This document shows, piece by piece, positions 1 through 64,000 of a stretch of 64,000 nt of DNA (the first letter of the stretch is position 1; each line of letters opens with the position of its first letter). Origin of the DNA: Asticcacaulis sp. EMRT-3. Lineage in GTDB: Bacteria > Pseudomonadota > Alphaproteobacteria > Caulobacterales > Caulobacteraceae. The position numbers and the translations under genes are program-made. The DNA lies in the NCBI RefSeq assembly GCF_030027245.1, contig NZ_JASERT010000001.1, positions 2,782,501 to 2,846,500 of the forward strand, read 5' to 3'. Under the pieces are notes generated by a model. The model was not told where the DNA came from, made no database searches, and saw only the letters and a list, made by a program, of their open reading frames with translations.

Positions 1-941
1 ATCGGGAAGACGCACGGCATCAGATTGAGCACCAGCCCGCCCAAAAATGCCAGGATCACGGCCCAGATCATGGGGGTTGAGATAGCGTTGGCTCTGCCTT
101 GTGACGTCGGCACGGAGATACCGGCGGGCAGGGAGCCCTTATGGGCGATCAAGCGGGCGGCGTGGCCATCCGGAAAGGCGATCACCAGAGTGGCCTGATC
201 GGGCAGGAGGCTGGCCGAACTGGGTAAGGTGATAGTGAAGCCCTGCGGCCCCGCGTTGATGGTCTGGGCGGCGGCGGGTGCGATCAGGCTTTCATCCTCG
301 CTGAACACATAGGCGCCCTGCGGATGCAGGAAGTCGTTGCGCAGGGCCACATCGCCGGGCAGGCTGAAACCCAGACGCAGTGTTCTGCCCGACAAGGCAT
401 AACTGGCAGGTGCCGAGATGGCGGTTGGCACGGACGGGGGCATGGCCGGGGCCGGGGCGGAAGGGTCGATTTTCAGCCGGGTTTTCAGATCGAAGCTGAC
501 GGGTTCGCATGTATCCTGACAGACAAGCGATTCGAGATGCACCGCAACCGGTACAACCGAACGCGCGGGCAGGTGGCTGTTATTATGCACGCGCACCCAG
601 GCGGTGACGGGCTGGTCAAAGCCATAGTTAACAACACCATCATAGACGAGCCTGCGCGGCGTTGGCCAGAGCGTGCTGCCCGCTTTCAGGCCCGCAGGCA
701 GGGTCAGGTCTATATCGGCGGCAAAACCGGTTTCGCCCGGATTGATCCAGTAGGTATGCCAGCCGGGATCGGGCGTCTGGGTGACGGCGATCAGGGCGTC
801 GCCGCCGGGTGCGATCAGGCCAGAACCGGCGTCAAGAGTGGCCGTCATATGGCCGGAACGCACTGCGGCCAGGCTCTGTGAAGGCAGAGATATGATCAGC
901 GCGGCCAATGTCAGACAGATACGGATTAACGAACGCACCAT
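1..941 (-). CDS. dsbD: Thiol:disulfide interchange protein DsbD family, N-terminal part (runs off window)
   Basis: Reading leftwards from the ATG at 941 there is a signal peptide (MVRSLIRICLTLAALIISLP), then a long periplasmic DsbD-like domain with a conserved Trp/Asn/Pro-rich stretch (GWHTYWINPGETG) and a CQDTCEP motif. A membrane segment (ILAFLGGLVLNLMPCVFP) begins near 70; the NLMPCVFP signature is typical of the DsbD/CcdA electron-transfer membrane domain. The protein should carry reducing equivalents from cytoplasmic thioredoxin across the membrane to periplasmic acceptors such as the TlpA-like protein at 3429-3905. The frame stays open to the window edge, so the membrane and C-terminal thioredoxin domains lie outside. 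Its start overlaps the original 3' end of apbE by about 16 bp, implying translational coupling. Confidence 0.85.
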   Translation of the reverse strand, partial: MVRSLIRICLTLAALIISLPSQSLAAVRSGHMTATLDAGSGLIAPGGDALIAVTQTPDPGWHTYWINPGETGFAADIDLTLPAGLKAGSTLWPTPRRLVYDGVVNYGFDQPVTAWVRVHNNSHLPARSVVPVAVHLESLVCQDTCEPVSFDLKTRLKIDPSAPAPAMPPSVPTAISAPASYALSGRTLRLGFSLPGDVALRNDFLHPQGAYVFSEDESLIAPAAAQTINAGPQGFTITLPSSASLLPDQATLVIAFPDGHAARLIAHKGSLPAGISVPTSQGRANAISTPMIWAVILAFLGGLVLNLMPCVFP

Positions 942-1824
942 GCACGTATGCCTTCTTTTTTAAGAAATTTTTCCGCCCGGCGACCATGAAGCATGGCCAG
1001 GGTGGACAAAAACCGGCCTCGATACAGGTCGGGGCGGCCACGGTCACCGAGCGCGGCGGATCCCTGACCGGCATGGCGGTGCGCGGATCGAGAATATGCG
1101 AATAGCGCACGCCGTCCCTGAGCAGGAAGCGTCGCGCATCGCCGCTGGTGGTCAGGGCACCATCGCTGATCTCCAGCCGTCCGGCCATAACCCCCGGCTG
1201 GATGGCGTCTTCGATGCCGATACGCCAGCGCTGGCCGTCCTTGCGCGGCCCTGTCACGCGCAGGTCACCGCCAAAATTGACAAGGCAGGCGGCGCGCATC
1301 TGGCGACGCAGGGCGTTGATCGCGCAATCGACGGCATATTCCTTGCCAAAACCGCCAAAGTCGATCTCCTGACCTTCCGCCAGAGTGATTTCCTCATCCT
1401 GCCAACGCACCTTGCCCCAACCGATCAGCGGGCGGACAGCGGCAATCTGGGCGCGCGACGGCACCTGATCGGAACCGTCAAACCGCCAGACACGACGCAG
1501 AACGCCGGAGGTAATATCAAACCTCCCGCCGCTCAGACGCCAGGCCCGGTCGGCGAAATCAAGCAGGGCACACGTCTCACGATCCACCCGGACAGGCTTG
1601 CCCGCCGCGCCATTGATGCAGCCGATCACGCTGTCGTCGCGGTATCGGCTATAGGTGCGCTCGATGCGCTGCGCCTCGATTTCAACCACCCGGCCAGCCT
1701 GTTCGGCCAGCCAGGCGTCGTCTGTCTCGATCCGCACTTCGCACGGCGAATGCATCGCATTGAAATGATAGACAAAGCCGTCTTCCAGGCACTCAAGGCT
1801 TTCGGCTGTCTCCATCTTCGTCAT
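926..1824 (-). pseudogene. apbE: FAD:protein FMN transferase ApbE, C-terminus frameshifted
   Basis: ApbE-family protein (flavin transferase that covalently links FMN to Ser/Thr in exported proteins). Family hallmarks are visible: DFGGFGKEYAVD, LVNFGGDLR, LTTSGDARRFLL and YSHILDPRTAMPV. The uninterrupted frame runs past the expected end to 832 because it shifts inside a five-T run (plus-strand A5 at 1008-1012). Before the run the frame reads TCIEAGF; the other frame then continues LSTLAMLHGRRAEKF and ends EGIRAWCVR with a TAA at 926-928, just where dsbD begins. One missing base in the homopolymer explains this. It is either a real inactivating or phase-variable indel or a sequencing error. The core catalytic domain upstream is intact. 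Confidence 0.8.
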
Positions 1825-1826
1825 GC

Positions 1827-3200
1827 TCAGTAGAAGGCGAAATTATAGCCGATAATGACGCTGGTGGCCTTGATGCCGGTGAACAGATTCTCCTGCTTCA
1901 GATCGCCAATGGCATAGGAGGGGTGCTGCGTGCCGGTTTGCTGGTAGCTGGCGGCGCGCAGATAAAGTTCGTCATTACCCAGCACCCGCATCCCGATCTT
2001 CAGGCCGATGGTCGTGGCGTTGAAGGCGCCCAGACGGCTATCTGAAGACGCATTGGCCGGCAGGGCCTGACCATCGATCAGATAGTCATGGAAGAAGTTG
2101 GCCTTGGTCTGGTGGTAATAGCGGACATTGGGCTCGACATAGAGACGCGACCCCAGAGGAATGCGCTCAGCCACCTCCAGCGTCTCGGCATTGATGCCCC
2201 AGCTATCGTGATAAAGCCGTGCCGATATATCGGCCACCGTGCCCCAAAGGGCCAGCTTATTGCCAAGATAGAGACTCTGGCGCACCCGCGATGACGGCCT
2301 GCTCTCATAGAGATACCGGACGGGCGCGCCTGTCGTGCCATCGACCACCGAGATGATGCGATAGGGATCGGTCTGATAGCCAGAGGTGTCGCCCAGCGAA
2401 TAGTTGAGCTGTACCAGCCAGTAGCGATTCATCACCTGGGTGACGCCCGCCACCATATCGACGACCGTTTTCTTGCGGTTGCCGCTTTTTACGCTACCGT
2501 TCATTTCAGTGAACGGTGTCGGCGTGCCCAGATAGGGCCTGGAGGTATCGGATTCGAGATTGAGGGCAATCGATGCCGTGGTGTTCTTGTCATTGAAATC
2601 ACGCGCATAGCCGATATTGGCCGACATCGAGCCGTAGTCGTGTTCAGTGGACAGCGCGCCGCCCAGGCTCAACCGGTCGCCATTGTCGAGCGTGCCGGTA
2701 TAGCCGAGATCAACGGCATAGCGCTGGTCGCGGAAGCCCGTATCGACGGGCAGGCTATTGGCGGCTGCCGTATATTGGCGCGCCTTTACGTTGGTGCCGG
2801 GTATAGGCACAAGCTGGCTGTTGCCAGACGCGCTGGTCACCGTGGTTTGCTGGCCCTGCGTCTTCGACGGGGTGATGAAGGTCTGCACACCGGTCCACGG
2901 GGCCGCGCCATTGGGGGTGGCTCCGGTCAGGGTGTCGGCGGTCAGTTTAACGTGCAGGCTGTCGCCGCTGTCGTCATTGAAAGTAACGCTGGTCACCGGC
3001 TCGATGGCCTTCACCCGCCCGCTAGCTTCCTGATAGAAGAGGATGGCGCTGTCCACCCGCGTCAGGTTGGCATCGGTTGAGGTGTCATCATTGATATTCT
3101 GACTGACATCCTGAGCATGGGTGCCTGCCGCAACGAACAAACCGGCTGTTATCAGGCCCAGTGCCGCTGTCAGTCGGCGTTTTTTTCTGTTCAGTTGCAT
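1827..3200 (-). CDS. DUF3570 outer-membrane beta-barrel-like protein with flavinylation-like motif
   Basis: 457 aa with a signal peptide (residues 1-30, cleavage after THAQ), an N-terminal region, then alternating aromatic/polar strands ending in YNFAFY, the C-terminal aromatic typical of outer-membrane barrels. The order and content match DUF3570. Residues 89-95 read DTLTGAT, which fits the D-x-x-[ST]-G-A-[ST] acceptor motif modified by ApbE; Thr95 would be the acceptor. The gene ends 2 bp before the apbE start and overlaps the DUF4266 gene by 10 bp, so TlpA-DUF4266-DUF3570-ApbE-DsbD are one operon. Family assignment is from sequence resemblance; the flavinylation idea is inference. Confidence 0.8.
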   Translation of the reverse strand: MQLNRKKRRLTAALGLITAGLFVAAGTHAQDVSQNINDDTSTDANLTRVDSAILFYQEASGRVKAIEPVTSVTFNDDSGDSLHVKLTADTLTGATPNGAAPWTGVQTFITPSKTQGQQTTVTSASGNSQLVPIPGTNVKARQYTAAANSLPVDTGFRDQRYAVDLGYTGTLDNGDRLSLGGALSTEHDYGSMSANIGYARDFNDKNTTASIALNLESDTSRPYLGTPTPFTEMNGSVKSGNRKKTVVDMVAGVTQVMNRYWLVQLNYSLGDTSGYQTDPYRIISVVDGTTGAPVRYLYESRPSSRVRQSLYLGNKLALWGTVADISARLYHDSWGINAETLEVAERIPLGSRLYVEPNVRYYHQTKANFFHDYLIDGQALPANASSDSRLGAFNATTIGLKIGMRVLGNDELYLRAASYQQTGTQHPSYAIGDLKQENLFTGIKATSVIIGYNFAFY

Positions 3201-3439
3201 CCGCAGCCGCCTCCGTCAAAGGTGCGGCCGCCCGAAGCGCCTTCCTTGGAAAAATAGATATGGTCGTCGGCTGCGGCGATCAGCGGATGGGTGACCGGCT
3301 GCATCGAACGGCGCGCCATCAGGTCGCGGTTCCAGGCCTTGGCACCAAGCGAGGAACAACCGCCCATAGAGGCAAAGGCACCCAGCAGCAGGCAGCCGCC
3401 CGCCGCCTGCGCGGCGATACGCATGAGTTTACTTTTCAT
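3191..3439 (-). CDS. DUF4266 small lipoprotein
   Basis: 82 aa from the ATG at 3439. There is a lipoprotein signal with lipobox SMGGC (Cys28), then SSLGAKAWNRDLMARRSM and a Cys-containing tail FDGGGCGCN. This architecture matches DUF4266, which is habitually found next to DUF3570 and ApbE genes. The longer frame upstream overlaps the thioredoxin gene and is not favoured. It overlaps the preceding gene by 11 bp and the following gene by 10 bp. The role is unknown; the terminal Gly-Cys motif could bind metal or take part in thiol redox chemistry with the neighbouring TlpA/DsbD proteins (inference). Confidence 0.8.
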   Translation of the reverse strand: MKSKLMRIAAQAAGGCLLLGAFASMGGCSSLGAKAWNRDLMARRSMQPVTHPLIAAADDHIYFSKEGASGGRTFDGGGCGCN

Positions 3440-3905
3440 CGAGAAGCTCCACGAGCTGGTCGTTATAGGCCGTGGTCTGTTCGGGGTGAAAACCCTTGTG
3501 GGTATAGCGTACGCGGCCATCGCGCCCGATCAGCAGGCTGGTCGGCATGTCGCTGACCCTGAAGCGCTGGGCCAGCTTGCCATCGGCGTCATAAACGACC
3601 TTCAGATCGCTGCCGACGCGCTTGAGAAAACTATCGGCGCGGTCGCGGCTGTGATCGACATTGACAGCCACGATCACCAGACCGTCTGATCCGTAGCGCG
3701 ATTTTAACTGCTCCATATAGGGGAAGGACTGCTCGCACGGATGGCACCACGAGGCCCAGAAGTCGAGATAGACGACCTTGCCCTTATAGGCGGACAGATC
3801 GAGCGGCGCGCCGGCCAGGGCCGGAAAGGCGCTGCCGAAGACAATCGCCCCCGCGGCGAGGGCTGTCCAGATGGACAGGCGCGGCATAGAAAATTTCAGG
3901 ACCAT
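3429..3905 (-). CDS. TlpA-like periplasmic thioredoxin
   Basis: 158 aa starting at the ATG at 3905, preceded by AGGGAG. It has a signal segment (SIWTALAAGAIVFGSAFPALA) and then a TlpA/ResA-type thioredoxin fold: KVVYLDFWASWCHPCEQSFP with catalytic CHPC, and the cis-Pro loop DMPTSLLIGRDG. It is likely a periplasmic thiol reductase supplied by DsbD and acting on partners made from the same operon. First gene of the leftward operon; the divergent gene at 4059 shares the 153-bp intergenic region, which should hold both promoters. Confidence 0.88.
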   Translation of the reverse strand: MVLKFSMPRLSIWTALAAGAIVFGSAFPALAGAPLDLSAYKGKVVYLDFWASWCHPCEQSFPYMEQLKSRYGSDGLVIVAVNVDHSRDRADSFLKRVGSDLKVVYDADGKLAQRFRVSDMPTSLLIGRDGRVRYTHKGFHPEQTTAYNDQLVELLDEK

Positions 3906-4058
3906 GATGTCTCCCTGACAAAGTCGGTTCAGGGGTGCGACACCGCGCAGGCACCGGGTTCGTACTTTTTGAAAGAAGGAAATTTTCATCTTTTCGTTAC
4001 GAACCGACGGGTCGGACGGTGTCAGTCGAACATGGGGCCATCATGGAGGATCGTCACC

Positions 4059-4592
4059 ATGAACTATCATCTGAACCGTCGCCATTTTCTCGGCGCCGCT
4101 CTGGTTTTGGCCTGTGCACCCCGTATTGCCCAGGCTTCACCGCTTAGCGCCGTGCCACAACCGGAAAAGGTCGGCACGGGCCGCCTGAATATAGTGATGA
4201 TGCCGATCCTCGATGTCACACTTTTCGCCCCTCAGGCCCACTGGCGTCCCGATGCCCCCTTCGCCTTGCAGGTGACCTTCCTGCGTCCCCTGCAAGGGCA
4301 CAAACTGGCCGGTCATGCGCTCGACGAGATGCGCCATATCGGGCTTGACGGCGATCCGCACCTGAACGTCTGGGGGCAAAAACTGTCTGCCGTCCTGCCC
4401 GATGTGACACGCGGCGATGTGCTGACTGGCGTGCGCGATGCGGCGGGCGGCACCAGTTTTTTCATGGGCGCGGAACGCCTTGGTCATTTTGCCGACCCAT
4501 CCTTTTCGGACGCCTTTTTCGGTATCTGCCTGAGCCCGCGCACCTCGCAACCGGCCTTGCGCCGCGAGGTGCTGGGGCTTGAGCGGGCCTAA
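4059..4592 (+). CDS. Chalcone isomerase-like periplasmic protein
   Basis: 177 aa. The start at 4059 is set by GGAGGA eight bases upstream; a longer open frame to 3741 lacks a site. A twin-arginine-like leader (RRHFLGAALVLACAPRIAQA) is followed by a domain resembling the bacterial chalcone-isomerase-like family: DVTLFAPQAHW, FALQVTFLRPLQG, DEMRHIG, PDVTRGDVLTGV, FFGICLSPRTSQPALR. Bacterial members are not plant-type enzymes and their substrate is unknown. It is divergent from the thioredoxin operon and convergent with the cytochrome-barrel gene (4-bp overlap of ends). Its position inside a redox cluster suggests an envelope role. Confidence 0.75.
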   Translation: MNYHLNRRHFLGAALVLACAPRIAQASPLSAVPQPEKVGTGRLNIVMMPILDVTLFAPQAHWRPDAPFALQVTFLRPLQGHKLAGHALDEMRHIGLDGDPHLNVWGQKLSAVLPDVTRGDVLTGVRDAAGGTSFFMGAERLGHFADPSFSDAFFGICLSPRTSQPALRREVLGLERA

Positions 4593-5920
4593 TAGGCGAA
4601 CCACAATCCGGTAAAGACTGTATTGTTATCCGAAGCCTTGCGCCCAGTGCCGTCATAGTTTTGTGACTGGCCATTGAACTTATCATAGGCCGTATATTGC
4701 ACGAAAACGCGGATATTGGCGTATGGATAGCCAATATCCCCAATCTTGCCAAATGGCGTGAAATCGACCTGGCTGATATAGCCGCTGCTGTCGGGTTTAC
4801 CGTTGGGACTGCCATACAATAGGGCATCAGCGCTGCCGCGGATGTCAAAGCGTCCGATGGTCAGTCCATACATGTTGTCATAGTAGTACGAAACATTGGC
4901 CTTGAAACTGTCCATGGTGTTCGTTGGGTTGGCGGATGCACCCAGCGCATAGGTCGCGCGCAGGCTCTGATGTTCATGCAGCATCGAAACATAGGCGGAC
5001 AGGCTGTGTTTGCCATCGGCTGAACTGACTTGCCAGGTGCCGTCTATCGCGGCATCACGAAACTGGTCGGCACCGGCGCTGCGGTCGTTGCCGGGATAGC
5101 GGCGGGCACCGAAGCCGTAGGTACCAATGGCGAGGTAGTGCGGGCCAAAATCGTGCTGTAGGGCAAACCGCCAATAGGAGGCGCCTCCATCCAGGTGATC
5201 ATTGCCACTGACATTACCATTGCCGAACGACTGCTGCAGACCGTCGCTGAGCGTATAATAGCGGGAATATTCGGCATAGACGAGATCGTTCCACAGGCCG
5301 TAAGCGCCGGCACCAACCACTTGTCCGCCTTGTCCGGCCATGAAGGAATCGGCATCGGGCGCAGGCGCCAGAGCTGAAGCCAGATACGGATAGCCCCAGG
5401 CCGGCGTGGTTTGCCACAGATCCTGCATGGAGGGATTGTTATTGACGCTGACGCCGTAGATCAGGCTTTGACCGGCCAGTGTGGTCATATTGGCATAACG
5501 GATATCGGTATTGTCGAGCGCCAGAGCCTTGCCATTCGGATCATAGGTGGCCTGCGTCATGATACCAATATGATCGGTCACCCGGCCGCCGTAGAACAGC
5601 GACACCTGATCGATGGTGGTATTGTTGTTGGGTTTGCCGACATCGGGGGAAACGACCGCCTTGGCCGTCTGTTCGTTCCCTCCGGCCACCATGGCCGAAA
5701 TGCCTTTCCAGAAAGCCTGTTTCTCACCCATCGTATAGCCATTGGCTTTGAACAAACGCCCCATTTTCGTCAGTTGCGGCCCGAAAGAACCGACATGACA
5801 CGAAGCGCAGGGCATACCGGTCTGTCGCGCAAAAGCCGGAATGGCGTTGGCAACCTGCGGAGACAGAAAGCCCAGCAACAGGGCTATGAAGGCGATAAAC
5901 CTGGCGGATCGGAATGTCAT
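4589..5920 (-). CDS. c-type cytochrome fused to an outer-membrane barrel-like domain
   Basis: 443 aa from the ATG at 5920 (AGGGG upstream; the frame extends further but lacks a site). A signal peptide ends near VANA, followed at once by a single heme site CASCH within GMPCASCHVGSFGPQLTK. The remaining roughly 380 residues are rich in alternating aromatic/polar strands (LIYGVSVNNNPS, DHLDGGASYWRFALQHDFG, VFVQYTAYDKF) and end FTGLWFAY, as in outer-membrane barrels. Such cytochrome/barrel single chains are known but poorly characterised. It lies 22 bp downstream of the small cytochrome c gene on the same strand, so the two are probably co-transcribed and may pass electrons to or through the outer membrane (inference). 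Confidence 0.75.
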   Translation of the reverse strand: MTFRSARFIAFIALLLGFLSPQVANAIPAFARQTGMPCASCHVGSFGPQLTKMGRLFKANGYTMGEKQAFWKGISAMVAGGNEQTAKAVVSPDVGKPNNNTTIDQVSLFYGGRVTDHIGIMTQATYDPNGKALALDNTDIRYANMTTLAGQSLIYGVSVNNNPSMQDLWQTTPAWGYPYLASALAPAPDADSFMAGQGGQVVGAGAYGLWNDLVYAEYSRYYTLSDGLQQSFGNGNVSGNDHLDGGASYWRFALQHDFGPHYLAIGTYGFGARRYPGNDRSAGADQFRDAAIDGTWQVSSADGKHSLSAYVSMLHEHQSLRATYALGASANPTNTMDSFKANVSYYYDNMYGLTIGRFDIRGSADALLYGSPNGKPDSSGYISQVDFTPFGKIGDIGYPYANIRVFVQYTAYDKFNGQSQNYDGTGRKASDNNTVFTGLWFAY

Positions 5921-5942
5921 GGCAAGCCCCTGCATGGAAAAG

Positions 5943-6410
5943 CTATTTGATCTTGGGTAAGGGCGCCGGACTGTCTGACAGAGTGCGCAGCCAGGCGATG
6001 ACATTGGCGCGATCCTGCGTTTTCTTGATACCGCCATAGGCCATGGCCGTGCCGGGCGCTTCTGACGGCGGGCTGTAAAGCCAGGTGTTCAGCGAGTCAT
6101 ATGACCATGTTTTGGCGGTTATTTTCTTGAAAGCGGCTGAATAATGGAAACCGGTCACCTGACCCACCGGGCGATTGACGATGTTCCATAGATTAGGCCC
6201 GATCCGCGTGGCGCCACCCTTATTGATCGTGTGGCAGGACATACAGATCCGGCCAGTTCTTTGTCCCGCCGTCGTGTCGGCGGTGGCCAGCAGGCTGTCC
6301 ACAGATTCGGCCGCAGGTTGCGCGGTCGCCATCGGTACACCGAGAATCAGGCTGCCTACACCTGCCAGAACAGCGCAGGAAAGGCTCAGGGAAAAACGAG
6401 GTGAGGCCAT
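5943..6410 (-). CDS. Class I c-type cytochrome
   Basis: 155 aa with signal peptide (cleavage near ATAQ). The heme site CMSCHT sits in GRICMSCHTINKGGATRIGP and a distal Met ligand in GTAMAYGGIKK, with the final helix RANVIAWLRTLSD. This is the mono-heme cytochrome c2/c550 layout. It is a soluble periplasmic electron carrier, first gene of a leftward pair with the cytochrome-barrel protein. An AT-rich intergenic region (6411-6630) separates it from the divergent cytochrome c' gene. Confidence 0.88.
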   Translation of the reverse strand: MASPRFSLSLSCAVLAGVGSLILGVPMATAQPAAESVDSLLATADTTAGQRTGRICMSCHTINKGGATRIGPNLWNIVNRPVGQVTGFHYSAAFKKITAKTWSYDSLNTWLYSPPSEAPGTAMAYGGIKKTQDRANVIAWLRTLSDSPAPLPKIK

Positions 6411-6630
6411 GATATATCCCTTTATAATATCCGTATAGTTTATAAGGATAATTATAAGGTAAGGTCACATGCACCATGCTGTGTCAAGTCCAGCCGCCTG
6501 CGATCTTTTGTCGCCGGGTTCAAAATAATCCTACGACAGAAATGTCACCACGGGGTCATATTCAGCGACGGATAAGCCCTGTTATGGGCGTATGTTGCAT
6601 CAGTCCACATCTTCAAAAGGTACAGCCCGC

Positions 6631-7086
6631 ATGTTCAGACGCCTTCTTCTGGCCGCCGCCGCTTTCAGCCTCGTTACGGCCACGGCGGCGTTCGCCGATC
6701 CGGCCGCCCAGATCAAGGCGCGTCAGGCCTATTTCCACGGCATCGGCCGTGCGATGAAGGGGCTTAATGACACGCTGCGCACGGCTTCGCCCTCAAAGGC
6801 CGAAATTCTCAGCTATACGGCCACAATCAGCAGCCAGGCCCCGAAACTGGTCAGTTTCTTTCCGGCAGGCACGGGCCTTGACAGCGGCCTGAAAACCGGT
6901 GCCAAGCCGGATATCTGGCAAAAACAGGCCGAGTTCAAGGCCGACGCGGAAGGGTTTAACGTCGCGGCGCAAAAGCTGAACATGGTGGCTCAGGGCAATA
7001 ATCAGGCCGCTCTGAAGGTGGCGATGGACGCTGTCGGCAATGCCTGCAAAACCTGCCACCAGACCTTCCGCAAGGAAGATCACTGA
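6631..7086 (+). CDS. Cytochrome c' / c556 family protein
   Basis: 151 aa from the ATG at 6631 (AAGG upstream). After a signal peptide ending AAFA there is a four-helix protein with the heme motif CKTCH near the C-terminus (GNACKTCHQTFRKEDH), the typical position for cytochrome c'/c556. Its GTG-starting neighbour cytochrome b begins 2 bp after the stop, so the two are co-translated. This c556 plus b561 pairing usually forms a small membrane-periplasm electron shuttle. Confidence 0.9.
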   Translation: MFRRLLLAAAAFSLVTATAAFADPAAQIKARQAYFHGIGRAMKGLNDTLRTASPSKAEILSYTATISSQAPKLVSFFPAGTGLDSGLKTGAKPDIWQKQAEFKADAEGFNVAAQKLNMVAQGNNQAALKVAMDAVGNACKTCHQTFRKEDH

Positions 7087-7088
7087 GC

Positions 7089-7763
7089 GTGAACACAGAG
7101 AAACACCACCCGTCGCTGGCGGTCTGGGATCTGCCGACGCGGCTTTTCCACTGGCTGCTGGTCGCCCTTGTACTGCTGGCCTGGCGCACCGCCGAAACCC
7201 GCGATATGAGCCTGCACCGCATGGCCGGATCGGCTGTGGCAGGCCTTCTGGTCTTTCGGCTGTGGTGGGGCCTGTTCGGCAGCTCGACCGCGCGGTTTTC
7301 GCAGTTTCTGAAAGGTCCGCGCGCTGTACGCGCTTATGCGCGCGGCCTGTGGTCATCGCGCAAAAGCCCCTCTGTCGGCCATAATCCGATGGGTGGGTGG
7401 AGCGTAGCGGCTTTGCTCACCTGCCTGCTGGCCATGATCGGTTTTGGTCTGTTCGCCGTCGATACGGACGGTTTGGAATCGGGGCCGTTTGCCAATCTGG
7501 TCAGCTTCGATCAGGGTCGGCTGGCCTCGCACCTGCACGCTTTTGCCTTCGATGCCCTGGAAATTCTGGTCTGCCTGCACCTGCTGGCCATCGCCGTCTA
7601 TCATCTGTTCAAGCGCCAGAACCTTATCGGCGCCATGATCACGGGGCATATCCGCACCGAAGGCGAGCCCATGCGGCGCGGCTCTGTCCTGATGCTCGTC
7701 ATCGGCACCTCGCTGGGCCTGATCGTGACCGCAGCCCTGATCCATCTCAGCGGTGATGCCTGA
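7089..7763 (+). CDS. Cytochrome b561-type diheme membrane protein
   Basis: 224 aa with a GTG start. WDLPTRLFHWLLVALVLLAW opens the first membrane helix and carries the usual His ligand. Further helices lie around MAGSAVAGLLVFRLWWGLFG, SVAALLTCLLAMIGFGLF, LHAFAFDALEILVCLHLLAI (paired His ligands) and LMLVIGTSLGLIVTAALIHL. The family transfers electrons between the quinone pool or cytoplasmic donors and c-type cytochromes; the adjacent cytochrome c' is the likely partner. Confidence 0.88.
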   Translation: MNTEKHHPSLAVWDLPTRLFHWLLVALVLLAWRTAETRDMSLHRMAGSAVAGLLVFRLWWGLFGSSTARFSQFLKGPRAVRAYARGLWSSRKSPSVGHNPMGGWSVAALLTCLLAMIGFGLFAVDTDGLESGPFANLVSFDQGRLASHLHAFAFDALEILVCLHLLAIAVYHLFKRQNLIGAMITGHIRTEGEPMRRGSVLMLVIGTSLGLIVTAALIHLSGDA

Positions 7764-7785
7764 TTTTCTGACCTGACGCCTTTGA

Positions 7786-9561
7786 TCAGGCCGCCAGACG
7801 GGCCGCGTCCAGCACCTCATCTATGCTGCCGCGCGCCGTCACCCCCAGCACATGCCGGTTGTGCCACAAGGTGTAGAAGAGCAGGCTCCAGGCGGCTTGC
7901 GGATGACGCAAAGGTGCCGCGTAAATGCGCCGCACGGCGGCCTGAAGCGACAGTTCGGCAATGGCCGGATGGTTCAGCAGCAGCGGTTCGATGCGACTCT
8001 TGTACTGATCGATCCATTGCCCGACTGGCGGTATGAAGCCCTGTTTTTTCGACCAGGGATCGGAACCGGGCGCATTGCGCGCCACCCAGTCGCGCAGCAG
8101 CCATTTGCCCAGCCCGTTGCGCACCTTGAGCGTCTCCGGCAAATCATAGGCGAAGGGCGACAGCACGGGATCAAGAAAGGGCGTACGCCCCTCGATACCA
8201 TGCGCCATCAGGCAGCGATCCAGTTTCAGCAGCAGATTATTGGGCAGCCATTCTGCGCAATCGATCGCCTGCAAGGTTTGCATGGCGGAAATCGCGGGCA
8301 CGGATTCGGCTTTTTCACTCTGCGCCAGACCCGTGCGCCAGGCCGGCAGGCTGTCGGCGGGCATAAGTGACGAAAACACACCGCGTGTGCGGGTTTTTTG
8401 CCGCCACAGGCCAAAGAACCAGGCTGCGCGGCGATAGCGCCTGTATCCGCCGAACAGTTCATCCGCTCCGTCGCCGCTCAGTACCACCTTCAGGCCGTCT
8501 TTGCGTGCCGCCCTGGCCAGCAGGAACAGCGGCAGGGCCGAAGAATCGGCGGTCGGATCGTCAAGGGCAGACGCCAGATGGGGCGCGTGGTTGAAAAAGT
8601 CCGCTGCCGCCATATCGACACAGTGATGGTCGGCACCCGCTCCCCGGGCCAGGGCCTCGGCCACGGATCGCTCGTTTTTCGAACCCGCGCCGGGAAATGT
8701 GGCCGTCAAGGCCACGACAGGGCGTGAATCGAGGCGCGACATCACAGTCAGCAGGGCCGAGGAATCGATCCCGCCGGACAGGAACAGCCCCACAGGCGCA
8801 TCCGAGCGCATATGAAGACGCACGCTGTCCTGCAAATGCTGATCAAGCTGGCGATAGGCCGTTTCATAGCTCAGAGGCACAGGCCGGGTGGCGCGCCGGG
8901 TATGGGGTCTGCGGCGCTCCTGGTGAACAATGGCAGCATTGTCGATCACCAGTGTCTCACCGGGCAGCAAGCGTTGTATATCGGCAAACACGGTGGTTGT
9001 CCCGGTCGTAAACTGAAGCTGAAGCATTTCCGCCCTTACGCGCGGCACCAGGCTCCTGCCGGCCAGTCCGGCGGCAATCAGGGCCTGAGGTTCAGAAGCG
9101 AAGGCAAAGAAGGCCGGCGTCATCACATAGTAGAGCTGTTTAATACCATACGGGTCGCGGGCCAGAACCAGTGCCTGTTTGCGGGCGTCGAACAGGGCCA
9201 GGGCATACATTCCGCGAAGATGACGGGTGAAACCAAGCCCATATTTTTCATAAAGATGCAGAGCCGATTCACAGTCCGATCCGGACTTAAACCCGGCCTG
9301 TGGCAAACTTTCGCGTATATCGGGATCATTATAGATTTCGCCATTGGCGACAAGAACTGTACCATCATCCGCAATGAAGGGTTGCTGGCCATGGTCGATA
9401 TCGACAATGGCCAGCCGCGTATTGAGCAGCCCAACCGTGCCATGACAAAAAATCCCGGCACCGTCCGGACCGCGATGAACAAGAGCGGCCGCCATCTTTT
9501 TGAGAGTTCCGGAATCCGCAACCTGTCCGTCGCGCATCATAATACCGGCAATTCCACACAT
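7786..9561 (-). CDS. asnB: Asparagine synthetase (glutamine-hydrolysing)
   Basis: 591 aa when started at 9561, which exposes the required Cys2 nucleophile (MCGIAGIM). The N-terminal class II glutaminase domain carries NGEIYN. The C-terminal synthetase domain has the PP-loop SGGIDSSALL and LSGDGADELFGGYRRY. It converts aspartate and glutamine to asparagine, or amidates a sugar or peptide precursor in surface-polymer loci. The divergent and adjacent glycosyltransferases suggest a possible cell-surface role, but plain asparagine synthesis is equally likely. Confidence 0.9.
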   Translation of the reverse strand: MCGIAGIMMRDGQVADSGTLKKMAAALVHRGPDGAGIFCHGTVGLLNTRLAIVDIDHGQQPFIADDGTVLVANGEIYNDPDIRESLPQAGFKSGSDCESALHLYEKYGLGFTRHLRGMYALALFDARKQALVLARDPYGIKQLYYVMTPAFFAFASEPQALIAAGLAGRSLVPRVRAEMLQLQFTTGTTTVFADIQRLLPGETLVIDNAAIVHQERRRPHTRRATRPVPLSYETAYRQLDQHLQDSVRLHMRSDAPVGLFLSGGIDSSALLTVMSRLDSRPVVALTATFPGAGSKNERSVAEALARGAGADHHCVDMAAADFFNHAPHLASALDDPTADSSALPLFLLARAARKDGLKVVLSGDGADELFGGYRRYRRAAWFFGLWRQKTRTRGVFSSLMPADSLPAWRTGLAQSEKAESVPAISAMQTLQAIDCAEWLPNNLLLKLDRCLMAHGIEGRTPFLDPVLSPFAYDLPETLKVRNGLGKWLLRDWVARNAPGSDPWSKKQGFIPPVGQWIDQYKSRIEPLLLNHPAIAELSLQAAVRRIYAAPLRHPQAAWSLLFYTLWHNRHVLGVTARGSIDEVLDAARLAA

Positions 9562-9714
9562 GGATCGTCTCACACTCATAAGGTCTGCGTTATAAGACAC
9601 CGCTCATTGCCGAGACTCGTAACGAGTATGAAACATTTTTCGATGGTGCCACACATCTGACGGTGTCATGTCTTTACCAGGTCTGCGATCCTGGCCAGGC
9701 GTGACGGAAATGCA

Positions 9715-10470
9715 ATGAAAATTTCTCTAAGTATCTGTATAATATGTAAAAATGAAGAAGACCGGATCGGCGCATGTCTGGATTCCGTCCAAGGACTTTC
9801 GGACGACGTGGTCGTGGTGGACAGCGGATCGACCGATACGACCACCGATATAGCCAGAGCAGCGGGCGCGCGGGTTTTTCACAATCCCTGGTCGGGCTAT
9901 GGGCCGCAGAAGCGTTTCAGCGAGGATATGGCCAGGCATAGCTGGATTTTAAATCTCGATGCGGATGAGGTCTTAAGCCCGGCTATCGCCCGTGAGATCC
10001 GCACCCTGTTGGAAAAGCCACCGCAATTTGTCGCCTACAGGCTCAAAATCATGACCATTTACCCGGACAAGACGGCGCCGCGTCTGTGGGCGGATTATAA
10101 TAATTATGTCCGCCTGTATGACCGAAGACAGGTGCGCTTTCGTGAAAGCCCTGTTCATGACACTGTGGATACCGGCTTACATAAAGTCGGCCAGCTTCAG
10201 GGGCAGGTACTGCATTTTTCGGCGCGTTCCTATGCCCATATACGCCAGAAGCTCGCCGCCTATACCGACCTTCAGGCCAGGACGCTCAGGAAGTCACGCC
10301 TGTATATCGCCCTGCGCCTGCCGTTTGAATATCCGGCGACCTTTTTCCGCTATTATATTATGCGCAGGCACGTGACCGGCGGATGGGACGGTATACTCAG
10401 TTCGCACCTGGCCGCCGAGGCGCGCTTTGGCCGCCTGCTCAAAATGTGGGCCTATAAGGCATCTGCCTGA
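9715..10470 (+). CDS. Family 2 glycosyltransferase, LPS-core type
   Basis: 251 aa. GT-A fold: SLSICIICKNEEDRIGACLD at the N-terminus, VVVDSGSTDTT, then LNLDADEVL as the DXD-like nucleotide-sugar/metal site. This resembles WaaE/KdtX-type beta-glycosyltransferases that add a sugar to the lipopolysaccharide core. No membrane segment is obvious. Its 3' end overlaps the convergent glycosyltransferase gene by 19 bp. Confidence 0.85.
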   Translation: MKISLSICIICKNEEDRIGACLDSVQGLSDDVVVVDSGSTDTTTDIARAAGARVFHNPWSGYGPQKRFSEDMARHSWILNLDADEVLSPAIAREIRTLLEKPPQFVAYRLKIMTIYPDKTAPRLWADYNNYVRLYDRRQVRFRESPVHDTVDTGLHKVGQLQGQVLHFSARSYAHIRQKLAAYTDLQARTLRKSRLYIALRLPFEYPATFFRYYIMRRHVTGGWDGILSSHLAAEARFGRLLKMWAYKASA

Positions 10471-11504
10471 GCCGCTATGCTCACGATGGCCTGACGCAGC
10501 CGCGCGCGTCCTGCCGCGAAGCCATATTGGCCAAGCGCACGGGCCTGGGCTTTTTGGGCCATATCTGTGGTTTCCGGCCAGTGCGTGATGACGTCGCGCA
10601 GGGCGTGAGCCAGGGCCTGCGGGTTTCCGCCGGGAAACAGGCGGCCATAGGTGCCGCCATCTAATATCTCGCGCGGCCCTTCCAGGTCGGAAGCCGCCAC
10701 GGGGACGCCCGCCGCCATCGCTTCGACGACGACCAGCCCAAATGGCTCATAGCGTGATGGCACGACAAACAGATCCAGTTCGCCGAGAAAGGGCAGGACA
10801 GGCGACTGCCAGCCGCAAAAGGTAACAAAGGCCTCCAGATTCAGGTTGTGGCATTGCGCGGCAAGCGCCTCGCCTTCGGGCCCCTCTCCGGCGATACGCA
10901 AGCTAAAGGCGACGCCCTCATCGCACAAGATCGCCGCCGCCTTGAGCAGCACGTCGAAACCCTTTTGCTCATGCAGTCGTCCCAGGGCGCCGATCACCGG
11001 TACACCCGTCGGCGCGGGCTTGACCGGCAGGCTGTCCAGCGGGCTGAAATTGCTGACCAGACACGCGGGCGTATCGGGATAGCGCTGCCTGACGTGTTGC
11101 AGCACATTCTGACTGACGCAAATTGCCGCCTTCATATGTCTGAGGTGCGCCTTGTCAAAGGCGTTATGCATGACCTGAACGGTTTTGCCGCCCAGACCGG
11201 CCAGCGGTGACAGGCACAGGCCCGCCGCCCGGTTGCCATGCGCCAGAACCATGTCCGGGCGAAAGGCGCGGCTATAACGGCGCAGGCGCAGGCTGGCCAG
11301 CGGGTCGAGATTGAAGCGCGCCTGCAAGGGTGCAAAGGCGCCAGGGGTGATCTGCGACGCCAAAAGACCCTCAGCCAAAAGACCCCCGGGATGACCGATG
11401 CTCAGCACCTCGAAGCCTTCCTCCGTCAGCGCGTGATGATAATGCACAGCCATCGCCTCCACGCCGCCCCGCGCTTTGGCCAGCATGATGTTGATGATGC
11501 GCAT
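10452..11504 (-). CDS. Family 4 glycosyltransferase
   Basis: 350 aa from the ATG at 11504, preferred over the one two codons upstream because AGGA has correct spacing. GT-B fold with an N-terminal GGVEAMAVHYHHAL acceptor-side motif, GALGRLHEQKGFDVLLKA at the start of the donor domain and the E-x7-E motif in PSRYEPFGLVVVEAMAAGVP. It is probably a retaining glycosyltransferase of lipopolysaccharide or exopolysaccharide assembly, acting with the convergent family 2 enzyme. Confidence 0.87.
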   Translation of the reverse strand: MRIINIMLAKARGGVEAMAVHYHHALTEEGFEVLSIGHPGGLLAEGLLASQITPGAFAPLQARFNLDPLASLRLRRYSRAFRPDMVLAHGNRAAGLCLSPLAGLGGKTVQVMHNAFDKAHLRHMKAAICVSQNVLQHVRQRYPDTPACLVSNFSPLDSLPVKPAPTGVPVIGALGRLHEQKGFDVLLKAAAILCDEGVAFSLRIAGEGPEGEALAAQCHNLNLEAFVTFCGWQSPVLPFLGELDLFVVPSRYEPFGLVVVEAMAAGVPVAASDLEGPREILDGGTYGRLFPGGNPQALAHALRDVITHWPETTDMAQKAQARALGQYGFAAGRARLRQAIVSIAAQADAL

Positions 11505-11943
11505 GAACATATCCTGGAAACGTGGGTCTAAATGGAGTCAAGCCGAACCAAATTGCGGCGCTCACCGAGACCTGCCTGATGATTCGCCTAAAGCAACGAG
11601 CGTTTAATTTGACTTACAAATTGAATGCGAGATGCGGAAAAACGTAAATGTAGAGCGGGTTGCATGCCTTTGACCGATTCAATCAGAATGCAAACCGCTC
11701 TAAAGCGAACCTAAACCAACTTCCATTTTGCGCTGATTTAAGCGGCGATAAGCGGAGCTTCTGTGGTTGCCGCCCGGAGCGCAAGAAGATTCTGATCTAA
11801 ATGGCCCTATGACCCCATCGCTGTTAAAAAGGCCAAGTGAGAAACAATTAGCGAACATTTGCTTTCTCTGTGATGTCGGCCCGATGAGCCTTCGAGGCCA
11901 GACGGCTGATTGTAGCGCGGTGTGCTCGGAACAATCGCGCCAC
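11505..11943. other. Intergenic stretch without a recognisable gene
   Basis: Contains one copy of the 116-bp dispersed repeat (11590-11702). About 240 bp beyond it, up to the break point of the integrase remnant, show no convincing coding frame; only short frames occur. It may be the degraded far side of the dusA-linked insertion. Confidence 0.6.
11590..11702 (+). repeat. 116-bp dispersed palindromic repeat, copy A
   Basis: Begins AGCAACGAGCG and ends ACCGCTCTA. It has two nested hairpins: AATTTG/CAAATT around ACTTA in the left half, and a longer stem TAGAGCGGGTTGCAT / ATGCAAACCGCTCTA in the right half, whose loop holds a GATTC (GANTC, the CcrM methylation target in Caulobacterales). This copy lacks one A relative to other copies (GTAAATG against GTAAAATG). 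Confidence 0.9.
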
Positions 11944-12695
11944 GAATGATGCGGCCGATGGGGAAGATAGTTCGGTCGCCGCTACGGAAGAACTCAATCA
12001 GAGCGTTGATTTCATCCTCTCTCGGGCGCCTGTCCCTTTCGCGGCTTTTACCAATAAGCCCGAGCCGGCCCAGTGCGATGCGTGCCAGATCGACATGCTC
12101 ATACCAAGCTGCGATGACTTTGACTCATCGCAGCTTGGCAAGCGCGACTGCGCGTCGCCGCTTATGCGGCGAGCCATGCGGCGCTTGAGCTGCAAAAATG
12201 CGAATACCAACTTGCACCTAAATAGGTTCAGGTCTGCGCAAGTTGGTATCAGTTGTCAGGGGGCAGGCCGTGGATAGCGGCTCCGTGGGAAGGCAGTGTG
12301 CTGGTGTAAACCAATATCTACCCCGACCGTCACAGGGCCAGCGCCGTCCCTGGCGCGCGTCTTACCGAAAGCAATTATACGCTCCCGATCAAGCTTATCG
12401 AGCCTGACCTCGCCCAAATGCCTTTCAATGAGCTTCAGGCTATACTCTTTTGATCGCCCGATTTTCTTGCCAACCTCCTTCATATCGGAGATATGAAGCG
12501 CTATAAGGCCCTTGAATGTCTTTATACCGTCCACATTCTTTTTGGTCGGCGTTTTGCCATTGTCGATTTCGCTCTCTACACGTCGCGACCAGATTTCAGC
12601 ATCTTTTTTCAGGGAAAGGTCTCGCTCAGGACGTGACCCTTCCGGCAGATCATTGCCCGCCAGTTCCCGGAAGGAAGCCGCGTTAAGGTCGCCAT
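11944..12695 (-). pseudogene. Decayed tyrosine integrase remnant (dusA-associated type)
   Basis: Reading leftwards from the ATG at 12695: MATLTRLPSGNWRAMICRKG begins the classic N-terminal domain, then VLSETFP, where the frame breaks near 12612 (one base missing). The next frame continues KKDAEIWSRRVESEIDNG and the core-binding domain ALHISDMKEVGKK through GAGPVTVGVDIG. It breaks again near 12308 (an extra base in GGTTTAC) and resumes YTSTLPSHGAAIHGLPPDN. It is then interrupted by the small element at 12098-12252, and resumes at 12097 with EHVDLARIALGRLGLIGKSR up to GRIIRGAI. The catalytic C-terminus is gone. At least four lesions make it non-functional. It lies 126 bp from the dusA start and is divergent from it. 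Confidence 0.85.
12098..12252. mobile_element. 155-bp MITE-like element inserted in the integrase remnant
   Basis: Imperfect terminal inverted repeats: left CTCATACCAAGCTGCG (12098-12113), right CGCAAGTTGGTATCAG (12237-12252). Inside are two strong hairpins, 12104-12138 (14-bp perfect arms, CCAAGCTGCGATGA) and about 12203-12252. No coding capacity. It separates two pieces of integrase sequence that would otherwise be contiguous (GLPPDN before, EHVDLARIAL after), so it is an insertion. Confidence 0.7.
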
Positions 12696-12820
12696 ACTGA
12701 GCGCTCCGGCGTGAACAAAACGTGTGCAGTGAGAGATCGTAAGTGGTAGTATATGGTCGTTTTTTTGCTGCACACGGGGCGTAAGTCGTTCTCGTTTTAG
12801 TCTTTGATAGTATTGAAAAA

Positions 12821-13840
12821 ATGATTAAAAAGCAAGCACATATTTTTAGTGTGGCCCCGATGATGGACTGGACGGATCGGCATTGCCGCGCCTTCCATCG
12901 CGCCCTGACGCGTCATGCCTTGCTCTATACGGAGATGGTCACGACCAAGGCGGTTATTCATGGCGACCGTGAGCGCCTGATCGGCTTTGACGCCTGTGAG
13001 CATCCGGTGGCTCTGCAACTGGGTGGTTCGGAGCCGGACGAACTGGCGCAATGCGCCAAGATCGCCGAAGACTGGGGCTATGACGAGGTCAATCTCAATT
13101 GCGGCTGCCCATCCGACCGGGTGCAATCGGGGGCTTTCGGGGCCTGCCTGATGCTGGAACCGCAAAAAGTGGCCGACGGGATGCAGGCCATGCGCGAAGC
13201 CGTGGCGATACCGGTTACGGTCAAGTGCCGCATCGGCGTTGATGAGCAGCATCCGCGCGACAGTCTGTTTTCTCTGGTCGAGGCCTGCGCCAAAGCGGGG
13301 GTGACCAGTTTTGCCGTCCATGCGCGCAAGGCCTGGCTGAAGGGCTTGTCGCCCAAGGAAAACCGCGATATTCCGCCGCTCGATTACGATCTGGTCTATG
13401 AGCTGAAGCGCAGCCATCCCGAACTGACCATCGTGATCAATGGCGGCATTGCCTCGCTGGATGCGGCCGAGGCCCATCTGGCCTATGTTGATGGTGTGAT
13501 GCTGGGGCGTGCCGCCTATCACGAACCGGCTCTGCTGGGGCAGGTGGACCGGCGCTTTTTCGGCAAAACGGATGATGTCGGCGTGTTCGCGGCGCTTGAC
13601 GCCTATCGCCCCTATATGCAGGCGCAGCTTGCGGCAGGTGTGCCGCTGACCCACATGACGCGCCACATGCTGGGTCTGATGCACGGCCTGGCCGGGGCGC
13701 GGGCTTTTCGCCGCATCTTGACGGTGGATTCGATCGCGCCGGGCGCCGGGCTTGAGGTGCTGGATCGCGCTGTCGATGCTGTGCAGGAAGCCCAGGCGGC
13801 GGTCGAGGCGCGCCGTGCTGCTTTTACGGATGCAGGATAA
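12821..13840 (+). CDS. dusA: tRNA-dihydrouridine(20/20a) synthase DusA
   Basis: 339 aa. FMN-dependent reduction of uridine in the tRNA D-loop. Family signatures: FSVAPMMDWTDRHCR at the N-terminus, LNCGCPSDRVQSGAFGACLM with the active-site Cys, VKCRIGVDEQ, FAVHARKAWLKGLSPKENR and INGGIASLDAAEAHL. Full length. The 5' end is the known attachment target of a family of integrases, and an integrase remnant lies just upstream. The 3' end overlaps the convergent protease gene by 17 bp. Confidence 0.95.
   Translation: MIKKQAHIFSVAPMMDWTDRHCRAFHRALTRHALLYTEMVTTKAVIHGDRERLIGFDACEHPVALQLGGSEPDELAQCAKIAEDWGYDEVNLNCGCPSDRVQSGAFGACLMLEPQKVADGMQAMREAVAIPVTVKCRIGVDEQHPRDSLFSLVEACAKAGVTSFAVHARKAWLKGLSPKENRDIPPLDYDLVYELKRSHPELTIVINGGIASLDAAEAHLAYVDGVMLGRAAYHEPALLGQVDRRFFGKTDDVGVFAALDAYRPYMQAQLAAGVPLTHMTRHMLGLMHGLAGARAFRRILTVDSIAPGAGLEVLDRAVDAVQEAQAAVEARRAAFTDAG
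12852..12884 (+). other. Candidate attachment-site region in the dusA 5' end
   Basis: The codons for VAPMMDWTD, the conserved stretch used as attachment core by dusA-type integrases, sit 157 bp from the integrase remnant start. The assignment rests on family knowledge and position; no second att copy was found in the window, so the element's other end is missing or lost. Confidence 0.35.
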
Positions 13841-14351
13841 GGCTGGAAGGCGTGGCTTCGATGCGCGATAACCGCCCCAGATAGCTCATGCCGAGCAGGG
13901 AGGTGGAAAGCCCGTCTTTCAGCACCAGGGCCGGAACATCCGATACCGTACTTTGGCCGATTTCGACCGAAGCCAAGGTGACGGAGGCGGCCAGCACCTG
14001 TCCGTTGGCGGTGGCCACCTTGTGATCATAGGTGAGGGTGCGGGCGTCGAAGCCGAGGCGCTGGGCGTCGGCGGGTGTCAGGGCCACGACGGTTGCGCCG
14101 GTATCGACCAGAAAATGTACAGCGTGGTCATTGACGGAGGCATTGGCCCAGAAATGACCATCCGCCGCCTTGGGGATGGCCGTGACGTGGCTGTCGCTGA
14201 CCGAGGCCGACAAATTGGCGACGGCGGTGGTGACGCTGGCACTGGCGACGCTGGCCGGGATTTCCGGGTGCGGATCGAGCGACAGAACGCCGCTACCGGC
14301 CAGAACCGCGCAAAACACCGCGCTGCCCAGGACAATGGCCGATCTGATCAT
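13824..14351 (-). CDS. Retropepsin-like aspartic protease, membrane-anchored
   Basis: 175 aa from the ATG at 14351 (GGAGCG upstream). One N-terminal membrane segment (SAIVLGSAVFCAVLAGSGVL) leads to a clan AA domain with the catalytic triad region VHFLVDTGATVVALTP and the second conserved strand SLLGMSYLGRL. It is similar to periplasmic retropepsin-like proteins of alphaproteobacteria, with one catalytic Asp per chain and so probably a dimer. The substrate is unknown. Confidence 0.85.
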   Translation of the reverse strand: MIRSAIVLGSAVFCAVLAGSGVLSLDPHPEIPASVASASVTTAVANLSASVSDSHVTAIPKAADGHFWANASVNDHAVHFLVDTGATVVALTPADAQRLGFDARTLTYDHKVATANGQVLAASVTLASVEIGQSTVSDVPALVLKDGLSTSLLGMSYLGRLSRIEATPSSLILHP

Positions 14352-14606
14352 GAAGACGCTCCGCGATAAGCCGACAGAACCGGCATAGACCCGTTTTGGG
14401 TATGCCGCCATCATGGCACAGGAGGGTTGCTGTTCAATGAATCGCCGTAACGATTACCGTCTATGTTATTTTTTGAACTTAAACGCATCCGTTAATAATA
14501 ATTAATTCCATTAAATACAGATATTTAAATTGAACATGAAAAATAATATGCTCCGTATTCGGAATAATTCTTGTTATTTTTTGCACACTCAAGCATACTC
14601 AACCCC

Positions 14607-14656
14607 GACGCGACGACGACTGAGAGGGTGAAAACCCCTGCGAGCCGCGGCGCGTC
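14607..14656 (+). promoter_or_regulatory. Structured 5' leader of the 44-aa protein gene
   Basis: Outer arms GACGCG (14607-14612) and CGCGTC (14651-14656) enclose a GGGT-GAAA-ACCC tetraloop hairpin, 40 bp before the start codon and directly after an AT-rich segment likely to hold the promoter. Folding potential is visible; no known riboswitch class was recognised. Confidence 0.4.
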
Positions 14657-14695
14657 TTCTGGTCCATCACGCATTTGGAAAAGGAGACGCACCCC

Positions 14696-14830
14696 ATGCA
14701 AGACCAAGACAAGAAACAACATGCCATGACCTCTTTCGCTCTGTTCGGCGGCTTTTTCGGCAGTCCGCGCAGCAAGACGGAACGGGCTGTCAGTCGCCCT
14801 CAGGATTACAAGCCGTTTAACCGCAAATAG
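14696..14830 (+). CDS. 44-aa hypothetical protein
   Basis: Short frame with a strong ribosome-binding site AAGGAGA nine bases before the ATG. The product begins MQDQDKKQHAMTSFALFGGF and ends PQDYKPFNRK: polar ends around a Gly/Phe-rich centre. A clear terminator follows (14870-14906), so it is a single-gene transcript. The function was not recognised. The combination of good translation signal, leader structure and terminator makes it credible as a real small protein. Confidence 0.65.
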   Translation: MQDQDKKQHAMTSFALFGGFFGSPRSKTERAVSRPQDYKPFNRK

Positions 14831-14869
14831 GTCGTTCGCTTTTCGCGGCAACCTCGATTCTGAAATGCA

Positions 14870-14906
14870 AAAATCCTCCCATGAACCGGTCATGGGAGGA
14901 TTTTTT
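14870..14906 (+). terminator. Rho-independent terminator, bidirectional
   Basis: Stem TCCTCCCATGA / TCATGGGAGGA around ACCGG, flanked by A5 on the left and T6 on the right, so it can end both the 44-aa gene and the leftward gene at 14947-15321. Confidence 0.9.
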
Positions 14907-14946
14907 ATGCACGCCGCCCTGAATGAGACAAGGCGCCGAGCTTCAG

Positions 14947-15321
14947 CTAGTTCGAGGCCAGCTTCACGCCGGACTTGGCTTCCGCCGCTGCCATATTGGG
15001 GCTGGTCTTGGAAATCCGGGTCGAAGCGCCCGAACCGTCAGCGTTGAATTTCGACGAAGCCTCGACCCAGTACAGGCCGTCGGCAGCCAGGAAGTTGTAC
15101 TTGTAATCGACATTGTAAGCATTGCCGTGGAAGTCGCAGCTTTCAACATTGACCATCTGTTTGCCGGTGACAGGCACGACCTTGCTGACGGCTGCCTTGG
15201 CGACACCGGCAGCGAGCATACCGGCTGTCGATTCCTGGTCGTCCGAGCAGCTTCCCGCCTGAGCTGAGACGGCGGTCAGGGCCAGGGCGGCGGTAGCGAT
15301 AATAAGAACTTGTTTGATCAT
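14947..15321 (-). CDS. Secreted protein of unknown function, tandem paralogue 1
   Basis: 124 aa from the ATG at 15321 (GGAGA upstream). Signal peptide ending SAQA, then SCSDDQESTAGM, GKQMVNVESCDFHG, YKYNFLAADGLYWVEA and the C-terminal AKSGVKLASN. It shares most of these landmarks with the next gene, so the two are duplicates. Two cysteines could form a disulfide. No known family was recognised; a periplasmic location is likely. Confidence 0.75.
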   Translation of the reverse strand: MIKQVLIIATAALALTAVSAQAGSCSDDQESTAGMLAAGVAKAAVSKVVPVTGKQMVNVESCDFHGNAYNVDYKYNFLAADGLYWVEASSKFNADGSGASTRISKTSPNMAAAEAKSGVKLASN

Positions 15322-15492
15322 GGGGTTTCTCTCCTTGATTTCTTCAGGGTGAGTTGAAGCTACAACAAATTGAAAAACATTCAGTAAATCCCGGAAAAAC
15401 CTTTTGTTAGGCGGGGTAAACGCCGGTATCGGCAAACCCTTGATTTTGTACGGTTGAAAGTTAATGTTTCAAATGAAACCATGAACATAAAG

Positions 15493-15530
15493 AAAAAGCG
15501 CGAAAAAATTTTATTTTTTCCCGCGCCTTA
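15493..15530 (-). terminator. Rho-independent terminator downstream of the second paralogue
   Basis: On the minus strand a GGCGCGGGAAAAAAT / ATTTTTTCGCGC stem is followed by T5, immediately beyond the stop of the gene at 15538. Confidence 0.75.
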
Positions 15531-15537
15531 TCTGAAT

Positions 15538-15924
15538 TTAGTTGGAAGCGAGCTTCACGCCAGCCTTGGCCGAAGCGGCTGCCAGATTGGGGCTCAGCGA
15601 GGTGAACTTCATATCGGCCACAGCACCGCCGGTAAATTTGGCATGGCCGGAAACCCAGTACAGGCCATCGGCGCCGATGACATTATACTTGAAATCGGCG
15701 ATCAGGCTGCCGCCCGCTGAATCGCAGGTATCGATATTGATCATCTGCTTGCCAGCCGTGTGAACGACACTGGAAATCTTGGCGGCGGCGGCGGCGGCAA
15801 TCGCCTTGCCGACCGTATTTTCCTGGCCGTCATCGCAATCGGCCATGGCCTGACCGGCGAAAACAACGGCGGATAAGCCCAGTACACCGGCAACAAGCCA
15901 GGTTTTGGAAGCGGACTTCTGCAT
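15538..15924 (-). CDS. Secreted protein of unknown function, tandem paralogue 2
   Basis: 128 aa. Signal peptide ending QAMA, then DCDDGQENTVGK, AGKQMINIDTCDSAGG, FKYNVIGADGLYWVSG and SPNLAAASAKAGVKLASN. It mirrors the neighbour at 14947-15321 in the spacing of both Cys residues, the YN..GADGLYWV motif and the identical end GVKLASN. Each copy has its own terminator, so they may be regulated separately. The function was not recognised. Confidence 0.75.
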   Translation of the reverse strand: MQKSASKTWLVAGVLGLSAVVFAGQAMADCDDGQENTVGKAIAAAAAAKISSVVHTAGKQMINIDTCDSAGGSLIADFKYNVIGADGLYWVSGHAKFTGGAVADMKFTSLSPNLAAASAKAGVKLASN

Positions 15925-16098
15925 TTTGCAAACTCTCTTGATATATTACGCGTTACGATTCAAGTGACCGGCCCAGCCGTTTTTCGGCATGTCGATTGGC
16001 CTTGAGCGTGCTTTTATATAACTGTGTTTAATGTGTGGTGAATTTTATTGCGCTGCACGAAATATTTTTAATGCCCTGAATATACTGATAGAACTCAT

Positions 16099-16132
16099 AA
16101 AAAAAGGAGACATCGCCGGGATGTCTCCTTTT
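16099..16132. terminator. Terminator downstream of the chemoreceptor
   Basis: Stem AAAAGGAGACATC / GATGTCTCCTTTT around GCCGG; A/T-rich flanks allow function in either direction. Confidence 0.85.
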
Positions 16133-16189
16133 CGTCTGTTGTGGCGTGGCCTCATACCGGCCGGGCCTGGCCGGGGTTGAGGACGCGCG

Positions 16190-17908
16190 TCAGGCGGCGG
16201 TCAGTTCCGCCAGGAAGCGGCGGATATTCTCGCTCATCGCCCCTGTGCGCTCGCTGAGCTTATTGGCCGCGCCGAGCATTTCGGTCGAGGCTTTTTCGGT
16301 ATCGGCAGCAGAGGCCGACAGTTGCGACACCGACGACGAGGCCATCGAGGTGCCGTCGGAGGCTTCGTTGACATTGCGGGCGATCTCATTGGTGGCGTCG
16401 CCTTGCTGATGCACGGAATCGGCGATGGAAGAGGCGATTTCGTTCATATGCTTGATCGTTTCGCCGATGCCGCGGATGGCGCTGACGCCGTTCGAGGCCG
16501 CACTCTGAATGTCCTTGATGCGGTCGCGGATTTCATCGGTGGCCTTGGCGGTTTGCTGGGCCAGCGACTTCACTTCCGAGGCCACGACCGCGAAGCCCTT
16601 GCCGGCCTCGCCGGCGCGCGCCGATTCGATGGTGGCGTTGAGCGCCAGCAGGTTGGTTTGCTGGGCGATGGCGTTGATCAGATCGACCACTTCGCCGATC
16701 TGGTCGGCGGCGCGGCTCAGTTCGGCCATCGAGGCATTGGTGCGGTCGGCTTCCGAAACGGCTTCGGCGGCGATTTCCACCGAACGCACGGCCTGATCAC
16801 CGATGACGCCGATCGAGGCCGACAATTCGGTGGTGGCCGAGGCGACGTTCTGGACATTGTCGGCCGAATTGCGGATCGAGCCGACGGCGTCCTGCGAGCG
16901 GCGCTCGTTTTCCTGCGCGATGGTCAGAAGCGTACGGCCATTGGCGTCGAGATCGGAGGCGGCGGAGGAGAGGGCGTCGAGCATGTCCTGCGCTTCGTGG
17001 CGGAAGCGTTCGGCCAGTTCGGCCATCTGGCGGGCGCGCTCTTCGCGGGTCTTGTGGGTGGCGGCTTCCATCGCCGACAGGCGGGCCTTTTCTTCGGCGT
17101 TCGATTTGAACACATTGAGGCTGTCGACCACGCTCTTCAACTCATCGCGGCGGCTGAGGGCCAAAATATCGACATCGAGATTGCCCTTGGCCAGTTCTTC
17201 GGTCGTCTTGGCGATGCGGTTGATGCCGGTCACTGTGACGCGCGAGAAGATGAAGGCGATGGCGCCGGAAATGCAGGCCATGATGATGGCGAAGATGGTC
17301 AGCATGGTAACGCCAGCGGTTTGCGCGGTCTTGGCCTCGGCGGCCGATTTCTTGGCGCTGGCTACATTGGCCGTGATCAACTGGTCGCTGAGCGTCGACA
17401 TCTTGGCGTAGCCGTCATCAAACTGCGACATCAAAGGCGGCACCGAGGTGAAATCGACATCCATCACCGAGCCAGCGAATTCGACGGCTTCCTTATAGGT
17501 CTTGATTTCCTTGCCGAGGTCGGCCAGCAGCTTCTTTTGCGCCGGATCCTGGGTGCTCTCGGCGTCGGTCTTGACGCGCGTGCCGATGGCACCGAGATCG
17601 TTGGCCACCTTGGTAACATCAGCCGAGGCATTGGCCGTCGGATCGGTGGCCTTCTTGGTCAGGGCGCGGAAAAGCTGGCCATTGGCTTCCTTGATCGAGG
17701 CCTTGATGTCGCCCATTTCCTGCACCTGCGGCAGAACCACATTATTGATGCGGTCGATGGTCTGTCCCTGGCCGTGCATGACCGAGATGGCACCAAATGT
17801 CAGAACCGCCATCAGGGCGGTGGCGACGGCGGCGGGCAGCATGAATTTGATGGTGAACGACCAGTTTGAAATTTTCAAACCGCCCGAAGCGACTTTAGGT
17901 TTGGTCAT
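16190..17908 (-). CDS. mcp: Methyl-accepting chemotaxis protein
   Basis: 572 aa. First membrane helix at residues about 20-45 ([19 protein letters not shown]), a four-helix-bundle-like periplasmic sensor, second helix [20 protein letters not shown], then HAMP and the cytoplasmic signalling domain with the conserved hairpin tip [20 protein letters not shown] and [20 protein letters not shown]. It should form CheA/CheW arrays. The ligand is unknown. The C-terminus ([13 protein letters not shown]) lacks an obvious CheR-binding pentapeptide. Confidence 0.95.
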
Positions 17909-18111
17909 TAGAGGCCCCTGATTGACGTCATTGGTAATGGCATTTTCATTGCATTGGTTTGCCCTTTGCAGCGCGAATCAGCAGACGCGACGCAACAAGG
18001 CCAGAACCGGCTGTCGCCAAATTGTCAGATTAAGGTTGTTGAATTGCTAACGACAGGAAGGGGTTGTTGTATGACGGGCATTATGGGCGCGTCTCAGCTT
18101 GCGGGGGCAAC

Positions 18112-18168
18112 AAAAAAACGCCCCGCCAGCCTGCTTGACGGGCTGGCTGACGGGGCGGCTTTTTTGTT
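18112..18168 (-). terminator. Terminator of the cell-wall hydrolase gene
   Basis: Large stem GCCCCGCCAGCC / GGCTGGCTGACGGGGC, A7 on the left (T7 on the minus strand) and T6 on the right; it can stop transcription in both directions. Confidence 0.85.
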
Positions 18169-18233
18169 GCGGTCATCTGGCGTGAGGTATCAGGCCAGAT
18201 ACAGGCCAGATACAGGGCAGACTCAATCTCGAC

Positions 18234-19484
18234 TCAAGATTGCACGTCCTGGGGAGCCGGGGCTTCGGAGGCTTTGGGCGCCGCCGGGTGGATTTTGGCG
18301 GTCTGGTTCTTGTGCGCGCCTGCCTCAGCAGGTGCTGCCGATCCGCCGTGGTGAAGCGCGGCGGCAATATCGAGCGCAGCCTGGCCCCTGATCTCAGCCG
18401 AAGCGGCCACGGGGCGCGCCTCGGTGGCGGTCTCGCGTGACAGGGTATTCAGCAGGGCCGTCTGCGCCGCCTGATGGGCTGGCGTATTCAGTGCCGGAAT
18501 GTCCGTGGAGGGATGTACATCACGGGCATCGGCGATTTGCGTAGCCCGTCCGCGGAACTGATAGAAGATGTGCGAGCCGATTTGCGCCACCTTTTGCATC
18601 GTGGCCGACCAGCTCGGATGGACATTGACCGTGTGGAAGCTGGTGGCGGTGCCGACGGCCTTCATCACATAGCCATTGAGGGCCGCGTCAGCTACGTTGC
18701 GGGCGCGTTTCCAGGCACGGCTTTTCACCGGCGCGGTCATGGCACCATTACAGACAAAGCTGAACTGGCAGGCCGTATGCTGGGCCGCGCCCTGATAGAC
18801 GACGCTGCAAATGCTCTTGGGGTAGGCGGGGTGGCGCACCCGGTTGAGAATCACCTGAGCCACGGCACGCATACCCTCAGTGCCTTCGCCGCGCGCTTCA
18901 TAATAGACGGCCTGGGTCAGGCAATCGGCGTCATTCTGGTTATGCGCCTTGAGGGCGAAGGCCGAAGCGGCGCGTAAAGGTGCCGGATGATCGGCGATGA
19001 TGGTGTCGGCCTGATCGGTCAGCAGGCTGGCGCGCAGAAGTTGGGCCTTGCCGGTGCGGACATAGTTCGATGTGTGCAGCGCATTGAGATTTTGCGCCAG
19101 CAGGGGATTGTCGGCCCCGGTATCGTTCAGGCGTGAGAAACGCATGGCGATATGCATGGCACCCTTATCGAAGCCCTTGCCGGAATCGAAAGCGGCGGCG
19201 CTGGCCTGACCGGACTGGCTTAAGGCCGCCAGTTGGTTGAGGTGTCCGGCTTCGGCCCGCAGGGAGCTTTCACGCGCAAGGTGCCCGCCCAGCCAGGTTG
19301 CGCCAAACGCGGCACCAACCAGCAGACCCATGCAGCTCGCTGTCGTGATCGCGCGCAGACGGTGGCGCGCGAGGGGAGATGGAAACAAAACTATCTGTCC
19401 TATATGACGAGCGCGGTCGTTCGCGCTCCGGGAATAGCTATGCACGAAAAGCCGCGACGACTGCGCATCGCGGAAAGAAGGCAA
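18234..19484 (-). CDS. SleB-type cell-wall hydrolase
   Basis: Up to 416 aa; the longest frame opens with TTG, so the true start may lie a few dozen codons further in. A membrane segment (ASCMGLLVGAAFGATWLGGH) is followed by an unstructured linker and the Hydrolase_2/SleB domain: DADCLTQAVYYEARGEGTEG with catalytic Glu, QVILNRVRHPAYPKSICSVV, CQFSFVCNG, and SFHTVNVHPSW. The C-terminal tail is Ala/Pro/Lys-rich. It is a membrane-anchored peptidoglycan hydrolase, probably a muramidase-like enzyme for wall remodelling. Confidence 0.88.
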   Translation of the reverse strand: MPSFRDAQSSRLFVHSYSRSANDRARHIGQIVLFPSPLARHRLRAITTASCMGLLVGAAFGATWLGGHLARESSLRAEAGHLNQLAALSQSGQASAAAFDSGKGFDKGAMHIAMRFSRLNDTGADNPLLAQNLNALHTSNYVRTGKAQLLRASLLTDQADTIIADHPAPLRAASAFALKAHNQNDADCLTQAVYYEARGEGTEGMRAVAQVILNRVRHPAYPKSICSVVYQGAAQHTACQFSFVCNGAMTAPVKSRAWKRARNVADAALNGYVMKAVGTATSFHTVNVHPSWSATMQKVAQIGSHIFYQFRGRATQIADARDVHPSTDIPALNTPAHQAAQTALLNTLSRETATEARPVAASAEIRGQAALDIAAALHHGGSAAPAEAGAHKNQTAKIHPAAPKASEAPAPQDVQS

Positions 19485-19985
19485 TGGCCCGGCGGGGAGA
19501 TAGGGCCCGCTGGACAGGCGCTGTTTAGCCGCGAATTGTGGCGGAAATGTGTTGGGCAGGGGTTAATACTGCGTCAGCCTGAGGTCTTGCCGGTTCAGTC
19601 CCCGTCATAAGCAAGCAAAACCCTTGTGGGCGGCCTAGCATAAAATCTTTTTATTGACATGACTTTCAAAGTATTCAGCATGTAAGCTATACATATCATC
19701 TTTGATCTATTATTTACGACTTCTTTATAGCGTTTTGACTGCCAAGATAAGCTGTGATTTAACGCTCTGTTAAATCGAACAGGTAAAGACGAAACGTGCA
19801 CCGTTTTCGCCGCACCCGTTTTTATGGCTTTTTAAGCGGCTGGAATCGCAATGGAAATTCACGGCAAAACCGCCGCCCGCTGACAAGTTTTGGTGATCGT
19901 CAGGCGCAGAATGGGCGCTGCGGCGCGCGGAAAACAAAATTTATCTCCCCCTTTCATTTTTCGCCTCCCCGCCTATGTTGTGTTC
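19485..19985. other. Regulatory intergenic region between the cell-wall hydrolase and uvrB
   Basis: 500 bp with no convincing gene. The middle (19640-19780) is markedly AT-rich and holds a TTGACA hexamer near 19656 and a perfect CtrA-type box. The right end holds a LexA-type box. Short frames here are not supported by translation signals. Confidence 0.6.
19759..19773. promoter_or_regulatory. CtrA-type binding site
   Basis: TTAACGCTCTGTTAA is an exact TTAA-N7-TTAA match, the full CtrA recognition sequence in Caulobacterales. It lies 275 bp upstream of the cell-wall hydrolase and 213 bp upstream of uvrB, inside the AT-rich segment. Cell-cycle control of the hydrolase is the likelier reading (inference). 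Confidence 0.5.
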
Positions 19986-19996
19986 ATGACCCGTTC
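19982..19996 (+). promoter_or_regulatory. LexA (SOS) box overlapping the uvrB start
   Basis: GTTCATGACCCGTTC is an exact GTTC-N7-GTTC match, the alphaproteobacterial LexA operator. It covers the ATG at 19986. A matching site overlaps the ruvC start at 60959-60973. Confidence 0.65.
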
Positions 19997-22148
19997 TGCT
20001 GACATTCCCGGCGTTTCCGACAATTCAGGCGCCTTCGTGGCCGATTTCACGGTCGATTCGCCGGCCTTGTGGGTGCCGCACCGGCCCAAGCGACCGGAAA
20101 AGTCCGAAGGCGGCCGCCGCTTCCGCCTCGCCGCGCCCTATGAACCGGCCGGCGACCAGCCGACGGCCATTGCCGACCTGCTGGCCGGGATCGAAGCGCG
20201 CGAACACGATCAGGTGCTGCTCGGCGTCACCGGTTCGGGCAAGACCTTCACGATGGCCAAGATCATCGAGCAGACCCAGCGCCCGGCCCTGATCCTGGCG
20301 CATAACAAGACCCTGGCCGCCCAGCTCTATTCCGAGTTCAAGGCCTTTTTTCCCGACAATGCGGTCGAATATTTCGTCTCCTATTACGACTATTACCAGC
20401 CCGAAGCCTATGTGCCGCGCACCGACACCTTCATCGAGAAGGATTCTTCGATCAATGAGCAGATCGACCGGATGCGCCATTCGGCGACGCGCGCCGTGCT
20501 GGAACGTGACGATGTGATCATCGTTGCCTCGGTATCGTGCATCTACGGCATCGGCTCGGTTGAAACCTATACGGCCATGACCTTCGAGCTGAAGGTGGGC
20601 CAGACGATCGATGAGGGCCAGTTGCGCGCCGATCTGGTGGCCCTGCAATATAAGCGTAATGATCAGGCCTTTGAGCGCGGCACCTTTCGGCGGCGCGGCG
20701 ATGTCATCGAAATCTTCCCGGCCCACTATGAAGACCGCGCCTGGCGCATCCATATGTTCGGCGACGAGATCGAGGCCATTCAGGAATTTGATCCGCTGAC
20801 CGGCAAGAAGACCGCCGATTTGCAGGATCTGAAAGTCTATGCCGCCAGCCACTATGTGACGCCGCGCCCGACGCTCAATCAGGCGGTCAGCCGCATCAAG
20901 GTCGAGCTGAAACAGAGATTAGCCCAGCTTCACGCCGAGGGGAAACTTTTGGAGGCGCAGAGGCTGGACCAGCGCACCACCTTCGATCTGGAAATGATGG
21001 AGGCCACCGGCGCCTGCGCTGGCATCGAGAACTACTCGCGCTATCTGACCGGGCGCGGGCCGGGCGAGCCGCCGCCGACCTTTTTTGAATATCTGCCGGA
21101 AAACGCCCTCCTGTTCGTCGATGAAAGCCATGTCTCGGTGTCGCAGATCGGCGGCATGTATCGCGGCGACTTTGCGCGCAAATCGGTGCTGGCCGAATAT
21201 GGCTTCCGCCTGCCGTCATGCCTCGATAACCGCCCGCTCAAATTCGAGGAATGGGACGCCATGCGCCCGCAATCCATCTATGTGTCGGCCACGCCCGGCA
21301 AGTGGGAGATGGAACGCACCCAGGGCGTCTTTGCCGAACAGGTGATCCGCCCCACCGGCCTGATCGATCCGCCGGTTGAGATCCGCCCGGTGCACAAGGA
21401 CGGCTTCAGCCAGGTCGATGATGTCATCGCCGAGGTGCGCCAGGTGGCGAAGATGGGCTATCGCTCGCTCGTCACCGTGCTGACCAAGAAGATGGCCGAG
21501 AACCTGACCGACTATATGCACGAGCAGGGGGTGCGGGTACGTTATATGCACTCCGACATCGATACGCTGGAGCGCATCGAGATCATCCGCGACCTGCGGC
21601 TGGGCGCTTTCGACGTGCTGATCGGCATCAATCTGCTGCGCGAAGGCCTCGATATTCCCGAATGCGCCTTCGTGGCCATACTCGACGCCGACAAGGAAGG
21701 CTTCCTGCGTTCGGAAACCTCGCTGATCCAGACCATCGGCCGCGCCGCGCGTAATGTCGATGGCCGGGTCATCCTCTATGCCGACCGTATGACCGGTTCG
21801 ATGGAGCGCGCCCTGGCCGAAACGGGCCGCCGCCGCGACAAGCAGATGGCCTATAATGCCGAACACGGCATCACGCCGGAATCGGTCAAGCGCGGCATCA
21901 GCGACATTCTCGACAGTCCGTACGAAAAGGGCGACCGGGTGCAGGTGCCGATGGGTGTGGCCGAAAAAGACGCCAGGCCCTTCCTCGGCTCCAATTTCCA
22001 GACGACGCTCAAGGACTTGCAGGCGCGGATGCGTGAGGCCGCCAGCAATCTCGAATTTGAAGAAGCGGCGCGCCTGCGTGACGAGGTCAAACGGCTGAAA
22101 ACGCTCGATCTCGAATTCGCCCGTGACATGCTCGATTCACAAACCTGA
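19986..22148 (+). CDS. uvrB: Excinuclease ABC subunit UvrB
   Basis: 720 aa from the ATG at 19986. Nucleotide-excision repair helicase: the Walker [16 protein letters not shown], the DNA-clamping beta-hairpin region [38 protein letters not shown] (Walker B DESH), [31 protein letters not shown] and a C-terminal UVR motif ([14 protein letters not shown]). It has an N-terminal extension of about 45 residues before the usual start of homology, so a start downstream of the LexA box is possible. Confidence 0.97.
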
Positions 22149-22408
22149 CCGGGCAGAAACGCTTATCAGGCGAAAAGTGTTATATCGGTCACACACTTGT
22201 GGGCAAAAGAGGGTATCTTGACGCAATCCCGCCACATTCCCACTGGATTTTTATCAAAAAACACGACACCCTATAGGTGCTATATGGCGCTTGCCAATGG
22301 ATTGGCGAGTCTGAATAGGCTTATTTAACGCTTGTTAACCGAACGCGAGGACAATTTCCACGATAGTGGGTGTTGCGCGTGTGCACTTGGCAAACTGGGG
22401 TGTTGAAG

Positions 22409-22792
22409 ATGCGTAGGACAAGGCTGAATGTGGTGCCGCCGTCGACCAAGAAGGTCGCGCTCGGGCAGGTGATCGGTGGCGACAAGGTGATGAGCCTGCC
22501 CACCCAGGTCGCTCATCAGCCGTCTTATGAAGACGCCGCGCCGCTCGTCGCCTCGCCCGTGCGCGAAAGCCGTACCCAGCGTGTGCGCCGTTTGCAGGAA
22601 GAAGCCCGTGCCTTGGCGCGCGAACAGATCACCGAGTTTGAAGTTCTGCTCGACGCCACCGCCAATATGGCGCTGGAAATCGCCGATGGTGGCGAGGTCT
22701 ATTCGATTGGCGCGCGTGAAATCTGCCGCCGTCTGGCCGAAGAATTGCCGCGCACCCTGCAAACCCTGCAAATTATTTCCAAAAAGACCTGA
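22409..22792 (+). CDS. Conserved alphaproteobacterial hypothetical protein
   Basis: 127 aa from the ATG at 22409. A basic, disordered N-terminus precedes a helical domain (RVRRLQEEARALAREQ, VLLDATANMALEIADGG, GAREICRRLAEELPRTLQTL). No catalytic motif or membrane segment. The helical part is a familiar conserved but uncharacterised domain. A partial CtrA-like motif (TTTAACGCTTGTTAAC) lies 74 bp upstream. The function was not recognised. Confidence 0.75.
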   Translation: MRRTRLNVVPPSTKKVALGQVIGGDKVMSLPTQVAHQPSYEDAAPLVASPVRESRTQRVRRLQEEARALAREQITEFEVLLDATANMALEIADGGEVYSIGAREICRRLAEELPRTLQTLQIISKKT

Positions 22793-22950
22793 ACCGCGCG
22801 TTTGTGACCGGAACATCCTGAAAAGCCGATATTAACATCATAAGGCTGGACATAGGATAGTTTTGCCTTAGCCTGCCTTCCAAAATCCGCTGATCGTCTT
22901 GACGGGTACGGCCCGGCAAGGCTTTGGTAGCTGGAGCGGGAAGGGACGGC

Positions 22951-23574
22951 ATGTCTGCTATAGCTTACCGATGGGGCATTGCGTGGCTGCTGGTCTGCGC
23001 GTCTGGCCTGTCGGGCTGCCACAAGGCGCCCGAAGCCCCGCCGCCTGCCGTGGTGGCGCCGCCGCCACCGCCACCGCTGAAACCCCTGCCGCCGCACCAG
23101 CCCGGCCTGTGGGAAACCACCCTGACCGAAACGGGCAGCGCCGACCCGCCGCAAAAGCTGCAAATCTGCATCGATGTCCGCACCGACAGGCATCTGGGCG
23201 TGCTGGGCAATGATCTGTCGGGCGATAGCTGTTCGCAGAAGGGCTACAGGCCGCAGGGCGACGGGAGCCTTGGCTTTCTGGCCGAATGCAGCGCTGCGCC
23301 GGGCGTGGTGACCGAATATTCGGGTTCGATCGACGGTGACTATACGAAAGACTATACGATGAAGGTGCGCCTGCAAACGACGGGCCCCAACCTTAATCGT
23401 GTCGCCAATTATGATATTGTCTCGCGCCGTATCGGGCCTTGCGCTGCGGATCAGAAGCCCGGTGACCTGATCAGCGACGGCGTCAAGGTCAATCTGTTCG
23501 ATATTGCCGGCATGGGATCGGGCGGCAAGGCGTCATCATCGGCTGCCACGCAGGCCTCGGAGGACGGGGATTAG
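22951..23574 (+). CDS. DUF3617 lipoprotein
   Basis: 207 aa from the ATG at 22951 (GGGAAGGGA upstream). Lipobox LSGC, then a Pro-rich linker, then the DUF3617 pattern: PGLWETTLTETGS, LQICIDVRTDRHLG, CSQKGYRPQGDG, GVVTEYSGSIDGDYTKDYTM. It is an envelope-anchored protein of unknown function. The stop overlaps the convergent membrane-protein gene by 4 bp. Confidence 0.85.
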   Translation: MSAIAYRWGIAWLLVCASGLSGCHKAPEAPPPAVVAPPPPPPLKPLPPHQPGLWETTLTETGSADPPQKLQICIDVRTDRHLGVLGNDLSGDSCSQKGYRPQGDGSLGFLAECSAAPGVVTEYSGSIDGDYTKDYTMKVRLQTTGPNLNRVANYDIVSRRIGPCAADQKPGDLISDGVKVNLFDIAGMGSGGKASSSAATQASEDGD

Positions 23575-23981
23575 ACCAGCCAGGCCTTCGGATTGGGGAT
23601 CGGCCGGCCATAGAGCAGGTGATTGAAACCCATAATGGCGCGCCCCACCGTATAGCCCAGACAGACCAGAACCAGACCCATCATGACATAGCCGACCGTC
23701 GGGTTGGCGACATGGTGCTTTTGCACGAAGGTGTAGATGACGGCGCTTAGGATCACTGGCACGATGCTGAACCAGAAGGTGCGGATCTGGAACTGGTAAT
23801 GGGTTTTGAGCCAGTCGGCGGCCTTTTCCTCGGCGACATTGGCGATCAGCAGGGCCAGGACGCCGGTGAGGCCGAAGGTCAGGACGATAAAGAACAGCAG
23901 CAGATAGTTCAGAAAGGCGGCCTGACGCGGATCGCGGGCGAAGGCTTTGAAGCTGTCGAAAAAACCTGTCTTGGCGGTCAT
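23571..23981 (-). CDS. DUF4870-like membrane protein
   Basis: 136 aa, predicted three membrane segments: AAFLNYLLLFFIVLTFGLTG, TFWFSIVPVILSAVIYTFV and PTVGYVMMGLVLVCLGYTVG. A cytoplasmic loop contains AEEKAADWLKTHYQFQ, the kind of loop found in DUF4870 proteins. The function is unknown. Confidence 0.7.
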   Translation of the reverse strand: MTAKTGFFDSFKAFARDPRQAAFLNYLLLFFIVLTFGLTGVLALLIANVAEEKAADWLKTHYQFQIRTFWFSIVPVILSAVIYTFVQKHHVANPTVGYVMMGLVLVCLGYTVGRAIMGFNHLLYGRPIPNPKAWLV

Positions 23982-24058
23982 GGCTGATTTCCGGTGGCTG
24001 GACTTTGGGGCAGCCTAGTACGGGCGCGCCATGCTGCATAGCAAAAAAAATATCGAGC

Positions 24059-24127
24059 TCAGGCTTCGGGCACCAGGGCGATCAGGTCGGTGACGCCGAT
24101 GTCGAGATGCGCCTTGAAAGACAGCAT
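24059..24127 (-). CDS. Possible 22-aa ORF downstream of folB
   Basis: ATG at 24127 with GGAG five bases upstream overlapping the folB stop; the product is MLSFKAHLDIGV...ALVPEA. It could be a genuine tiny peptide, a degraded gene end, or chance. Confidence 0.2.
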   Translation of the reverse strand: MLSFKAHLDIGVTDLIALVPEA

Positions 24128-24130
24128 GGC

Positions 24131-24484
24131 TCACTCCCGTACATAAACAACGCATACCCCGGCCTGATCGGCATCCGACAGGGCTTCGGGCTTGGCGATG
24201 GAGATTTCGACGCGCTGCACATGCGGCAGGGCCAGCAATGCGCCCGCCATATCCTCAGCCAGGGTTTCGACCAGCTTGATATGGCCGCGCGCGATGAAAT
24301 CACGGGCGATTTCACCGACCTTTTCGTAATTGAGTGTGTCTTTCAGGCCGCCGATGGCGTGCAGGCTGAGATCGAAGACGGCGTCGATGACCAGCGGCTG
24401 CTGGCGGCCGTGTTCGTGATCATAAATGCCGATGGCGGCCATGACCTTCAGCCCTCTGACGAAGACGCGGCGCGTGGTGATCAT
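24131..24484 (-). CDS. folB: Dihydroneopterin aldolase family protein
   Basis: 117 aa starting MITTRRVFVRGLKVMAAIGI. The FolB fold is shown by GIYDHEHGRQQPLVIDAVFD, LNYEKVGEIARDFI (substrate-binding region), ETLAEDMAGALLALPHV with catalytic Glu, and EISIAKPEAL. It cleaves dihydroneopterin in folate biosynthesis. ATG/TGA-type overlap with the upstream queD-like gene couples two pterin enzymes. Confidence 0.88.
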   Translation of the reverse strand: MITTRRVFVRGLKVMAAIGIYDHEHGRQQPLVIDAVFDLSLHAIGGLKDTLNYEKVGEIARDFIARGHIKLVETLAEDMAGALLALPHVQRVEISIAKPEALSDADQAGVCVVYVRE

Positions 24485-25026
24485 AAGGTTTCCCACGCTT
24501 CGGGCGGCAACAGGTCATTGAGGCTCATATCGGCGCGGTGGCACCAGTCGCCAAGCCGGATCGGGCAGGCTTTGATGTCGGCGGGGCTTAAGATGACGCT
24601 GTTGGTCGGGGTTTCCTCGATCTCGAAACGCACGCATTCGAAATCGGGCATGTGGGCGGCCAGAATGGCGTTTAGCTTCATGTAAAGCGCGGTGGCCACG
24701 GCCTCGGTAGTCGGGTCGCCGGTGATGACCAGCAGGCGCGGCAAAAGATCGGGTTCGTGATCGCGGAAATAGCCGATCATCGGATCATCGTGGCCAAGCT
24801 GGAAGGCGTGGTCGAGGCTGTCGTCGATAAAGCGGTGCCAGTGCGCTTTCAGGCGCGCGAAGCTTTCCGCATAGTTGGCGGCGCCCCAGTCGCACGCCTT
24901 GCCCGGCCGGGCTTGCAGATCAATGCAGACAAATTCGTTATGGCCATGCGGCGTCGCGCACTTCGAGGAGCGGTCGAAGCGCAGGCGGTGGGCCATCGAA
25001 AAGCGGCGTTTGAACTGGATCAGCAT
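24481..25026 (-). CDS. queD: 6-carboxytetrahydropterin synthase (QueD/PTPS) family
   Basis: 181 aa. Zinc-site histidines in FSMAHRLRF and CATPHGHNEF, and the C-terminal catalytic region FEIEETPTNSVIL. The chain is longer than minimal QueD (about 120 aa), with an insertion around LKAHWHRFIDDSLDHAFQLG. It acts on dihydroneopterin triphosphate on the way to queuosine; pairing with folB makes a pterin-handling operon, and a folate-branch role cannot be excluded. Confidence 0.85.
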   Translation of the reverse strand: MLIQFKRRFSMAHRLRFDRSSKCATPHGHNEFVCIDLQARPGKACDWGAANYAESFARLKAHWHRFIDDSLDHAFQLGHDDPMIGYFRDHEPDLLPRLLVITGDPTTEAVATALYMKLNAILAAHMPDFECVRFEIEETPTNSVILSPADIKACPIRLGDWCHRADMSLNDLLPPEAWETL

Positions 25027-25134
25027 GGTTGAAAACCTTTGTGGGCCTTCAACAGCAAAGCGTCGTCAAAGTCAATGTTGGAGGGCAGGCGGGTAGCATT
25101 GGAGGCGTGACTATATTCTAAAACCCCAAATGCC

Positions 25135-25203
25135 TTCCCCTCTCCCCTCGATGAGGGGAGAGGACGGGAGCCAAGCGTAGCGAAGGCGACCGGGTGAGGG
25201 GCA
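25135..25203. repeat. GC-rich palindromic intergenic repeat
   Basis: CCCTCTCCCC...GGGGAGAGG hairpin followed by AGCGTAGCGAAGGCGA and GGGTGAGGGGC. Nearly the same unit recurs at 38459-38525. This is the type of intergenic palindrome common in Caulobacterales. Confidence 0.8.
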
Positions 25204-25271
25204 TTTATGTCATGCCGACCAGCCCTCATCCGGCAAAGGTCATCCTGCTAGAAGAACGCCGCGATACACTA

Positions 25272-25829
25272 TCAGGGCGGCGATGTTGACGCGGGTTTCA
25301 CCGCGCACCTTGGCAAGTCCAGATCGACCCGCGCCGCCTCGATGCGGTCAGTATAATCAACATAGCGCACATTGGGCGTCGTCTGAGCCGTCAGGGCGGA
25401 GGCATCCCGTGCGGGTGTCTCAGGTGTGGACGTGTCTTCAGGCGCGGGCTTTGGGGCAGGCTTGGCGGCCTCGGTTTTGGCGCGGGCGGCTTCCCACCAC
25501 GGCCCCAGTTGGCGGCGGCGTTTATCGCCCCATTCCAGCATATTGGCCAATTCGACGCGCGCCTTGATGGCGTCGCCCTCATGGCGGGCGCGCTCGGCGG
25601 CGAGTTTACGCGGATCGGGCGCGTGGGCTTCGGCGCGGTCGCAGCGGCTATAGAGGCGCTCGATGACGGCGGCCACGCGCACACCGCGCTCGACGCCCGG
25701 CATGTCTTCGGGATCGTCCATGGCGGTGATCTTGAGCAGCATCCGGTCGGCAAAGGCGCGCAACATTTCACGCCGCGTTTCCGGGGTCAGTGTCGCCTGC
25801 ACTGTGCGGTCATCCAAAGCCATCGCCAT
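25272..25829 (-). CDS. Conserved hypothetical protein
   Basis: About 185 aa; the ATG at 25829 is chosen but a GTG three codons upstream is possible. A helical, charged region (LRAFADRMLLKITAMDDPED, RGVRVAAVIERLYSRCDRAE, LEWGDKRRRQLGPWWEAARA) is followed by a Pro/Ala/Thr-rich tail and VRYVDYTDRIEAARVDL. No membrane segment or enzyme motif. It resembles uncharacterised alphaproteobacterial proteins; the function was not recognised. Confidence 0.65.
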   Translation of the reverse strand: MAMALDDRTVQATLTPETRREMLRAFADRMLLKITAMDDPEDMPGVERGVRVAAVIERLYSRCDRAEAHAPDPRKLAAERARHEGDAIKARVELANMLEWGDKRRRQLGPWWEAARAKTEAAKPAPKPAPEDTSTPETPARDASALTAQTTPNVRYVDYTDRIEAARVDLDLPRCAVKPASTSPP

Positions 25830-25863
25830 AGGATGCACCGGGAAAGTGGGGAGGAGGATAGAA

Positions 25864-26145
25864 TTAAGACACGGGCGGCCATTGCCGCCATGTGCTGATC
25901 AGGGCGAGCTCCCGGATTTCCTCGCTCTGGATTTCGTAAATCAGGCGGTAGTGTTCGTGGGGAATAAGTTCCCGTGTGCCCGCGATGCTGCCGGGGCGGC
26001 CTTGCTGCGGGAAGTCGAGCAGCCCCTCAGCGGCGCGCCGAAACAGGTCGTCCATGCCCAAGGCGGCGCGCGGATTATCGGCGGCGATAAATTCAAGAAT
26101 ATTGAGACGATCCGCCAGCGCTTTTGGCGCCCAGACCAGTTTCAC
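25864..26145 (-). CDS. parE: ParE/RelE-family toxin
   Basis: 93 aa. The fold is shown by WAPKALADRLNILEFIAADN, LLDFPQQGRPG, GTRELIPHEHYRLIYEI and a C-terminal STWRQWPP. Members block DNA gyrase (ParE) or cut mRNA (RelE); the sequence looks ParE-like. The start overlaps the antitoxin stop by 4 bp, the usual toxin-antitoxin arrangement. Confidence 0.88.
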   Translation of the reverse strand: MKLVWAPKALADRLNILEFIAADNPRAALGMDDLFRRAAEGLLDFPQQGRPGSIAGTRELIPHEHYRLIYEIQSEEIRELALISTWRQWPPVS

Positions 26146-26417
26146 CGCTCACCCAGAAGCTGGCGTCTCGCTGCCATAGCCGCTTCCACGTCTTCGTGCG
26201 CAATGCCCTGACCCGCCGCCAGCGATCCCCTTGCGGCCTCGACCTTGTGCTGGACAAACGCTTCATAGTCGCGGGCTTCGCGCTGCTGCTTGATGAAGTC
26301 GCGCATCATGTCGCGGACGACCTGCGACGCCGAGCGATGCGCCGCTTCGGCCTCGGCCTTAAACGCCGTGTGCAGGTCGGATTCGAGTTTCATGGTGAAC
26401 AGGGCTTGCTTGGACAT
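26142..26417 (-). CDS. parD: Ribbon-helix-helix antitoxin
   Basis: 91 aa from the ATG at 26417. The N-terminal ALFTMKLESDLHTAFKAEAE and SASQVVRDMMRDFIKQQ form a ribbon-helix-helix DNA-binding unit; the C-terminal region (RGSLAAGQGIAHEDVEAAMA) is the toxin-binding tail. First gene of the pair; it probably represses its own promoter through the palindrome at 26430-26448. Confidence 0.82.
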   Translation of the reverse strand: MSKQALFTMKLESDLHTAFKAEAEAAHRSASQVVRDMMRDFIKQQREARDYEAFVQHKVEAARGSLAAGQGIAHEDVEAAMAARRQLLGER

Positions 26418-26429
26418 AAGGGCACTCCG

Positions 26430-26448
26430 GTATATAATACGTATATAC
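26430..26448. promoter_or_regulatory. Autoregulatory operator/promoter of the ParDE pair
   Basis: GTATATAATACGTATATAC is a near-perfect palindrome 12 bp upstream of the antitoxin start and includes a TATAAT-like element. Confidence 0.6.
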
Positions 26449-26488
26449 GGAATGGGGCGCTCAGGCAATCAAATCGCCACGAGACATT

Positions 26489-27100
26489 TCAAACTTGAGG
26501 AGATGTACCAAATGCGTCTGCCATTCTGGGGCGGTCATAGTCCAGAAGCCATGTGTCAAATTGCTGATACAGTTCAGAAATCGCTTCCTTAGTGATGGAA
26601 ATGATGTCCATTCCGCGATCATCATAGGCGTTCACCAGTATGCCGTTCTTTAAATCGACAAGTTTAGTTAGCACTGGCGCTTGAGGCATGACGCCGATCT
26701 CATGGGCAATCTGGTTCCAAAGGAGTATATCAGCTTGATCCCAGGTGAGGTTAACTGCACGATGGGGCCGGGTCGTGGCCTCATTATCGAATTTGTCTTC
26801 GGGCCAAATATAGTCGTTCCAAGCTAATAGATTGGGCTCAGTAGGCACGGCCATGTCCTCTATTTTTTCAAAAGCGGTCTCTTTCGTCCACCTGCTCACT
26901 TCTCTTTGCGAATCGGGATAGGCGGCAATTACCCCAACCAATTGCTCGGTTCGTAGAGCTGCGCGAGCTAGGGTGCGGGCTCGATCATAACTACTTTTGA
27001 ACATTGTCACGTAGGGGCCGCCTTGGTTCAACTCGAACCTTAGCCGATACGGCGATGCCCAAAAATCGTTTTGCCATTCAGATCCTAAATATATGGTCAT
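26489..27100 (-). CDS. DUF3885 domain-containing protein
   Basis: 203 aa. DUF3885 landmarks: LRFELNQGG, YDRARTLARAAL, ADILLWNQIAHEIGV, YDDRGMDIIS and the C-terminal FDTWLLDYDRPRMADAFG. Soluble, unknown function. Base composition is clearly lower in GC than its neighbours, suggesting recent acquisition together with the adjoining toxin-antitoxin module. Confidence 0.82.
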   Translation of the reverse strand: MTIYLGSEWQNDFWASPYRLRFELNQGGPYVTMFKSSYDRARTLARAALRTEQLVGVIAAYPDSQREVSRWTKETAFEKIEDMAVPTEPNLLAWNDYIWPEDKFDNEATTRPHRAVNLTWDQADILLWNQIAHEIGVMPQAPVLTKLVDLKNGILVNAYDDRGMDIISITKEAISELYQQFDTWLLDYDRPRMADAFGTSPQV

Positions 27101-27172
27101 TATTACCTATAGGCATCAACGTTCAAAGCCTGCAACCAAAGATCGGGTCAATGAATTTAGCAAAAAAGCGCT

Positions 27173-27343
27173 ATGCTACGGGCTTTTTTTGCGCAGATCG
27201 ACGCCGATATTTCCGTCTCACAACTGTTTGAGGATTTGCTTGGCTCGTCGGTGATGGCGCAATCGGAACGCAGGCTGGTGGCCAGTCGCAACAATGGCGC
27301 AAAAGGCGGTCGGCCCAAATCGGGTGAGCGCAAATCGGCATAA
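27173..27343 (+). CDS. Small hypothetical protein (56 aa)
   Basis: Starts MLRAFFAQIDADISVSQLFE and ends NNGAKGGRPKSGERKSA, a basic Gly/Arg/Lys tail like those of small DNA-associated proteins. Too short to classify; it may be a remnant of a longer gene. Confidence 0.4.
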   Translation: MLRAFFAQIDADISVSQLFEDLLGSSVMAQSERRLVASRNNGAKGGRPKSGERKSA

Positions 27344-27360
27344 CAAGGGGCTCGGCTGAC

Positions 27361-27424
27361 AGTATGCCCCTCCCACCGCTTCGCGGTCCCCCCTCCCCGT
27401 AAACGGGGCGGGAGAGGGGGGCTA
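27361..27424. repeat. GC-rich palindromic intergenic repeat
   Basis: CCCCTCCCACCGCTTCGCGG and CCCCTCCCCGT...ACGGGGCGGGAGAGGGG arms; same general class as the repeats at 29868, 37494, 43693, 46262 and 49504. Confidence 0.7.
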
Positions 27425-27484
27425 ACCTTGCGCAAAGAGGCTCAAAAAAAGGGGGCGCATGGGGGAAACCTGTTTCCCCCATGA

Positions 27485-28522
27485 TTACAGATAAAACTGC
27501 GTCATGGCCTGCAAGCTGACCGGCTTGATCTTCGGCGCCATGCCCGCCGCGCCGAACTGTTCGAAGCGGTCTTCGCAGACCTGTTGCATCAGGGCATAGG
27601 CCGGCTTGAAATAGGTGCGCGGGTCGAAGACCGACGGGCTCTCCACAAAGGTCTTGCGGATACCGGCGGTGATGGCCAGACGCAGATCGGTATCAATATT
27701 GATTTTGCGCACGCCCATCTTGATCGCCTTTTGCAATTCCTCGACCGGAACGCCCCAGGTTTGCGGGATTTCGCCGCCGTTTTCGTTGATAATGTCCTGC
27801 AAATCCTGCGGCACCGAGGACGAGCCGTGCATGACCAGGTGGGTATTGGGCAGGCGCTTGTGGATCTCGGCGATGACGTGCATGGCCAGCACTTCGCCAT
27901 CGGGTTTGCGCGTGAATTTGTAAGCGCCGTGCGAGGTGCCCATCGCAATGGCCAGGGCATCGACGTGGGTTTTGGCGACGAACTCAACCGCCTGTTCGGG
28001 GTCGGTCAGGAGCTGGTCGTGCGACAGAACGCCTTCGGCGCCGTGGCCGTCCTCCGCCTCGCCCATGCCGGTTTCGAGTGAGCCCAGCACGCCCAGCTCG
28101 CCTTCGACCGACACGCCGCAGGCATGGGCCATCTCGACCACCTTGCGCGTGACATCGACATTATAGTCGAAATCGGCGGGGGTCTTGGCGTCGGCCATCA
28201 ACGAACCATCCATCATCACCGAGGTGAAGCCGTGCTGGATGGCCGAGGCGCAGGTGCCCAAGGAATTGCCGTGATCCTGGTGCATACAGAGCGGAATTTC
28301 GGGGTAGATTTCGGCCAGGGCATTGATGATGCGTTTCAGCATCAGGTCATTGGCATAGGCGCGCGCGCCACGCGAGGCTTGCAGGATCACAGGCGACTGC
28401 GTTTTGCGCGCCGCCTCCATGATCGCGGTGCCCTGCTCCATATTGTTGATATTGAAGGCGGGCATACCGTAGCCGTTCTCGGCGGCGTGGTCGAGCAATT
28501 GTCGTAAGCTGATACGAGCCAT
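27485..28522 (-). CDS. fba: Class II fructose-bisphosphate aldolase
   Basis: 345 aa, the Calvin-cycle-like class II subtype. Zinc/substrate motifs: [50 protein letters not shown], and [15 protein letters not shown]. Reversible aldol cleavage of fructose 1,6-bisphosphate. Last gene of the same-strand gap-pgk-fba group; a 118-bp gap separates it from pgk. Confidence 0.95.
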
Positions 28523-28640
28523 CGTGTTCCTCTTTCATGGTGGCCCTGTGGCGGGGCCTCAAAATCGCCGGGCGGCGTGGTCTTTTGACCTGTTGTGCCG
28601 CCGCCCGTTGTAAAATTCAATTATGTTTCCGTAACCTGTT

Positions 28641-29837
28641 TCAGGCTTCGAGCGCGGCGACGCCCGGCAGCACCTTGCCTTCCATCCATTCGAGGAAGGC
28701 CCCGCCAGCGGTCGAAACAAAGGTCATGTCGGCCATGACGCCGGCATGGTTGAGCGCCGCCACGGTGTCGCCACCGCCCGCAACCGCTACCAGTTTACCG
28801 GCTTTGGTTTGTGACGCAGCAAATTTCGCTGCCGCCACGGTTGCTGCATCAAAGGGTGGCAATTCGAACACACCCAAGGGGCCGTTCCAGATCAGGGTTT
28901 TGGCACCGGCCATCACCTTGCACAGTTCATCGACCGTTTTCGGGCCTGCATCGAAGATCTTGTCGGCGTCCGAAAGCGCTGCGCCAATATCCTCGGTACG
29001 GTTGGCGGCGTGGGCCTTGAAATCCTGTGCCACCACGATGTCGAGCGGCAGCAGGATGCGGCAATCGGCTTGCGCCGCCGCGGCCATGATCTCAAGGGCG
29101 GTGGCTTTCAGGTCTTTTTCGCACAAGCTCCCGCCGACATCATAACCTTGCGCATAAAGGAAGGTATTGGCCATGCCGCCGCCAATCGACAGGTAATCGA
29201 GCTTGCTGACCAGGTTTTTCAGCAGGTCGAGCTTGGTCGAAACCTTCGAGCCGCCGACAATGCCAAGCGTCGGGCGTTCAGGATTGCCCAGCGCCTTATC
29301 GAGCGCCAGAAGTTCGCGCTTCATGCTTTCGCCCGCATAGGACGGCAGCAGATGGGCGACGCCTTCGGTGGAGGCGTGGGCGCGGTGGGCGGCGGAAAAG
29401 GCGTCATTGACGTAGAGATCGCCGAGCGCGGCCAGTTGCGCGGCAAAGTCAGGATCGTTCTTTTCTTCGCCGGCATGGAAGCGGACATTTTCGAGCAGGG
29501 CCACGCCGCCCGCAGGCAGCAGTTTCAGCACATCGGCGGCGTCGGGGCCAACGCAATCGGCGGCGAAGGCGACCGTGGTGCCGAGCAGGGCCGACAGGGC
29601 GGGCGCGACGAATTTCAGGCTCATCTCCGGCACGACCTTGCCTTTCGGGCGGTCGAAATGGGCCAGTAGGGCGATTTTCGCGCCCAGAGATTGCAGCTTT
29701 TTGATCGTCGGCAGGGCCACCTTCAGGCGGGTGTCGTCGGTGATGCGACCATCCTCGACCGGCACGTTGAAATCGACGCGCACCAAAGCGGTCTTGCCGT
29801 GGAGATCGGACAGGTCGTCGAGGGTTTTGAAGGTCAT
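28641..29837 (-). CDS. pgk: Phosphoglycerate kinase
   Basis: 398 aa from the ATG at 29837; upstream in-frame codons read through repeat sequence. Signatures: [52 protein letters not shown] and the nucleotide-binding GGGDTVAAL. It transfers phosphate from 1,3-bisphosphoglycerate to ADP. Between gap and pgk lies a terminator plus a palindromic repeat, so pgk probably has its own promoter. Confidence 0.96.
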
Positions 29838-29867
29838 GGAAGGCTCCGGCGAAGGAAAAGGACAGTC

Positions 29868-29943
29868 AGAAACCCCACCACCATTCGCTACGCTCATGGT
29901 CCCCCTCCCCAAACGCTTCGCGTTCAGGGAGGTATAGGGGGCT
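29868..29943. repeat. Palindromic intergenic repeat
   Basis: AACCCCACCACCATTCGCTA...CCCTCCCC...GGGAGGTATAGGGGG. Closely related to the unit at 49504-49590, which also begins AAACCCCACCACCAT. Confidence 0.8.
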
Positions 29944-29950
29944 TTATGAA

Positions 29951-29980
29951 AAACCCCGCCAGGCATACCCGGCGGGGTCT
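29951..29980 (-). terminator. Terminator of gap
   Basis: Minus-strand stem ACCCCGCCGGG / CCTGGCGGGGT followed by T5, starting 9 bp beyond the gap stop codon. Confidence 0.88.
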
Positions 29981-29985
29981 GTTTA

Positions 29986-31008
29986 TCAGAGGAATTTGCC
30001 AAACGCGACGGCGGTGTCGGCCATGCGGGTCGAGAAGCCCCACTCATTGTCGTACCATGACAGGATGCGCACCAGACGGCTGCCGATGACCTGGGTTTGC
30101 GGCAGGGCGAAGGTCGAGGACGCCGGTTCATGGTTGAAATCGCGCGATACCAAAGGCTCGTCCGTATAGGCCAGCACGCCCTTCATGGCGCCATCGGCGG
30201 CGGCCTTGATGGCGGCGTTGATCTCGTCCTTGGTCACGTCGCGGCCCGCATTGAAGACCAGATCGACGCAGGAGACGTTCGGCGTCGGCACGCGCACCGA
30301 CGAGCCATCGAACTTGCCCTTCAGCTCCGGGATGACCAGACCGATGGCCTTGGCCGCACCGGTCGAGGTCGGGATGATGGAAAGGGCGGCGGCGCGGGCG
30401 CGATACAGATCCTTGTGCATCTGGTCGAGCGAGGGCTGGTCATTGGTATAGGAGTGGATCGTCGTCATATAGCCCGACTCGATGCCGCACAGATCGTTCA
30501 GCACCTTGGCGACAGGGGCCAGACAGTTGGTGGTGCACGAGGCGTTGGAGATGACCATATCCTGCGCGGTCAGGCTGTCGGTATTGACGCCGTACACGAT
30601 GGTCTTGTCGGCGCCGTCCGAAGGGGCAGAGACGAGGACGCGCTTGGCGCCCGCTTCGAGATGGGCGGCGGCCTTGTCGCGCGCCGTGAAGATGCCCGTG
30701 CATTCAAAGGCGATGTCCACGTTCAGCGCCTTGTGCGGCAGCTCGGCAGGATTGCGGATCGCCGTCACCTTGATCGGCGCATAGGTCTTGCCATTGGCCT
30801 CGATGATCAGGCTGTCGCCGTCCACCGTCACCTTGGCGGGGAAGCGGCCGTGGATCGAATCGTAGCGCAGCAGGTGTGCATTGGTTTCCACCGGGCCCAG
30901 ATCGTTGATCGCAACCACTTCGATGTCGGTACGGTTGTATTCGATGATCGAACGCAGGATGTTACGACCGATACGGCCAAAGCCGTTGATGGCGACACGT
31001 AAAGCCAT
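29986..31008 (-). CDS. gap: Glyceraldehyde-3-phosphate dehydrogenase, type I
   Basis: 340 aa from the ATG at 31008 (AAGGA nine bases upstream; another ATG three codons earlier sits too close). The Rossmann start [17 protein letters not shown], catalytic [13 protein letters not shown], and [18 protein letters not shown]-dependent oxidation of glyceraldehyde 3-phosphate. Transcribed towards pgk and fba. Confidence 0.96.
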
Positions 31009-31166
31009 GATGGACATTCCTTTTTATAAGACGCAAAGCTCAAGGACAGGCGCGCGTGGTTCTTCAAACCGAAGGCCCGTCAAGTCAAGCCCTATTTCGC
31101 GCTGCACTCCATATGATAACGCTATCATCGCAATTCCAGAGCGGGGCCTTATTTCGATGCGCTTAT

Positions 31167-32699
31167 CTACCCCTCGCGCCACAGCGGCAGGGTAAGGCGC
31201 GCCTCCAGTCCGGCGATCTCAGAACCGGCATAGCGGTTGTGCAGGGTGAGCGCCCCGCCCTGCGCCTCGGCCAGGGCGCGGGCCACGCTGAGGCCCAGAC
31301 CCGTGCCGCCCGTATCGCGGTTGCGCGAGGCTTCCAGCCGGTAAAACGGCTCGAACACGGCCTCCAGCGTCTCCGGCGGCAGGCCGGGGCCCTCATCGAG
31401 GATGTGCAGTTCGGCCATGTTGCCGCGCGTCGAAAGCGCGATGCGGCAACCGCCGGCATAACGCCCGGCATTCTCGATCAGATTGGTGAGGATGCGGCTA
31501 AGCGCAATCTGGTCGCCGCGCACCGTGACATGCGCCTCGATCAGCGGCGTTTCGATCTCGCAGATCGCGCTTAAGTCTTCGGCCAGGCTTTCGACAAGTG
31601 AAGACAAATCGAGCGGACGTAAGCTTTCGCCCAGCTTGTGGGCGCTGGTGAAACTCATGGCCGAGCGGATCAGGCCGTCCATATGGGCAATGTCCTGAGA
31701 CAGCTTATCACGAATGGGCGTCGGCAGATCCTCGATCCGCAGACGCATCCGCGCCAGCGGCGTTTTCAGGTCATGGGCGATGGCCCCCATCAGCATGGTG
31801 CGGCTTTCCACCTGCTTACGGATGCGCATTTGCATGGCGTTGAGCACGAGCGCGGCCTGGCGCACTTCGCGCGGCCCCACGGCCAGAACGGGCGGCGCGT
31901 CGTCCTCGACGCTGAGCTTGGCGGCGGCTTCCGAAAAGGCGATGATCGGCCGCGACAGGCGCTGCGACAACAGATAGGCCAGCGGCAGGATGATCAGCGC
32001 CCCCAGGCCGAAACCGAACAGCAGGCGTTCCTGCCACGGCTCGATCAGGGTCTTCGGCTCGGTGATGACGCGGTAACGGCCATTGGGCAGTTTCCAGGCG
32101 GCACTGAAGGCCGGAAAGATGATATTGGCGCGCGTATCGGCGGTTATGCTCGGCCCGCCGAAATCATGCGGACGCAGACCGAAAGGCGGCAAAGGGTGAT
32201 GGCCGGGGCCGTTTTGCACGGGCGGCACAGCTTGATTCAGCGGGCCTTGTTGCGGCGGGCCCTGATCCGGGCCAAACAGGCGGTCGGCAGAGCGGTGATG
32301 CTCGAAATCGCGGCGGGGCGTGAAATGCACCCAGATCGTATCGACCGGCACGGCCAGTTCCTCGGCGAGGCGCGCGCTGACAAGGGCCTGAAACGCCCAA
32401 ATGCCGGTTTGATGGCCGGGATCGCGCACCACATAGTCGGGCGGAACGTCGCGGGTTTCGGCGCGCAACAGATGGCCGTTATGCAGGCGCGCCTGACCGG
32501 TTTTCAGGGCGGCGGCGGCCTCGGCCAGCGTATAGCCCGAAGGCGGCGGGGCCGGAGCCTTCAGCACCAGCAGGGTATTGATGATCAGGGCCAGGGCCAG
32601 CACGATCAGCGACAGGCCCAGCACCTGCCAGAAGATGGGCAGGGCGTTCAGGGTGTCGCGCCGAACCGGAGCGGGGGACGCAGGCGTGGTTTCGGGCAT
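31167..32699 (-). CDS. EnvZ-like sensor histidine kinase
   Basis: 510 aa. Two membrane helices (about residues 20-45 and 224-246) enclose a roughly 175-residue periplasmic domain with a His/Pro/Gln-rich patch (FEHHRSADRLFGPDQGPPQQ). Then HAMP, HisKA with MLMGAIAHDLKTPLARMRLR (His309), and the ATPase domain with LIENAGRYA, DEGPGLPPE and GGTGLGLSVARAL. It starts 8 bp after the stop of the response regulator. The His-rich sensor and the divergent Ca-binding protein gene hint at metal sensing (inference). Confidence 0.93.
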   Translation of the reverse strand: MPETTPASPAPVRRDTLNALPIFWQVLGLSLIVLALALIINTLLVLKAPAPPPSGYTLAEAAAALKTGQARLHNGHLLRAETRDVPPDYVVRDPGHQTGIWAFQALVSARLAEELAVPVDTIWVHFTPRRDFEHHRSADRLFGPDQGPPQQGPLNQAVPPVQNGPGHHPLPPFGLRPHDFGGPSITADTRANIIFPAFSAAWKLPNGRYRVITEPKTLIEPWQERLLFGFGLGALIILPLAYLLSQRLSRPIIAFSEAAAKLSVEDDAPPVLAVGPREVRQAALVLNAMQMRIRKQVESRTMLMGAIAHDLKTPLARMRLRIEDLPTPIRDKLSQDIAHMDGLIRSAMSFTSAHKLGESLRPLDLSSLVESLAEDLSAICEIETPLIEAHVTVRGDQIALSRILTNLIENAGRYAGGCRIALSTRGNMAELHILDEGPGLPPETLEAVFEPFYRLEASRNRDTGGTGLGLSVARALAEAQGGALTLHNRYAGSEIAGLEARLTLPLWREG

Positions 32700-32707
32700 G
32701 TGCGGCG

Positions 32708-33436
32708 CTATTTCAGCGGCTTGAACATATAGCCGATGCCGCGGATCGTGCGGATAATGTCCTCGGCATGGTCGTCGCTCAGCTTGCGGCGCAGGCGCGA
32801 AATCTGCACATCGATGGCGCGGTCGAACGATTCGGCATTGGGGCCATGCAGGTAATCGAGGATCTGGTCGCGTGACAGGGCGCGGCCGGGGCGATCCAGA
32901 AAGACGCGCAGCAGCTCGAATTCGGCATTGGACAGGGCCACCTGCATCCCGTCGGGCCGGATCAGGGTGCGCTTGATATTGTCGAGCTGCCAGCCGAAGA
33001 AATGGCTGAGCGGCGATGTGCCGTCCTGACCGGCGTGCGCTTCGCGGCGGCGCAGCACGGCGCGGATGCGGGCCAGCAGTTCGCGCGGATGAAACGGCTT
33101 GGCCATATAGTCGTCGGCCCCCAGTTCGAGCCCGACAATGCGGTCAATCTCCTCACCGCGCGCCGACAGCATGATGACCGGCGGGCCGCCGCCTTCATTG
33201 AGGCGCTTGCACACCGACAGGCCATCCTCGCCCGGCATCATATAGTCGAGCACTACCAGTTCGATGTCGCCACGCGCCAGGATCTTGTCCATGTCGCGCG
33301 CCTGAGCGGCGGTGTGGACGGCATAGCCGTTGTTCGACAGGAACTGGCTGATCAGTTCGCGCAGGTCGGGGTCGTCATCGACGATCAGGACGCGCGGCGG
33401 ACTGGCTGGGGCGGGCGTGGGGCTGGACATGAGCAT
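32708..33436 (-). CDS. OmpR-family response regulator
   Basis: 242 aa (alternative start two codons in, 33430). Receiver domain VLIVDDDPDLRELISQFLS with phospho-acceptor in LVVLDYMMPGEDG and the Lys switch in DYMAKPFHPRELLARIR. The C-terminal winged-helix DNA-binding domain has NAEFELLRVFLDRPGRALSR and DVQISRLRRKLSDD. First gene of the two-component operon; it probably controls the divergent EF-hand gene from the 197-bp shared region. Confidence 0.93.
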   Translation of the reverse strand: MLMSSPTPAPASPPRVLIVDDDPDLRELISQFLSNNGYAVHTAAQARDMDKILARGDIELVVLDYMMPGEDGLSVCKRLNEGGGPPVIMLSARGEEIDRIVGLELGADDYMAKPFHPRELLARIRAVLRRREAHAGQDGTSPLSHFFGWQLDNIKRTLIRPDGMQVALSNAEFELLRVFLDRPGRALSRDQILDYLHGPNAESFDRAIDVQISRLRRKLSDDHAEDIIRTIRGIGYMFKPLK

Positions 33437-33633
33437 GAAAGGTTCCAAGAAGGCGCAAAAGGACGCGGGCAAGGTGGCGAAACCTTACGGCCTTCTGATT
33501 GCCGGTTTGTAACATGAAAACGCAATCGCGCCCAAATGCGCTGTTTTCTGACATTGCCGGGCAACAGGCGGGCGGCAGGATGGGGGTTCCCGGCGGCGGC
33601 GGACGCCTGCAACCCCAGATGAGGAAAAACATC

Positions 33634-34275
33634 ATGTTGAAACCTAGCCTCGCCCTTGGCAGCCTGCTGGGCAGCGCAGCGGTTCTGCTGGCCGCGCCCG
33701 CCCTGGCGCAAGACGCCGCACCCCCGCCTCCGCCTGCCGATGGCTGTCATATGCATCGTCCCAGTTTCGCCGAACTTGACACCAATCACGATGGCAAGCT
33801 CGACAAGGCCGAACTGGCCGCGCCGATGCAGAAGATGGCCGATAAGATGGCCGACAAGATGGCCGGGCGGATGTTCGACCGGCTCGACACCAATCACGAC
33901 GGCAGTATCAGCGAGGCCGAATTCAATGCCGCCCGCCCGCCGCATGGGCCCAAAGGCAGGATGGGCGGCTGGCAGCACGGCTGGCGTCACCACGGCATGA
34001 AACATCAGGGTGGATGGCGGCGTGATCATGATGGCCCGCTGCCGATGGCCACGGGACATATGGGCCACGGTATGGGGCCGATGGCTTTGAAGGCACTCGA
34101 TACGAATGGCGATGGCAAGATCAGCTTTGCCGAGTTTTCCGCTCGCATGAAGGCGCGCTTCGACAAGCTCGACACCAATCATGATGGCGTGCTGGAGGCC
34201 AGCGAATGGCCGCAACCGCCCGCGGATGCACCCGCTGGCCCGCCGGAAAACGGCGCTGCGCCTGCGCAAAAATAA
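33634..34275 (+). CDS. Secreted EF-hand protein with His/Met-rich linker
   Basis: 213 aa; the start at 33634 is supported by GAGG nine bases upstream. A signal peptide ends ALAQ. Four calcium-binding loops are visible: DTNHDGKLDKAE, DTNHDGSISEAE, DTNGDGKISFAE, DTNHDGVLEASE, arranged as two pairs. Between the pairs is a His/Met/Gly-rich linker (HGWRHHGMKHQGGWRRD, GHMGHGMGPM) that could bind transition metals. Periplasmic. Divergent from the two-component system. Confidence 0.88.
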   Translation: MLKPSLALGSLLGSAAVLLAAPALAQDAAPPPPPADGCHMHRPSFAELDTNHDGKLDKAELAAPMQKMADKMADKMAGRMFDRLDTNHDGSISEAEFNAARPPHGPKGRMGGWQHGWRHHGMKHQGGWRRDHDGPLPMATGHMGHGMGPMALKALDTNGDGKISFAEFSARMKARFDKLDTNHDGVLEASEWPQPPADAPAGPPENGAAPAQK

Positions 34276-34325
34276 TCTGAAAAGAGGCGACGGATCGGGT
34301 CGGTAGCGGCGTTTGAAATCCCGAA

Positions 34326-34400
34326 CGTTCTGCACGACGGCTAAGCCGTCCAGAACGGCCTGGTCTGTTGCCGACCGGTATCTCCCCGGAGCCGGTTGTA
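34326..34400 (+). ncRNA. Possible structured 3' UTR or small RNA
   Basis: Between the EF-hand stop and the terminator: nested hairpin CGTTCTG...CAGAACG (34326-34357) with inner GACGGC-TAA-GCCGTC, then a second CCGG-based hairpin (34371-34398), then the terminator at 34409. Three consecutive stems ending in a T-run resemble a small RNA or a 3'-UTR-derived RNA. No known family was recognised. Confidence 0.35.
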
Positions 34401-34408
34401 AGCAGATG

Positions 34409-34444
34409 AACCGTGACAGCCGCCGCTGTCACGGTTCTTTTTTG
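34409..34444 (+). terminator. Terminator downstream of the EF-hand gene
   Basis: AACCGTGACAGC / GCTGTCACGGTT stem followed by CTTTTTT. Confidence 0.92.
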
Positions 34445-34446
34445 TT

Positions 34447-34562
34447 TAGAGCAACGAGCGTTTAATTTGACTTACAAATTGAATGCGAGATGCGGAAAAA
34501 TGTAAAATGTAGAGTGGGTTGCATTCCTTTGACCGATTCAATCAGAATGCAGACCACTCTAG
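34447..34562 (+). repeat. 116-bp dispersed palindromic repeat, copy B
   Basis: Full-length copy, TAGAGCAACGAG...GACCACTCTAGA. Its right end supplies the tkt stop codon (CTA at 34559-34561, TAG on the minus strand). The right stem has GTGGG/CCACT in place of GCGGG/CCGCT: compensatory changes that keep the hairpin. Confidence 0.93.
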
Positions 34563-36541
34563 AGCGCCGCCTTGGCTTTCGCGGCGACGTTTTCGGCGGT
34601 GATGCCGAATTCCTTGAACAGGCGTTCCGCCGGGGCCGAGGCGCCGAAACCGGTCATGCCGACAAAGATGCCATCCTCGCCGATGAAGCGTTCCCAGCCT
34701 TCCTTGACCGCCGCTTCGACCGCGACGCGCACAGGGGCATTACCGATCACCCCGGCCTGATAGGCTGCGCTTTGCGCTGCGAACAGATCCCATGAGGGGA
34801 CGGACACAACGCGGGTGGCGATGCCCTCGGCTTCGAGCAGGGTTTGCGCCGCCACGGCCACCGAAACCTCGGTGCCGGTGGCGAAGATCGTCACCTTGGC
34901 TTCCGCCGAGGCAGGCTTGATCTCATAGGCCCCTTTGGCGGCCAGGTCGCCGCCTTGCGTGCGCAGAGCGGGCACCTTCTGGCGCGACAGGACGAGCATG
35001 GACGGGCCCTTGGCTTTCAGGGCCAGCTTCCAGCATTCGGCGGCCTCGACCATATCGGCGGGGCGGAAAACGTGCAGGCCCGGCATGGCGCGATACGAGG
35101 CCAGATGCTCGACCGGCTGGTGGGTGGGGCCGTCTTCACCGACACCGATCGAATCGTGCGTCATGACGTGCACGACCTTGGCCCCCATCAGGGCCCCCAG
35201 ACGGATGGCCGGACGTGAATAGTCGGAAAACACAAAGAAGGTGCCGGCGTAAGGGATCACGCCGCCGTGCAGGGCCATCCCGTTCATCGCCGCCGCCATG
35301 CCGAATTCGCGCACGCCGTAACGGACATAGCGGCCACCGTAATTTTCGATGTCGAAATCCGTCATGTCCTTCACCAGCGTATTGACCGAGCCGGTCAGGT
35401 CGGCCGAGCCGCCGATCATGGTGTCGATGGCGGGCACCAGCGTGGCCAGCGCCTTGCCGGAGCACGAGCGCGTGGCGTCGGCGGGCATGGTGGCGATGGC
35501 GTCGTTGATATGGGCGTCGAGCGCGGCAAAGGCATTGGCGGGCAGTTGGCCGCTGAGTGTGGCGGTCAGTTCCGCGCCCTGCGGATGGGCCCTGGCGGTG
35601 GCTTCCCAGGTTTTGCGCACCCGCGTGCCCTTACGGCCAGCGGCCTCCCAGGCTTTCTTGATGTCGGCAGGCACGGTGAAGGGTTCGGCGGTCCAGTTCA
35701 TGGCCGCGCGCGCCGCCTTGATCTGATCGTCCATCAGATTATAGCCGTGGCCGTGCTTGTCGCCTTCCAGCGGGCCCGCGCCCTTGGACACCTTGGTCTT
35801 GCAGGCGATCATCACCGGCCTGTCCTGATTTTGCGCCCAGCGCATCGCGGCGGCGATTTTCGCATGGTCATGGCCATCGACCGCCTTGACCGCCCAGCCC
35901 GCCGCCTTGAAGCGCGCCTGCTGGTCGCCGGTTTCAGCCACCGTGGCCCAGCCGTCGATGGTGACATTGTTGTCGTCGAACAAAACGATCAGGTTGTTCA
36001 GCCTGTAGCGTCCGGCCAGAGAAATCGCCTCGTGCGATACGCCCTCCATCAGGCAGCCGTCACCGGCGATCACCCAGGTCTTGTGGTTGACGAGGGCGTC
36101 GCCGAAGCGGGCATTGAGGTGGCGTTCGGCCATCGCCATGCCGACCGCCGTGGCCAGACCCTGACCGAGCGGGCCGGTCGTGCATTCAACGCCCGCCGTG
36201 TGGCCATATTCGGGGTGGCCGGGGGTGGCGGCGCCCCACTGGCGGAAGTTTTTGATGTCGTCCATGCTGACCGATTTAAAGCCGGTCAGGTGCAACAGCG
36301 CATAGAGCAGCATCGAGCCGTGGCCTGCCGACAGCACGAAGCGGTCGCGGTCGGCCCAGTCGGGGCGCGACGGATCGTATTTGAGAAACTTCGTCCACAA
36401 GACAGTGGCGACATCGGCCATGCCCATCGGCATCCCCTGATGGCCCGATTTGGCGCGGTGGACGGCTTCCATCGACAGCACGCGAATGGCGTCGGCCATC
36501 ACGGTCAGTGACGGCTTCGTTGAGGTGGCGCTTGTGGTCAT
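34559..36541 (-). CDS. tkt: Transketolase
   Basis: 660 aa. Thiamine diphosphate enzyme: DRFVLSAGHGSMLLYALLHL, GPLGQGLATAVGMAMAE, the diphosphate motif GDGCLMEGVSHEAISLAG...NN, PYAGTFFVFSDYSRPAIRLG and HDSIGVGEDGPTHQPVEHLA. It moves two-carbon units between sugar phosphates. Divergent from zauP-zapA. The last codon is followed by a TAG contributed by the dispersed repeat, so the original 3' end may have been replaced. Confidence 0.96.
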   Translation of the reverse strand: MTTSATSTKPSLTVMADAIRVLSMEAVHRAKSGHQGMPMGMADVATVLWTKFLKYDPSRPDWADRDRFVLSAGHGSMLLYALLHLTGFKSVSMDDIKNFRQWGAATPGHPEYGHTAGVECTTGPLGQGLATAVGMAMAERHLNARFGDALVNHKTWVIAGDGCLMEGVSHEAISLAGRYRLNNLIVLFDDNNVTIDGWATVAETGDQQARFKAAGWAVKAVDGHDHAKIAAAMRWAQNQDRPVMIACKTKVSKGAGPLEGDKHGHGYNLMDDQIKAARAAMNWTAEPFTVPADIKKAWEAAGRKGTRVRKTWEATARAHPQGAELTATLSGQLPANAFAALDAHINDAIATMPADATRSCSGKALATLVPAIDTMIGGSADLTGSVNTLVKDMTDFDIENYGGRYVRYGVREFGMAAAMNGMALHGGVIPYAGTFFVFSDYSRPAIRLGALMGAKVVHVMTHDSIGVGEDGPTHQPVEHLASYRAMPGLHVFRPADMVEAAECWKLALKAKGPSMLVLSRQKVPALRTQGGDLAAKGAYEIKPASAEAKVTIFATGTEVSVAVAAQTLLEAEGIATRVVSVPSWDLFAAQSAAYQAGVIGNAPVRVAVEAAVKEGWERFIGEDGIFVGMTGFGASAPAERLFKEFGITAENVAAKAKAAL

Positions 36542-36673
36542 GGGCGAGTCTCTATTAAAGTAAGCATATGAGAGGTGAAGTTGCCGCAGGCTTTAGCGGA
36601 ACTTGCCGCACAAGTGTAGGTTTTTTCACGCCACGGGCATTCGAAATGCGGCTGGCGGGTATCGGAGGTCGAT

Positions 36674-36988
36674 ATGGAGCAGACACCCCAGGGGCATATG
36701 AACCCATCGGCAGGTGGCGGTAATCTGGCCGTGGCGGTCAATCGCCTTGACCGGGCGTTGGCGGCGCTGGAGGCGCGGGTGCGCGCCCTGCAAAGCGGGC
36801 AACCCATTCCCGAATATGAGAAAAACCACGATGACATCCGGCAGGAAGATTACCAGCGCCTGCTCGTAGAACTGGATGTGGCGCGCGCGCAAAACGCCGA
36901 AATGGCCGCCGCCGCCGAAGAGGCCTATGCGGCGCTGGGCTCTGCGGCCAGCGAAATTCGGCAACTGATGGACGAGGAGGCAGCCTGA
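36674..36988 (+). CDS. zauP: ZauP-like coiled-coil protein (ZapA upstream protein)
   Basis: 104 aa, predicted helical: AVAVNRLDRALAALEARVRA then YQRLLVELDVARAQNAEMAA and EIRQLMDEEAA. Position directly upstream of zapA with a TGATG overlap matches Caulobacter ZauP, a coiled-coil partner of ZapA at the division septum. Assigned mainly by context and length; DUF4164-type annotation is an alternative label. Confidence 0.75.
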   Translation: MEQTPQGHMNPSAGGGNLAVAVNRLDRALAALEARVRALQSGQPIPEYEKNHDDIRQEDYQRLLVELDVARAQNAEMAAAAEEAYAALGSAASEIRQLMDEEAA

Positions 36989-37314
36989 TGGGCGAGGTCA
37001 CGGTCAGGGTCAATAACAAGCCTTACGTCGTCGGGTGCGCCGACGGTCAGGAAGCGCGCGTCACCGAACTGGCGCGGGTGTTCAATGAGCATGTCGAGAT
37101 GGTGGTGTCCGATGTCGGGGCCATCGGCGAGGTGCGTCTGTTCCTGATGGGGGCGCTTCTGATGATCGACGAGATGCAGGAACTGCGCACCCAGTTGGCC
37201 GAGGCGCATTCGGCCACGGCGCGCATGAATGCCGGGGCGCACGAAATGGAGCGTAAGGCGGCCTTCGCCATCGCCGACGCCGCCGAGCGGCTGGAAAAGC
37301 TGCTGGCGACGTGA
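36988..37314 (+). CDS. zapA: Cell division protein ZapA
   Basis: 108 aa. VTVRVNNKPYVVGCADGQEA is the ZapA globular head, and the rest is a long helix (LFLMGALLMIDEMQELRTQL, AFAIADAAERLEKLLA). It bundles FtsZ filaments. Translationally coupled to zauP. Confidence 0.9.
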   Translation: MGEVTVRVNNKPYVVGCADGQEARVTELARVFNEHVEMVVSDVGAIGEVRLFLMGALLMIDEMQELRTQLAEAHSATARMNAGAHEMERKAAFAIADAAERLEKLLAT

Positions 37315-37377
37315 GGGGTTGTGTTTAAGGGTAAAGCGAGGTGAGGGCCATCTTCAGAGCCCGTTTTTCGTTATATC

Positions 37378-37493
37378 TAGAGCGGTTTGCATTCTGATTG
37401 AATCGGTCAAAGGCATGCAACCCGCTCTACATTTTACGTTTTTCCGCATCTCGCATTCAATTTGTAAGTCAAATTAAACGCTCGTTGCTCTAG
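37378..37493 (-). repeat. 116-bp dispersed palindromic repeat, copy C (inverted)
   Basis: Same element on the minus strand, from TAGAGCGGTTTGCAT (37378) to GTTGCTCTAG (37493). It sits 64 bp after the zapA stop. Confidence 0.93.
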
Positions 37494-37622
37494 CCTCCCC
37501 TGATTTCAGGGGAGGGTGCCCCCGAACGGGGGCGGGTGGGGTTAAATTCCGCCCGGCGGATCGACGGGAATTAACCCCCTCCGGCGCGATGCGCCACCTC
37601 CCCCTGAAATCAGGGGGAGTTT
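37494..37622. repeat. Compound palindromic repeat
   Basis: CCTCCCCTGATTTCAGGGGA, GGTGGGGTTAAATTCC and GGAATTAACCCCCTCC arms, then CTCCCCCTGAAATCAGGGGG; a large inverted structure abutting repeat copy C. No coding content. Confidence 0.8.
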
Positions 37623-37647
37623 TCTAAAATCTAACCATAGAGACTGA

Positions 37648-38442
37648 TTAAGGCTTTGCCAGCGCCGCTGCGATGGCCTGTTCGGCGAGGGGGGCCATGA
37701 CCGCATAGGCTTGGTCGGTCGGGTGGATGCCGTCGCTGGTATAGTCGGCGCGCATCAGACCCTTATCGTCGCGCAAAACCGGGCCGTAATCGATCAGTTG
37801 ATCATGGTGGGCGGCGCAATAGGCGGCGAGCCACGCATTGATCCGCGCCAGTTCGTCCGGGTGGCGATCCTGCAAGACCGTGGCGGCATTGGGTGTGTAA
37901 TTATTGACCGGCATGATCTCGGTAAAGATCGGTTTGATGCCGTGAGCTTGCGCCAGTTCGGCCATCGCTTCATAATTGGTTTCGATCTGCTGTTCGGTTT
38001 CGACCTGAAACACGCCCTGCACATCATTGATACCGGCCAGAATCACCACCGCCGCCGGATGCAGGGCCACCACATCGGCATGGAAGCGCACCAGCATCTG
38101 TGTGGTCACCTGACCGCCAATGCCGCGATTGACATAGGGTTTGCCGGGAAAGAACTTGGCCAGATTCCAGCGGTCGGTGATCGAATCGCCCAGGAAAACC
38201 ACGCGCTGTTCGTCAGGCGCAGGCGCGGGCAGGGCGGCATTTTGCGGCGCATAAAGATATTGCTCGCCGAAATCCTCCAGCATCCTGGCGGTGACCTTGG
38301 CGCGGTAAGGGCCGAGATATGGGCCGAAATCGCGCGGGGTGGCGTCCTGTCGCGGCGGCGAGGACTGGTAATCTTGCGCGTGGACAGTGGGCGCGAGCGT
38401 GGCGATGAGCAGGGACAGGATGAGGATTAACTGGCGGATCAT
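37648..38442 (-). CDS. Secreted SGNH/GDSL-family hydrolase
   Basis: 264 aa with signal peptide ending VHAQ. Catalytic blocks: VVFLGDSITDRWN (Ser in GDS), NRGIGGQVTTQML (block II Gly), LAGINDVQGV (block III Asn) and DGIHPTDQAY (block V Asp-His). Probably an esterase deacylating carbohydrates; the GH3 glucosidase next door on the same strand supports a role in polysaccharide breakdown. Confidence 0.9.
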   Translation of the reverse strand: MIRQLILILSLLIATLAPTVHAQDYQSSPPRQDATPRDFGPYLGPYRAKVTARMLEDFGEQYLYAPQNAALPAPAPDEQRVVFLGDSITDRWNLAKFFPGKPYVNRGIGGQVTTQMLVRFHADVVALHPAAVVILAGINDVQGVFQVETEQQIETNYEAMAELAQAHGIKPIFTEIMPVNNYTPNAATVLQDRHPDELARINAWLAAYCAAHHDQLIDYGPVLRDDKGLMRADYTSDGIHPTDQAYAVMAPLAEQAIAAALAKP

Positions 38443-38458
38443 GGTGTCTCGAAATCAT

Positions 38459-38623
38459 TTCCCTCTCCCCTCCATGAGGGGAGAGGACGAGAGCCTGAGC
38501 GTAGCGAAGGCGATCGGGTGAGGGGCCTTAGCGCAACCGGCGGCCAGCCCCTCACCCGAGGATCGGCGGCTGCGCCTTGCGCCTCGTCCTCTCCCCATTT
38601 TCATGGGGAGAGGGGAAGGTTTT
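38459..38623. repeat. Pair of GC-rich palindromic repeats
   Basis: Left unit CCCTCTCCCCTCCATGAGGG with GAGCGTAGCGAAGGCGA nearly matches 25135-25203; the right unit is its inverted partner (CCTCACCC...CCTCTCCCC...GGGGAGAGGGGAAGG). Together they form a roughly 165-bp inverted structure. Confidence 0.82.
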
Positions 38624-38633
38624 TTGATCCGTT

Positions 38634-40940
38634 CTATTGGCCCTTCACGTCCAGGGTTTGCTGGTCGAGATGGACGGTGACGGTCTGGGCGATGTCGGTG
38701 GCCGAGGTGGCCAGCATCACCTTGTAGTCACCGGCCTTCACCGTCCAGGTCTTGCTGGCCGAATCATAGGTGGCCAGCAGGCGCGGATCGACGCTCGCCG
38801 TCAGGGTTTGGCTTTCGCCGGGCTTCAGATCGGCCTTGGTGAAGCCGCCGAGGCGCTTGGGCGCTTCCCAGCCGGCATCGCCAACGGGCGACACATAGAT
38901 CTGCGCCACTTCCTTGCCTTCGACCGCGCCGGTGTTTTTCACCGTGAAGCTGGCCTTCAGCCCCTTGCCATCGGCGGCGGCGGACAGGCCGCCGAGCGAG
39001 AAGCTGGTATAGCTGAGGCCGTGGCCGAACGGAAACAGCGGCGTCAGGCCCTTCTTGTCGAACCATTTATAGCCAACCGCCGCGCCTTCGATGTTGTAAT
39101 CGGTATGGGGATGCGAATTGTCGTCGAGCTTGACATCGCCGTCCAGCACCGGGCGCGGCAATTGCGCCACGCTGGCCGGGAAGGTGGCGGGCAGATGGCC
39201 CGACGGATTGACCTCGCCGGTCAGGACGCGGGCAATCGCTTCGCCGCCGCTGGTGCCCGGATACCAGGCCTCGACCACGGCGCCAACGCTGGCGAGCCAC
39301 GGCATGACGACGGGGCCGCCGGTTTCCAGCACCACGGCGGTTTTCTTATTGGCCTTGGCGACGGCGGAAATCAGCGCATCCTGACCATTGGGCAGGTTGA
39401 GATCGGGCACGTCCATGCTTTCGCCGGTCCACTGGTTGGCGAAGACGATGACCAGATCGGCACCGCGCGCCGCCTTGGCCGCCGCCTTGACATCCTTGCC
39501 GTCGAGATAGGTGACGGATGCCTGGGTGCGCGCCTCGATGCCCTTCATCGGCGAAGAGGCATAATAGGTCATCGGCCCGGGGAAGCCATCGGGGCCTTCG
39601 CCGTCAAAGCGCTTGGCGCCGACAGCATAGACCTGTGACGAGCCGCCGCCCGACAGGACGCCGAAATCGGCATGGCTGCCGATGATGACGATCTTTTTGG
39701 CGGTCTTGGCGATGGGCAGCAGGCCTTTCGTGTTCTTCAGCAGAACGATACCGGCTTCGGAATCGGCCTGGCTGATCTTGTTATCGGCGACATAGTCGAT
39801 GGTGGCCGACTGGTCGCCCTTGACCGGATCATCGACCAGACCATTGGCGAACATGGCGTAGAGGATGCGTTGCGCCATGTTGTCGAGGCGGGCCTGCGGC
39901 ACATAGCCGGCATTGACGGCTTCCTGCAAAGCGCCTTCGAAATAGGCCGAGCGGTCGAAGGCCCAGCCCGATTCCTGATCGAGGCCATTATTGGCGGCGG
40001 CGACGGTGGAATGGGTGGCACCCCAGTCCGACATGACATAGCCCTTGAAGCCCCAGTCGGTCTTCAGCACCTGATTGAGCAGCCAGTCGTTTTCGCAGGC
40101 ATAGGCGCCGTTGACGCGATTGTAAGAGCACATGACCGCGCCGGGCTTGCCGATTTCATCGGCGATCTGGAAGGCGAGCAGGTCGGATTCGCGGGCCGCC
40201 TTGTCATCGATCTTGACATCAATGGTGAAGCGGTTGGTTTCCTGATCGTTGAAGGCGTAGTGCTTGAGTGTCGAGATGATGTGGTTCGACTGGATACCCT
40301 TGATTTCATTGCCGTCGATCACGCCGGCCAGCAGCGGGTCTTCACCGGCATATTCGAAATTACGGCCATTGCGCGGCTCGCGCAGCAAATCGACGCCACC
40401 GGCCAGTTGCACATTAAAGCCCGACAGGCGCGCTTCGTGGCCGATCATGGCGCCACCGGCAAAGGCCATGCCCGGATCCCAGGTGGCGGCGGTGCTGATG
40501 CCCGAAGGCAGGGCGGTGCGCAGGCGCGGCGTGGGTGAACGCTGGGTGGCGACGCCGACACCCGCATCGGTTTCCCACTGGGCCGGAATGCCAAGGCGCG
40601 CAATACCGGGCACATAACCGGCCGAATCGGGCAGGCCGTCTTTCGGGAATTCAAAGCGCTTGGTGCCCGCCGTGAACCACGGCGCATTGGTTGAGAAATA
40701 GCCGAAGACCAGTTGCAGCTTTTCGGCCTGGGTCATGGCCTTGACGGCAGCGTCGGCACGCGCCGAAGGGTCGAGGCTGGTATTCATCCACGGCTGGTCG
40801 GCGGGGGCCGTTGCGGTGGCGGGCGTTGCGGTGGCCTGGGCCTGGGCGGCCAGAGGCGCCATCAGCAAGGCGGAGGACAGGGTCAGGGTCAGGGCTGTGG
40901 TGCTGACGAGCTGGAGGGTGTGACGAAGGTGGGTAGTCAT
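38634..40940 (-). CDS. Glycoside hydrolase family 3 beta-glucosidase, secreted
   Basis: 768 aa. Signal peptide (residues 1 to about 36), GH3 N-terminal barrel with LKHYAFNDQETNR and the nucleophile Asp305 in YVMSDWGATHS, then the alpha/beta sandwich domain (LVIVFANQWTGESMDVPDL, GGPVVMPWLASVGAVVEAWY) and a C-terminal Fn3-like domain (FPFGHGLSYTSFSL, GKEVAQIYVSP). It releases terminal beta-linked sugars in the periplasm. Likely functional neighbours: the SGNH esterase downstream and the secreted protein upstream. Confidence 0.93.
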   Translation of the reverse strand: MTTHLRHTLQLVSTTALTLTLSSALLMAPLAAQAQATATPATATAPADQPWMNTSLDPSARADAAVKAMTQAEKLQLVFGYFSTNAPWFTAGTKRFEFPKDGLPDSAGYVPGIARLGIPAQWETDAGVGVATQRSPTPRLRTALPSGISTAATWDPGMAFAGGAMIGHEARLSGFNVQLAGGVDLLREPRNGRNFEYAGEDPLLAGVIDGNEIKGIQSNHIISTLKHYAFNDQETNRFTIDVKIDDKAARESDLLAFQIADEIGKPGAVMCSYNRVNGAYACENDWLLNQVLKTDWGFKGYVMSDWGATHSTVAAANNGLDQESGWAFDRSAYFEGALQEAVNAGYVPQARLDNMAQRILYAMFANGLVDDPVKGDQSATIDYVADNKISQADSEAGIVLLKNTKGLLPIAKTAKKIVIIGSHADFGVLSGGGSSQVYAVGAKRFDGEGPDGFPGPMTYYASSPMKGIEARTQASVTYLDGKDVKAAAKAARGADLVIVFANQWTGESMDVPDLNLPNGQDALISAVAKANKKTAVVLETGGPVVMPWLASVGAVVEAWYPGTSGGEAIARVLTGEVNPSGHLPATFPASVAQLPRPVLDGDVKLDDNSHPHTDYNIEGAAVGYKWFDKKGLTPLFPFGHGLSYTSFSLGGLSAAADGKGLKASFTVKNTGAVEGKEVAQIYVSPVGDAGWEAPKRLGGFTKADLKPGESQTLTASVDPRLLATYDSASKTWTVKAGDYKVMLATSATDIAQTVTVHLDQQTLDVKGQ

Positions 40941-41114
40941 GCTGGGATCTCCCGGTTCAAGCTTTGGTTCTTTTTATTATTCTTTTAGCACTGGCTTTAA
41001 GCCTTATAGCCGAATTCTGCGCGGCTATAAGGGGGAAAACGCGAAAAATACCGGGTGGAACCGCCCGTGGGAGCGGTTCCGTCGTGTTGCGTGGCCCCCA
41101 ATGCGCGAGGATGT

Positions 41115-41741
41115 CTATTTCTTCTTTTTCGTCGTATCGGCGCGCGCTGCCTGCGGATCATTGACCGGCAGATAGCTCAGATTATAGCCGGGGCCGTAAT
41201 CGAGCAGGAAGACGGGGCCGAGCGCCACACTCTGCGCCGCCGAGGCTACCTGCACGCTGCCTTGCAAGGCCTGCGGCAGATAATCTTTTTGTGCGGTGCC
41301 GGTGACATAATAGAGCTTCCAGTCGGGCGTGATGGTCAGGTTTTCCGTGCCGAGGCGGGTATAGGGGGCGCTGGCCTCCTGAATCACCGCCGGGGCCGAG
41401 ATGCTGGTCGCGCCCGCAGGCGGGGTGACGGCGCGCGCCCAGAAGGCCAGCAGCAGCACATCGCCGGATTTGACGGCCTGGGTGGTGGTGATGCCTGCCT
41501 GAACGTCCCACGGGTTCTGACCGGGCTGGGCGGCGCTGACCGTATAGGCCCAGCCGCCGCGCACCGTATCGTCCGGGGCGAGCTTGTGGCTTTCGCCCGT
41601 GCCAAACGAACTCCACTGATCGGCGGCGGGTTTGTTGAGGGCGTGCGCCATCAGATCCTGCGCCTGAACGACCGCCGGGGCCAGTGTCAGCGGGGCCAGA
41701 GTCAGGACGGCGGCGAGGATCAGGCTGAGTGGACGTGACAT
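41115..41741 (-). CDS. Secreted protein, possibly carbohydrate-binding
   Basis: 208 aa from the ATG at 41741. Signal peptide ending VVQAQ, then a beta-rich domain (VRGGWAYTVSAAQPGQNPWD, AVKSGDVLLLAFWARAVTPP, LGTENLTITPDWKLYYVTGT, SVALGPVFLLDYGPGYNLSY) resembling the galactose-binding/CBM4-9-type sandwich often attached to glycosidases. A Lys-rich tail ends TTKKKK. The resemblance is from general pattern only. It lies upstream of the GH3 gene on the same strand with a 174-bp gap. Confidence 0.55.
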   Translation of the reverse strand: MSRPLSLILAAVLTLAPLTLAPAVVQAQDLMAHALNKPAADQWSSFGTGESHKLAPDDTVRGGWAYTVSAAQPGQNPWDVQAGITTTQAVKSGDVLLLAFWARAVTPPAGATSISAPAVIQEASAPYTRLGTENLTITPDWKLYYVTGTAQKDYLPQALQGSVQVASAAQSVALGPVFLLDYGPGYNLSYLPVNDPQAARADTTKKKK

Positions 41742-41892
41742 GTGACGCTCCCATTGCTTTTTGATGGTCTGTTCTGCCCAAGAATGGACGGTTGCGTCAA
41801 GTGTTAGCGGTATAGGCGCGCTTTTCGCCATCAACTTGCTAAAAAACCGGACTTCGCCCACCTTGCTGCAAAATCACGAAAGCCCGCGAATC

Positions 41893-43413
41893 ATGAATGC
41901 TCCGTCTTCCGCCAGCGCGCCGCCTCTGGATCCTAAGGATGTGCGTTCGATCATCATCGGCCTGATGGTGGTGCTGCTGCTGGCGGCGCTGGATCAGACC
42001 ATCGTATCGACCGCCCTGCCGACCATTGGCCGAGCGCTCAATGATGTGCAGCATCTGCCGTGGATGGTGACGGCCTATCTGTTGTCTTCCACCGTGGTGA
42101 CACCGCTATATGGCAAGCTGGCCGATATTATCGGGCGGCGCACTACGCTTCTGATGGCGATCGGCATGTTTCTGCTGGGCTCGCTTTTGTGCAGCCTGTC
42201 GCCCAATATGTTGTTTCTGATTGCGGCGCGCGCCATTCAGGGCTTAGGCGGCGGCGGGCTGATGTCGCTGGTGCAGACGGTGATTTCGGACGTGGTGACG
42301 ATCAAGGAGCGCGGCCGTATTCAGGGCATGTTCGCCGCCGTTTTTACCTCATCGAGCCTCGGCGGGCCGATCCTGGGCGGCGTACTGGCCGAGCATTTCG
42401 GCTGGCAGTCGATCTTCTGGGTCAATCTGCCGGTGGGGGTGCTGGCCCTGTGGATCGTCTATCGCGGCCTGATGAAGCTGCCGCGCTATGAACGCGCCCA
42501 CAGGATCGACTGGGCGGGCGCGGGCCTGATGGCGGTGGCGGCGGTGGTGCTGATGCTGGCCATCAATACGCGCGGCGCGGCGATTATGGGCGTGCCGGTC
42601 TGGGCGGCCTATATCGTGTCGGGCGTCTTCTGGCTGCTGTTTGCCTTGCGCCTGCGCCTGGCCGCCGAGCCGCTGATCCCGACCGATATATTGAAAAACG
42701 GCATTGTGGTGCGCGCCATACTGGTGGCCACATTGAGCATGGGCACATTGATGTCGGTCGGGGCCTAGAACCCGCTTTATCTGCAACTGATTTTTCACTT
42801 AAGCGCCACCGAGGCCGGCATGGCCATGACGCCGCTGGCTCTGGGCGTGGTGGGCGGCGCCATCCTGTCGGGCCAGATGATGGCGCGCAGCAAGAGCGGA
42901 AAATACAAGGCCCTGCCGCTGGCGGGACTGGGGATTGGCGCGCTGCTCTATACGGTGCTGATCTTCATTTCCGATCACCTGACTCTGTGGAGCTATCTGG
43001 GCTGTCTGGTGGTGGCCAATGCGGCGGTCGGTTCGACCTTCCCGGTGACGACCGTGGTGGTGCAGAATATCGTCGAGCGTCACCAGATGGGCACGGCCAC
43101 CGGCGTGATGAACTTCTTCCGCTCGCTGGGCGGGGCGATCCTGGTGGCGATTTTCGGGGCCATCCTGTTTGGTGAGATTTACGCCCTCCTCGGCAACAGT
43201 TTCAACGGGGCGCTGTCGGCGGATACCCTAAGCCACGTCGCCGATCCGGCGCGCATCTACAGGCCGATCTTCATCGGCGCGGCCATCGCTATGGGGGCGG
43301 CATTTCTGCTGTTGTGGTCGATGGAGGAGCGGCCTCTGGGGGCGCGCGATTTGCCGGTGGCCAAGGCGGCGGAAGAGGCGACCGATACGCTGAGCGGGGC
43401 CGATTTTCATTGA
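41893..43413 (+). pseudogene. DHA2-type MFS multidrug exporter interrupted by an in-frame TAG
   Basis: Start at 41893. EmrB/QacA-like 14-helix transporter: LLAALDQTIVSTALPTIGRA, the motif A loop GKLADIIGRRTTLLMAIG, the motif C helix SSLGGPILGGVLAEHFGWQS, then FWVNLPVGVLALWI. At 42766-42768 TAG occurs in frame after MGTLMSVGA; the same frame continues NPLYLQLIFHLSATEAGMAM through the remaining helices to ADFH at 43413 with no frameshift. In relatives this stretch reads through as one chain, so a single substitution has split the gene. Either half alone is unlikely to work. Alternatives are amber suppression or a sequencing error. Confidence 0.85.
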
Positions 43414-43556
43414 GTTTGAGGGTGGGGCAAGGAAAAAAGAATTCACCACGGAAAACACGGATCATGATCCGCTTTGCGGGTCATGACACGGATAGACAGC
43501 ATCCTCGCTTTTCTTATCCGTTACATGGCCGCAGGCCATGATCCGTGTTTTCCGGG
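43402..43556. repeat. Direct repeat, copy 1 (also a partial inverted repeat)
   Basis: Starts inside the last codons of the MFS gene (GATTTTCATTGAG) and matches 43787-43941 at a constant 385-bp offset with few differences. It contains the left arm of a palindrome (43439-43466) but its right arm is cut short after TTTTCCG. Confidence 0.85.
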
Positions 43557-43692
43557 GTTGAAAAACCTGTACGCCCCAAATTTAGAAGGGCGCGCAGCCT
43601 GATGACATACCGGTCAAAACTCCGGGGTTTGCATGGCTTAACTTTCCTTTCTCTCTTGGTGAAGGGGTTTGACGGCAACAAAGCGCATGTCG

Positions 43693-43790
43693 TTTTGGCC
43701 AGACCCCTCCGTCACCTTCGTTGCGCTCGCTGCCACCTCCCCATGCCCAAGGAAGATTGGGGCGCAGGGAGGAGGGTGCAGGCGCTGATT
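43693..43790. repeat. GC-rich palindromic repeat between the direct repeats
   Basis: ACCCCTCCGTCACCTTCGTT...CCACCTCCCCATGCCCAAGG...GGAGGAGGGTGC, related to the unit at 46316-46395 (CCCCTCCGTCATCTTCGCC). Confidence 0.7.
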
Positions 43791-43949
43791 TTCATTGAGT
43801 TTGAGGGTGGGGCAAGGAAAAAAGAATTCACCACGGAAAACACGGATCATGATCCGCTTTGCGGGTCATGACACGGATAGACGGCATCCTCGCTTTTCTT
43901 ATCCGTGACATGGCCGCAGGCCATGATCCGTGTTTTCCGTGGTGAATTC
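43787..43949. repeat. Direct repeat, copy 2, containing a complete palindromic element
   Basis: Second copy of 43402-43556, including a duplicated fragment of the MFS 3' end. The palindrome is intact: 28-bp perfect arms at 43824-43851 and 43922-43949 (GAATTCACCACGG... / ...CCGTGGTGAATTC), plus inner hairpins ATGATCCGC/GCGGGTCAT and CATGGCCGCAGGCCATG. Confidence 0.9.
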
Positions 43950-43963
43950 TTTTATTTTTTCTT

Positions 43964-44386
43964 TCAGGAAGTTGCCGGTTTAGCTCTGCTCTTCTTGGCG
44001 GGCTTTTGGGCATTGAGGGCCACGGCCGCGAGAATCAGCGCCTTGAAGGCGGCCTCGTCGATCTCGACGCCTTCGGGCCCCAAGCCTTCAGGAATGTCGA
44101 TGGCGCGGCGCACATGGCCGTCAAGGCTGGAATTGAACAGGTGGGCGGGGTCATCGAGCGCAGCGCCCTTGGCGAAGGTCAGCTTGACCACCTTTTTGTA
44201 GGATTCGCCGGTACACAGGATGCCATTATGCGACCAGACCGGCGTGCCCATCCATTTCCATTCCTCGACCACATCAGGCACGGCCTCATGAATGAGGGCG
44301 CGCATCCGGGCCAGCGCCGCGCCGCGCCAGTCATTCAGTTCGGCAATGCGCCCGGAGATGAGGTCGGAGGCTGTCGGGTCTGACAT
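43964..44386 (-). CDS. DUF1801 domain-containing protein
   Basis: 140 aa from the ATG at 44386. Pattern: RMRALIHEAVPDVVEEWKWM, GTPVWSHNGILCTGESYKKV, KLTFAKGAALDDPAHLFNSS, and a Lys-rich end. This is the YdhG-like fold of unknown function, soluble. The 3' end lies 15 bp from the palindromic repeat. Confidence 0.85.
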   Translation of the reverse strand: MSDPTASDLISGRIAELNDWRGAALARMRALIHEAVPDVVEEWKWMGTPVWSHNGILCTGESYKKVVKLTFAKGAALDDPAHLFNSSLDGHVRRAIDIPEGLGPEGVEIDEAAFKALILAAVALNAQKPAKKSRAKPATS

Positions 44387-44396
44387 GGTCTGATCC

Positions 44397-44690
44397 TTAA
44401 GAGGGGTTGGTGCGCCTGAGGGTGATGGCTTTTTCCGGACAGGCCTGCACGCACAGGCCGCAGGCGCGGCAGGCTTCGGCGCGCACGGCGAAGCTCTGTT
44501 TCCAGCCATGCAGGAAGCCTTTCACCTTGGCCATCACCGGCAAGCCTGTGCGGTCTTCCGGTGGCAGGATGCCGAGGTCGAAGACATCATACGGGCAGAT
44601 GACGACGCAATCGGCCTTGCCTTCGCAAGTCGTGCGATCAATCACGGGCTGAAAGGCGCCGGGGGCCTGTTTGCAGTCGGGCGTGTCCAT
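44397..44690 (-). CDS. Ferredoxin with two iron-sulfur cluster motifs
   Basis: 97 aa. First cluster motif CEGKADCVVICPYDVF (C-x6-C-x3-C, as in seven-iron types) and second CRACGLCVQACPEKA (C-x2-C-x2-C-x3-C). A small cytoplasmic electron carrier. Located between DUF1801 and the antiporter on the same strand with 10-bp gaps; the redox partner is unknown. Confidence 0.87.
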   Translation of the reverse strand: MDTPDCKQAPGAFQPVIDRTTCEGKADCVVICPYDVFDLGILPPEDRTGLPVMAKVKGFLHGWKQSFAVRAEACRACGLCVQACPEKAITLRRTNPS

Positions 44691-44699
44691 AAGGGATGA

Positions 44700-45704
44700 T
44701 TAACCCGCCAGCGGCAGAAAGACCAGCCACAGGGCGAAGACGCCGTAAAGCGCGGCGATGCCGGTCAGGGCGCGCGCATCGACGCGGCCACGCCGGAACA
44801 TCAAAAACAGCACGATAATCGCCGCTGCCGTAATGATGCCCGCAGCCAGCAGGGCGTGATCGAAGCGCCACGGCGTAAAAAAGATGCCGAGCGCCGAAGG
44901 AATGGTGGCCTGAATCATCATCGCGCCGGAAATATTGGCCAGGGCCAGCCTTTCCTTGCCCTGACGCACCCAGATGATGGCGTTCATGGTTTCGGGCAGT
45001 TCGGTGGCCACCGGCGACAGCAGCAGCGCCACCAGATGCGGGGCCATGTGCAGGGCTTCGCCGATCTGTTCGAGCTGGGCCACAAACAGATGCGAGGCGA
45101 AGGCGATGACGAGCAGGGACAGACCGGCTTGCAGGCTGGCCCACAACAGGCTGGGGTGGCCGGGGCGGAGTTTCAGCGGTTCGAGTTCATCATCGCCTTC
45201 ATCTGACTCGTCGGGGGCGGTGATCTCGCGCCAGACATAGAGGGCATAGGCGGCGAGAAACAGTACGCCCAGCCACGGCTTGAAGGCGAAGGCGACGAGG
45301 CCCAGACCCACCTTGACGACGAAAATGGCCAGAAAGGCCAGTTGATCGCGGCTGAGGCGACCATGTTCGACCTGCACCATCGCATCGCGGCGGCCCAGTT
45401 TGCGCCGGTTAAGCCATAAAGCGAGGCCGACCACGCCGTAAGCAATGGTGGCCAGCACCAGTGGCCCGCCCATCGCCGCGCCGACGCCGATGTCCTTGGC
45501 GCGGGCGGTGTGGCCGAAGACGACGGCGGTGAAGGTGACGGCGCTTTCGGGCAGGGCCGTGCCGAAGGCGGCCAGCACCGAACCCACCGCCGTCGCGCCA
45601 AAATTGAGGTGCTTGCCGCACCATTCGATGCTGTTGGTGAAATATTCGCACGCCAGATAGATGACGACGGCCGAGCCGATGAACAGAATAAGGGTCAGGA
45701 GCAT
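44700..45704 (-). CDS. Sodium/calcium antiporter (CaCA family)
   Basis: 334 aa from the ATG at 45704. The two alpha-repeat motifs are clear: VLAAFGTALPESAVTFTAVV and LSPVATELPETMNAIIWVRQ. About 10 membrane helices with a cytoplasmic acidic loop (TAPDESDEGDDELEPLKL) in the middle, as in YrbG-like exchangers. It probably exports Ca2+ in exchange for Na+ or H+. Confidence 0.88.
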   Translation of the reverse strand: MLLTLILFIGSAVVIYLACEYFTNSIEWCGKHLNFGATAVGSVLAAFGTALPESAVTFTAVVFGHTARAKDIGVGAAMGGPLVLATIAYGVVGLALWLNRRKLGRRDAMVQVEHGRLSRDQLAFLAIFVVKVGLGLVAFAFKPWLGVLFLAAYALYVWREITAPDESDEGDDELEPLKLRPGHPSLLWASLQAGLSLLVIAFASHLFVAQLEQIGEALHMAPHLVALLLSPVATELPETMNAIIWVRQGKERLALANISGAMMIQATIPSALGIFFTPWRFDHALLAAGIITAAAIIVLFLMFRRGRVDARALTGIAALYGVFALWLVFLPLAG

Positions 45705-45972
45705 ATCAAAGCAGGGGCCGGGCAAGCAGATGAACCAGTGGCGCGTGCCAGCGTCTTGCCCGGCCGGGCAACCGCTACACGGCCAAAGGTCTTGCCGATT
45801 ATGATCACACCAAGGCGCGTGTGGCGCCTATTATGTTGATGTGAACCCTCTGACAGCGCAGAGGCGGCTACTCCCCAATGACAATAGCGGCCTTATGGCG
45901 TGTTTTTTCGTGCAGGAAAAGGGCCATTTTTCAAAAAGCGGCGTCTTTTATGCGCTGCGGCGTTACGGTGCC

Positions 45973-46001
45973 TTGAGTTCGCTCCTGTGCGGGCCTATTA
46001 T
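45973..46001 (+). promoter_or_regulatory. Sigma-70-like promoter ahead of a non-coding region
   Basis: TTGAGT (45973-45978), 17-bp spacer, TATTAT (45996-46001). Points towards the structured segment at 46008-46140. Confidence 0.45.
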
Positions 46002-46007
46002 AGGTTC

Positions 46008-46140
46008 GTGGCGGGTCTTGCTGTGGCTTCCGTGGCGATCACTATTCCTTCTGACCTTAATCACTTAGAACGGGGGCTGGCTCTGATCTGGACCGTGGTC
46101 CTAGTCACCTGGCTCCCACCTGAATAGTCAGGTCTGAGAG
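46008..46140 (+). ncRNA. Candidate structured non-coding RNA, possibly 6S RNA
   Basis: No coding signal. Just downstream of a good promoter. A long hairpin, GGGGGCTGG...CCTGGCTCCC around TGA..GGAC-CGTG-GTCC..TCA (46073-46119), is followed by ACCTGA-ATAG-TCAGGT (46120-46135). In alphaproteobacteria the 6S RNA gene commonly lies upstream of the 5-formyltetrahydrofolate cyclo-ligase gene, which here starts at 46559. The identity rests on synteny and foldability; a rod-like 6S fold was not established by eye. Confidence 0.35.
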
Positions 46141-46261
46141 GATTTAACCGCATCGACACGATTCTTCATGGCGCCGCCACACCCTACGATCAATCGGCAT
46201 TTCGGTATTTTGATGAGCATGTCCGGCTCATACTGAGCCGGTATGTTTGTCTTCAGGAAGT

Positions 46262-46480
46262 AAGAACCCCACCACCACGAGCCATTCTTCATGCGGCCCA
46301 GGACGGAACGACATTCAGAAACCCCTCCGTCATCTTCGCCCTGACGGGCTCGTTGCCACCTCCCCATGCCTTTGGCACAGGGAGGAGGGATGTGCCGCCT
46401 GTCACCCTCCTCCCCATTCATGGGGAGGTGTCGAGCAAGCAAAGCGCGTCGAGACGGAGGGGCCGCTTTCTTCAGCAAGG
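46262..46480. repeat. Cluster of palindromic intergenic repeats
   Basis: AACCCCACCACCA at 46265, then ACCCCTCCGTCATCTTCGCC, CACCTCCCCATGCC...GGGAGGAGGG, and CCTCCTCCCC...GGGGAGGTG with GACGGAGGGGCCGCTTTC. Several arms of the GC-rich intergenic family are stacked; nothing else is seen between 46141 and 46558. Confidence 0.75.
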
Positions 46481-46558
46481 GGCTGAATGTCGATTCGTTA
46501 TGGTGAGAGGGGGGCGGGATGTGGTGTTGGGCGTCTTGAAAAACAGGATAAGAGCCGC

Positions 46559-47155
46559 ATGAGCGATAGTGACGCCAAAAAGCTGCTTCTGCGCCATGAA
46601 ATGAAACGCCGCCGCGCCGCTCTGGCCCAGGCCGATGGTCTGGCGGGTGACCGGATGGCCGAAACAGTCAGCTCAGCGCTTGAGGCATGGCCGCGCCGCG
46701 GCAGCCTGATCGCCGGCTATTATCCGATCCAGTCCGAAATCAATCCGTTTCCGCTGTTGCAGATCTTCGAGGATAAGGGTTATCGCCTGTGCCTGCCGTG
46801 CCTTGTGGCCGGGGCGGAGGGCTATGAGATGCGCTTTCGCGCCTTCCGGCTGGGTGACGATCTGGAGCAGGGCCCGTTCGACATCCACCAGCCGCACGCT
46901 GCCGCTGGCGAGGTGACGCCCGATGTGGTGCTGGTGCCGTTGCTGGCCTTTACGCGCGATGGCCACCGGCTCGGCTATGGCGGCGGTTATTACGACCGGG
47001 CGCTGGCGGCCTTGCGGGCGCAGGGCGATGTGCGTGTGTGCGGAATCGCTTTTTCGGGTCAGGAACTTGCCGATCTCCCGTTTGAAGTGCATGATCAGAA
47101 ACTGGATGATATATGGACCGAACAGGGCGTGATCGAGGCGCGCGCCCAGGCCTGA
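46559..47155 (+). CDS. fthC: 5-formyltetrahydrofolate cyclo-ligase
   Basis: 198 aa from the ATG at 46559. Basic N-terminus LLLRHEMKRRRAAL, GYYPIQSEINPFPLLQ, the ATP-binding signature LAFTRDGHRLGYGGGYYDRA and HDQKLDDIWTEQGVI. It converts 5-formyl-THF to 5,10-methenyl-THF. First gene of a group with ymdB, 36 bp apart. Confidence 0.93.
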   Translation: MSDSDAKKLLLRHEMKRRRAALAQADGLAGDRMAETVSSALEAWPRRGSLIAGYYPIQSEINPFPLLQIFEDKGYRLCLPCLVAGAEGYEMRFRAFRLGDDLEQGPFDIHQPHAAAGEVTPDVVLVPLLAFTRDGHRLGYGGGYYDRALAALRAQGDVRVCGIAFSGQELADLPFEVHDQKLDDIWTEQGVIEARAQA

Positions 47156-47191
47156 GCCCCGCCGTAAGCGGGCTATAGATTTGGATGTTGA

Positions 47192-48031
47192 ATGCGCTTT
47201 GCTTTTTTTGGTGACGTTGTGGGCCGCCCCGGCAGGGATGCGCTTGCAGAACACCTGCCGGGTTTACGCCGCCGTCTTGACCTCGAATTTGTCATTATCA
47301 ACGCCGAAAACGCTTCGGCGGGCTTTGGCCTGTCGGAAAATTCGGCGCGGCAGCTCTTTGACGCCGGGGCCGATTGCCTGACCCTGGGCAACCATTCGTG
47401 GGATCAGAAAGAGGCGCTGACCTATATTGTGCGTGAGCCGCGCCTGATCCGCCCGATCAATTATCCGCCTCTGGCCGATGCGCCGGGGCGCGGGGCCAAT
47501 CTGTTTGAAACCCAGTCGGGCAAGCGTATTCTGGTGATGAATGTGCTGGGTCTGGTGCATATGGCGTCGATGGATGATCCGTTCGGCGCGGTCGATCGCC
47601 AGTTGGAATCGTGTCCGCTGGGCATGATGGCCGACGCGATTGTGGTCGATATGCACGCCGAAGCCACCTCGGAAAAGATGGCGATGGGCCATTTCTGCGA
47701 TGGCCGCGCCACTTTGGTAGTCGGCACCCACACCCACGTGCCGACGGGCGACGCGCAGATCCTGCCCAATGGCACGGCCTATCAGACCGATGCCGGGGCG
47801 TGTGCCGATTATGACAGCGTGATCGGCATGGACAAGGAAGAACCGCTGCGCCGTTTCACCACGCGCATCGGCAAGGAACGCTACCGTCCGGCTTCCGGGC
47901 CGGGCACGGTGTGCGGCGTCTATGTCGAAAGCGATGACCGCACGGGGCTGGCCCTGCGCATCGAGCCGATCCGCATCGGTGGCCGCCTGAAGGAAACCGT
48001 GCCGGAGGTGAGCGCGCTGGCCGCCGTCTGA
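47192..48031 (+). CDS. ymdB: YmdB-type metallophosphoesterase
   Basis: 279 aa. Metal ligands: RFAFFGDVVGRPGRDAL, IINAENASAGFGLS, TLGNHSWDQKEAL, VDMHAEATSEKMAMGHFCDG, VVGTHTHVPTGD. This is the TIGR00282/YmdB family of di-iron phosphodiesterases, reported to act on 2',3'-cyclic nucleotides. It lies between fthC and yebC on the same strand. Confidence 0.9.
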   Translation: MRFAFFGDVVGRPGRDALAEHLPGLRRRLDLEFVIINAENASAGFGLSENSARQLFDAGADCLTLGNHSWDQKEALTYIVREPRLIRPINYPPLADAPGRGANLFETQSGKRILVMNVLGLVHMASMDDPFGAVDRQLESCPLGMMADAIVVDMHAEATSEKMAMGHFCDGRATLVVGTHTHVPTGDAQILPNGTAYQTDAGACADYDSVIGMDKEEPLRRFTTRIGKERYRPASGPGTVCGVYVESDDRTGLALRIEPIRIGGRLKETVPEVSALAAV

Positions 48032-48136
48032 TAAAGGCTGAGGGGGCGTGACAAACCGGGTTTCACACGCTAGAAACCGCCATCATTTGAAGTACACGGG
48101 CGCACCAAACCGGGCGCGCTGCGTTAAGAGGATTTC

Positions 48137-48895
48137 ATGGCCGGCCACAGTAAATTCAAGAACATCATGCACAAGAAGGGGCGCGCCGATTCGGTGCGTT
48201 CCAAGCTTTTCTCCAAGCTGTCGCGCGACATCACCGTGGCCGCCAAGATGGGCCTGCCCGATCCGGCGATGAATTCGCGCCTGCGTCTGGCCGTTTCGAT
48301 GGCCAAGGCCGAATCGATGCCCAAGGACAATATTGAGCGCGCCATCAAAAAGGGCGCTTCGGGCGAGGCCGACAATATGGAAGAGATCCGCTATGAGGGC
48401 CGCGGCCCCGGCGGCGTTGGCCTGATCGTTGAAACCCTGACCGATAACCGCAACCGCACGGCGGGCGCTGTGCGCAGCTATTTCACCAAGTTCGGCGGCC
48501 AGTTGGCCGATACCGGCTCGGTCAGTTTCATGTTCGACCGGCTGGGCGAGATCAAATATCCGCTCTCGGTGGGTGACGCCGATACGGTGATGGAAGCGGC
48601 CATCGAGGCCGGGGCCGCCGATGTGGAAACCGATAACGACGAAGAAGACGGCGGCCACACCATCTATACCGCCTTTGAGGACTTCAACGAGGTCACCGAC
48701 GCGCTGTCGAAGGCGCTGGGCGATCCGAAATCGACCGGCCTGATCTGGAAGGCGCAAAGCGGCACGCCGCTGACCGGCGATCCGGTGCGCACCCTGATGA
48801 AACTGCTCGATGCGCTCAACGATGACGATGATGTGCAAAACGTCTATGGCAATTACGAGATCGCCGACGAGGAACTGGAAAGCCTGGGCGGCTAG
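48137..48895 (+). CDS. yebC: YebC/PmpR family protein
   Basis: 252 aa. [60 protein letters not shown], and the acidic middle [15 protein letters not shown]- or ribosome-associated regulator. Commonly adjacent to ruvC; here ruvC is 12 kb away. The stop TAG is the first three bases of repeat copy D, so insertion may have redefined the C-terminus (ends EELESLGG). Confidence 0.95.
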
Positions 48896-49008
48896 AGCAA
48901 CGAGCGTTTAATTTGACTTACAAATTGAATGCGAGATGCGGAAAAATGTAAAATGTAGAGCGGATTGCATTCCTTTGACCGATTCAATCAGAATGCAGAC
49001 CGCTCTAG
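48893..49008 (+). repeat. 116-bp dispersed palindromic repeat, copy D
   Basis: TAGAGCAACGAG...GACCGCTCTAG. Its first three bases are the yebC stop codon. Confidence 0.93.
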
Positions 49009-49084
49009 GCTGCGATTCCGGGCTTTGTTTGCTTTCTGAAATATGCGATGATGCGGCGTTAACCATGTTTTCGCGGGGGAATAT

Positions 49085-49480
49085 ATGAAAGCGTCCATCC
49101 TGATACTGGCCGGGCTTGGGGCGGGGCTCACCCTCGGCATGAGCGGTTGCGTGGCCTATCACAGATACCCCATCGCCTATGAAGACCCGCGCAGCCCCGC
49201 TGAACGCGCGCAGGCATGCGTATCGACGTTCGAGCCGGACGGCAAGGCTGCGCAGGTCATGACCTATGACAGCGCCACCGGCACCGAAACCCACATGAAC
49301 AGCGATGGCCGCCAGGTGGCCGTCACCGCCCAGAATGCGCGCGACAATACGGCGCTGGGCATGGGCGGCAAGGTAGGCGGCGGTATTCCCGTGGCCTGCA
49401 CCGATGCTGATCCGCGCGTCCTGCCCGCCTATCCGGCGCCGCCTGCGCACCACAAGGATGGCTATAACGGTTATCATTGA
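49085..49480 (+). CDS. Hypothetical lipoprotein
   Basis: 131 aa; GGGGGAATAT before the ATG. The lipobox GMSGC places Cys at residue 22. Mature part: RSPAERAQACVSTFEPDGKA, SATGTETHMNSDGRQVAVTA, GGGIPVACTDADPR and a His/Tyr-rich end (HHKDGYNGYH). No family recognised. It lies between repeat copies D and E. Confidence 0.7.
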   Translation: MKASILILAGLGAGLTLGMSGCVAYHRYPIAYEDPRSPAERAQACVSTFEPDGKAAQVMTYDSATGTETHMNSDGRQVAVTAQNARDNTALGMGGKVGGGIPVACTDADPRVLPAYPAPPAHHKDGYNGYH

Positions 49481-49503
49481 GGCAGCATCGTTCATGGCTA
49501 TTG

Positions 49504-49672
49504 AAGTAAGAAACCCCACCACCATCTTCGCTTCGCTCGATGGTTCCCCTCCCCAGTAAACTGGGGAGGTATAAGAAAGAGCGCCCCTTATACCTCTCCA
49601 ACTTTTTGGAGTTTGGCGTCGGCGAAGGCATGTCCTTCGCCAGCCAAGGAACCGCACGAAGACGCGAAGCGG
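49504..49672. repeat. Palindromic intergenic repeat
   Basis: GAAACCCCACCACCATCTTC, CCCCTCCCCAGTAAACTGGGGAGG and TATACCTCTCC...GGAGTT; paired with copy E immediately after. Confidence 0.8.
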
Positions 49673-49673
49673 C

Positions 49674-49789
49674 TAGAGCAACGAGCGTTTAATTTGACTT
49701 ACAAATTGAATGCGAGATGCGGAAAAACGTAAAATGTAGAGTGGGTTGCATTCCTTTGACCGATTCAATCAGAATGCAAACCGCTCTAA
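49674..49789 (+). repeat. 116-bp dispersed palindromic repeat, copy E
   Basis: TAGAGCAACGAG...AAACCGCTCTA, 666 bp after copy D in the same orientation. It has a G/T mismatch in the right stem (GTGGG against CCGCT). Confidence 0.93.
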
Positions 49790-49863
49790 GATGTGGTGGT
49801 GGCGGTTCTTGCTTCATGGCGCAAAGCTTCATATTTCAGGTGAATCTTATGATGGGGGTGGTA

Positions 49864-51264
49864 TCAGGGCCGGTTGACGTCCGGCTTGGCCAGTTGATCG
49901 GGTGAGGCATTGTAGGTATCGGCGCTCATATGCGGCCAGAACTGGTCGAACATCACCTGATCGGCGGCATCGCCCGGCACATCGAAGGCCGAGCCCTTGA
50001 ACCACGGTCGGCAAGTGCGCTCCGCCGGATCGATATTCCCCCAACGCAGGGTGGGGCAGCCTTCGCCATTCGGATCGATGGCATTATCGACGGCGCGGAT
50101 CTCGCCATTGGACTGGGCCAGAATGCCGGCGGTGCGCACATTGGCGATCTGGTTGCGGCCGACATCGGCGGTGCCCGCTTCGACATCAATGCCGATCTCA
50201 TTGGCGATGAGGGTGTTTTCGATGATGCGCACCCGGCTGACCGACGAGGTGACGGCGTGATCGCTGCGCGCCACCAGACTGTGCGACAACAAAGCTTCGC
50301 CCGCCCCGTCGAGATGAATGCCCTCGGCGAAATACTGCACCTTCATATCGTTCATGGTCAGGATGGAATCGGCGCTGTCGAGCTTGAGGTCGAGGCCGAT
50401 GGCGTTGTCGCCGCGCTCAAAACCATGCCAGTCGGCCAGTTGCTGCACGCTGACGCCGAGGATCTGTGAATCGCCGGTCAGCACGGCGTAGATGCCGCCC
50501 GCCGTTGAGGCAATCTCGGAATTTTCGGCATAAAGCTCGCCTTCGCTGACCGCCAGGGCGACGGCGCGCGTCTTGGCGATGATGTGTGAGGAATCGGTCA
50601 GGTTGAGCCGCCCGCCCGCCACATGGACAGCGGCATTATCACCCTGATAACGGATTTCCGAATTCTGGATGGTCAGTTCCTTGCCCGCCGCCTCGATGCA
50701 CGGCGCATTCCCGCCGCGCGGGCTGGAGACATAGACGTTTTTCAGGATCACCTTGTCGGCATTGGGTGAGATGCGCAGGCAGTTTTGCCCGTCGGGCGCC
50801 ACCAGCACCGGGATCGTATTGGGGCCGAAGCCCTGACCGACGATGGTGATCGAATGGTCGATGTCGAGGCTGGCCACGCACGAGCGGTTATGTGCCTTGA
50901 GATAGAGCACACCATAAGGGCGGATATTGCGCGCCACGGCCTCGACATAGCCCTGGCTGGCGCGGTCGCAATCGACCGTAGCGTCGGCGCGGCCATGACC
51001 GTAATAGCCATAGCGGCCGCCGTCATAGCGATAGTGACGCTGCGGGCCGCAGGTGCGGAGCTGGGCGTCGAGCAACATGCCAAAGCACGGCCGGATGGTG
51101 GCATCGACGCGGGCGGCATTATTGCCGCGCCATGCGTCGGCACGGGCGGAAGGTGCCATCATGGCCAGCAAAACGACAAGAGCCATCAGCATGGCCGCCG
51201 GAGTGATCCGGGCCTCTGGTCTGATTTCACGGTCTTTGCACATCGTCCTGTCCATTCGTTTCAT
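49864..51264 (-). CDS. Secreted right-handed parallel beta-helix protein
   Basis: 466 aa from the ATG at 51264. Signal segment AAMLMALVVLLAMMAPSARA, a Cys-containing head, then repeated strand turns typical of a beta-helix: LDIDHSITIVGQGFGPNTIP, ADKVILKNVYVSSPRGGNAP, KELTIQNSEIRYQGDNAAVH, GELYAENSEIASTAGGIYAV, VRIIENTLIANEIGIDVEAG. No catalytic motif of pectate lyases is obvious. It follows 8 bp after the Sel1 protein gene, so the two form an operon. Possible cell-surface polysaccharide binding or turnover. Confidence 0.75.
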   Translation of the reverse strand: MKRMDRTMCKDREIRPEARITPAAMLMALVVLLAMMAPSARADAWRGNNAARVDATIRPCFGMLLDAQLRTCGPQRHYRYDGGRYGYYGHGRADATVDCDRASQGYVEAVARNIRPYGVLYLKAHNRSCVASLDIDHSITIVGQGFGPNTIPVLVAPDGQNCLRISPNADKVILKNVYVSSPRGGNAPCIEAAGKELTIQNSEIRYQGDNAAVHVAGGRLNLTDSSHIIAKTRAVALAVSEGELYAENSEIASTAGGIYAVLTGDSQILGVSVQQLADWHGFERGDNAIGLDLKLDSADSILTMNDMKVQYFAEGIHLDGAGEALLSHSLVARSDHAVTSSVSRVRIIENTLIANEIGIDVEAGTADVGRNQIANVRTAGILAQSNGEIRAVDNAIDPNGEGCPTLRWGNIDPAERTCRPWFKGSAFDVPGDAADQVMFDQFWPHMSADTYNASPDQLAKPDVNRP

Positions 51265-51272
51265 GTCCGACC

Positions 51273-52754
51273 TTATGGCTGTGCCGTTTGCGACACCTGC
51301 GCCAGCACGTCCTGCAAGCGATTGGCCGATGGTTTGAAGCCTTCGAGCGCGGCGTCGAGCTGCATCACCACGGCCTCGGCCTTGTCCTGATCGGCCACGC
51401 CTTTGAGGCCGAGATCGAAATAGGTGGACATGGCGTAGCGCGCTTCGGGCGAGCCCTGTTTTTCGGCCTGCTGATACCAATGGAAGGCGCGGGCATAATC
51501 GACACCGACGCCGACGCCTTCGGAATACATGACCGCCAGCACCAGTTGCGAACGCGAATCGCCATTGACCGCCGCCATCTGGATGGCGCGCACCTCATCG
51601 AGGGCGGTCAGACGCTCAGGTTCCTGCGGCAGGCCGATCATGCCGCGCAGGCCGTCCACCGTCTCCTTGGGCACGTCCTTGGCATCGAAACAGGCTTCGT
51701 GCAGCAGGTTCAGATAGTCGAGCGCGCGCATCACATGGATAAAGGGCAGTTCGTCCATGCGCGTCAGGGCGTAGCTTTGGGCGTCGCTCAGGCGGCTTTC
51801 ATCGGAATGGGGCACGCCGCCCTGCGGCGCTTCGGGCGGATAGAATTCGTAAGGCGCCACCCAGCGCCGTGCCTTGGTTTCGACGAAGGAGGCATATTGG
51901 GCGCGATCCGGGGCCGATTTCTCGAAATCTTTCAGCAGCACATAGGCGCTGACATCGCCGGTTTCGGAAGCCTTGTAATTATAGAGATAGGCATCGACAT
52001 CGGAGCGTTCGAACAGCGTGCGCACATTCGACATGCCGTAGTTTGCACCGCGCATCATGGCGCGGATGGCCTGCGGATTATCGGCCGGTTCGCCCATCGG
52101 GCCGTACTGATCGTCATACAGGCGCGCCAAGGTGCGGAAGCCATCGGCGCCTAAGGTGGACTGCACATAGATCACCCGGTCGCGCACCTTGTCGCGTTCG
52201 CCGGAATCCATCCTTGACAATTCCTGGTCGAGCATCCGGTAAGCGCGCTCGCGCTCAAAGGCGCGGCACTTGTCATAACGCGAAGCCATCGTGTTGCCGT
52301 GCGGATCAAAGGCGCGGTTCATCGGCGCATAGCCCTGCGAATTGGCCAGCGCCATGACCAGCCAGACCGACGATTCGATCGGGTCTTCGAGGTTTTTATC
52401 GGCAGCATTGATCGCTGCGTAGCGATTGGCCAGTTCGAGCTGGGCGAAGAAATCATTGCCGAAGGCGAGGTGACGGTAATAGCGGATTTCGCGTTCCTGG
52501 CCGTTGAAGCCGTCGGTCTGGAACGGATCGGGCGGACGCGGGCAGGCATATTGGCCATCGATACGCGGATGGGGATCGAAAATATGGCTGATGTCGTCGA
52601 TCAGGCGCTGGCAGCCGGTCAGGCTGAGCGCCGCGAACAGGCCGAAGCCGAGGGCGATCAGCGGGCGCATCTGTGCCTTGCGCGAATGGCCTGTCGCGCG
52701 CACCGCCCATCGTAACGGGCGCAGAATGGCTCCGGTCAGGTTACGCATGGACAT
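51273..52754 (-). CDS. Sel1-repeat lipoprotein
   Basis: 493 aa. Lipobox-like LSLTGC after a hydrophobic leader (IALGFGLFAALSLTGC). It contains alpha-helical solenoid repeats, clearest near the end: SRSQLVLAVMYSEGVGVGVD YARAFHWYQQAEKQGSPEAR, and earlier helix pairs. Probably periplasmic scaffolding. Co-transcribed with the beta-helix protein. The specific function is unknown. Confidence 0.78.
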   Translation of the reverse strand: MSMRNLTGAILRPLRWAVRATGHSRKAQMRPLIALGFGLFAALSLTGCQRLIDDISHIFDPHPRIDGQYACPRPPDPFQTDGFNGQEREIRYYRHLAFGNDFFAQLELANRYAAINAADKNLEDPIESSVWLVMALANSQGYAPMNRAFDPHGNTMASRYDKCRAFERERAYRMLDQELSRMDSGERDKVRDRVIYVQSTLGADGFRTLARLYDDQYGPMGEPADNPQAIRAMMRGANYGMSNVRTLFERSDVDAYLYNYKASETGDVSAYVLLKDFEKSAPDRAQYASFVETKARRWVAPYEFYPPEAPQGGVPHSDESRLSDAQSYALTRMDELPFIHVMRALDYLNLLHEACFDAKDVPKETVDGLRGMIGLPQEPERLTALDEVRAIQMAAVNGDSRSQLVLAVMYSEGVGVGVDYARAFHWYQQAEKQGSPEARYAMSTYFDLGLKGVADQDKAEAVVMQLDAALEGFKPSANRLQDVLAQVSQTAQP

Positions 52755-53153
52755 CGCACATCTCTCCGACGGAGTCGGCAGACTTATGGTTAATAAAGCC
52801 TTTGTTAAGGATTTTGAAGACTGTCAAGTTCTGCCCCCCGTGGCTTTCGTAATCCCGCCGAAACTTGCCAGATGACCGCTTATCCGTGCGGCCAGGCCCC
52901 TCATCAATCCCATGTCCGCCCTGACGCAACTTAAGGCGACCCCGAACGGCGTTATCATGCTTCAAAAGCCACGCCTTGACCAGAAAAAAGTGTTAACGCG
53001 ATCCGGCGTGCGGCGAATTTTCCCCAGAGGTGACTGAGGTGACCCAGATGGCGCAGGGCCTTTTTACGGCTTAAGCCTTGAGGTTTTGCGCGCCAGCCGC
53101 TAAGACCACGGCCATTCCCGAAATCCGCATTCATCAAAGGGCGCAACCTCCTC
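52755..53153. other. Intergenic region upstream of ettA
   Basis: 399 bp between divergent genes, with no convincing coding frame. TTAA half-sites occur (GGTTAATAAAG, TTTGTTAAGG, GTGTTAACGC) but none with 7-bp spacing. It probably holds the promoters of the Sel1 operon and of ettA. Confidence 0.5.
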
Positions 53154-54821
<1,668 letters not shown>

Positions 54822-54856
54822 CAGGGGCACGGCCCCTGCACCCGATTGTTTTTAAG

Positions 54857-54886
54857 AGCGCTGGCCGAAGGGCTGGCGCTTTTTTA
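54857..54886 (+). terminator. Terminator of ettA
   Basis: AGCGCTGGCC / GGCTGGCGCT stem (two G-U pairs) around GAAG, then T6. A GCAGGGGC-ACG-GCCCCTGC hairpin precedes it at 54822-54840. Confidence 0.88.
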
Positions 54887-55009
54887 ATATTGCGATCTAT
54901 GAGATAAGTGGCTTAACTCTGATTGAGATCGCTCAGACTCTAAGTTGCGGGCCTGAAGTCGTCTCTACGAACTAAGCAGAACAATAATAGATACGAACAA
55001 GGGGGGGCT

Positions 55010-55747
55010 ATGGCTAGTTTGCAATCTGTTTTGAAGGTGCATGTTGAAAATGCCAATGCTGCCTTGGTAAGGCAGCAGCTTTTAGAGGCGTATTCCTCTG
55101 ATGATCAGGAAGACGATCTGAGTGATCACGAAATCGATGATCATGATGAGGTAACCCCGATAGCCTTTAATATGCAATATCGCGGCGCGAGCGGCGGGCT
55201 TACGGGCAGAACTGTGAGATTGCTTAAAATCACTCCAGACAGTGGGGACTATAAACTTTCGGCGTGGTGTTATCATCGAGACGCCTATCGTTTGTTTTTG
55301 CTGTCTCGGATAGTCGAAATTACAGATATTGTGACAGGCGAGGTTTTTGACGACGCCTATGCTTTCTTTGCTGATTGCGGCGTGTTTCAACCTGAAACGC
55401 CAGAGGCGCACGCGGTTCGACTATGTAGGGATGAGATCGTATTGCTATCTATTGTTGGGGCATGTGATGGGCTTTTTCGGCCATCTGAACGTGATGAAGT
55501 CGTCAAGCATGTGTTTGATCGTGTTTGTGAACCCTTGAATGAAGGCGAGGTTCATCGGTTGATCCGATCCATCGCTCCAGATGAGAAAGCCTTCGAGCGC
55601 GCACTGAAAAACTTAAAGTTTAGTACGGCTGACATTAAGAGAGCCGTTTGGAGAAGCGTTCGTCGTGTCATTGATGCCGATGGAAGTGTGCATTTAGCGG
55701 AAGCTGAAATGGCAACCCATATTCAAAAAGCCTTGGCGATTGCCTGA
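55010..55747 (+). CDS. WYL/TerB-like domain protein, AT-rich
   Basis: 245 aa. N-terminal half: a small beta domain (GRTVRLLKITPDSGDYKLSA, YRLFLLSRIVEITDIVTGEV) like WYL-type sensor folds. C-terminal half helical, resembling TerB (LLSIVGACDGLFRPSERDEV, VIDADGSVHLAEAEMATHIQ). Lower GC content than both neighbours, with a terminator on one side and a toxin-antitoxin pair on the other, which points to horizontal acquisition. The role is uncertain. Confidence 0.65.
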   Translation: MASLQSVLKVHVENANAALVRQQLLEAYSSDDQEDDLSDHEIDDHDEVTPIAFNMQYRGASGGLTGRTVRLLKITPDSGDYKLSAWCYHRDAYRLFLLSRIVEITDIVTGEVFDDAYAFFADCGVFQPETPEAHAVRLCRDEIVLLSIVGACDGLFRPSERDEVVKHVFDRVCEPLNEGEVHRLIRSIAPDEKAFERALKNLKFSTADIKRAVWRSVRRVIDADGSVHLAEAEMATHIQKALAIA

Positions 55748-55771
55748 TTTTTTCCGGCTGTACTCATGCCA

Positions 55772-56278
55772 TCAAAACCCATTCCGCTTTAAATCGACCA
55801 TCCGAACCGCCATGCTGCGCTGCGGATCAAAGGGCAGGTCTTCGAAGCCGAAATGGCGGTAAAAGCCACGCACGCCCTCATCGAGCGGATGAGTCAGGAC
55901 GCAGAAACAGCCCATATCTTCGGACAGGCGAACCGCCGTGGTCAGGGCATAGAACATCAGGGAGCGCGCCAGTCCATGCCCCTGATAACGGACATCGACC
56001 GCCAGTTGGCCCAGCAAAATCGCGGGCAGGGGATCGGGACGGTTGCGCTGTTGGGATTTTGGCAGGTAGGCGCGTTGCACTTGCGCCGCGCTCAAGGACA
56101 CATAACCGGCAATGTTGCCGGTTTCGGCATCGCAGACCACGCTGGTGCGCGAGATGTCGGCTTGCTGATTGGTGAGGGAGCGTTTGTGAAACCATTGGTT
56201 CAGCGACGGGCGGCCGCAGTCGAACCCACCGCGGAGGTGATCGCTGATCAGCGGATGTGGCGGCGTCAGTCGTGCCAT
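55772..56278 (-). CDS. GNAT acetyltransferase toxin (TacT-like)
   Basis: 168 aa. GNAT fold: LSAAQVQRAYLPKSQQRNRP, LPAILLGQLAVDVRYQGHGL with the acetyl-CoA loop GQLAVDVRYQGHGLARSLM, GCFCVLTHPLDEGVRGFYRH FGF, and ARLTPPHPLISDHLRGGFDC at the start. It overlaps by 13 bp a ribbon-helix-helix antitoxin of the DUF1778 class, the TacAT arrangement in which the toxin acetylates aminoacyl-tRNA. Confidence 0.88.
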   Translation of the reverse strand: MARLTPPHPLISDHLRGGFDCGRPSLNQWFHKRSLTNQQADISRTSVVCDAETGNIAGYVSLSAAQVQRAYLPKSQQRNRPDPLPAILLGQLAVDVRYQGHGLARSLMFYALTTAVRLSEDMGCFCVLTHPLDEGVRGFYRHFGFEDLPFDPQRSMAVRMVDLKRNGF

Positions 56279-56538
56279 ACGGGGCGCGTGGCGGCCAGTC
56301 TGGCCAGCGCCGGAATGTCTCTGGCGGGGGCTGAGGCCCAGGCCTCGAATTTTTCCCAGTCGGCGGCGGCTATGGTGACTGTGCGATGTTCGGTGACGTC
56401 CATTTCCGCCGCTTCCAACGCCTTGCGGCGCACAAAATCACTCAGATTGGTGCGGGCGTGCCCGGCGGCGGCTTCGAGCAGGGCGCGCTCATCGGGCGTG
56501 ACGCGAACGCTGAGGATGGCGGGTGAAGTCTGAGGCAT
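56266..56538 (-). CDS. DUF1778 antitoxin (TacA-like)
   Basis: 90 aa from the ATG at 56538. AILSVRVTPDERALLEAAAG and TNLSDFVRRKALEAAE form the DNA-binding part; WEKFEAWASAPARDIPALAR is the toxin-neutralising C-terminal segment. The inverted repeat at 56541-56557 just upstream is the probable operator. Confidence 0.86.
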   Translation of the reverse strand: MPQTSPAILSVRVTPDERALLEAAAGHARTNLSDFVRRKALEAAEMDVTEHRTVTIAAADWEKFEAWASAPARDIPALARLAATRPVWHD

Positions 56539-56540
56539 GT

Positions 56541-56557
56541 GTATGACATTAGCATAC
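56541..56557. promoter_or_regulatory. Operator of the TacAT-like pair
   Basis: GTATGACATTAGCATAC: 5-bp perfect arms (6 with flanking T/A) separated by 7 bp, 2 bp from the antitoxin start codon. Confidence 0.55.
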
Positions 56558-56603
56558 ATGGGCAGCTTGGGCAAGGAGGGTATGGGCAAGGCGACCAGCC
56601 CTG

Positions 56604-57413
56604 TTACTCATCACTCTGGTCGACCGTGCCGGAGCCGATGACCGTCTTGTCGAGGCTGGCCGGTTTGCCGTGCAGACTGACATCGCCGGAGCCGACAATC
56701 TTGACCCTGACCTTGCCGCTGGCATGGAGGGCGGCGTCGCCCGAACCGGCGATGTTAATGTCGCTGTCGGTGGTGGTCAGCCCGCCCAGATCGGCGTCGC
56801 CGCTGCCCGCCATATTGAGGTGCAGGGTCTGGGTGCTGCCGGTGGCCTTGACGCCGCCGCTGCCGGCCAGATGGACATCGAGCGAGGGCTGGTTATAGGC
56901 CTCTATCTGCAAATCGCCGCTGCCATTGAGGGCGAAAGCCCTGACATCGGGGGCGGTGATGGCGATCTGCACCTGGCCTTGATCAGCCTGCACATCGAAG
57001 CCGTGCCGGTTCCACGCAAAATGCACGACGCCGTCCTGATCTTCGTCGTCGGCCCAGTCCAGACGGCCATCGGTCAGCCGCACCTGATCGATCAGGGATT
57101 GCGGGCCGCTGACGGTGACCGAGGCCACCGGGCCTTGCGTAAAGGTGACATCGGCGGGCAGATCGACGGCCAGATGGTCGCCGCCCGTCCAGGTGAGGGT
57201 TTTGCTGCCGGGAGCATCCGAAATGCTGTTTGTCGCGGCATCAGACGGGTTGTGATAGCCCTTGCGAAAGCCGAAATGATGGCCTTCGTGGAACATGTCC
57301 CAGTTCCAGCCGGTAGTGCCGACTTGTTGCGAGACGAGGGCGGCACCGCCGCCGAGGCAGGCCAGTGACAAGACGCCAGCGACACCTGAGAAGATAAGCA
57401 GTTTGCGGATCAT
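56604..57413 (-). CDS. DUF2807/GIN-domain envelope protein
   Basis: 269 aa from the ATG at 57413. N-terminal membrane or signal segment LLIFSGVAGVLSLACLGGGA, then repetitive single-stranded beta-helix turns with GSGD/GSGG motifs (ALNGSGDLQIEAYNQPSLDV, HLAGSGGVKATG, LNMAGSGDADLGG, INIAGSGDAALHAS, VKIVGSGDVSLHG). This is the adhesin-like GIN/DUF2807 fold. Third gene of the PadR operon. Confidence 0.85.
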   Translation of the reverse strand: MIRKLLIFSGVAGVLSLACLGGGAALVSQQVGTTGWNWDMFHEGHHFGFRKGYHNPSDAATNSISDAPGSKTLTWTGGDHLAVDLPADVTFTQGPVASVTVSGPQSLIDQVRLTDGRLDWADDEDQDGVVHFAWNRHGFDVQADQGQVQIAITAPDVRAFALNGSGDLQIEAYNQPSLDVHLAGSGGVKATGSTQTLHLNMAGSGDADLGGLTTTDSDINIAGSGDAALHASGKVRVKIVGSGDVSLHGKPASLDKTVIGSGTVDQSDE

Positions 57414-57423
57414 GGTCTTATCC

Positions 57424-57987
57424 TCAGTCTTGCGCCAGGGCGGGTTTGAGTATGCGGTAGTGCAGGCGGGCGAACCAGACGAGGCCATTGACCAGCCAGA
57501 TGGTCAGGGCCAGCATGATGGCGGCGACCGCAGCGGCGCCGAGCATCAGGCCGCAGCCGCCGAGGAGCGCCGCCACGGGGCCACCGGGCAGGCCGAGAAA
57601 GGGGCCTGCGGCAAACAAAAATCCGCCGCCGATAAAGGTGCCGATGGCGGCGGTGAAGATGCCGACCAGCGTGCCGACCACGCCGCCCAGTATCGGCAGA
57701 AGCACCAGTATATCGAGGGCGCCCAGCCCCAATATGCCGATAATGGCGGTGGTGGCGTTGGACGGCGTCTTGGCCGCCTCCCAGCTTTTGGCATTGGCCT
57801 CGGCCTTCAGTTCGCGGGCGAGGCGTTCGGGATCACCCAGCGCTGCCGCCACTTCGGCCTCGGCGCGGCCATCAGCGGCGGCGTCGGCGAAATGGCTTTC
57901 ATAATCAGCCATGATGTCATTGATCGTGGCGGGGGGCAGGCCCATGAGGCCGGTGCGCAGCCTGTCGAGAAATTCGCTACGGGTCAT
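57424..57987 (-). CDS. DUF1700 (HAAS) membrane protein
   Basis: 187 aa from the ATG at 57987. The N-terminal HAAS unit MTRSEFLDRLRTGLMGLPPA ... DIMADYESHFADAAADGRAE ... ALGDPERLARELKAEA is followed by four or so membrane helices rich in Gly/Ala. HAAS proteins are typically encoded beside PadR regulators and act in envelope signalling. Confidence 0.88.
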   Translation of the reverse strand: MTRSEFLDRLRTGLMGLPPATINDIMADYESHFADAAADGRAEAEVAAALGDPERLARELKAEANAKSWEAAKTPSNATTAIIGILGLGALDILVLLPILGGVVGTLVGIFTAAIGTFIGGGFLFAAGPFLGLPGGPVAALLGGCGLMLGAAAVAAIMLALTIWLVNGLVWFARLHYRILKPALAQD

Positions 57988-57992
57988 GGTGA

Positions 57993-58346
57993 TCAGGCCT
58001 TTATCAAGGGGGTGGAGGTGGCGTCGGCGGGCGTGAGCAGGGCATTGACGGCGCTGGCAAAGCCCCGCCACTCGTCGCTTTGGGCGCTGAGCGCGGCGTG
58101 GCCCGCTTCGGTCAGTTTGTAATATTTGCGCGAAGGGCCGGACGGTGATTCGACCAGATAGGTGGTGACCAGCCCATCGCTCTGCATCCGGCGCATCAGC
58201 GGATAGATGGTGCCTTCGCCCATGCCGATGGCTTCGGACAGGTGGCTGGCGATCTCATAGGCATAGCTTTCACCACGCGCCAGAACGGCCAGAACGCACA
58301 GCACCAGAACGCCTTTTTTCAGTTGAATATCAATGGTTTCAGGCAT
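57993..58346 (-). CDS. PadR-family transcriptional regulator
   Basis: 117 aa from the ATG at 58346. Winged helix: LKKGVLVLCVLAVLARGESY, AYEIASHLSEAIGMGEGTIY, PLMRRMQSDGLVTTYLVESP, SRKYYKLTEAGHAAL. First gene of a three-gene operon with 5-bp and 10-bp gaps to HAAS and GIN proteins. It likely represses its own promoter through the palindrome at 58398-58409. Confidence 0.9.
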   Translation of the reverse strand: MPETIDIQLKKGVLVLCVLAVLARGESYAYEIASHLSEAIGMGEGTIYPLMRRMQSDGLVTTYLVESPSGPSRKYYKLTEAGHAALSAQSDEWRGFASAVNALLTPADATSTPLIKA

Positions 58347-58397
58347 CGATACGCGAAGCCTCCATAGGTTCGGGCACGGCAAATGGTGCATCTGAAC

Positions 58398-58409
58398 GCT
58401 ATATATAGC
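58398..58409. promoter_or_regulatory. Palindromic PadR operator/promoter
   Basis: GCTATATATAGC, a perfect 12-bp palindrome 51 bp upstream of the padR start, followed by a half copy (GCTAT) after CAA. Confidence 0.55.
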
Positions 58410-58470
58410 AAGCTATCTGTTTATGCAAGGTACATATTTATGTTCAGTAGTCGGCCCGCTGGATCAGGTA

Positions 58471-58824
58471 TCAGCCGCGATAAAAAACGAAGCCGGCGCC
58501 GCAGGCGATCAGGCCAAAGCCGACGGCGGTTTGCCAGCGCAGGGCTTCGCCGAGATAGAGCCAGGAAAAAATAACGAAAACAGACAGGGTGATCACTTCC
58601 TGAATCGTCTTGAGCTGGGCCGCCGACAGTGCGCCATAGCCGATGCGGTTGGCGGGCACCTGAAAGCAGTATTCAAAAAAGGCGATGCCCCAACTGACGA
58701 GGATCACGATCCATAACTTCTCAAACTTGAATTTGAGATGGCCATACCAGGCGATGGTCATGAAGATGTTGGAGCAGATCAAAAGACCGATCGTGGCGAA
58801 GACGGGGGGTATTTTCGGCATCAT
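58471..58824 (-). CDS. DMT-family membrane protein (DUF486)
   Basis: 117 aa, four membrane helices: PVFATIGLLICSNIFMTIAW YGHL, LWIVILVSWGIAFFEYCFQV PANRIGYG, EVITLSVFVIFSWLYLGEAL, AVGFGLIACGAGFVFYRG. Matches DUF486 small proteins of the drug/metabolite transporter superfamily; the substrate is unknown. The second Met (58821) may be the real start. Confidence 0.88.
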   Translation of the reverse strand: MMPKIPPVFATIGLLICSNIFMTIAWYGHLKFKFEKLWIVILVSWGIAFFEYCFQVPANRIGYGALSAAQLKTIQEVITLSVFVIFSWLYLGEALRWQTAVGFGLIACGAGFVFYRG

Positions 58825-58882
58825 ATCACCTTAGGCTTACCGCCCGCGATTAAGCCAGATTCCATAAAAAAGGAATACAGAA

Positions 58883-60769
58883 TTAACTCGCCGTCTGGAA
58901 ACGCTGAGCGTCGCGCAGGGCATTTTCGGCCATAGCGCGTAAGCCCGGATGTTCGGGCTTCATGGCCGAAAGATCGGCGAAAACCTGATGGGCTTTCTTG
59001 TACAGCGGCCCGGCCTGATCATAGTCACCCTGCATTTCGCGCGTCTGGGCCAGCCGCGCCACCGTGATGGCGTGGGCCGAGCGCGCCGCCACATCATCGG
59101 GCCTGAGATAGGCGGTGGTTTCGTGCAGGCGGCTCAGTTCTTCGAGCGCATCGCCACCCGCTTTCACATCGCCGGATTTCAGCATCAGGTCGGCATAGGG
59201 AGCCAGCAGTTCGGCGCGCGTCACCGGATCGCTGATGACGCCGAGCGCGCGGGCGATAGCCACAGGCTGTTTGGCGGTGTCGCCCGCCATCTGATAGCGG
59301 CGCGCCAGATAGAGGTGGATATTGGCGTCGGACGGATCGAGCGCCGAGACATGCTCATAGGCGTTCATGGCACGCGCATCATCGCGGCCCATATGCAGGG
59401 CGCCGACAATGCGCCACAGCTCGGCCGCCTGAGCGGTCAGGCCAGCGGCGGCCAGGCTGGCGGCGTGGCTTTGCAGGCTGCTTGACGCGCCCGACAGATC
59501 GCCACCGGCAATGGCCTGAAACGCCTGTGTGCTTTGCGGTGACGGATCATAATAGAGGTGGGCGATGCGCACGCTCAGTTCATCGGCGGCGATGGCGCGG
59601 GTGGCATCGGGCCACACCGACAGGGCGGTTTGCACGGCCTGACGGATCTCGGCCTCGTCATCAACCGCGGCGGGGCCGACCGTTGCAGGCTCGGCCAAGG
59701 GCGCTGCCTCTGATGTTTCCGCTGATGTCGCCTCAGGCGCAGCGTCGTGCGCCGTCTCCGTCAGTCCGGCTTTCGGTATCATGTCTTGCGCCACCTCTTC
59801 CGGTGTTTCGACCGGCATGGTGACAAAGGCGGGCGCGCTGTCCTCAGGCGTTTGCGGGGCAAAGCGCAGGGTGGAATTGATGACCGCATTCATATCGCCT
59901 GCCGGGGCATGAACCACCGGATCGGGGGCCTCGGCTAGCAGGGCGGCTGCGAGCGGATCATGTGCCGAGTCTGGCGCGACTTCTGGTGGCGTCATCTCGG
60001 CGGCGGCCAGATCGGGATGGGGGCCATCGGGGCGGATGGGGATGATCTGGGCTGACGGTGAATGCACATGCAGGCCGTGCGTGGTGTTCAGCGCTGCCGT
60101 CGCGTCGAAGGTGGCGGTTTCAACCAGCGGCACCTGACTCATAAAGCTGTCGGAGGCATTATCATGGAAGATCGGATCGTGAAAAATCGCCGGTTCGAGC
60201 GAGTCAACGCCCAGGGCTGGCGTCATCCGGGCGGGCGCGGTCATGGCCGGGCCAGTGCTTTCGGGGGGGGCGGGTTCGGTGAGGGCGCTCTCGACTGGGG
60301 CGCTCTCCAGCGGTTCGGACGGCGGACTGACGATGCGGCTGGCGTCGAATTTCAGATTGCCGCGCGGCGGGCGCGGTTCGCTTTGCGCTGCCGGAGCCGC
60401 TGATACAGCGTCCTCGGCGAAGGCGGCGGGCGCTGCCGTTTCACTGGTGAAGGCGCTGGATGGCATTGTATGGCGGCGGGGCTGGCGAACCGGCAGAAGT
60501 GTGCGCGCTGTGCCGATCACGCCGATGACGAGCAGAACCACACCGACGGCAAACACACCCGACCAGGTGAGGGTGGTGCGCGCCCAGCCGATCCAGTCTT
60601 CGGGATAGGGGCTGAGCAGCGGGGCGCGGCCCGCATAGAGGGCCACCGCGCAGATGGCGAGCGCCAGCAGGGCGAGGGCGATAAAGGCCGCCGGACCGCT
60701 TTTGCGCGGTGTGTGCGCGCCAGCTTCAGCCCTAACCGTGGCGTCCAGACTCATATCCGTACTGTTCAT
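58883..60769 (-). CDS. Membrane protein with a C-terminal TPR-like domain
   Basis: About 628 aa from the ATG at 60769 (GGGGG upstream; an ATG eight codons earlier is possible). Two membrane helices near the N-terminus (AFIALALLALAICAVALYAG, TWSGVFAVGVVLLVIGVIGT), a long low-complexity Ala/Pro/Glu linker of roughly 250 residues, and a helical repeat region (LTAQAAELWRIVGALHMGRD, HVSALDPSDANIHLYLARRY, MQGDYDQAGPLYKKAHQVFA). A scaffold-like architecture similar to other alphaproteobacterial envelope proteins; no specific function recognised. Confidence 0.65.
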   Translation of the reverse strand: MNSTDMSLDATVRAEAGAHTPRKSGPAAFIALALLALAICAVALYAGRAPLLSPYPEDWIGWARTTLTWSGVFAVGVVLLVIGVIGTARTLLPVRQPRRHTMPSSAFTSETAAPAAFAEDAVSAAPAAQSEPRPPRGNLKFDASRIVSPPSEPLESAPVESALTEPAPPESTGPAMTAPARMTPALGVDSLEPAIFHDPIFHDNASDSFMSQVPLVETATFDATAALNTTHGLHVHSPSAQIIPIRPDGPHPDLAAAEMTPPEVAPDSAHDPLAAALLAEAPDPVVHAPAGDMNAVINSTLRFAPQTPEDSAPAFVTMPVETPEEVAQDMIPKAGLTETAHDAAPEATSAETSEAAPLAEPATVGPAAVDDEAEIRQAVQTALSVWPDATRAIAADELSVRIAHLYYDPSPQSTQAFQAIAGGDLSGASSSLQSHAASLAAAGLTAQAAELWRIVGALHMGRDDARAMNAYEHVSALDPSDANIHLYLARRYQMAGDTAKQPVAIARALGVISDPVTRAELLAPYADLMLKSGDVKAGGDALEELSRLHETTAYLRPDDVAARSAHAITVARLAQTREMQGDYDQAGPLYKKAHQVFADLSAMKPEHPGLRAMAENALRDAQRFQTAS

Positions 60770-60958
60770 GCCAGCCCCCGCGCTGTTCTTCATAAAACAT
60801 TAACCTCAGCTTCGGCCTTATGGCAACGTAATCTTGTTATGCTGTGCCAGATGGAGCCGTTTGCTCGTCCTGCGCGTTGAATGTGCAACTTTCCGGCCAT
60901 TTTCGGATGACGCCCCGTCACAGGTCGCTTGCATGGCGCGTCACTTGCGGATAGAACC

Positions 60959-60973
60959 GAACATATGAAGAAC
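60959..60973 (-). promoter_or_regulatory. LexA (SOS) box at the ruvC start
   Basis: GAACATATGAAGAAC, the reverse complement of GTTC-N7-GTTC. It covers the ATG at 60965 and ends right before the ATG at 60974. Confidence 0.65.
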
Positions 60974-61471
60974 ATGACTCGGATTCTCGGACTCGATCCC
61001 GGCCTGCGCAAGCTGGGCTGGGGCCTTATCGATGTCGAGGGGGCGCGCCTGTCATGGGTGGCGCACGGGGTCATCGAGCCGCCGGTGGAGGCCGATCTGG
61101 CCGTGCGCCTGCTGCACCTGTTTGACGGGGTGGGCGCCGTGATCGCCGAATGGTCGCCCGATGAGGCGGCGATTGAGGAAACCTTCGTCAATATGAATCC
61201 GTCATCGACGCTTAAGCTCGGCCATGCCCGCGCCGCCGCCATGCTGGCTCCGGCGAAAGCGGGGATTATGGTGGCCGAATATGCCGCGCTCGACATCAAG
61301 AAATCGGTGGTGGGAGCCGGACGCGCCGAAAAGGATCAGGTGATGTTCATGGTCAGGCGGCTCCTGCCCAAGGCCGCCGAGATGAAGTCTGACGCCGCCG
61401 ATGCTCTGGCCTGCGCCATCACCCATGCCCATAAGCGCAAGATGCAAAACCTGAAGAGGTTACTCGCATGA
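60965..61471 (+). CDS. ruvC: Holliday junction endonuclease RuvC
   Basis: 168 aa from 60965; the ATG at 60974 ([20 protein letters not shown]) is an equally good start lying just after the LexA box. Catalytic acids: Asp in [22 protein letters not shown], and the C-terminal [16 protein letters not shown]. It cleaves Holliday junctions after RuvAB migration. First gene of ruvCAB. Confidence 0.95.
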
Positions 61472-62073
61472 TCGGGCGGTTACGCGGTTTGCTGCTCGAA
61501 CGCGGCGATGAAGAGGCGCTCGTTGAATGCGCGGGCGTCGGCTATATTGTGCGTTGTGGTATTCGCACGCTGTCCAGCCTGCCCGAACTGGGCTCTGAGG
61601 TGATTGTGCATATCGAAAGCCAGACGCGTGAAGACGGCACGCGGCTGTACGGCTTTCTCGACAAGGACGAGCGCAAGACCTTCGAGGCGCTGCTGGGTGT
61701 GCAGGGCGTGGGCCCCAAGGCGGCTTTGTCGGTGCTCGACGTGCTGACGCCGGGCCAGTTGGCGCAGGCGGTGGCGCAGGAAGATAAGACCAGTGTCGGT
61801 CGCGCCAATGGGGTGGGGCCGAAGCTGGCCCAGCGCATCGTGATCGAACTGAAGGGCAAGGTGCTGATGAATGGCGATTTTTCAGCCCTGACCCTGACGC
61901 CCGCCCGGCCTGCGCCGCCATCTGTGCAGGGCGAGAGCGTGGCGGCCCTGATCGGGCTGGGCATTGCCGAACAGCAGGCGCGCGTGGCGGTCGATACGGC
62001 GGCCAGAACCCTTGGCGATGAGGCCGAATTACCGGCCCTGATCCGCGCTGCACTGAAGGCGCTCGGCAAATGA
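61468..62073 (+). CDS. ruvA: Holliday junction branch-migration protein RuvA
   Basis: 201 aa. [20 protein letters not shown] (OB domain), two helix-hairpin-helix motifs ([16 protein letters not shown] and [16 protein letters not shown]) and the flexible C-terminal domain III ([20 protein letters not shown]). ATGA-type overlaps with ruvC and ruvB indicate translational coupling. Confidence 0.97.
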
Positions 62074-63110
62074 GTTCGGCCCGCATCCTGTCCGGCGACG
62101 CCAGCGAAGATTTTGAGGAACGCGCGCAGGACCGCGCCCTGCGTCCGCAATCGTTTGAGGATTTCGTCGGTCAGGCCCCGCTCAAGGCCAATCTGAAAGT
62201 GTTCGTTTCTGCCGCCGCCTCGCGCCGCGAAGCCCTCGATCATGTGCTTTTCTATGGCCCGCCGGGGCTGGGCAAGACGACTTTGGCGCAGATTGTGGCG
62301 CGCGAACTGGGGGTGGGGTTTCGCGCCACATCGGGGCCGGTTCTGGCCAAGGCGGGCGATCTGGCGGCCATATTGTCCAATCTCGAAGCCAATGATGTCC
62401 TGTTCATCGACGAAATCCACCGCCTCAGTCCGGCGGTTGAGGAAATCCTCTATCCGGCGATGGAAGACTATGTGCTGGATCTGATCATCGGTGATGGCCC
62501 GGCGGCGCGCACGGTGCGCATCGATCTGGCGCCGTTTACGCTGGTCGGGGCCACGACGCGGGCGGGGCTGTTGTCAACGCCTTTGCGCGACCGGTTTGGC
62601 ATACCTTTGCGGCTCGAATTCTATACGCCCGAAGAACTGGTGCGCGTGGTGATGGGCACGGCGCGCAAGATGGGCGCGCCGATTTCGGAAGACGGGGCGC
62701 TCGAAATCGCCTCACGGTCACGCGGCACGCCGCGCGTGGCGGGCCGGCTGCTGCGCCGGGTGCGCGATTTTGCCGCCGCCGATGGGGATGAAACCATTGA
62801 TAAAAAGGCAGCGGCGAAGGCGCTGGCGCGGCTGGAGGTCGATCCGTCGGGCCTTGATCATTCCGACCGGCGCTATCTGAAGGCGCTGATCGAGAATTAT
62901 GGCGGCGGGCCTGTGGGCCTGGAAACCCTGTCGGCAGCTATCGCCGAGGCGCGCGATGCGGTAGAGGATATGATCGAACCCTATCTGTTGCAGCAGGGCT
63001 TTATTCAGCGCACCCAGCGCGGCCGCATGGCCTGCGCCCGCGCCTGGATGCACCTTGGTCTGACGCCACCCGCCCAGCCGCCCGCCAGCGGCGATCTCTT
63101 TGATAGTTGA
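62070..63110 (+). CDS. ruvB: Holliday junction helicase RuvB
   Basis: 346 aa. AAA+ motor: [20 protein letters not shown], Walker [21 protein letters not shown], Walker [17 protein letters not shown], sensor 1 [20 protein letters not shown], arginine finger and C-terminal winged helix ([17 protein letters not shown]). Confidence 0.98.
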
Positions 63111-63142
63111 TTTTTCAACGCTGACATGTAACCCCGACCCCC

Positions 63143-63691
63143 ATGCCCACGTATAATTCCGAGGACTGGCAGAACTGGATGCGCGCGGCGCAGGGCGGCG
63201 ACGCGGCTGCCTATCGCAAACTGCTGACGGCCCTGCATCCCTGGCTGTTGGCCTATTTCCGGCGGCGCTTAAGGGGTAGCGACGGCGAAGACCTGGTACA
63301 GATGACGCTTTTGAGTTTGCATGAAAAACGCCACACCTATGATTCCGACGCGCCCTTCCTGCCGTGGATCGCGGCGGTGGCGCGCCACAAGCTGATCGAC
63401 TATGTGCGTAAAAACAGCCGCCATGTCCATGTGGAACTGACCGAGGCGCTGGGCCTCGATGACGGGATGCAGCCCGATATGGCGGCGCGCGACGTGGCCG
63501 TTTTGCTGCGTCAGCTACCCAAGGATCAGGCGCGCATCATTACCCTGCAAAAGATCGACGGCTTAAGCGTCGATGAGGTGTCGCGCCTGACCGGTAAAAG
63601 TGCGGCCTCGGTCAAGGTGATCGTGCATCGCGGCCTGAAGCGGCTGCGCGGTTTCGTAGGCACACGCGCAGAGGAGGCGGGCGATGAATAA
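63143..63691 (+). CDS. ECF sigma factor (SigF-like)
   Basis: 182 aa. Region 2: LLAYFRRRLRGSDGEDLVQM TLLSLHEKRHTYD ... PFLPWIAAVARHKLIDYVRK; region 4: LLRQLPKDQARIITLQKIDG LSVDEVSRLTGKSAASVKVI VHRGLKRLR. The product overlaps by 8 bp a membrane protein of the NrsF/DUF1109 anti-sigma class, the arrangement of Caulobacter SigF-NrsF. Confidence 0.9.
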   Translation: MPTYNSEDWQNWMRAAQGGDAAAYRKLLTALHPWLLAYFRRRLRGSDGEDLVQMTLLSLHEKRHTYDSDAPFLPWIAAVARHKLIDYVRKNSRHVHVELTEALGLDDGMQPDMAARDVAVLLRQLPKDQARIITLQKIDGLSVDEVSRLTGKSAASVKVIVHRGLKRLRGFVGTRAEEAGDE

Positions 63692-64000
63692 TGACAGGAT
63701 CGAACGCCTGACCGAAACTCTGGCGCAGGATCTGAAGCCGGTGCGGCCCATGCGCAATGGCCGCCTGTGGATCGGCGCTCTGGTCGGGCTGGCCGTGGCC
63801 GTGGCCTATATTCTCATCTTCTATCATGCGCGTCTGCCCGTGGCGGCCCTGATGCGCGGCCAATGGCTGGGCAATCCGATGGCGGTGCTCAAGCCTTTGA
63901 TGTTCCTCGTTCTGGGCCTCGCTGCCCTGTGGGCTGTCAGCGATTTGTCGCGCCCGGAAGGACGGCTGAAATTTCGTTTTTTTGTGCCGCTGCTGATCAT
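63684..64000 (+). CDS. nrsF: NrsF-like (DUF1109) anti-sigma factor, partial
   Basis: Starts at 63684, overlapping the sigma gene; runs off the window after about 105 residues. MNNDRIERLTETLAQDLKPV is the cytoplasmic N-terminus, followed by membrane helices WIGALVGLAVAVAYILIFYH and PLMFLVLGLAALWAVSDLSR, matching DUF1109 six-helix proteins that hold the ECF sigma factor at the membrane. Confidence 0.85.
   Translation, partial: MNNDRIERLTETLAQDLKPVRPMRNGRLWIGALVGLAVAVAYILIFYHARLPVAALMRGQWLGNPMAVLKPLMFLVLGLAALWAVSDLSRPEGRLKFRFFVPLLI

Follow-up and report, generated by a model that had tools for sequence, protein, structure and literature searches.

The combination of an ApbE, a DUF3570 protein, a thioredoxin-like protein, a DUF4266 protein and DsbD has been described as one type of flavinylation gene cluster (Meheust et al. 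2021, eLife, PMC8238504). In that work, the DUF3570 protein of Chlorobium luteolum was flavinylated at two sites by its cognate ApbE; signal-peptide-truncated constructs were co-expressed, and DUF3570 was recovered mostly in the cell pellet. The authors proposed that DsbD feeds a thioredoxin/flavin hybrid and called the function uncertain; no DUF3570 structure is described in the available text, and among the open-licence papers searched this was the sole one to mention DUF3570 or DUF4266. At the outset, their survey excluded genes for which no signal peptide was predicted. In the main text of the paper, the words barrel and FecR are absent, and outer membrane and TonB occur once each, for the TonB receptors of the PepSY cluster type.

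A later structural survey (PMC11334425) remarks briefly that sites of flavinylation are found in the outer membrane, the domains shown there being other ones, and mentions of DUF proteins or barrels were not found in the available text of a review (PMC12052999). The NqrC/RnfG and FMN_bind flavoproteins treated in that review likewise receive covalent FMN from ApbE on exported proteins; however, they are served by an exported lipoprotein ApbE, whereas the system described below combines a predicted outer-membrane barrel with a signal-less ApbE. The cytosolic bacterial ApbE that the review names serves a soluble fumarate reductase. The PepSY/FoxB/HiuB siderophore reductases of Caulobacter and Pseudomonas (PMC12424826) offer a further parallel, in that they release chelated iron by redox chemistry and their gene lies beside that of a TonB receptor. 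Unlike the DUF3570 system, they are inner-membrane proteins with predicted haem sites, and no mention of DUF3570 was found in the portion of that paper available.

Here, we analyzed a stretch of 64,000 nucleotides from Asticcacaulis sp. EMRT-3 (hereafter, the window). Judged from its sequence, the five-gene set at the start of the window is the already published "DsbD" flavinylation cluster type (PMC8238504), with which it shares the five genes, a CXC tail, an [ST]GA[ST] motif and the proposed entry of electrons through DsbD.

Gene content and distribution

All five genes lie on the minus strand and are transcribed in the order thioredoxin, DUF4266, DUF3570, apbE and dsbD. The thioredoxin is TlpA/ResA-like and carries a signal peptide and a WCHPC motif (3429..3905, likely start 3905, longest open reading frame to 3989; Redoxin, 3e-22); its match to the ResA subfamily falls below the cut-off of that subfamily. 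The DUF4266 lipoprotein ends in GGGCGCN (3191..3439, likely start 3439, longest open reading frame to 3520; PF14086, 2.4e-17). The DUF3570 gene, encoding a predicted outer-membrane barrel, spans 1827..3200 (PF12094, 5e-102), and the minus-strand codons of its DTLTGAT motif (residues 89-95, with Thr95 as the predicted FMN acceptor) occupy 2916..2936. Directly downstream lies apbE, encoding the FAD:protein FMN transferase (832..1824; PF02424, 4e-63, profile positions 1-237 of 266). The gene for DsbD, a membrane thiol-electron importer, covers 1..941, its open reading frame being read from 3 to 941, and runs past the window edge, with PF11412 matched in the window part. The whole gene encodes 685 residues at 2781384-2783441 of the same genome (6884-8941 in the extended locus, L035), and DsbD_N, DsbD_TM and Thioredoxin_7 were all matched in the complete protein.

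Open reading frames and profile matches thus bear out the preliminary description in its inventory: the five genes, DTLTGAT, the GGGCGCN tail and the CHPC thioredoxin are all present. That description drew on general knowledge of ApbE and mentioned neither the earlier publication of the cluster nor a departure of the apbE reading frame from that of relatives near its 3′ end. As in the published type, at least one [ST]GA[ST] in DUF3570 is accompanied by a neighboring ApbE, a DUF4266 CXC, a thioredoxin and DsbD. The thioredoxin of the published type belongs to PF13899, whereas here it is of the Redoxin/TlpA type and PF13899 occurs within DsbD itself (PMC8238504). A profile search of the five-gene set found no cytochrome families, and thus no multihaem partner of the kind that a porin-cytochrome conduit has. 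In DUF3570, PF12094 was the sole match at E 0.001; the plug domain of a TonB-dependent transporter was not matched.

We collected 71 DUF3570 copies in 70 loci, among which four pairs are more than 94% identical and L003 and L077 are near-duplicates. The systems turned up in records of Proteobacteria, Verrucomicrobia and Myxococcota, and the window protein shares 83% identity with its A. taihuensis counterpart. Among 198 relatives, DUF3570 was found in 11 and ApbE in 84, including all 11 of the DUF3570 genomes. Linkage was counted over the 59 copies flanked on either side by no less than 1.5 kb: DUF4266 lies within 3 kb in 59/59, a thioredoxin within 3 kb in 57/59 and apbE within 1.5 kb in 49/59, the three together in 47/59, and DsbD was seen in 18/59 within the flanks covered. 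According to profile searches, the Asticcacaulis genome under study carries one ApbE and one DUF3570, and it holds no protein of FMN_bind or DUF2271, the two other classes of ApbE target that were searched for.

The predicted acceptor motif and neighboring apbE

The motif columns are strongly conserved across the 71 aligned copies (D in 69, [ST] in 67, G in 63, A in 58 and the final [ST] in 70), which argues that DTLTGAT is no chance string. At its own column, the motif is strict in 47 copies, relaxed in 12 and otherwise in 12; its strict form is thus missing from 24/71, which counts against our main explanation. Between strands 3 and 4, one [ST]GA[ST] occurs in the window protein and in 10 others of the 14 nearest, and two occur in the remaining three; over all 71 copies, at least two were found in 5, one in 48 and none in 18. 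The DUF3570 of C. luteolum has two acceptor sites (PMC8238504), whereas that of the window has one, the second published site not being kept.

As the preliminary description had proposed, we checked whether the motif tracks with a neighboring apbE. Where apbE lies within 1.5 kb (n = 58), the motif is strict in 42, relaxed in 11 and otherwise in 5, and its glycine is kept in 57. Among the copies with full flanks and no apbE within 1.5 kb (n = 10, leaving out three edge-limited copies), the glycine is replaced in 6 and the strict motif is kept in 4; 9 of these 10 copies belong to one group of related loci with a common neighborhood type, so this group represents few independent events. These nine loci keep the barrel, the thioredoxin and the CGC tail without an adjacent apbE, six of them with the motif glycine replaced and two with an apbE 5.8 kb away. 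The flavin may therefore be non-essential to the core function of the system.

A predicted 16-strand barrel

AlphaFold2 modeled the window DUF3570 as a 16-strand barrel (pLDDT 84.1, pTM 0.82), and a Verrucomicrobia homologue with only 26% identity to it also gave 16 strands (pLDDT 88.0, pTM 0.80); long strands were counted, and shorter strands within long loops were treated as loop. In both models, all loops of more than 5 residues lie on one side, and the motif lies at the outer end of strand 3. When both termini are taken to be periplasmic, the window protein has outer loops of 4, 55, 2, 21, 29, 4, 28 and 19 residues and inner turns of 5, 2, 4, 2, 2, 4 and 5, and it is from these loop lengths that the orientation of the barrel is inferred. 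In 64/71 copies, the chain ends in F, Y or W. Taken with the even strand number and the short turns on one side of the model, this aromatic C-terminus is what an outer-membrane beta-barrel would be expected to have. A profile search against solved structures gave no relative of DUF3570 at E 0.001 and one match at E 0.87; solved barrels do align with the model, which supports the fold and not a function.

According to the alternation of hydrophobicity along the modeled strand, Thr95 would face the lumen near the predicted outer mouth. Columns of more than 3 bits are concentrated there, with 18/39 lumen columns in the outer third, 8/36 in the middle and 2/38 in the inner third, compared with 1/36, 1/34 and 3/41 lipid-face columns from outside to inside; facing, judged by hydrophobicity, and conservation were both derived from one and the same alignment, and conserved polar residues favor a lumen call. 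Confidence in the facing is low at strand 2 and modest at strands 4 and 16. On this model, the flavin would appear to lie inside the lumen, by the outer mouth of the barrel. The FMN-bearing outer-membrane barrel suggested in the preliminary description is in keeping with these data, since flavinylation of a homologue has been published and the barrel model, the lumen-facing motif and the lack of an FMN_bind or DUF2271 target point the same way; for this locus, it is predicted here.

An ApbE without a signal peptide

A stop codon in the same frame precedes the ATG of the window apbE by 7 codons, and the product begins almost directly in the catalytic domain, with no hydrophobic N-terminus. It carries neither a signal peptide nor a lipobox and is therefore unlike the exported lipoprotein ApbEs. 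No signal-peptide-like start was seen in 56/57 adjacent ApbEs, the sole exception being that of L033, which has a hydrophobic leader; the count covers ApbEs with their N-terminal part present, two non-adjacent and four fragmentary open reading frames having been set aside. ApbEs from elsewhere in genomes of the genus and family also lack a signal-like start (12/12), so the trait is not special to the DUF3570 system. The check was a hydrophobicity heuristic, restricted for adjacent ApbEs to the stretch preceding the catalytic domain. When it was applied to the first 45 residues of the longest open reading frames, it flagged 53/66 thioredoxins, 54/68 DUF4266 and 53/71 DUF3570 proteins, compared with 8/62 ApbEs, for which the stretch takes in the catalytic domain.

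The missing signal peptide suggests that FMN is probably attached to DUF3570 before export. Export of DUF3570 by the Tat system, which we considered as a means of reconciling a cytosolic ApbE with an exported target, was rejected: a scan of the N-termini of all 71 copies flagged no [ST]RRx[FLIVM] motif. In the published co-expression of truncated constructs, DUF3570 was found mostly in the pellet, which agrees with modification of the unfolded chain (PMC8238504). We found no discussion of a signal-less ApbE for DUF3570, as at this locus, in the available text of that paper.

The thiol partners

The window DUF3570 contains no cysteine, nor do 67/71 copies. Consequently, the notion that the thiol proteins form a maturation set for the barrel, which the preliminary description had put forward, does not hold. 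Among the exported partners, conserved cysteines were seen in two places, as the pair of the thioredoxin and as the two residues in the DUF4266 tail. This tail reads GCGC in 68/68 copies, ends in Asn in 67/68, and is glycine-rich over its last 13 residues. We asked whether the GCN ending is due merely to overlap with the start codon of DUF3570 and rejected this, since the 13/68 tails without overlap still end in GCGCN (12) or GCGCY (1). In the simplest reading of these sequences, the DUF4266 tail would be a flexible arm that is anchored in lipid and carries a redox-active dithiol, and we infer that this arm could reach the flavin. Since the barrel has no cysteine, the thiol proteins are more likely to supply electrons than to mature it, and the published proposal, in which electrons pass from DsbD to the thioredoxin/flavin hybrid, fits better than maturation (PMC8238504).

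Regulation and neighboring genes

Genes for an ECF sigma factor, a FecR and a TonB receptor lie beyond dsbD. In the 14 loci nearest the window, some of them incomplete, a related TonB receptor (30-89% identical) occurs in 9, FecR in 8 and the sigma factor in 7. Their arrangement varies, being convergent with the system in Asticcacaulis, divergent in L076, and upstream and codirectional in L005, L079 and L080, in the last of these 69 bp before the thioredoxin open reading frame. FecR and a sigma factor near the system were found only among these 14 loci, and the Asticcacaulis genome carries four FecR matches. TonB receptors with no BLAST relation to those of the clade are found beside the system in three further loci, L016, L078 and L010, in the last of which the receptor follows apbE by 31 bp. 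Outside the nearest clade, where 110 of 289 neighboring open reading frames were chosen for survey, response regulators (9) and histidine kinases (6) led the 25 families listed out of 127, none of which is an iron family; this makes a general role in iron less likely. In the window, a cytochrome c and a CxxCH-bearing barrel-like protein come next upstream, at 4589-6410.

The element TACGAACC-N11-CGGTGTC, which we take to resemble an ECF -35/-10 pair, lies as a putative promoter before the thioredoxin gene (3939..3964, minus strand) and again before a divergent gene (3998..4023, plus strand). The product of the latter gene (4059..4592, plus strand) is a small, chalcone-isomerase-like protein that matches Chalcone_3 weakly (PF16036, E=4e-4, below the cut-off) and probably carries an export signal; the gene is tied to the system solely through the common element. 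Such elements end 33-35 bp before the likely starts of the thioredoxin, chalcone-like and asparagine-synthase genes. Those near the sigma gene and the 3′ end of the TonB receptor gene point away from or run antisense to these genes.

With at most one mismatch, the element occurs at four places in 3.3 Mb, all within 10 kb at the locus. With two mismatches allowed, the genome holds 9 matches, compared with 10 for the backward control, so the weight rests on the better matches and on their clustering. The shorter pattern TACGA-N14-CGGTGTC gave 32 matches in 25 genus genomes, compared with 9 for its backward control; 19 of them fall in the six DUF3570 genomes and 13 in the other 19 genomes. In the DUF3570 genomes, 17/19 matches cluster around the DUF3570 gene, at distances of up to about 8 kb, with one on the thioredoxin side in 6/6; the pattern was drawn from the thioredoxin-side sites and the chalcone-side site of the window, so 7/17 of the clustered matches are there partly by construction. 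In the farther loci, TACG-N15-CGGTGTC was not found in 1.53 million strand-bases.

Discussion

We propose a putative mechanism for this locus. In the cytosol, ApbE would join one FMN to Thr95 of DUF3570 before export, as its missing signal peptide suggests. The DUF3570 chain would then leave by Sec and fold as a 16-strand barrel that, according to the model, holds FMN in the outer third of its lumen. DsbD would take cytosolic electrons and reduce the periplasmic TlpA-like thioredoxin, an entry route proposed earlier, and the thioredoxin would in turn reduce the CGC dithiol of DUF4266, for which CXC cycling has likewise been proposed (PMC8238504) and the role of the glycine-rich arm is our addition. 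The arm may then enter the barrel and reduce FMN. In the last and weakest step, the flavin would reduce a substrate at the outer mouth; the ECF-sigma/FecR/TonB-receptor cassette beside the system points to iron or another chelated nutrient as that substrate in this clade. That this Asticcacaulis-type bacterium has a flavinylation system of the DUF3570/DsbD type, with this five-step course included in full, falls somewhat short of being probable in our estimation. More tentatively still, and with some doubt, we suggest a haem-free outer-membrane electron outlet whose FMN is loaded in the cytosol onto the unfolded protein, passes with it through Sec and the folding machinery, and is reduced in the outer vestibule from the periplasmic side by a lipid-anchored glycine arm ending in Cys-Gly-Cys-Asn. 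Of the ideas in the preliminary description, that of electron exchange across the outer membrane survives as a possibility and in a sharper form, and that of maturation does not.

Families such as TlpA and DsbD work in thiol maturation elsewhere, and their genes are adjacent to that of the barrel here, as would be expected if they made or kept cysteine bonds of a flavin-carrying barrel. However, the barrel is without cysteine in the window and in 67/71 copies, and the conserved cysteines reside in the thioredoxin pair and the DUF4266 tail; we consider this explanation highly improbable. CXC tails can also bind soft metals, and the invariance of the DUF4266 tail even where apbE is not adjacent would suit a GGGCGCN tail that binds copper or another metal, with the barrel as redox partner or exporter. 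The linkage of a thioredoxin in 57/59 copies and of DsbD in 18/59 within the covered flanks fits dithiol cycling instead, and metal handling appears quite unlikely. In porin-cytochrome conduits of the MtrCAB type, electrons pass through an outer-membrane barrel via multihaem cytochromes. The barrel route would be common to both, whereas the proposed carriers here are a covalent flavin and a dithiol tail. A respiratory or extracellular conduit, in which the barrel passes electrons to outside minerals, cytochromes or quinones rather than serving nutrient uptake, would draw support from the cytochrome c and CxxCH barrel-like pair at 4589-6410 and from a similar pair in L105 with a NapC-type cytochrome. 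Nevertheless, such pairs were detected in 2/70 loci, that of the window among them, the five-gene set lacks a multihaem protein, and the nearest loci have FecR/TonB genes instead. We therefore regard such a conduit as unlikely.

The system may also have decayed in this strain, leaving the barrel unmodified. The apbE frame departs from that of relatives near window position 1030, close to its 3′ end, so that the open reading frame as read ends in a foreign tail and the conserved C-terminus is lost, and this is the only ApbE gene of the genome; unless it reflects a sequencing error, the loss also counts against our main explanation. Open copies of apbE are present in relatives, A. taihuensis among them. 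However, an ApbE-like C-terminus persists in another frame, from about 1033 to 929, where 35 residues are 68% identical to A. taihuensis. Such persistence would suit a sequencing error or a change that took place very recently, and the assembly of a genus-mate (L077) has a frame jump in the same gene. The frame change is either an assembly or sequencing error or a mutation, and we find decay of the system improbable.

To the described cluster type, our analysis would add a flavin at the predicted outer mouth of a modeled barrel, a signal-less ApbE and a putative regulatory link. If the proposed electron outlet is correct, a flavin loaded before export and held at the outer mouth would provide a haem-free electron route to the cell surface, and loading before export would mean that a large cofactor crosses Sec on an unfolded chain. 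The locus-specific ECF-like element, together with the TonB cassette, would offer a starting point for finding out how the system is turned on.

In the Asticcacaulis window, the genes for DUF4266 and DUF3570, the predicted outer-membrane barrel of the minus-strand system, overlap at 3191-3200, where the DUF3570 start lies within the codons of the Cys-Asn-stop end of DUF4266. An overlap with the DUF3570 ORF is found in 55 of the 68 DUF4266 ORFs compared. In one genome, DUF3570 is contained in a 912-aa ORF of approximately twice the usual length (L091, 7890-10628 of the turned locus).

Another type of DUF3570 locus has no adjacent apbE (L099, L100, L104 and L106-L111). At these loci, the genes for the thioredoxin, DUF4266 and DUF3570 are accompanied by genes for TPR proteins and for a large protein in which CxxCH occurs two or three times; the one such protein scanned carries a hydrazine-synthase-alpha-like domain. 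The Gly of the flavin acceptor motif [ST]GA[ST] is replaced by Ser or Asn in six of them.

Two minus-strand genes directly upstream of the window system (4589-6410) encode a cytochrome of the c type and a barrel-like protein that contains CxxCH and has no Pfam match. At L105, a similar pair adjoins a NapC/NirT-type cytochrome near another DUF3570 system.

A further copy of the ECF-sigma-like putative promoter element lies in the window at 9596-9621 (minus), 34 bp ahead of the likely start, at 9561, of an asparagine-synthase-like gene (7786-9561). L035, the locus of the same genome that holds the whole dsbD, contains two more copies on the minus strand (2253-2278 and 6442-6467), which flank a sigma-FecR-TonB receptor cassette and are oriented away from or antisense to it. 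Of the near-duplicate loci L077 and L003, the former has counterparts of both copies and the latter of the copy at the TonB receptor 3′ end. Between this receptor and dsbD, L035 encodes a 66-residue protein with a DHDGDND stretch (6629-6829, plus); similar stretches were seen in L003, L004 and L005.
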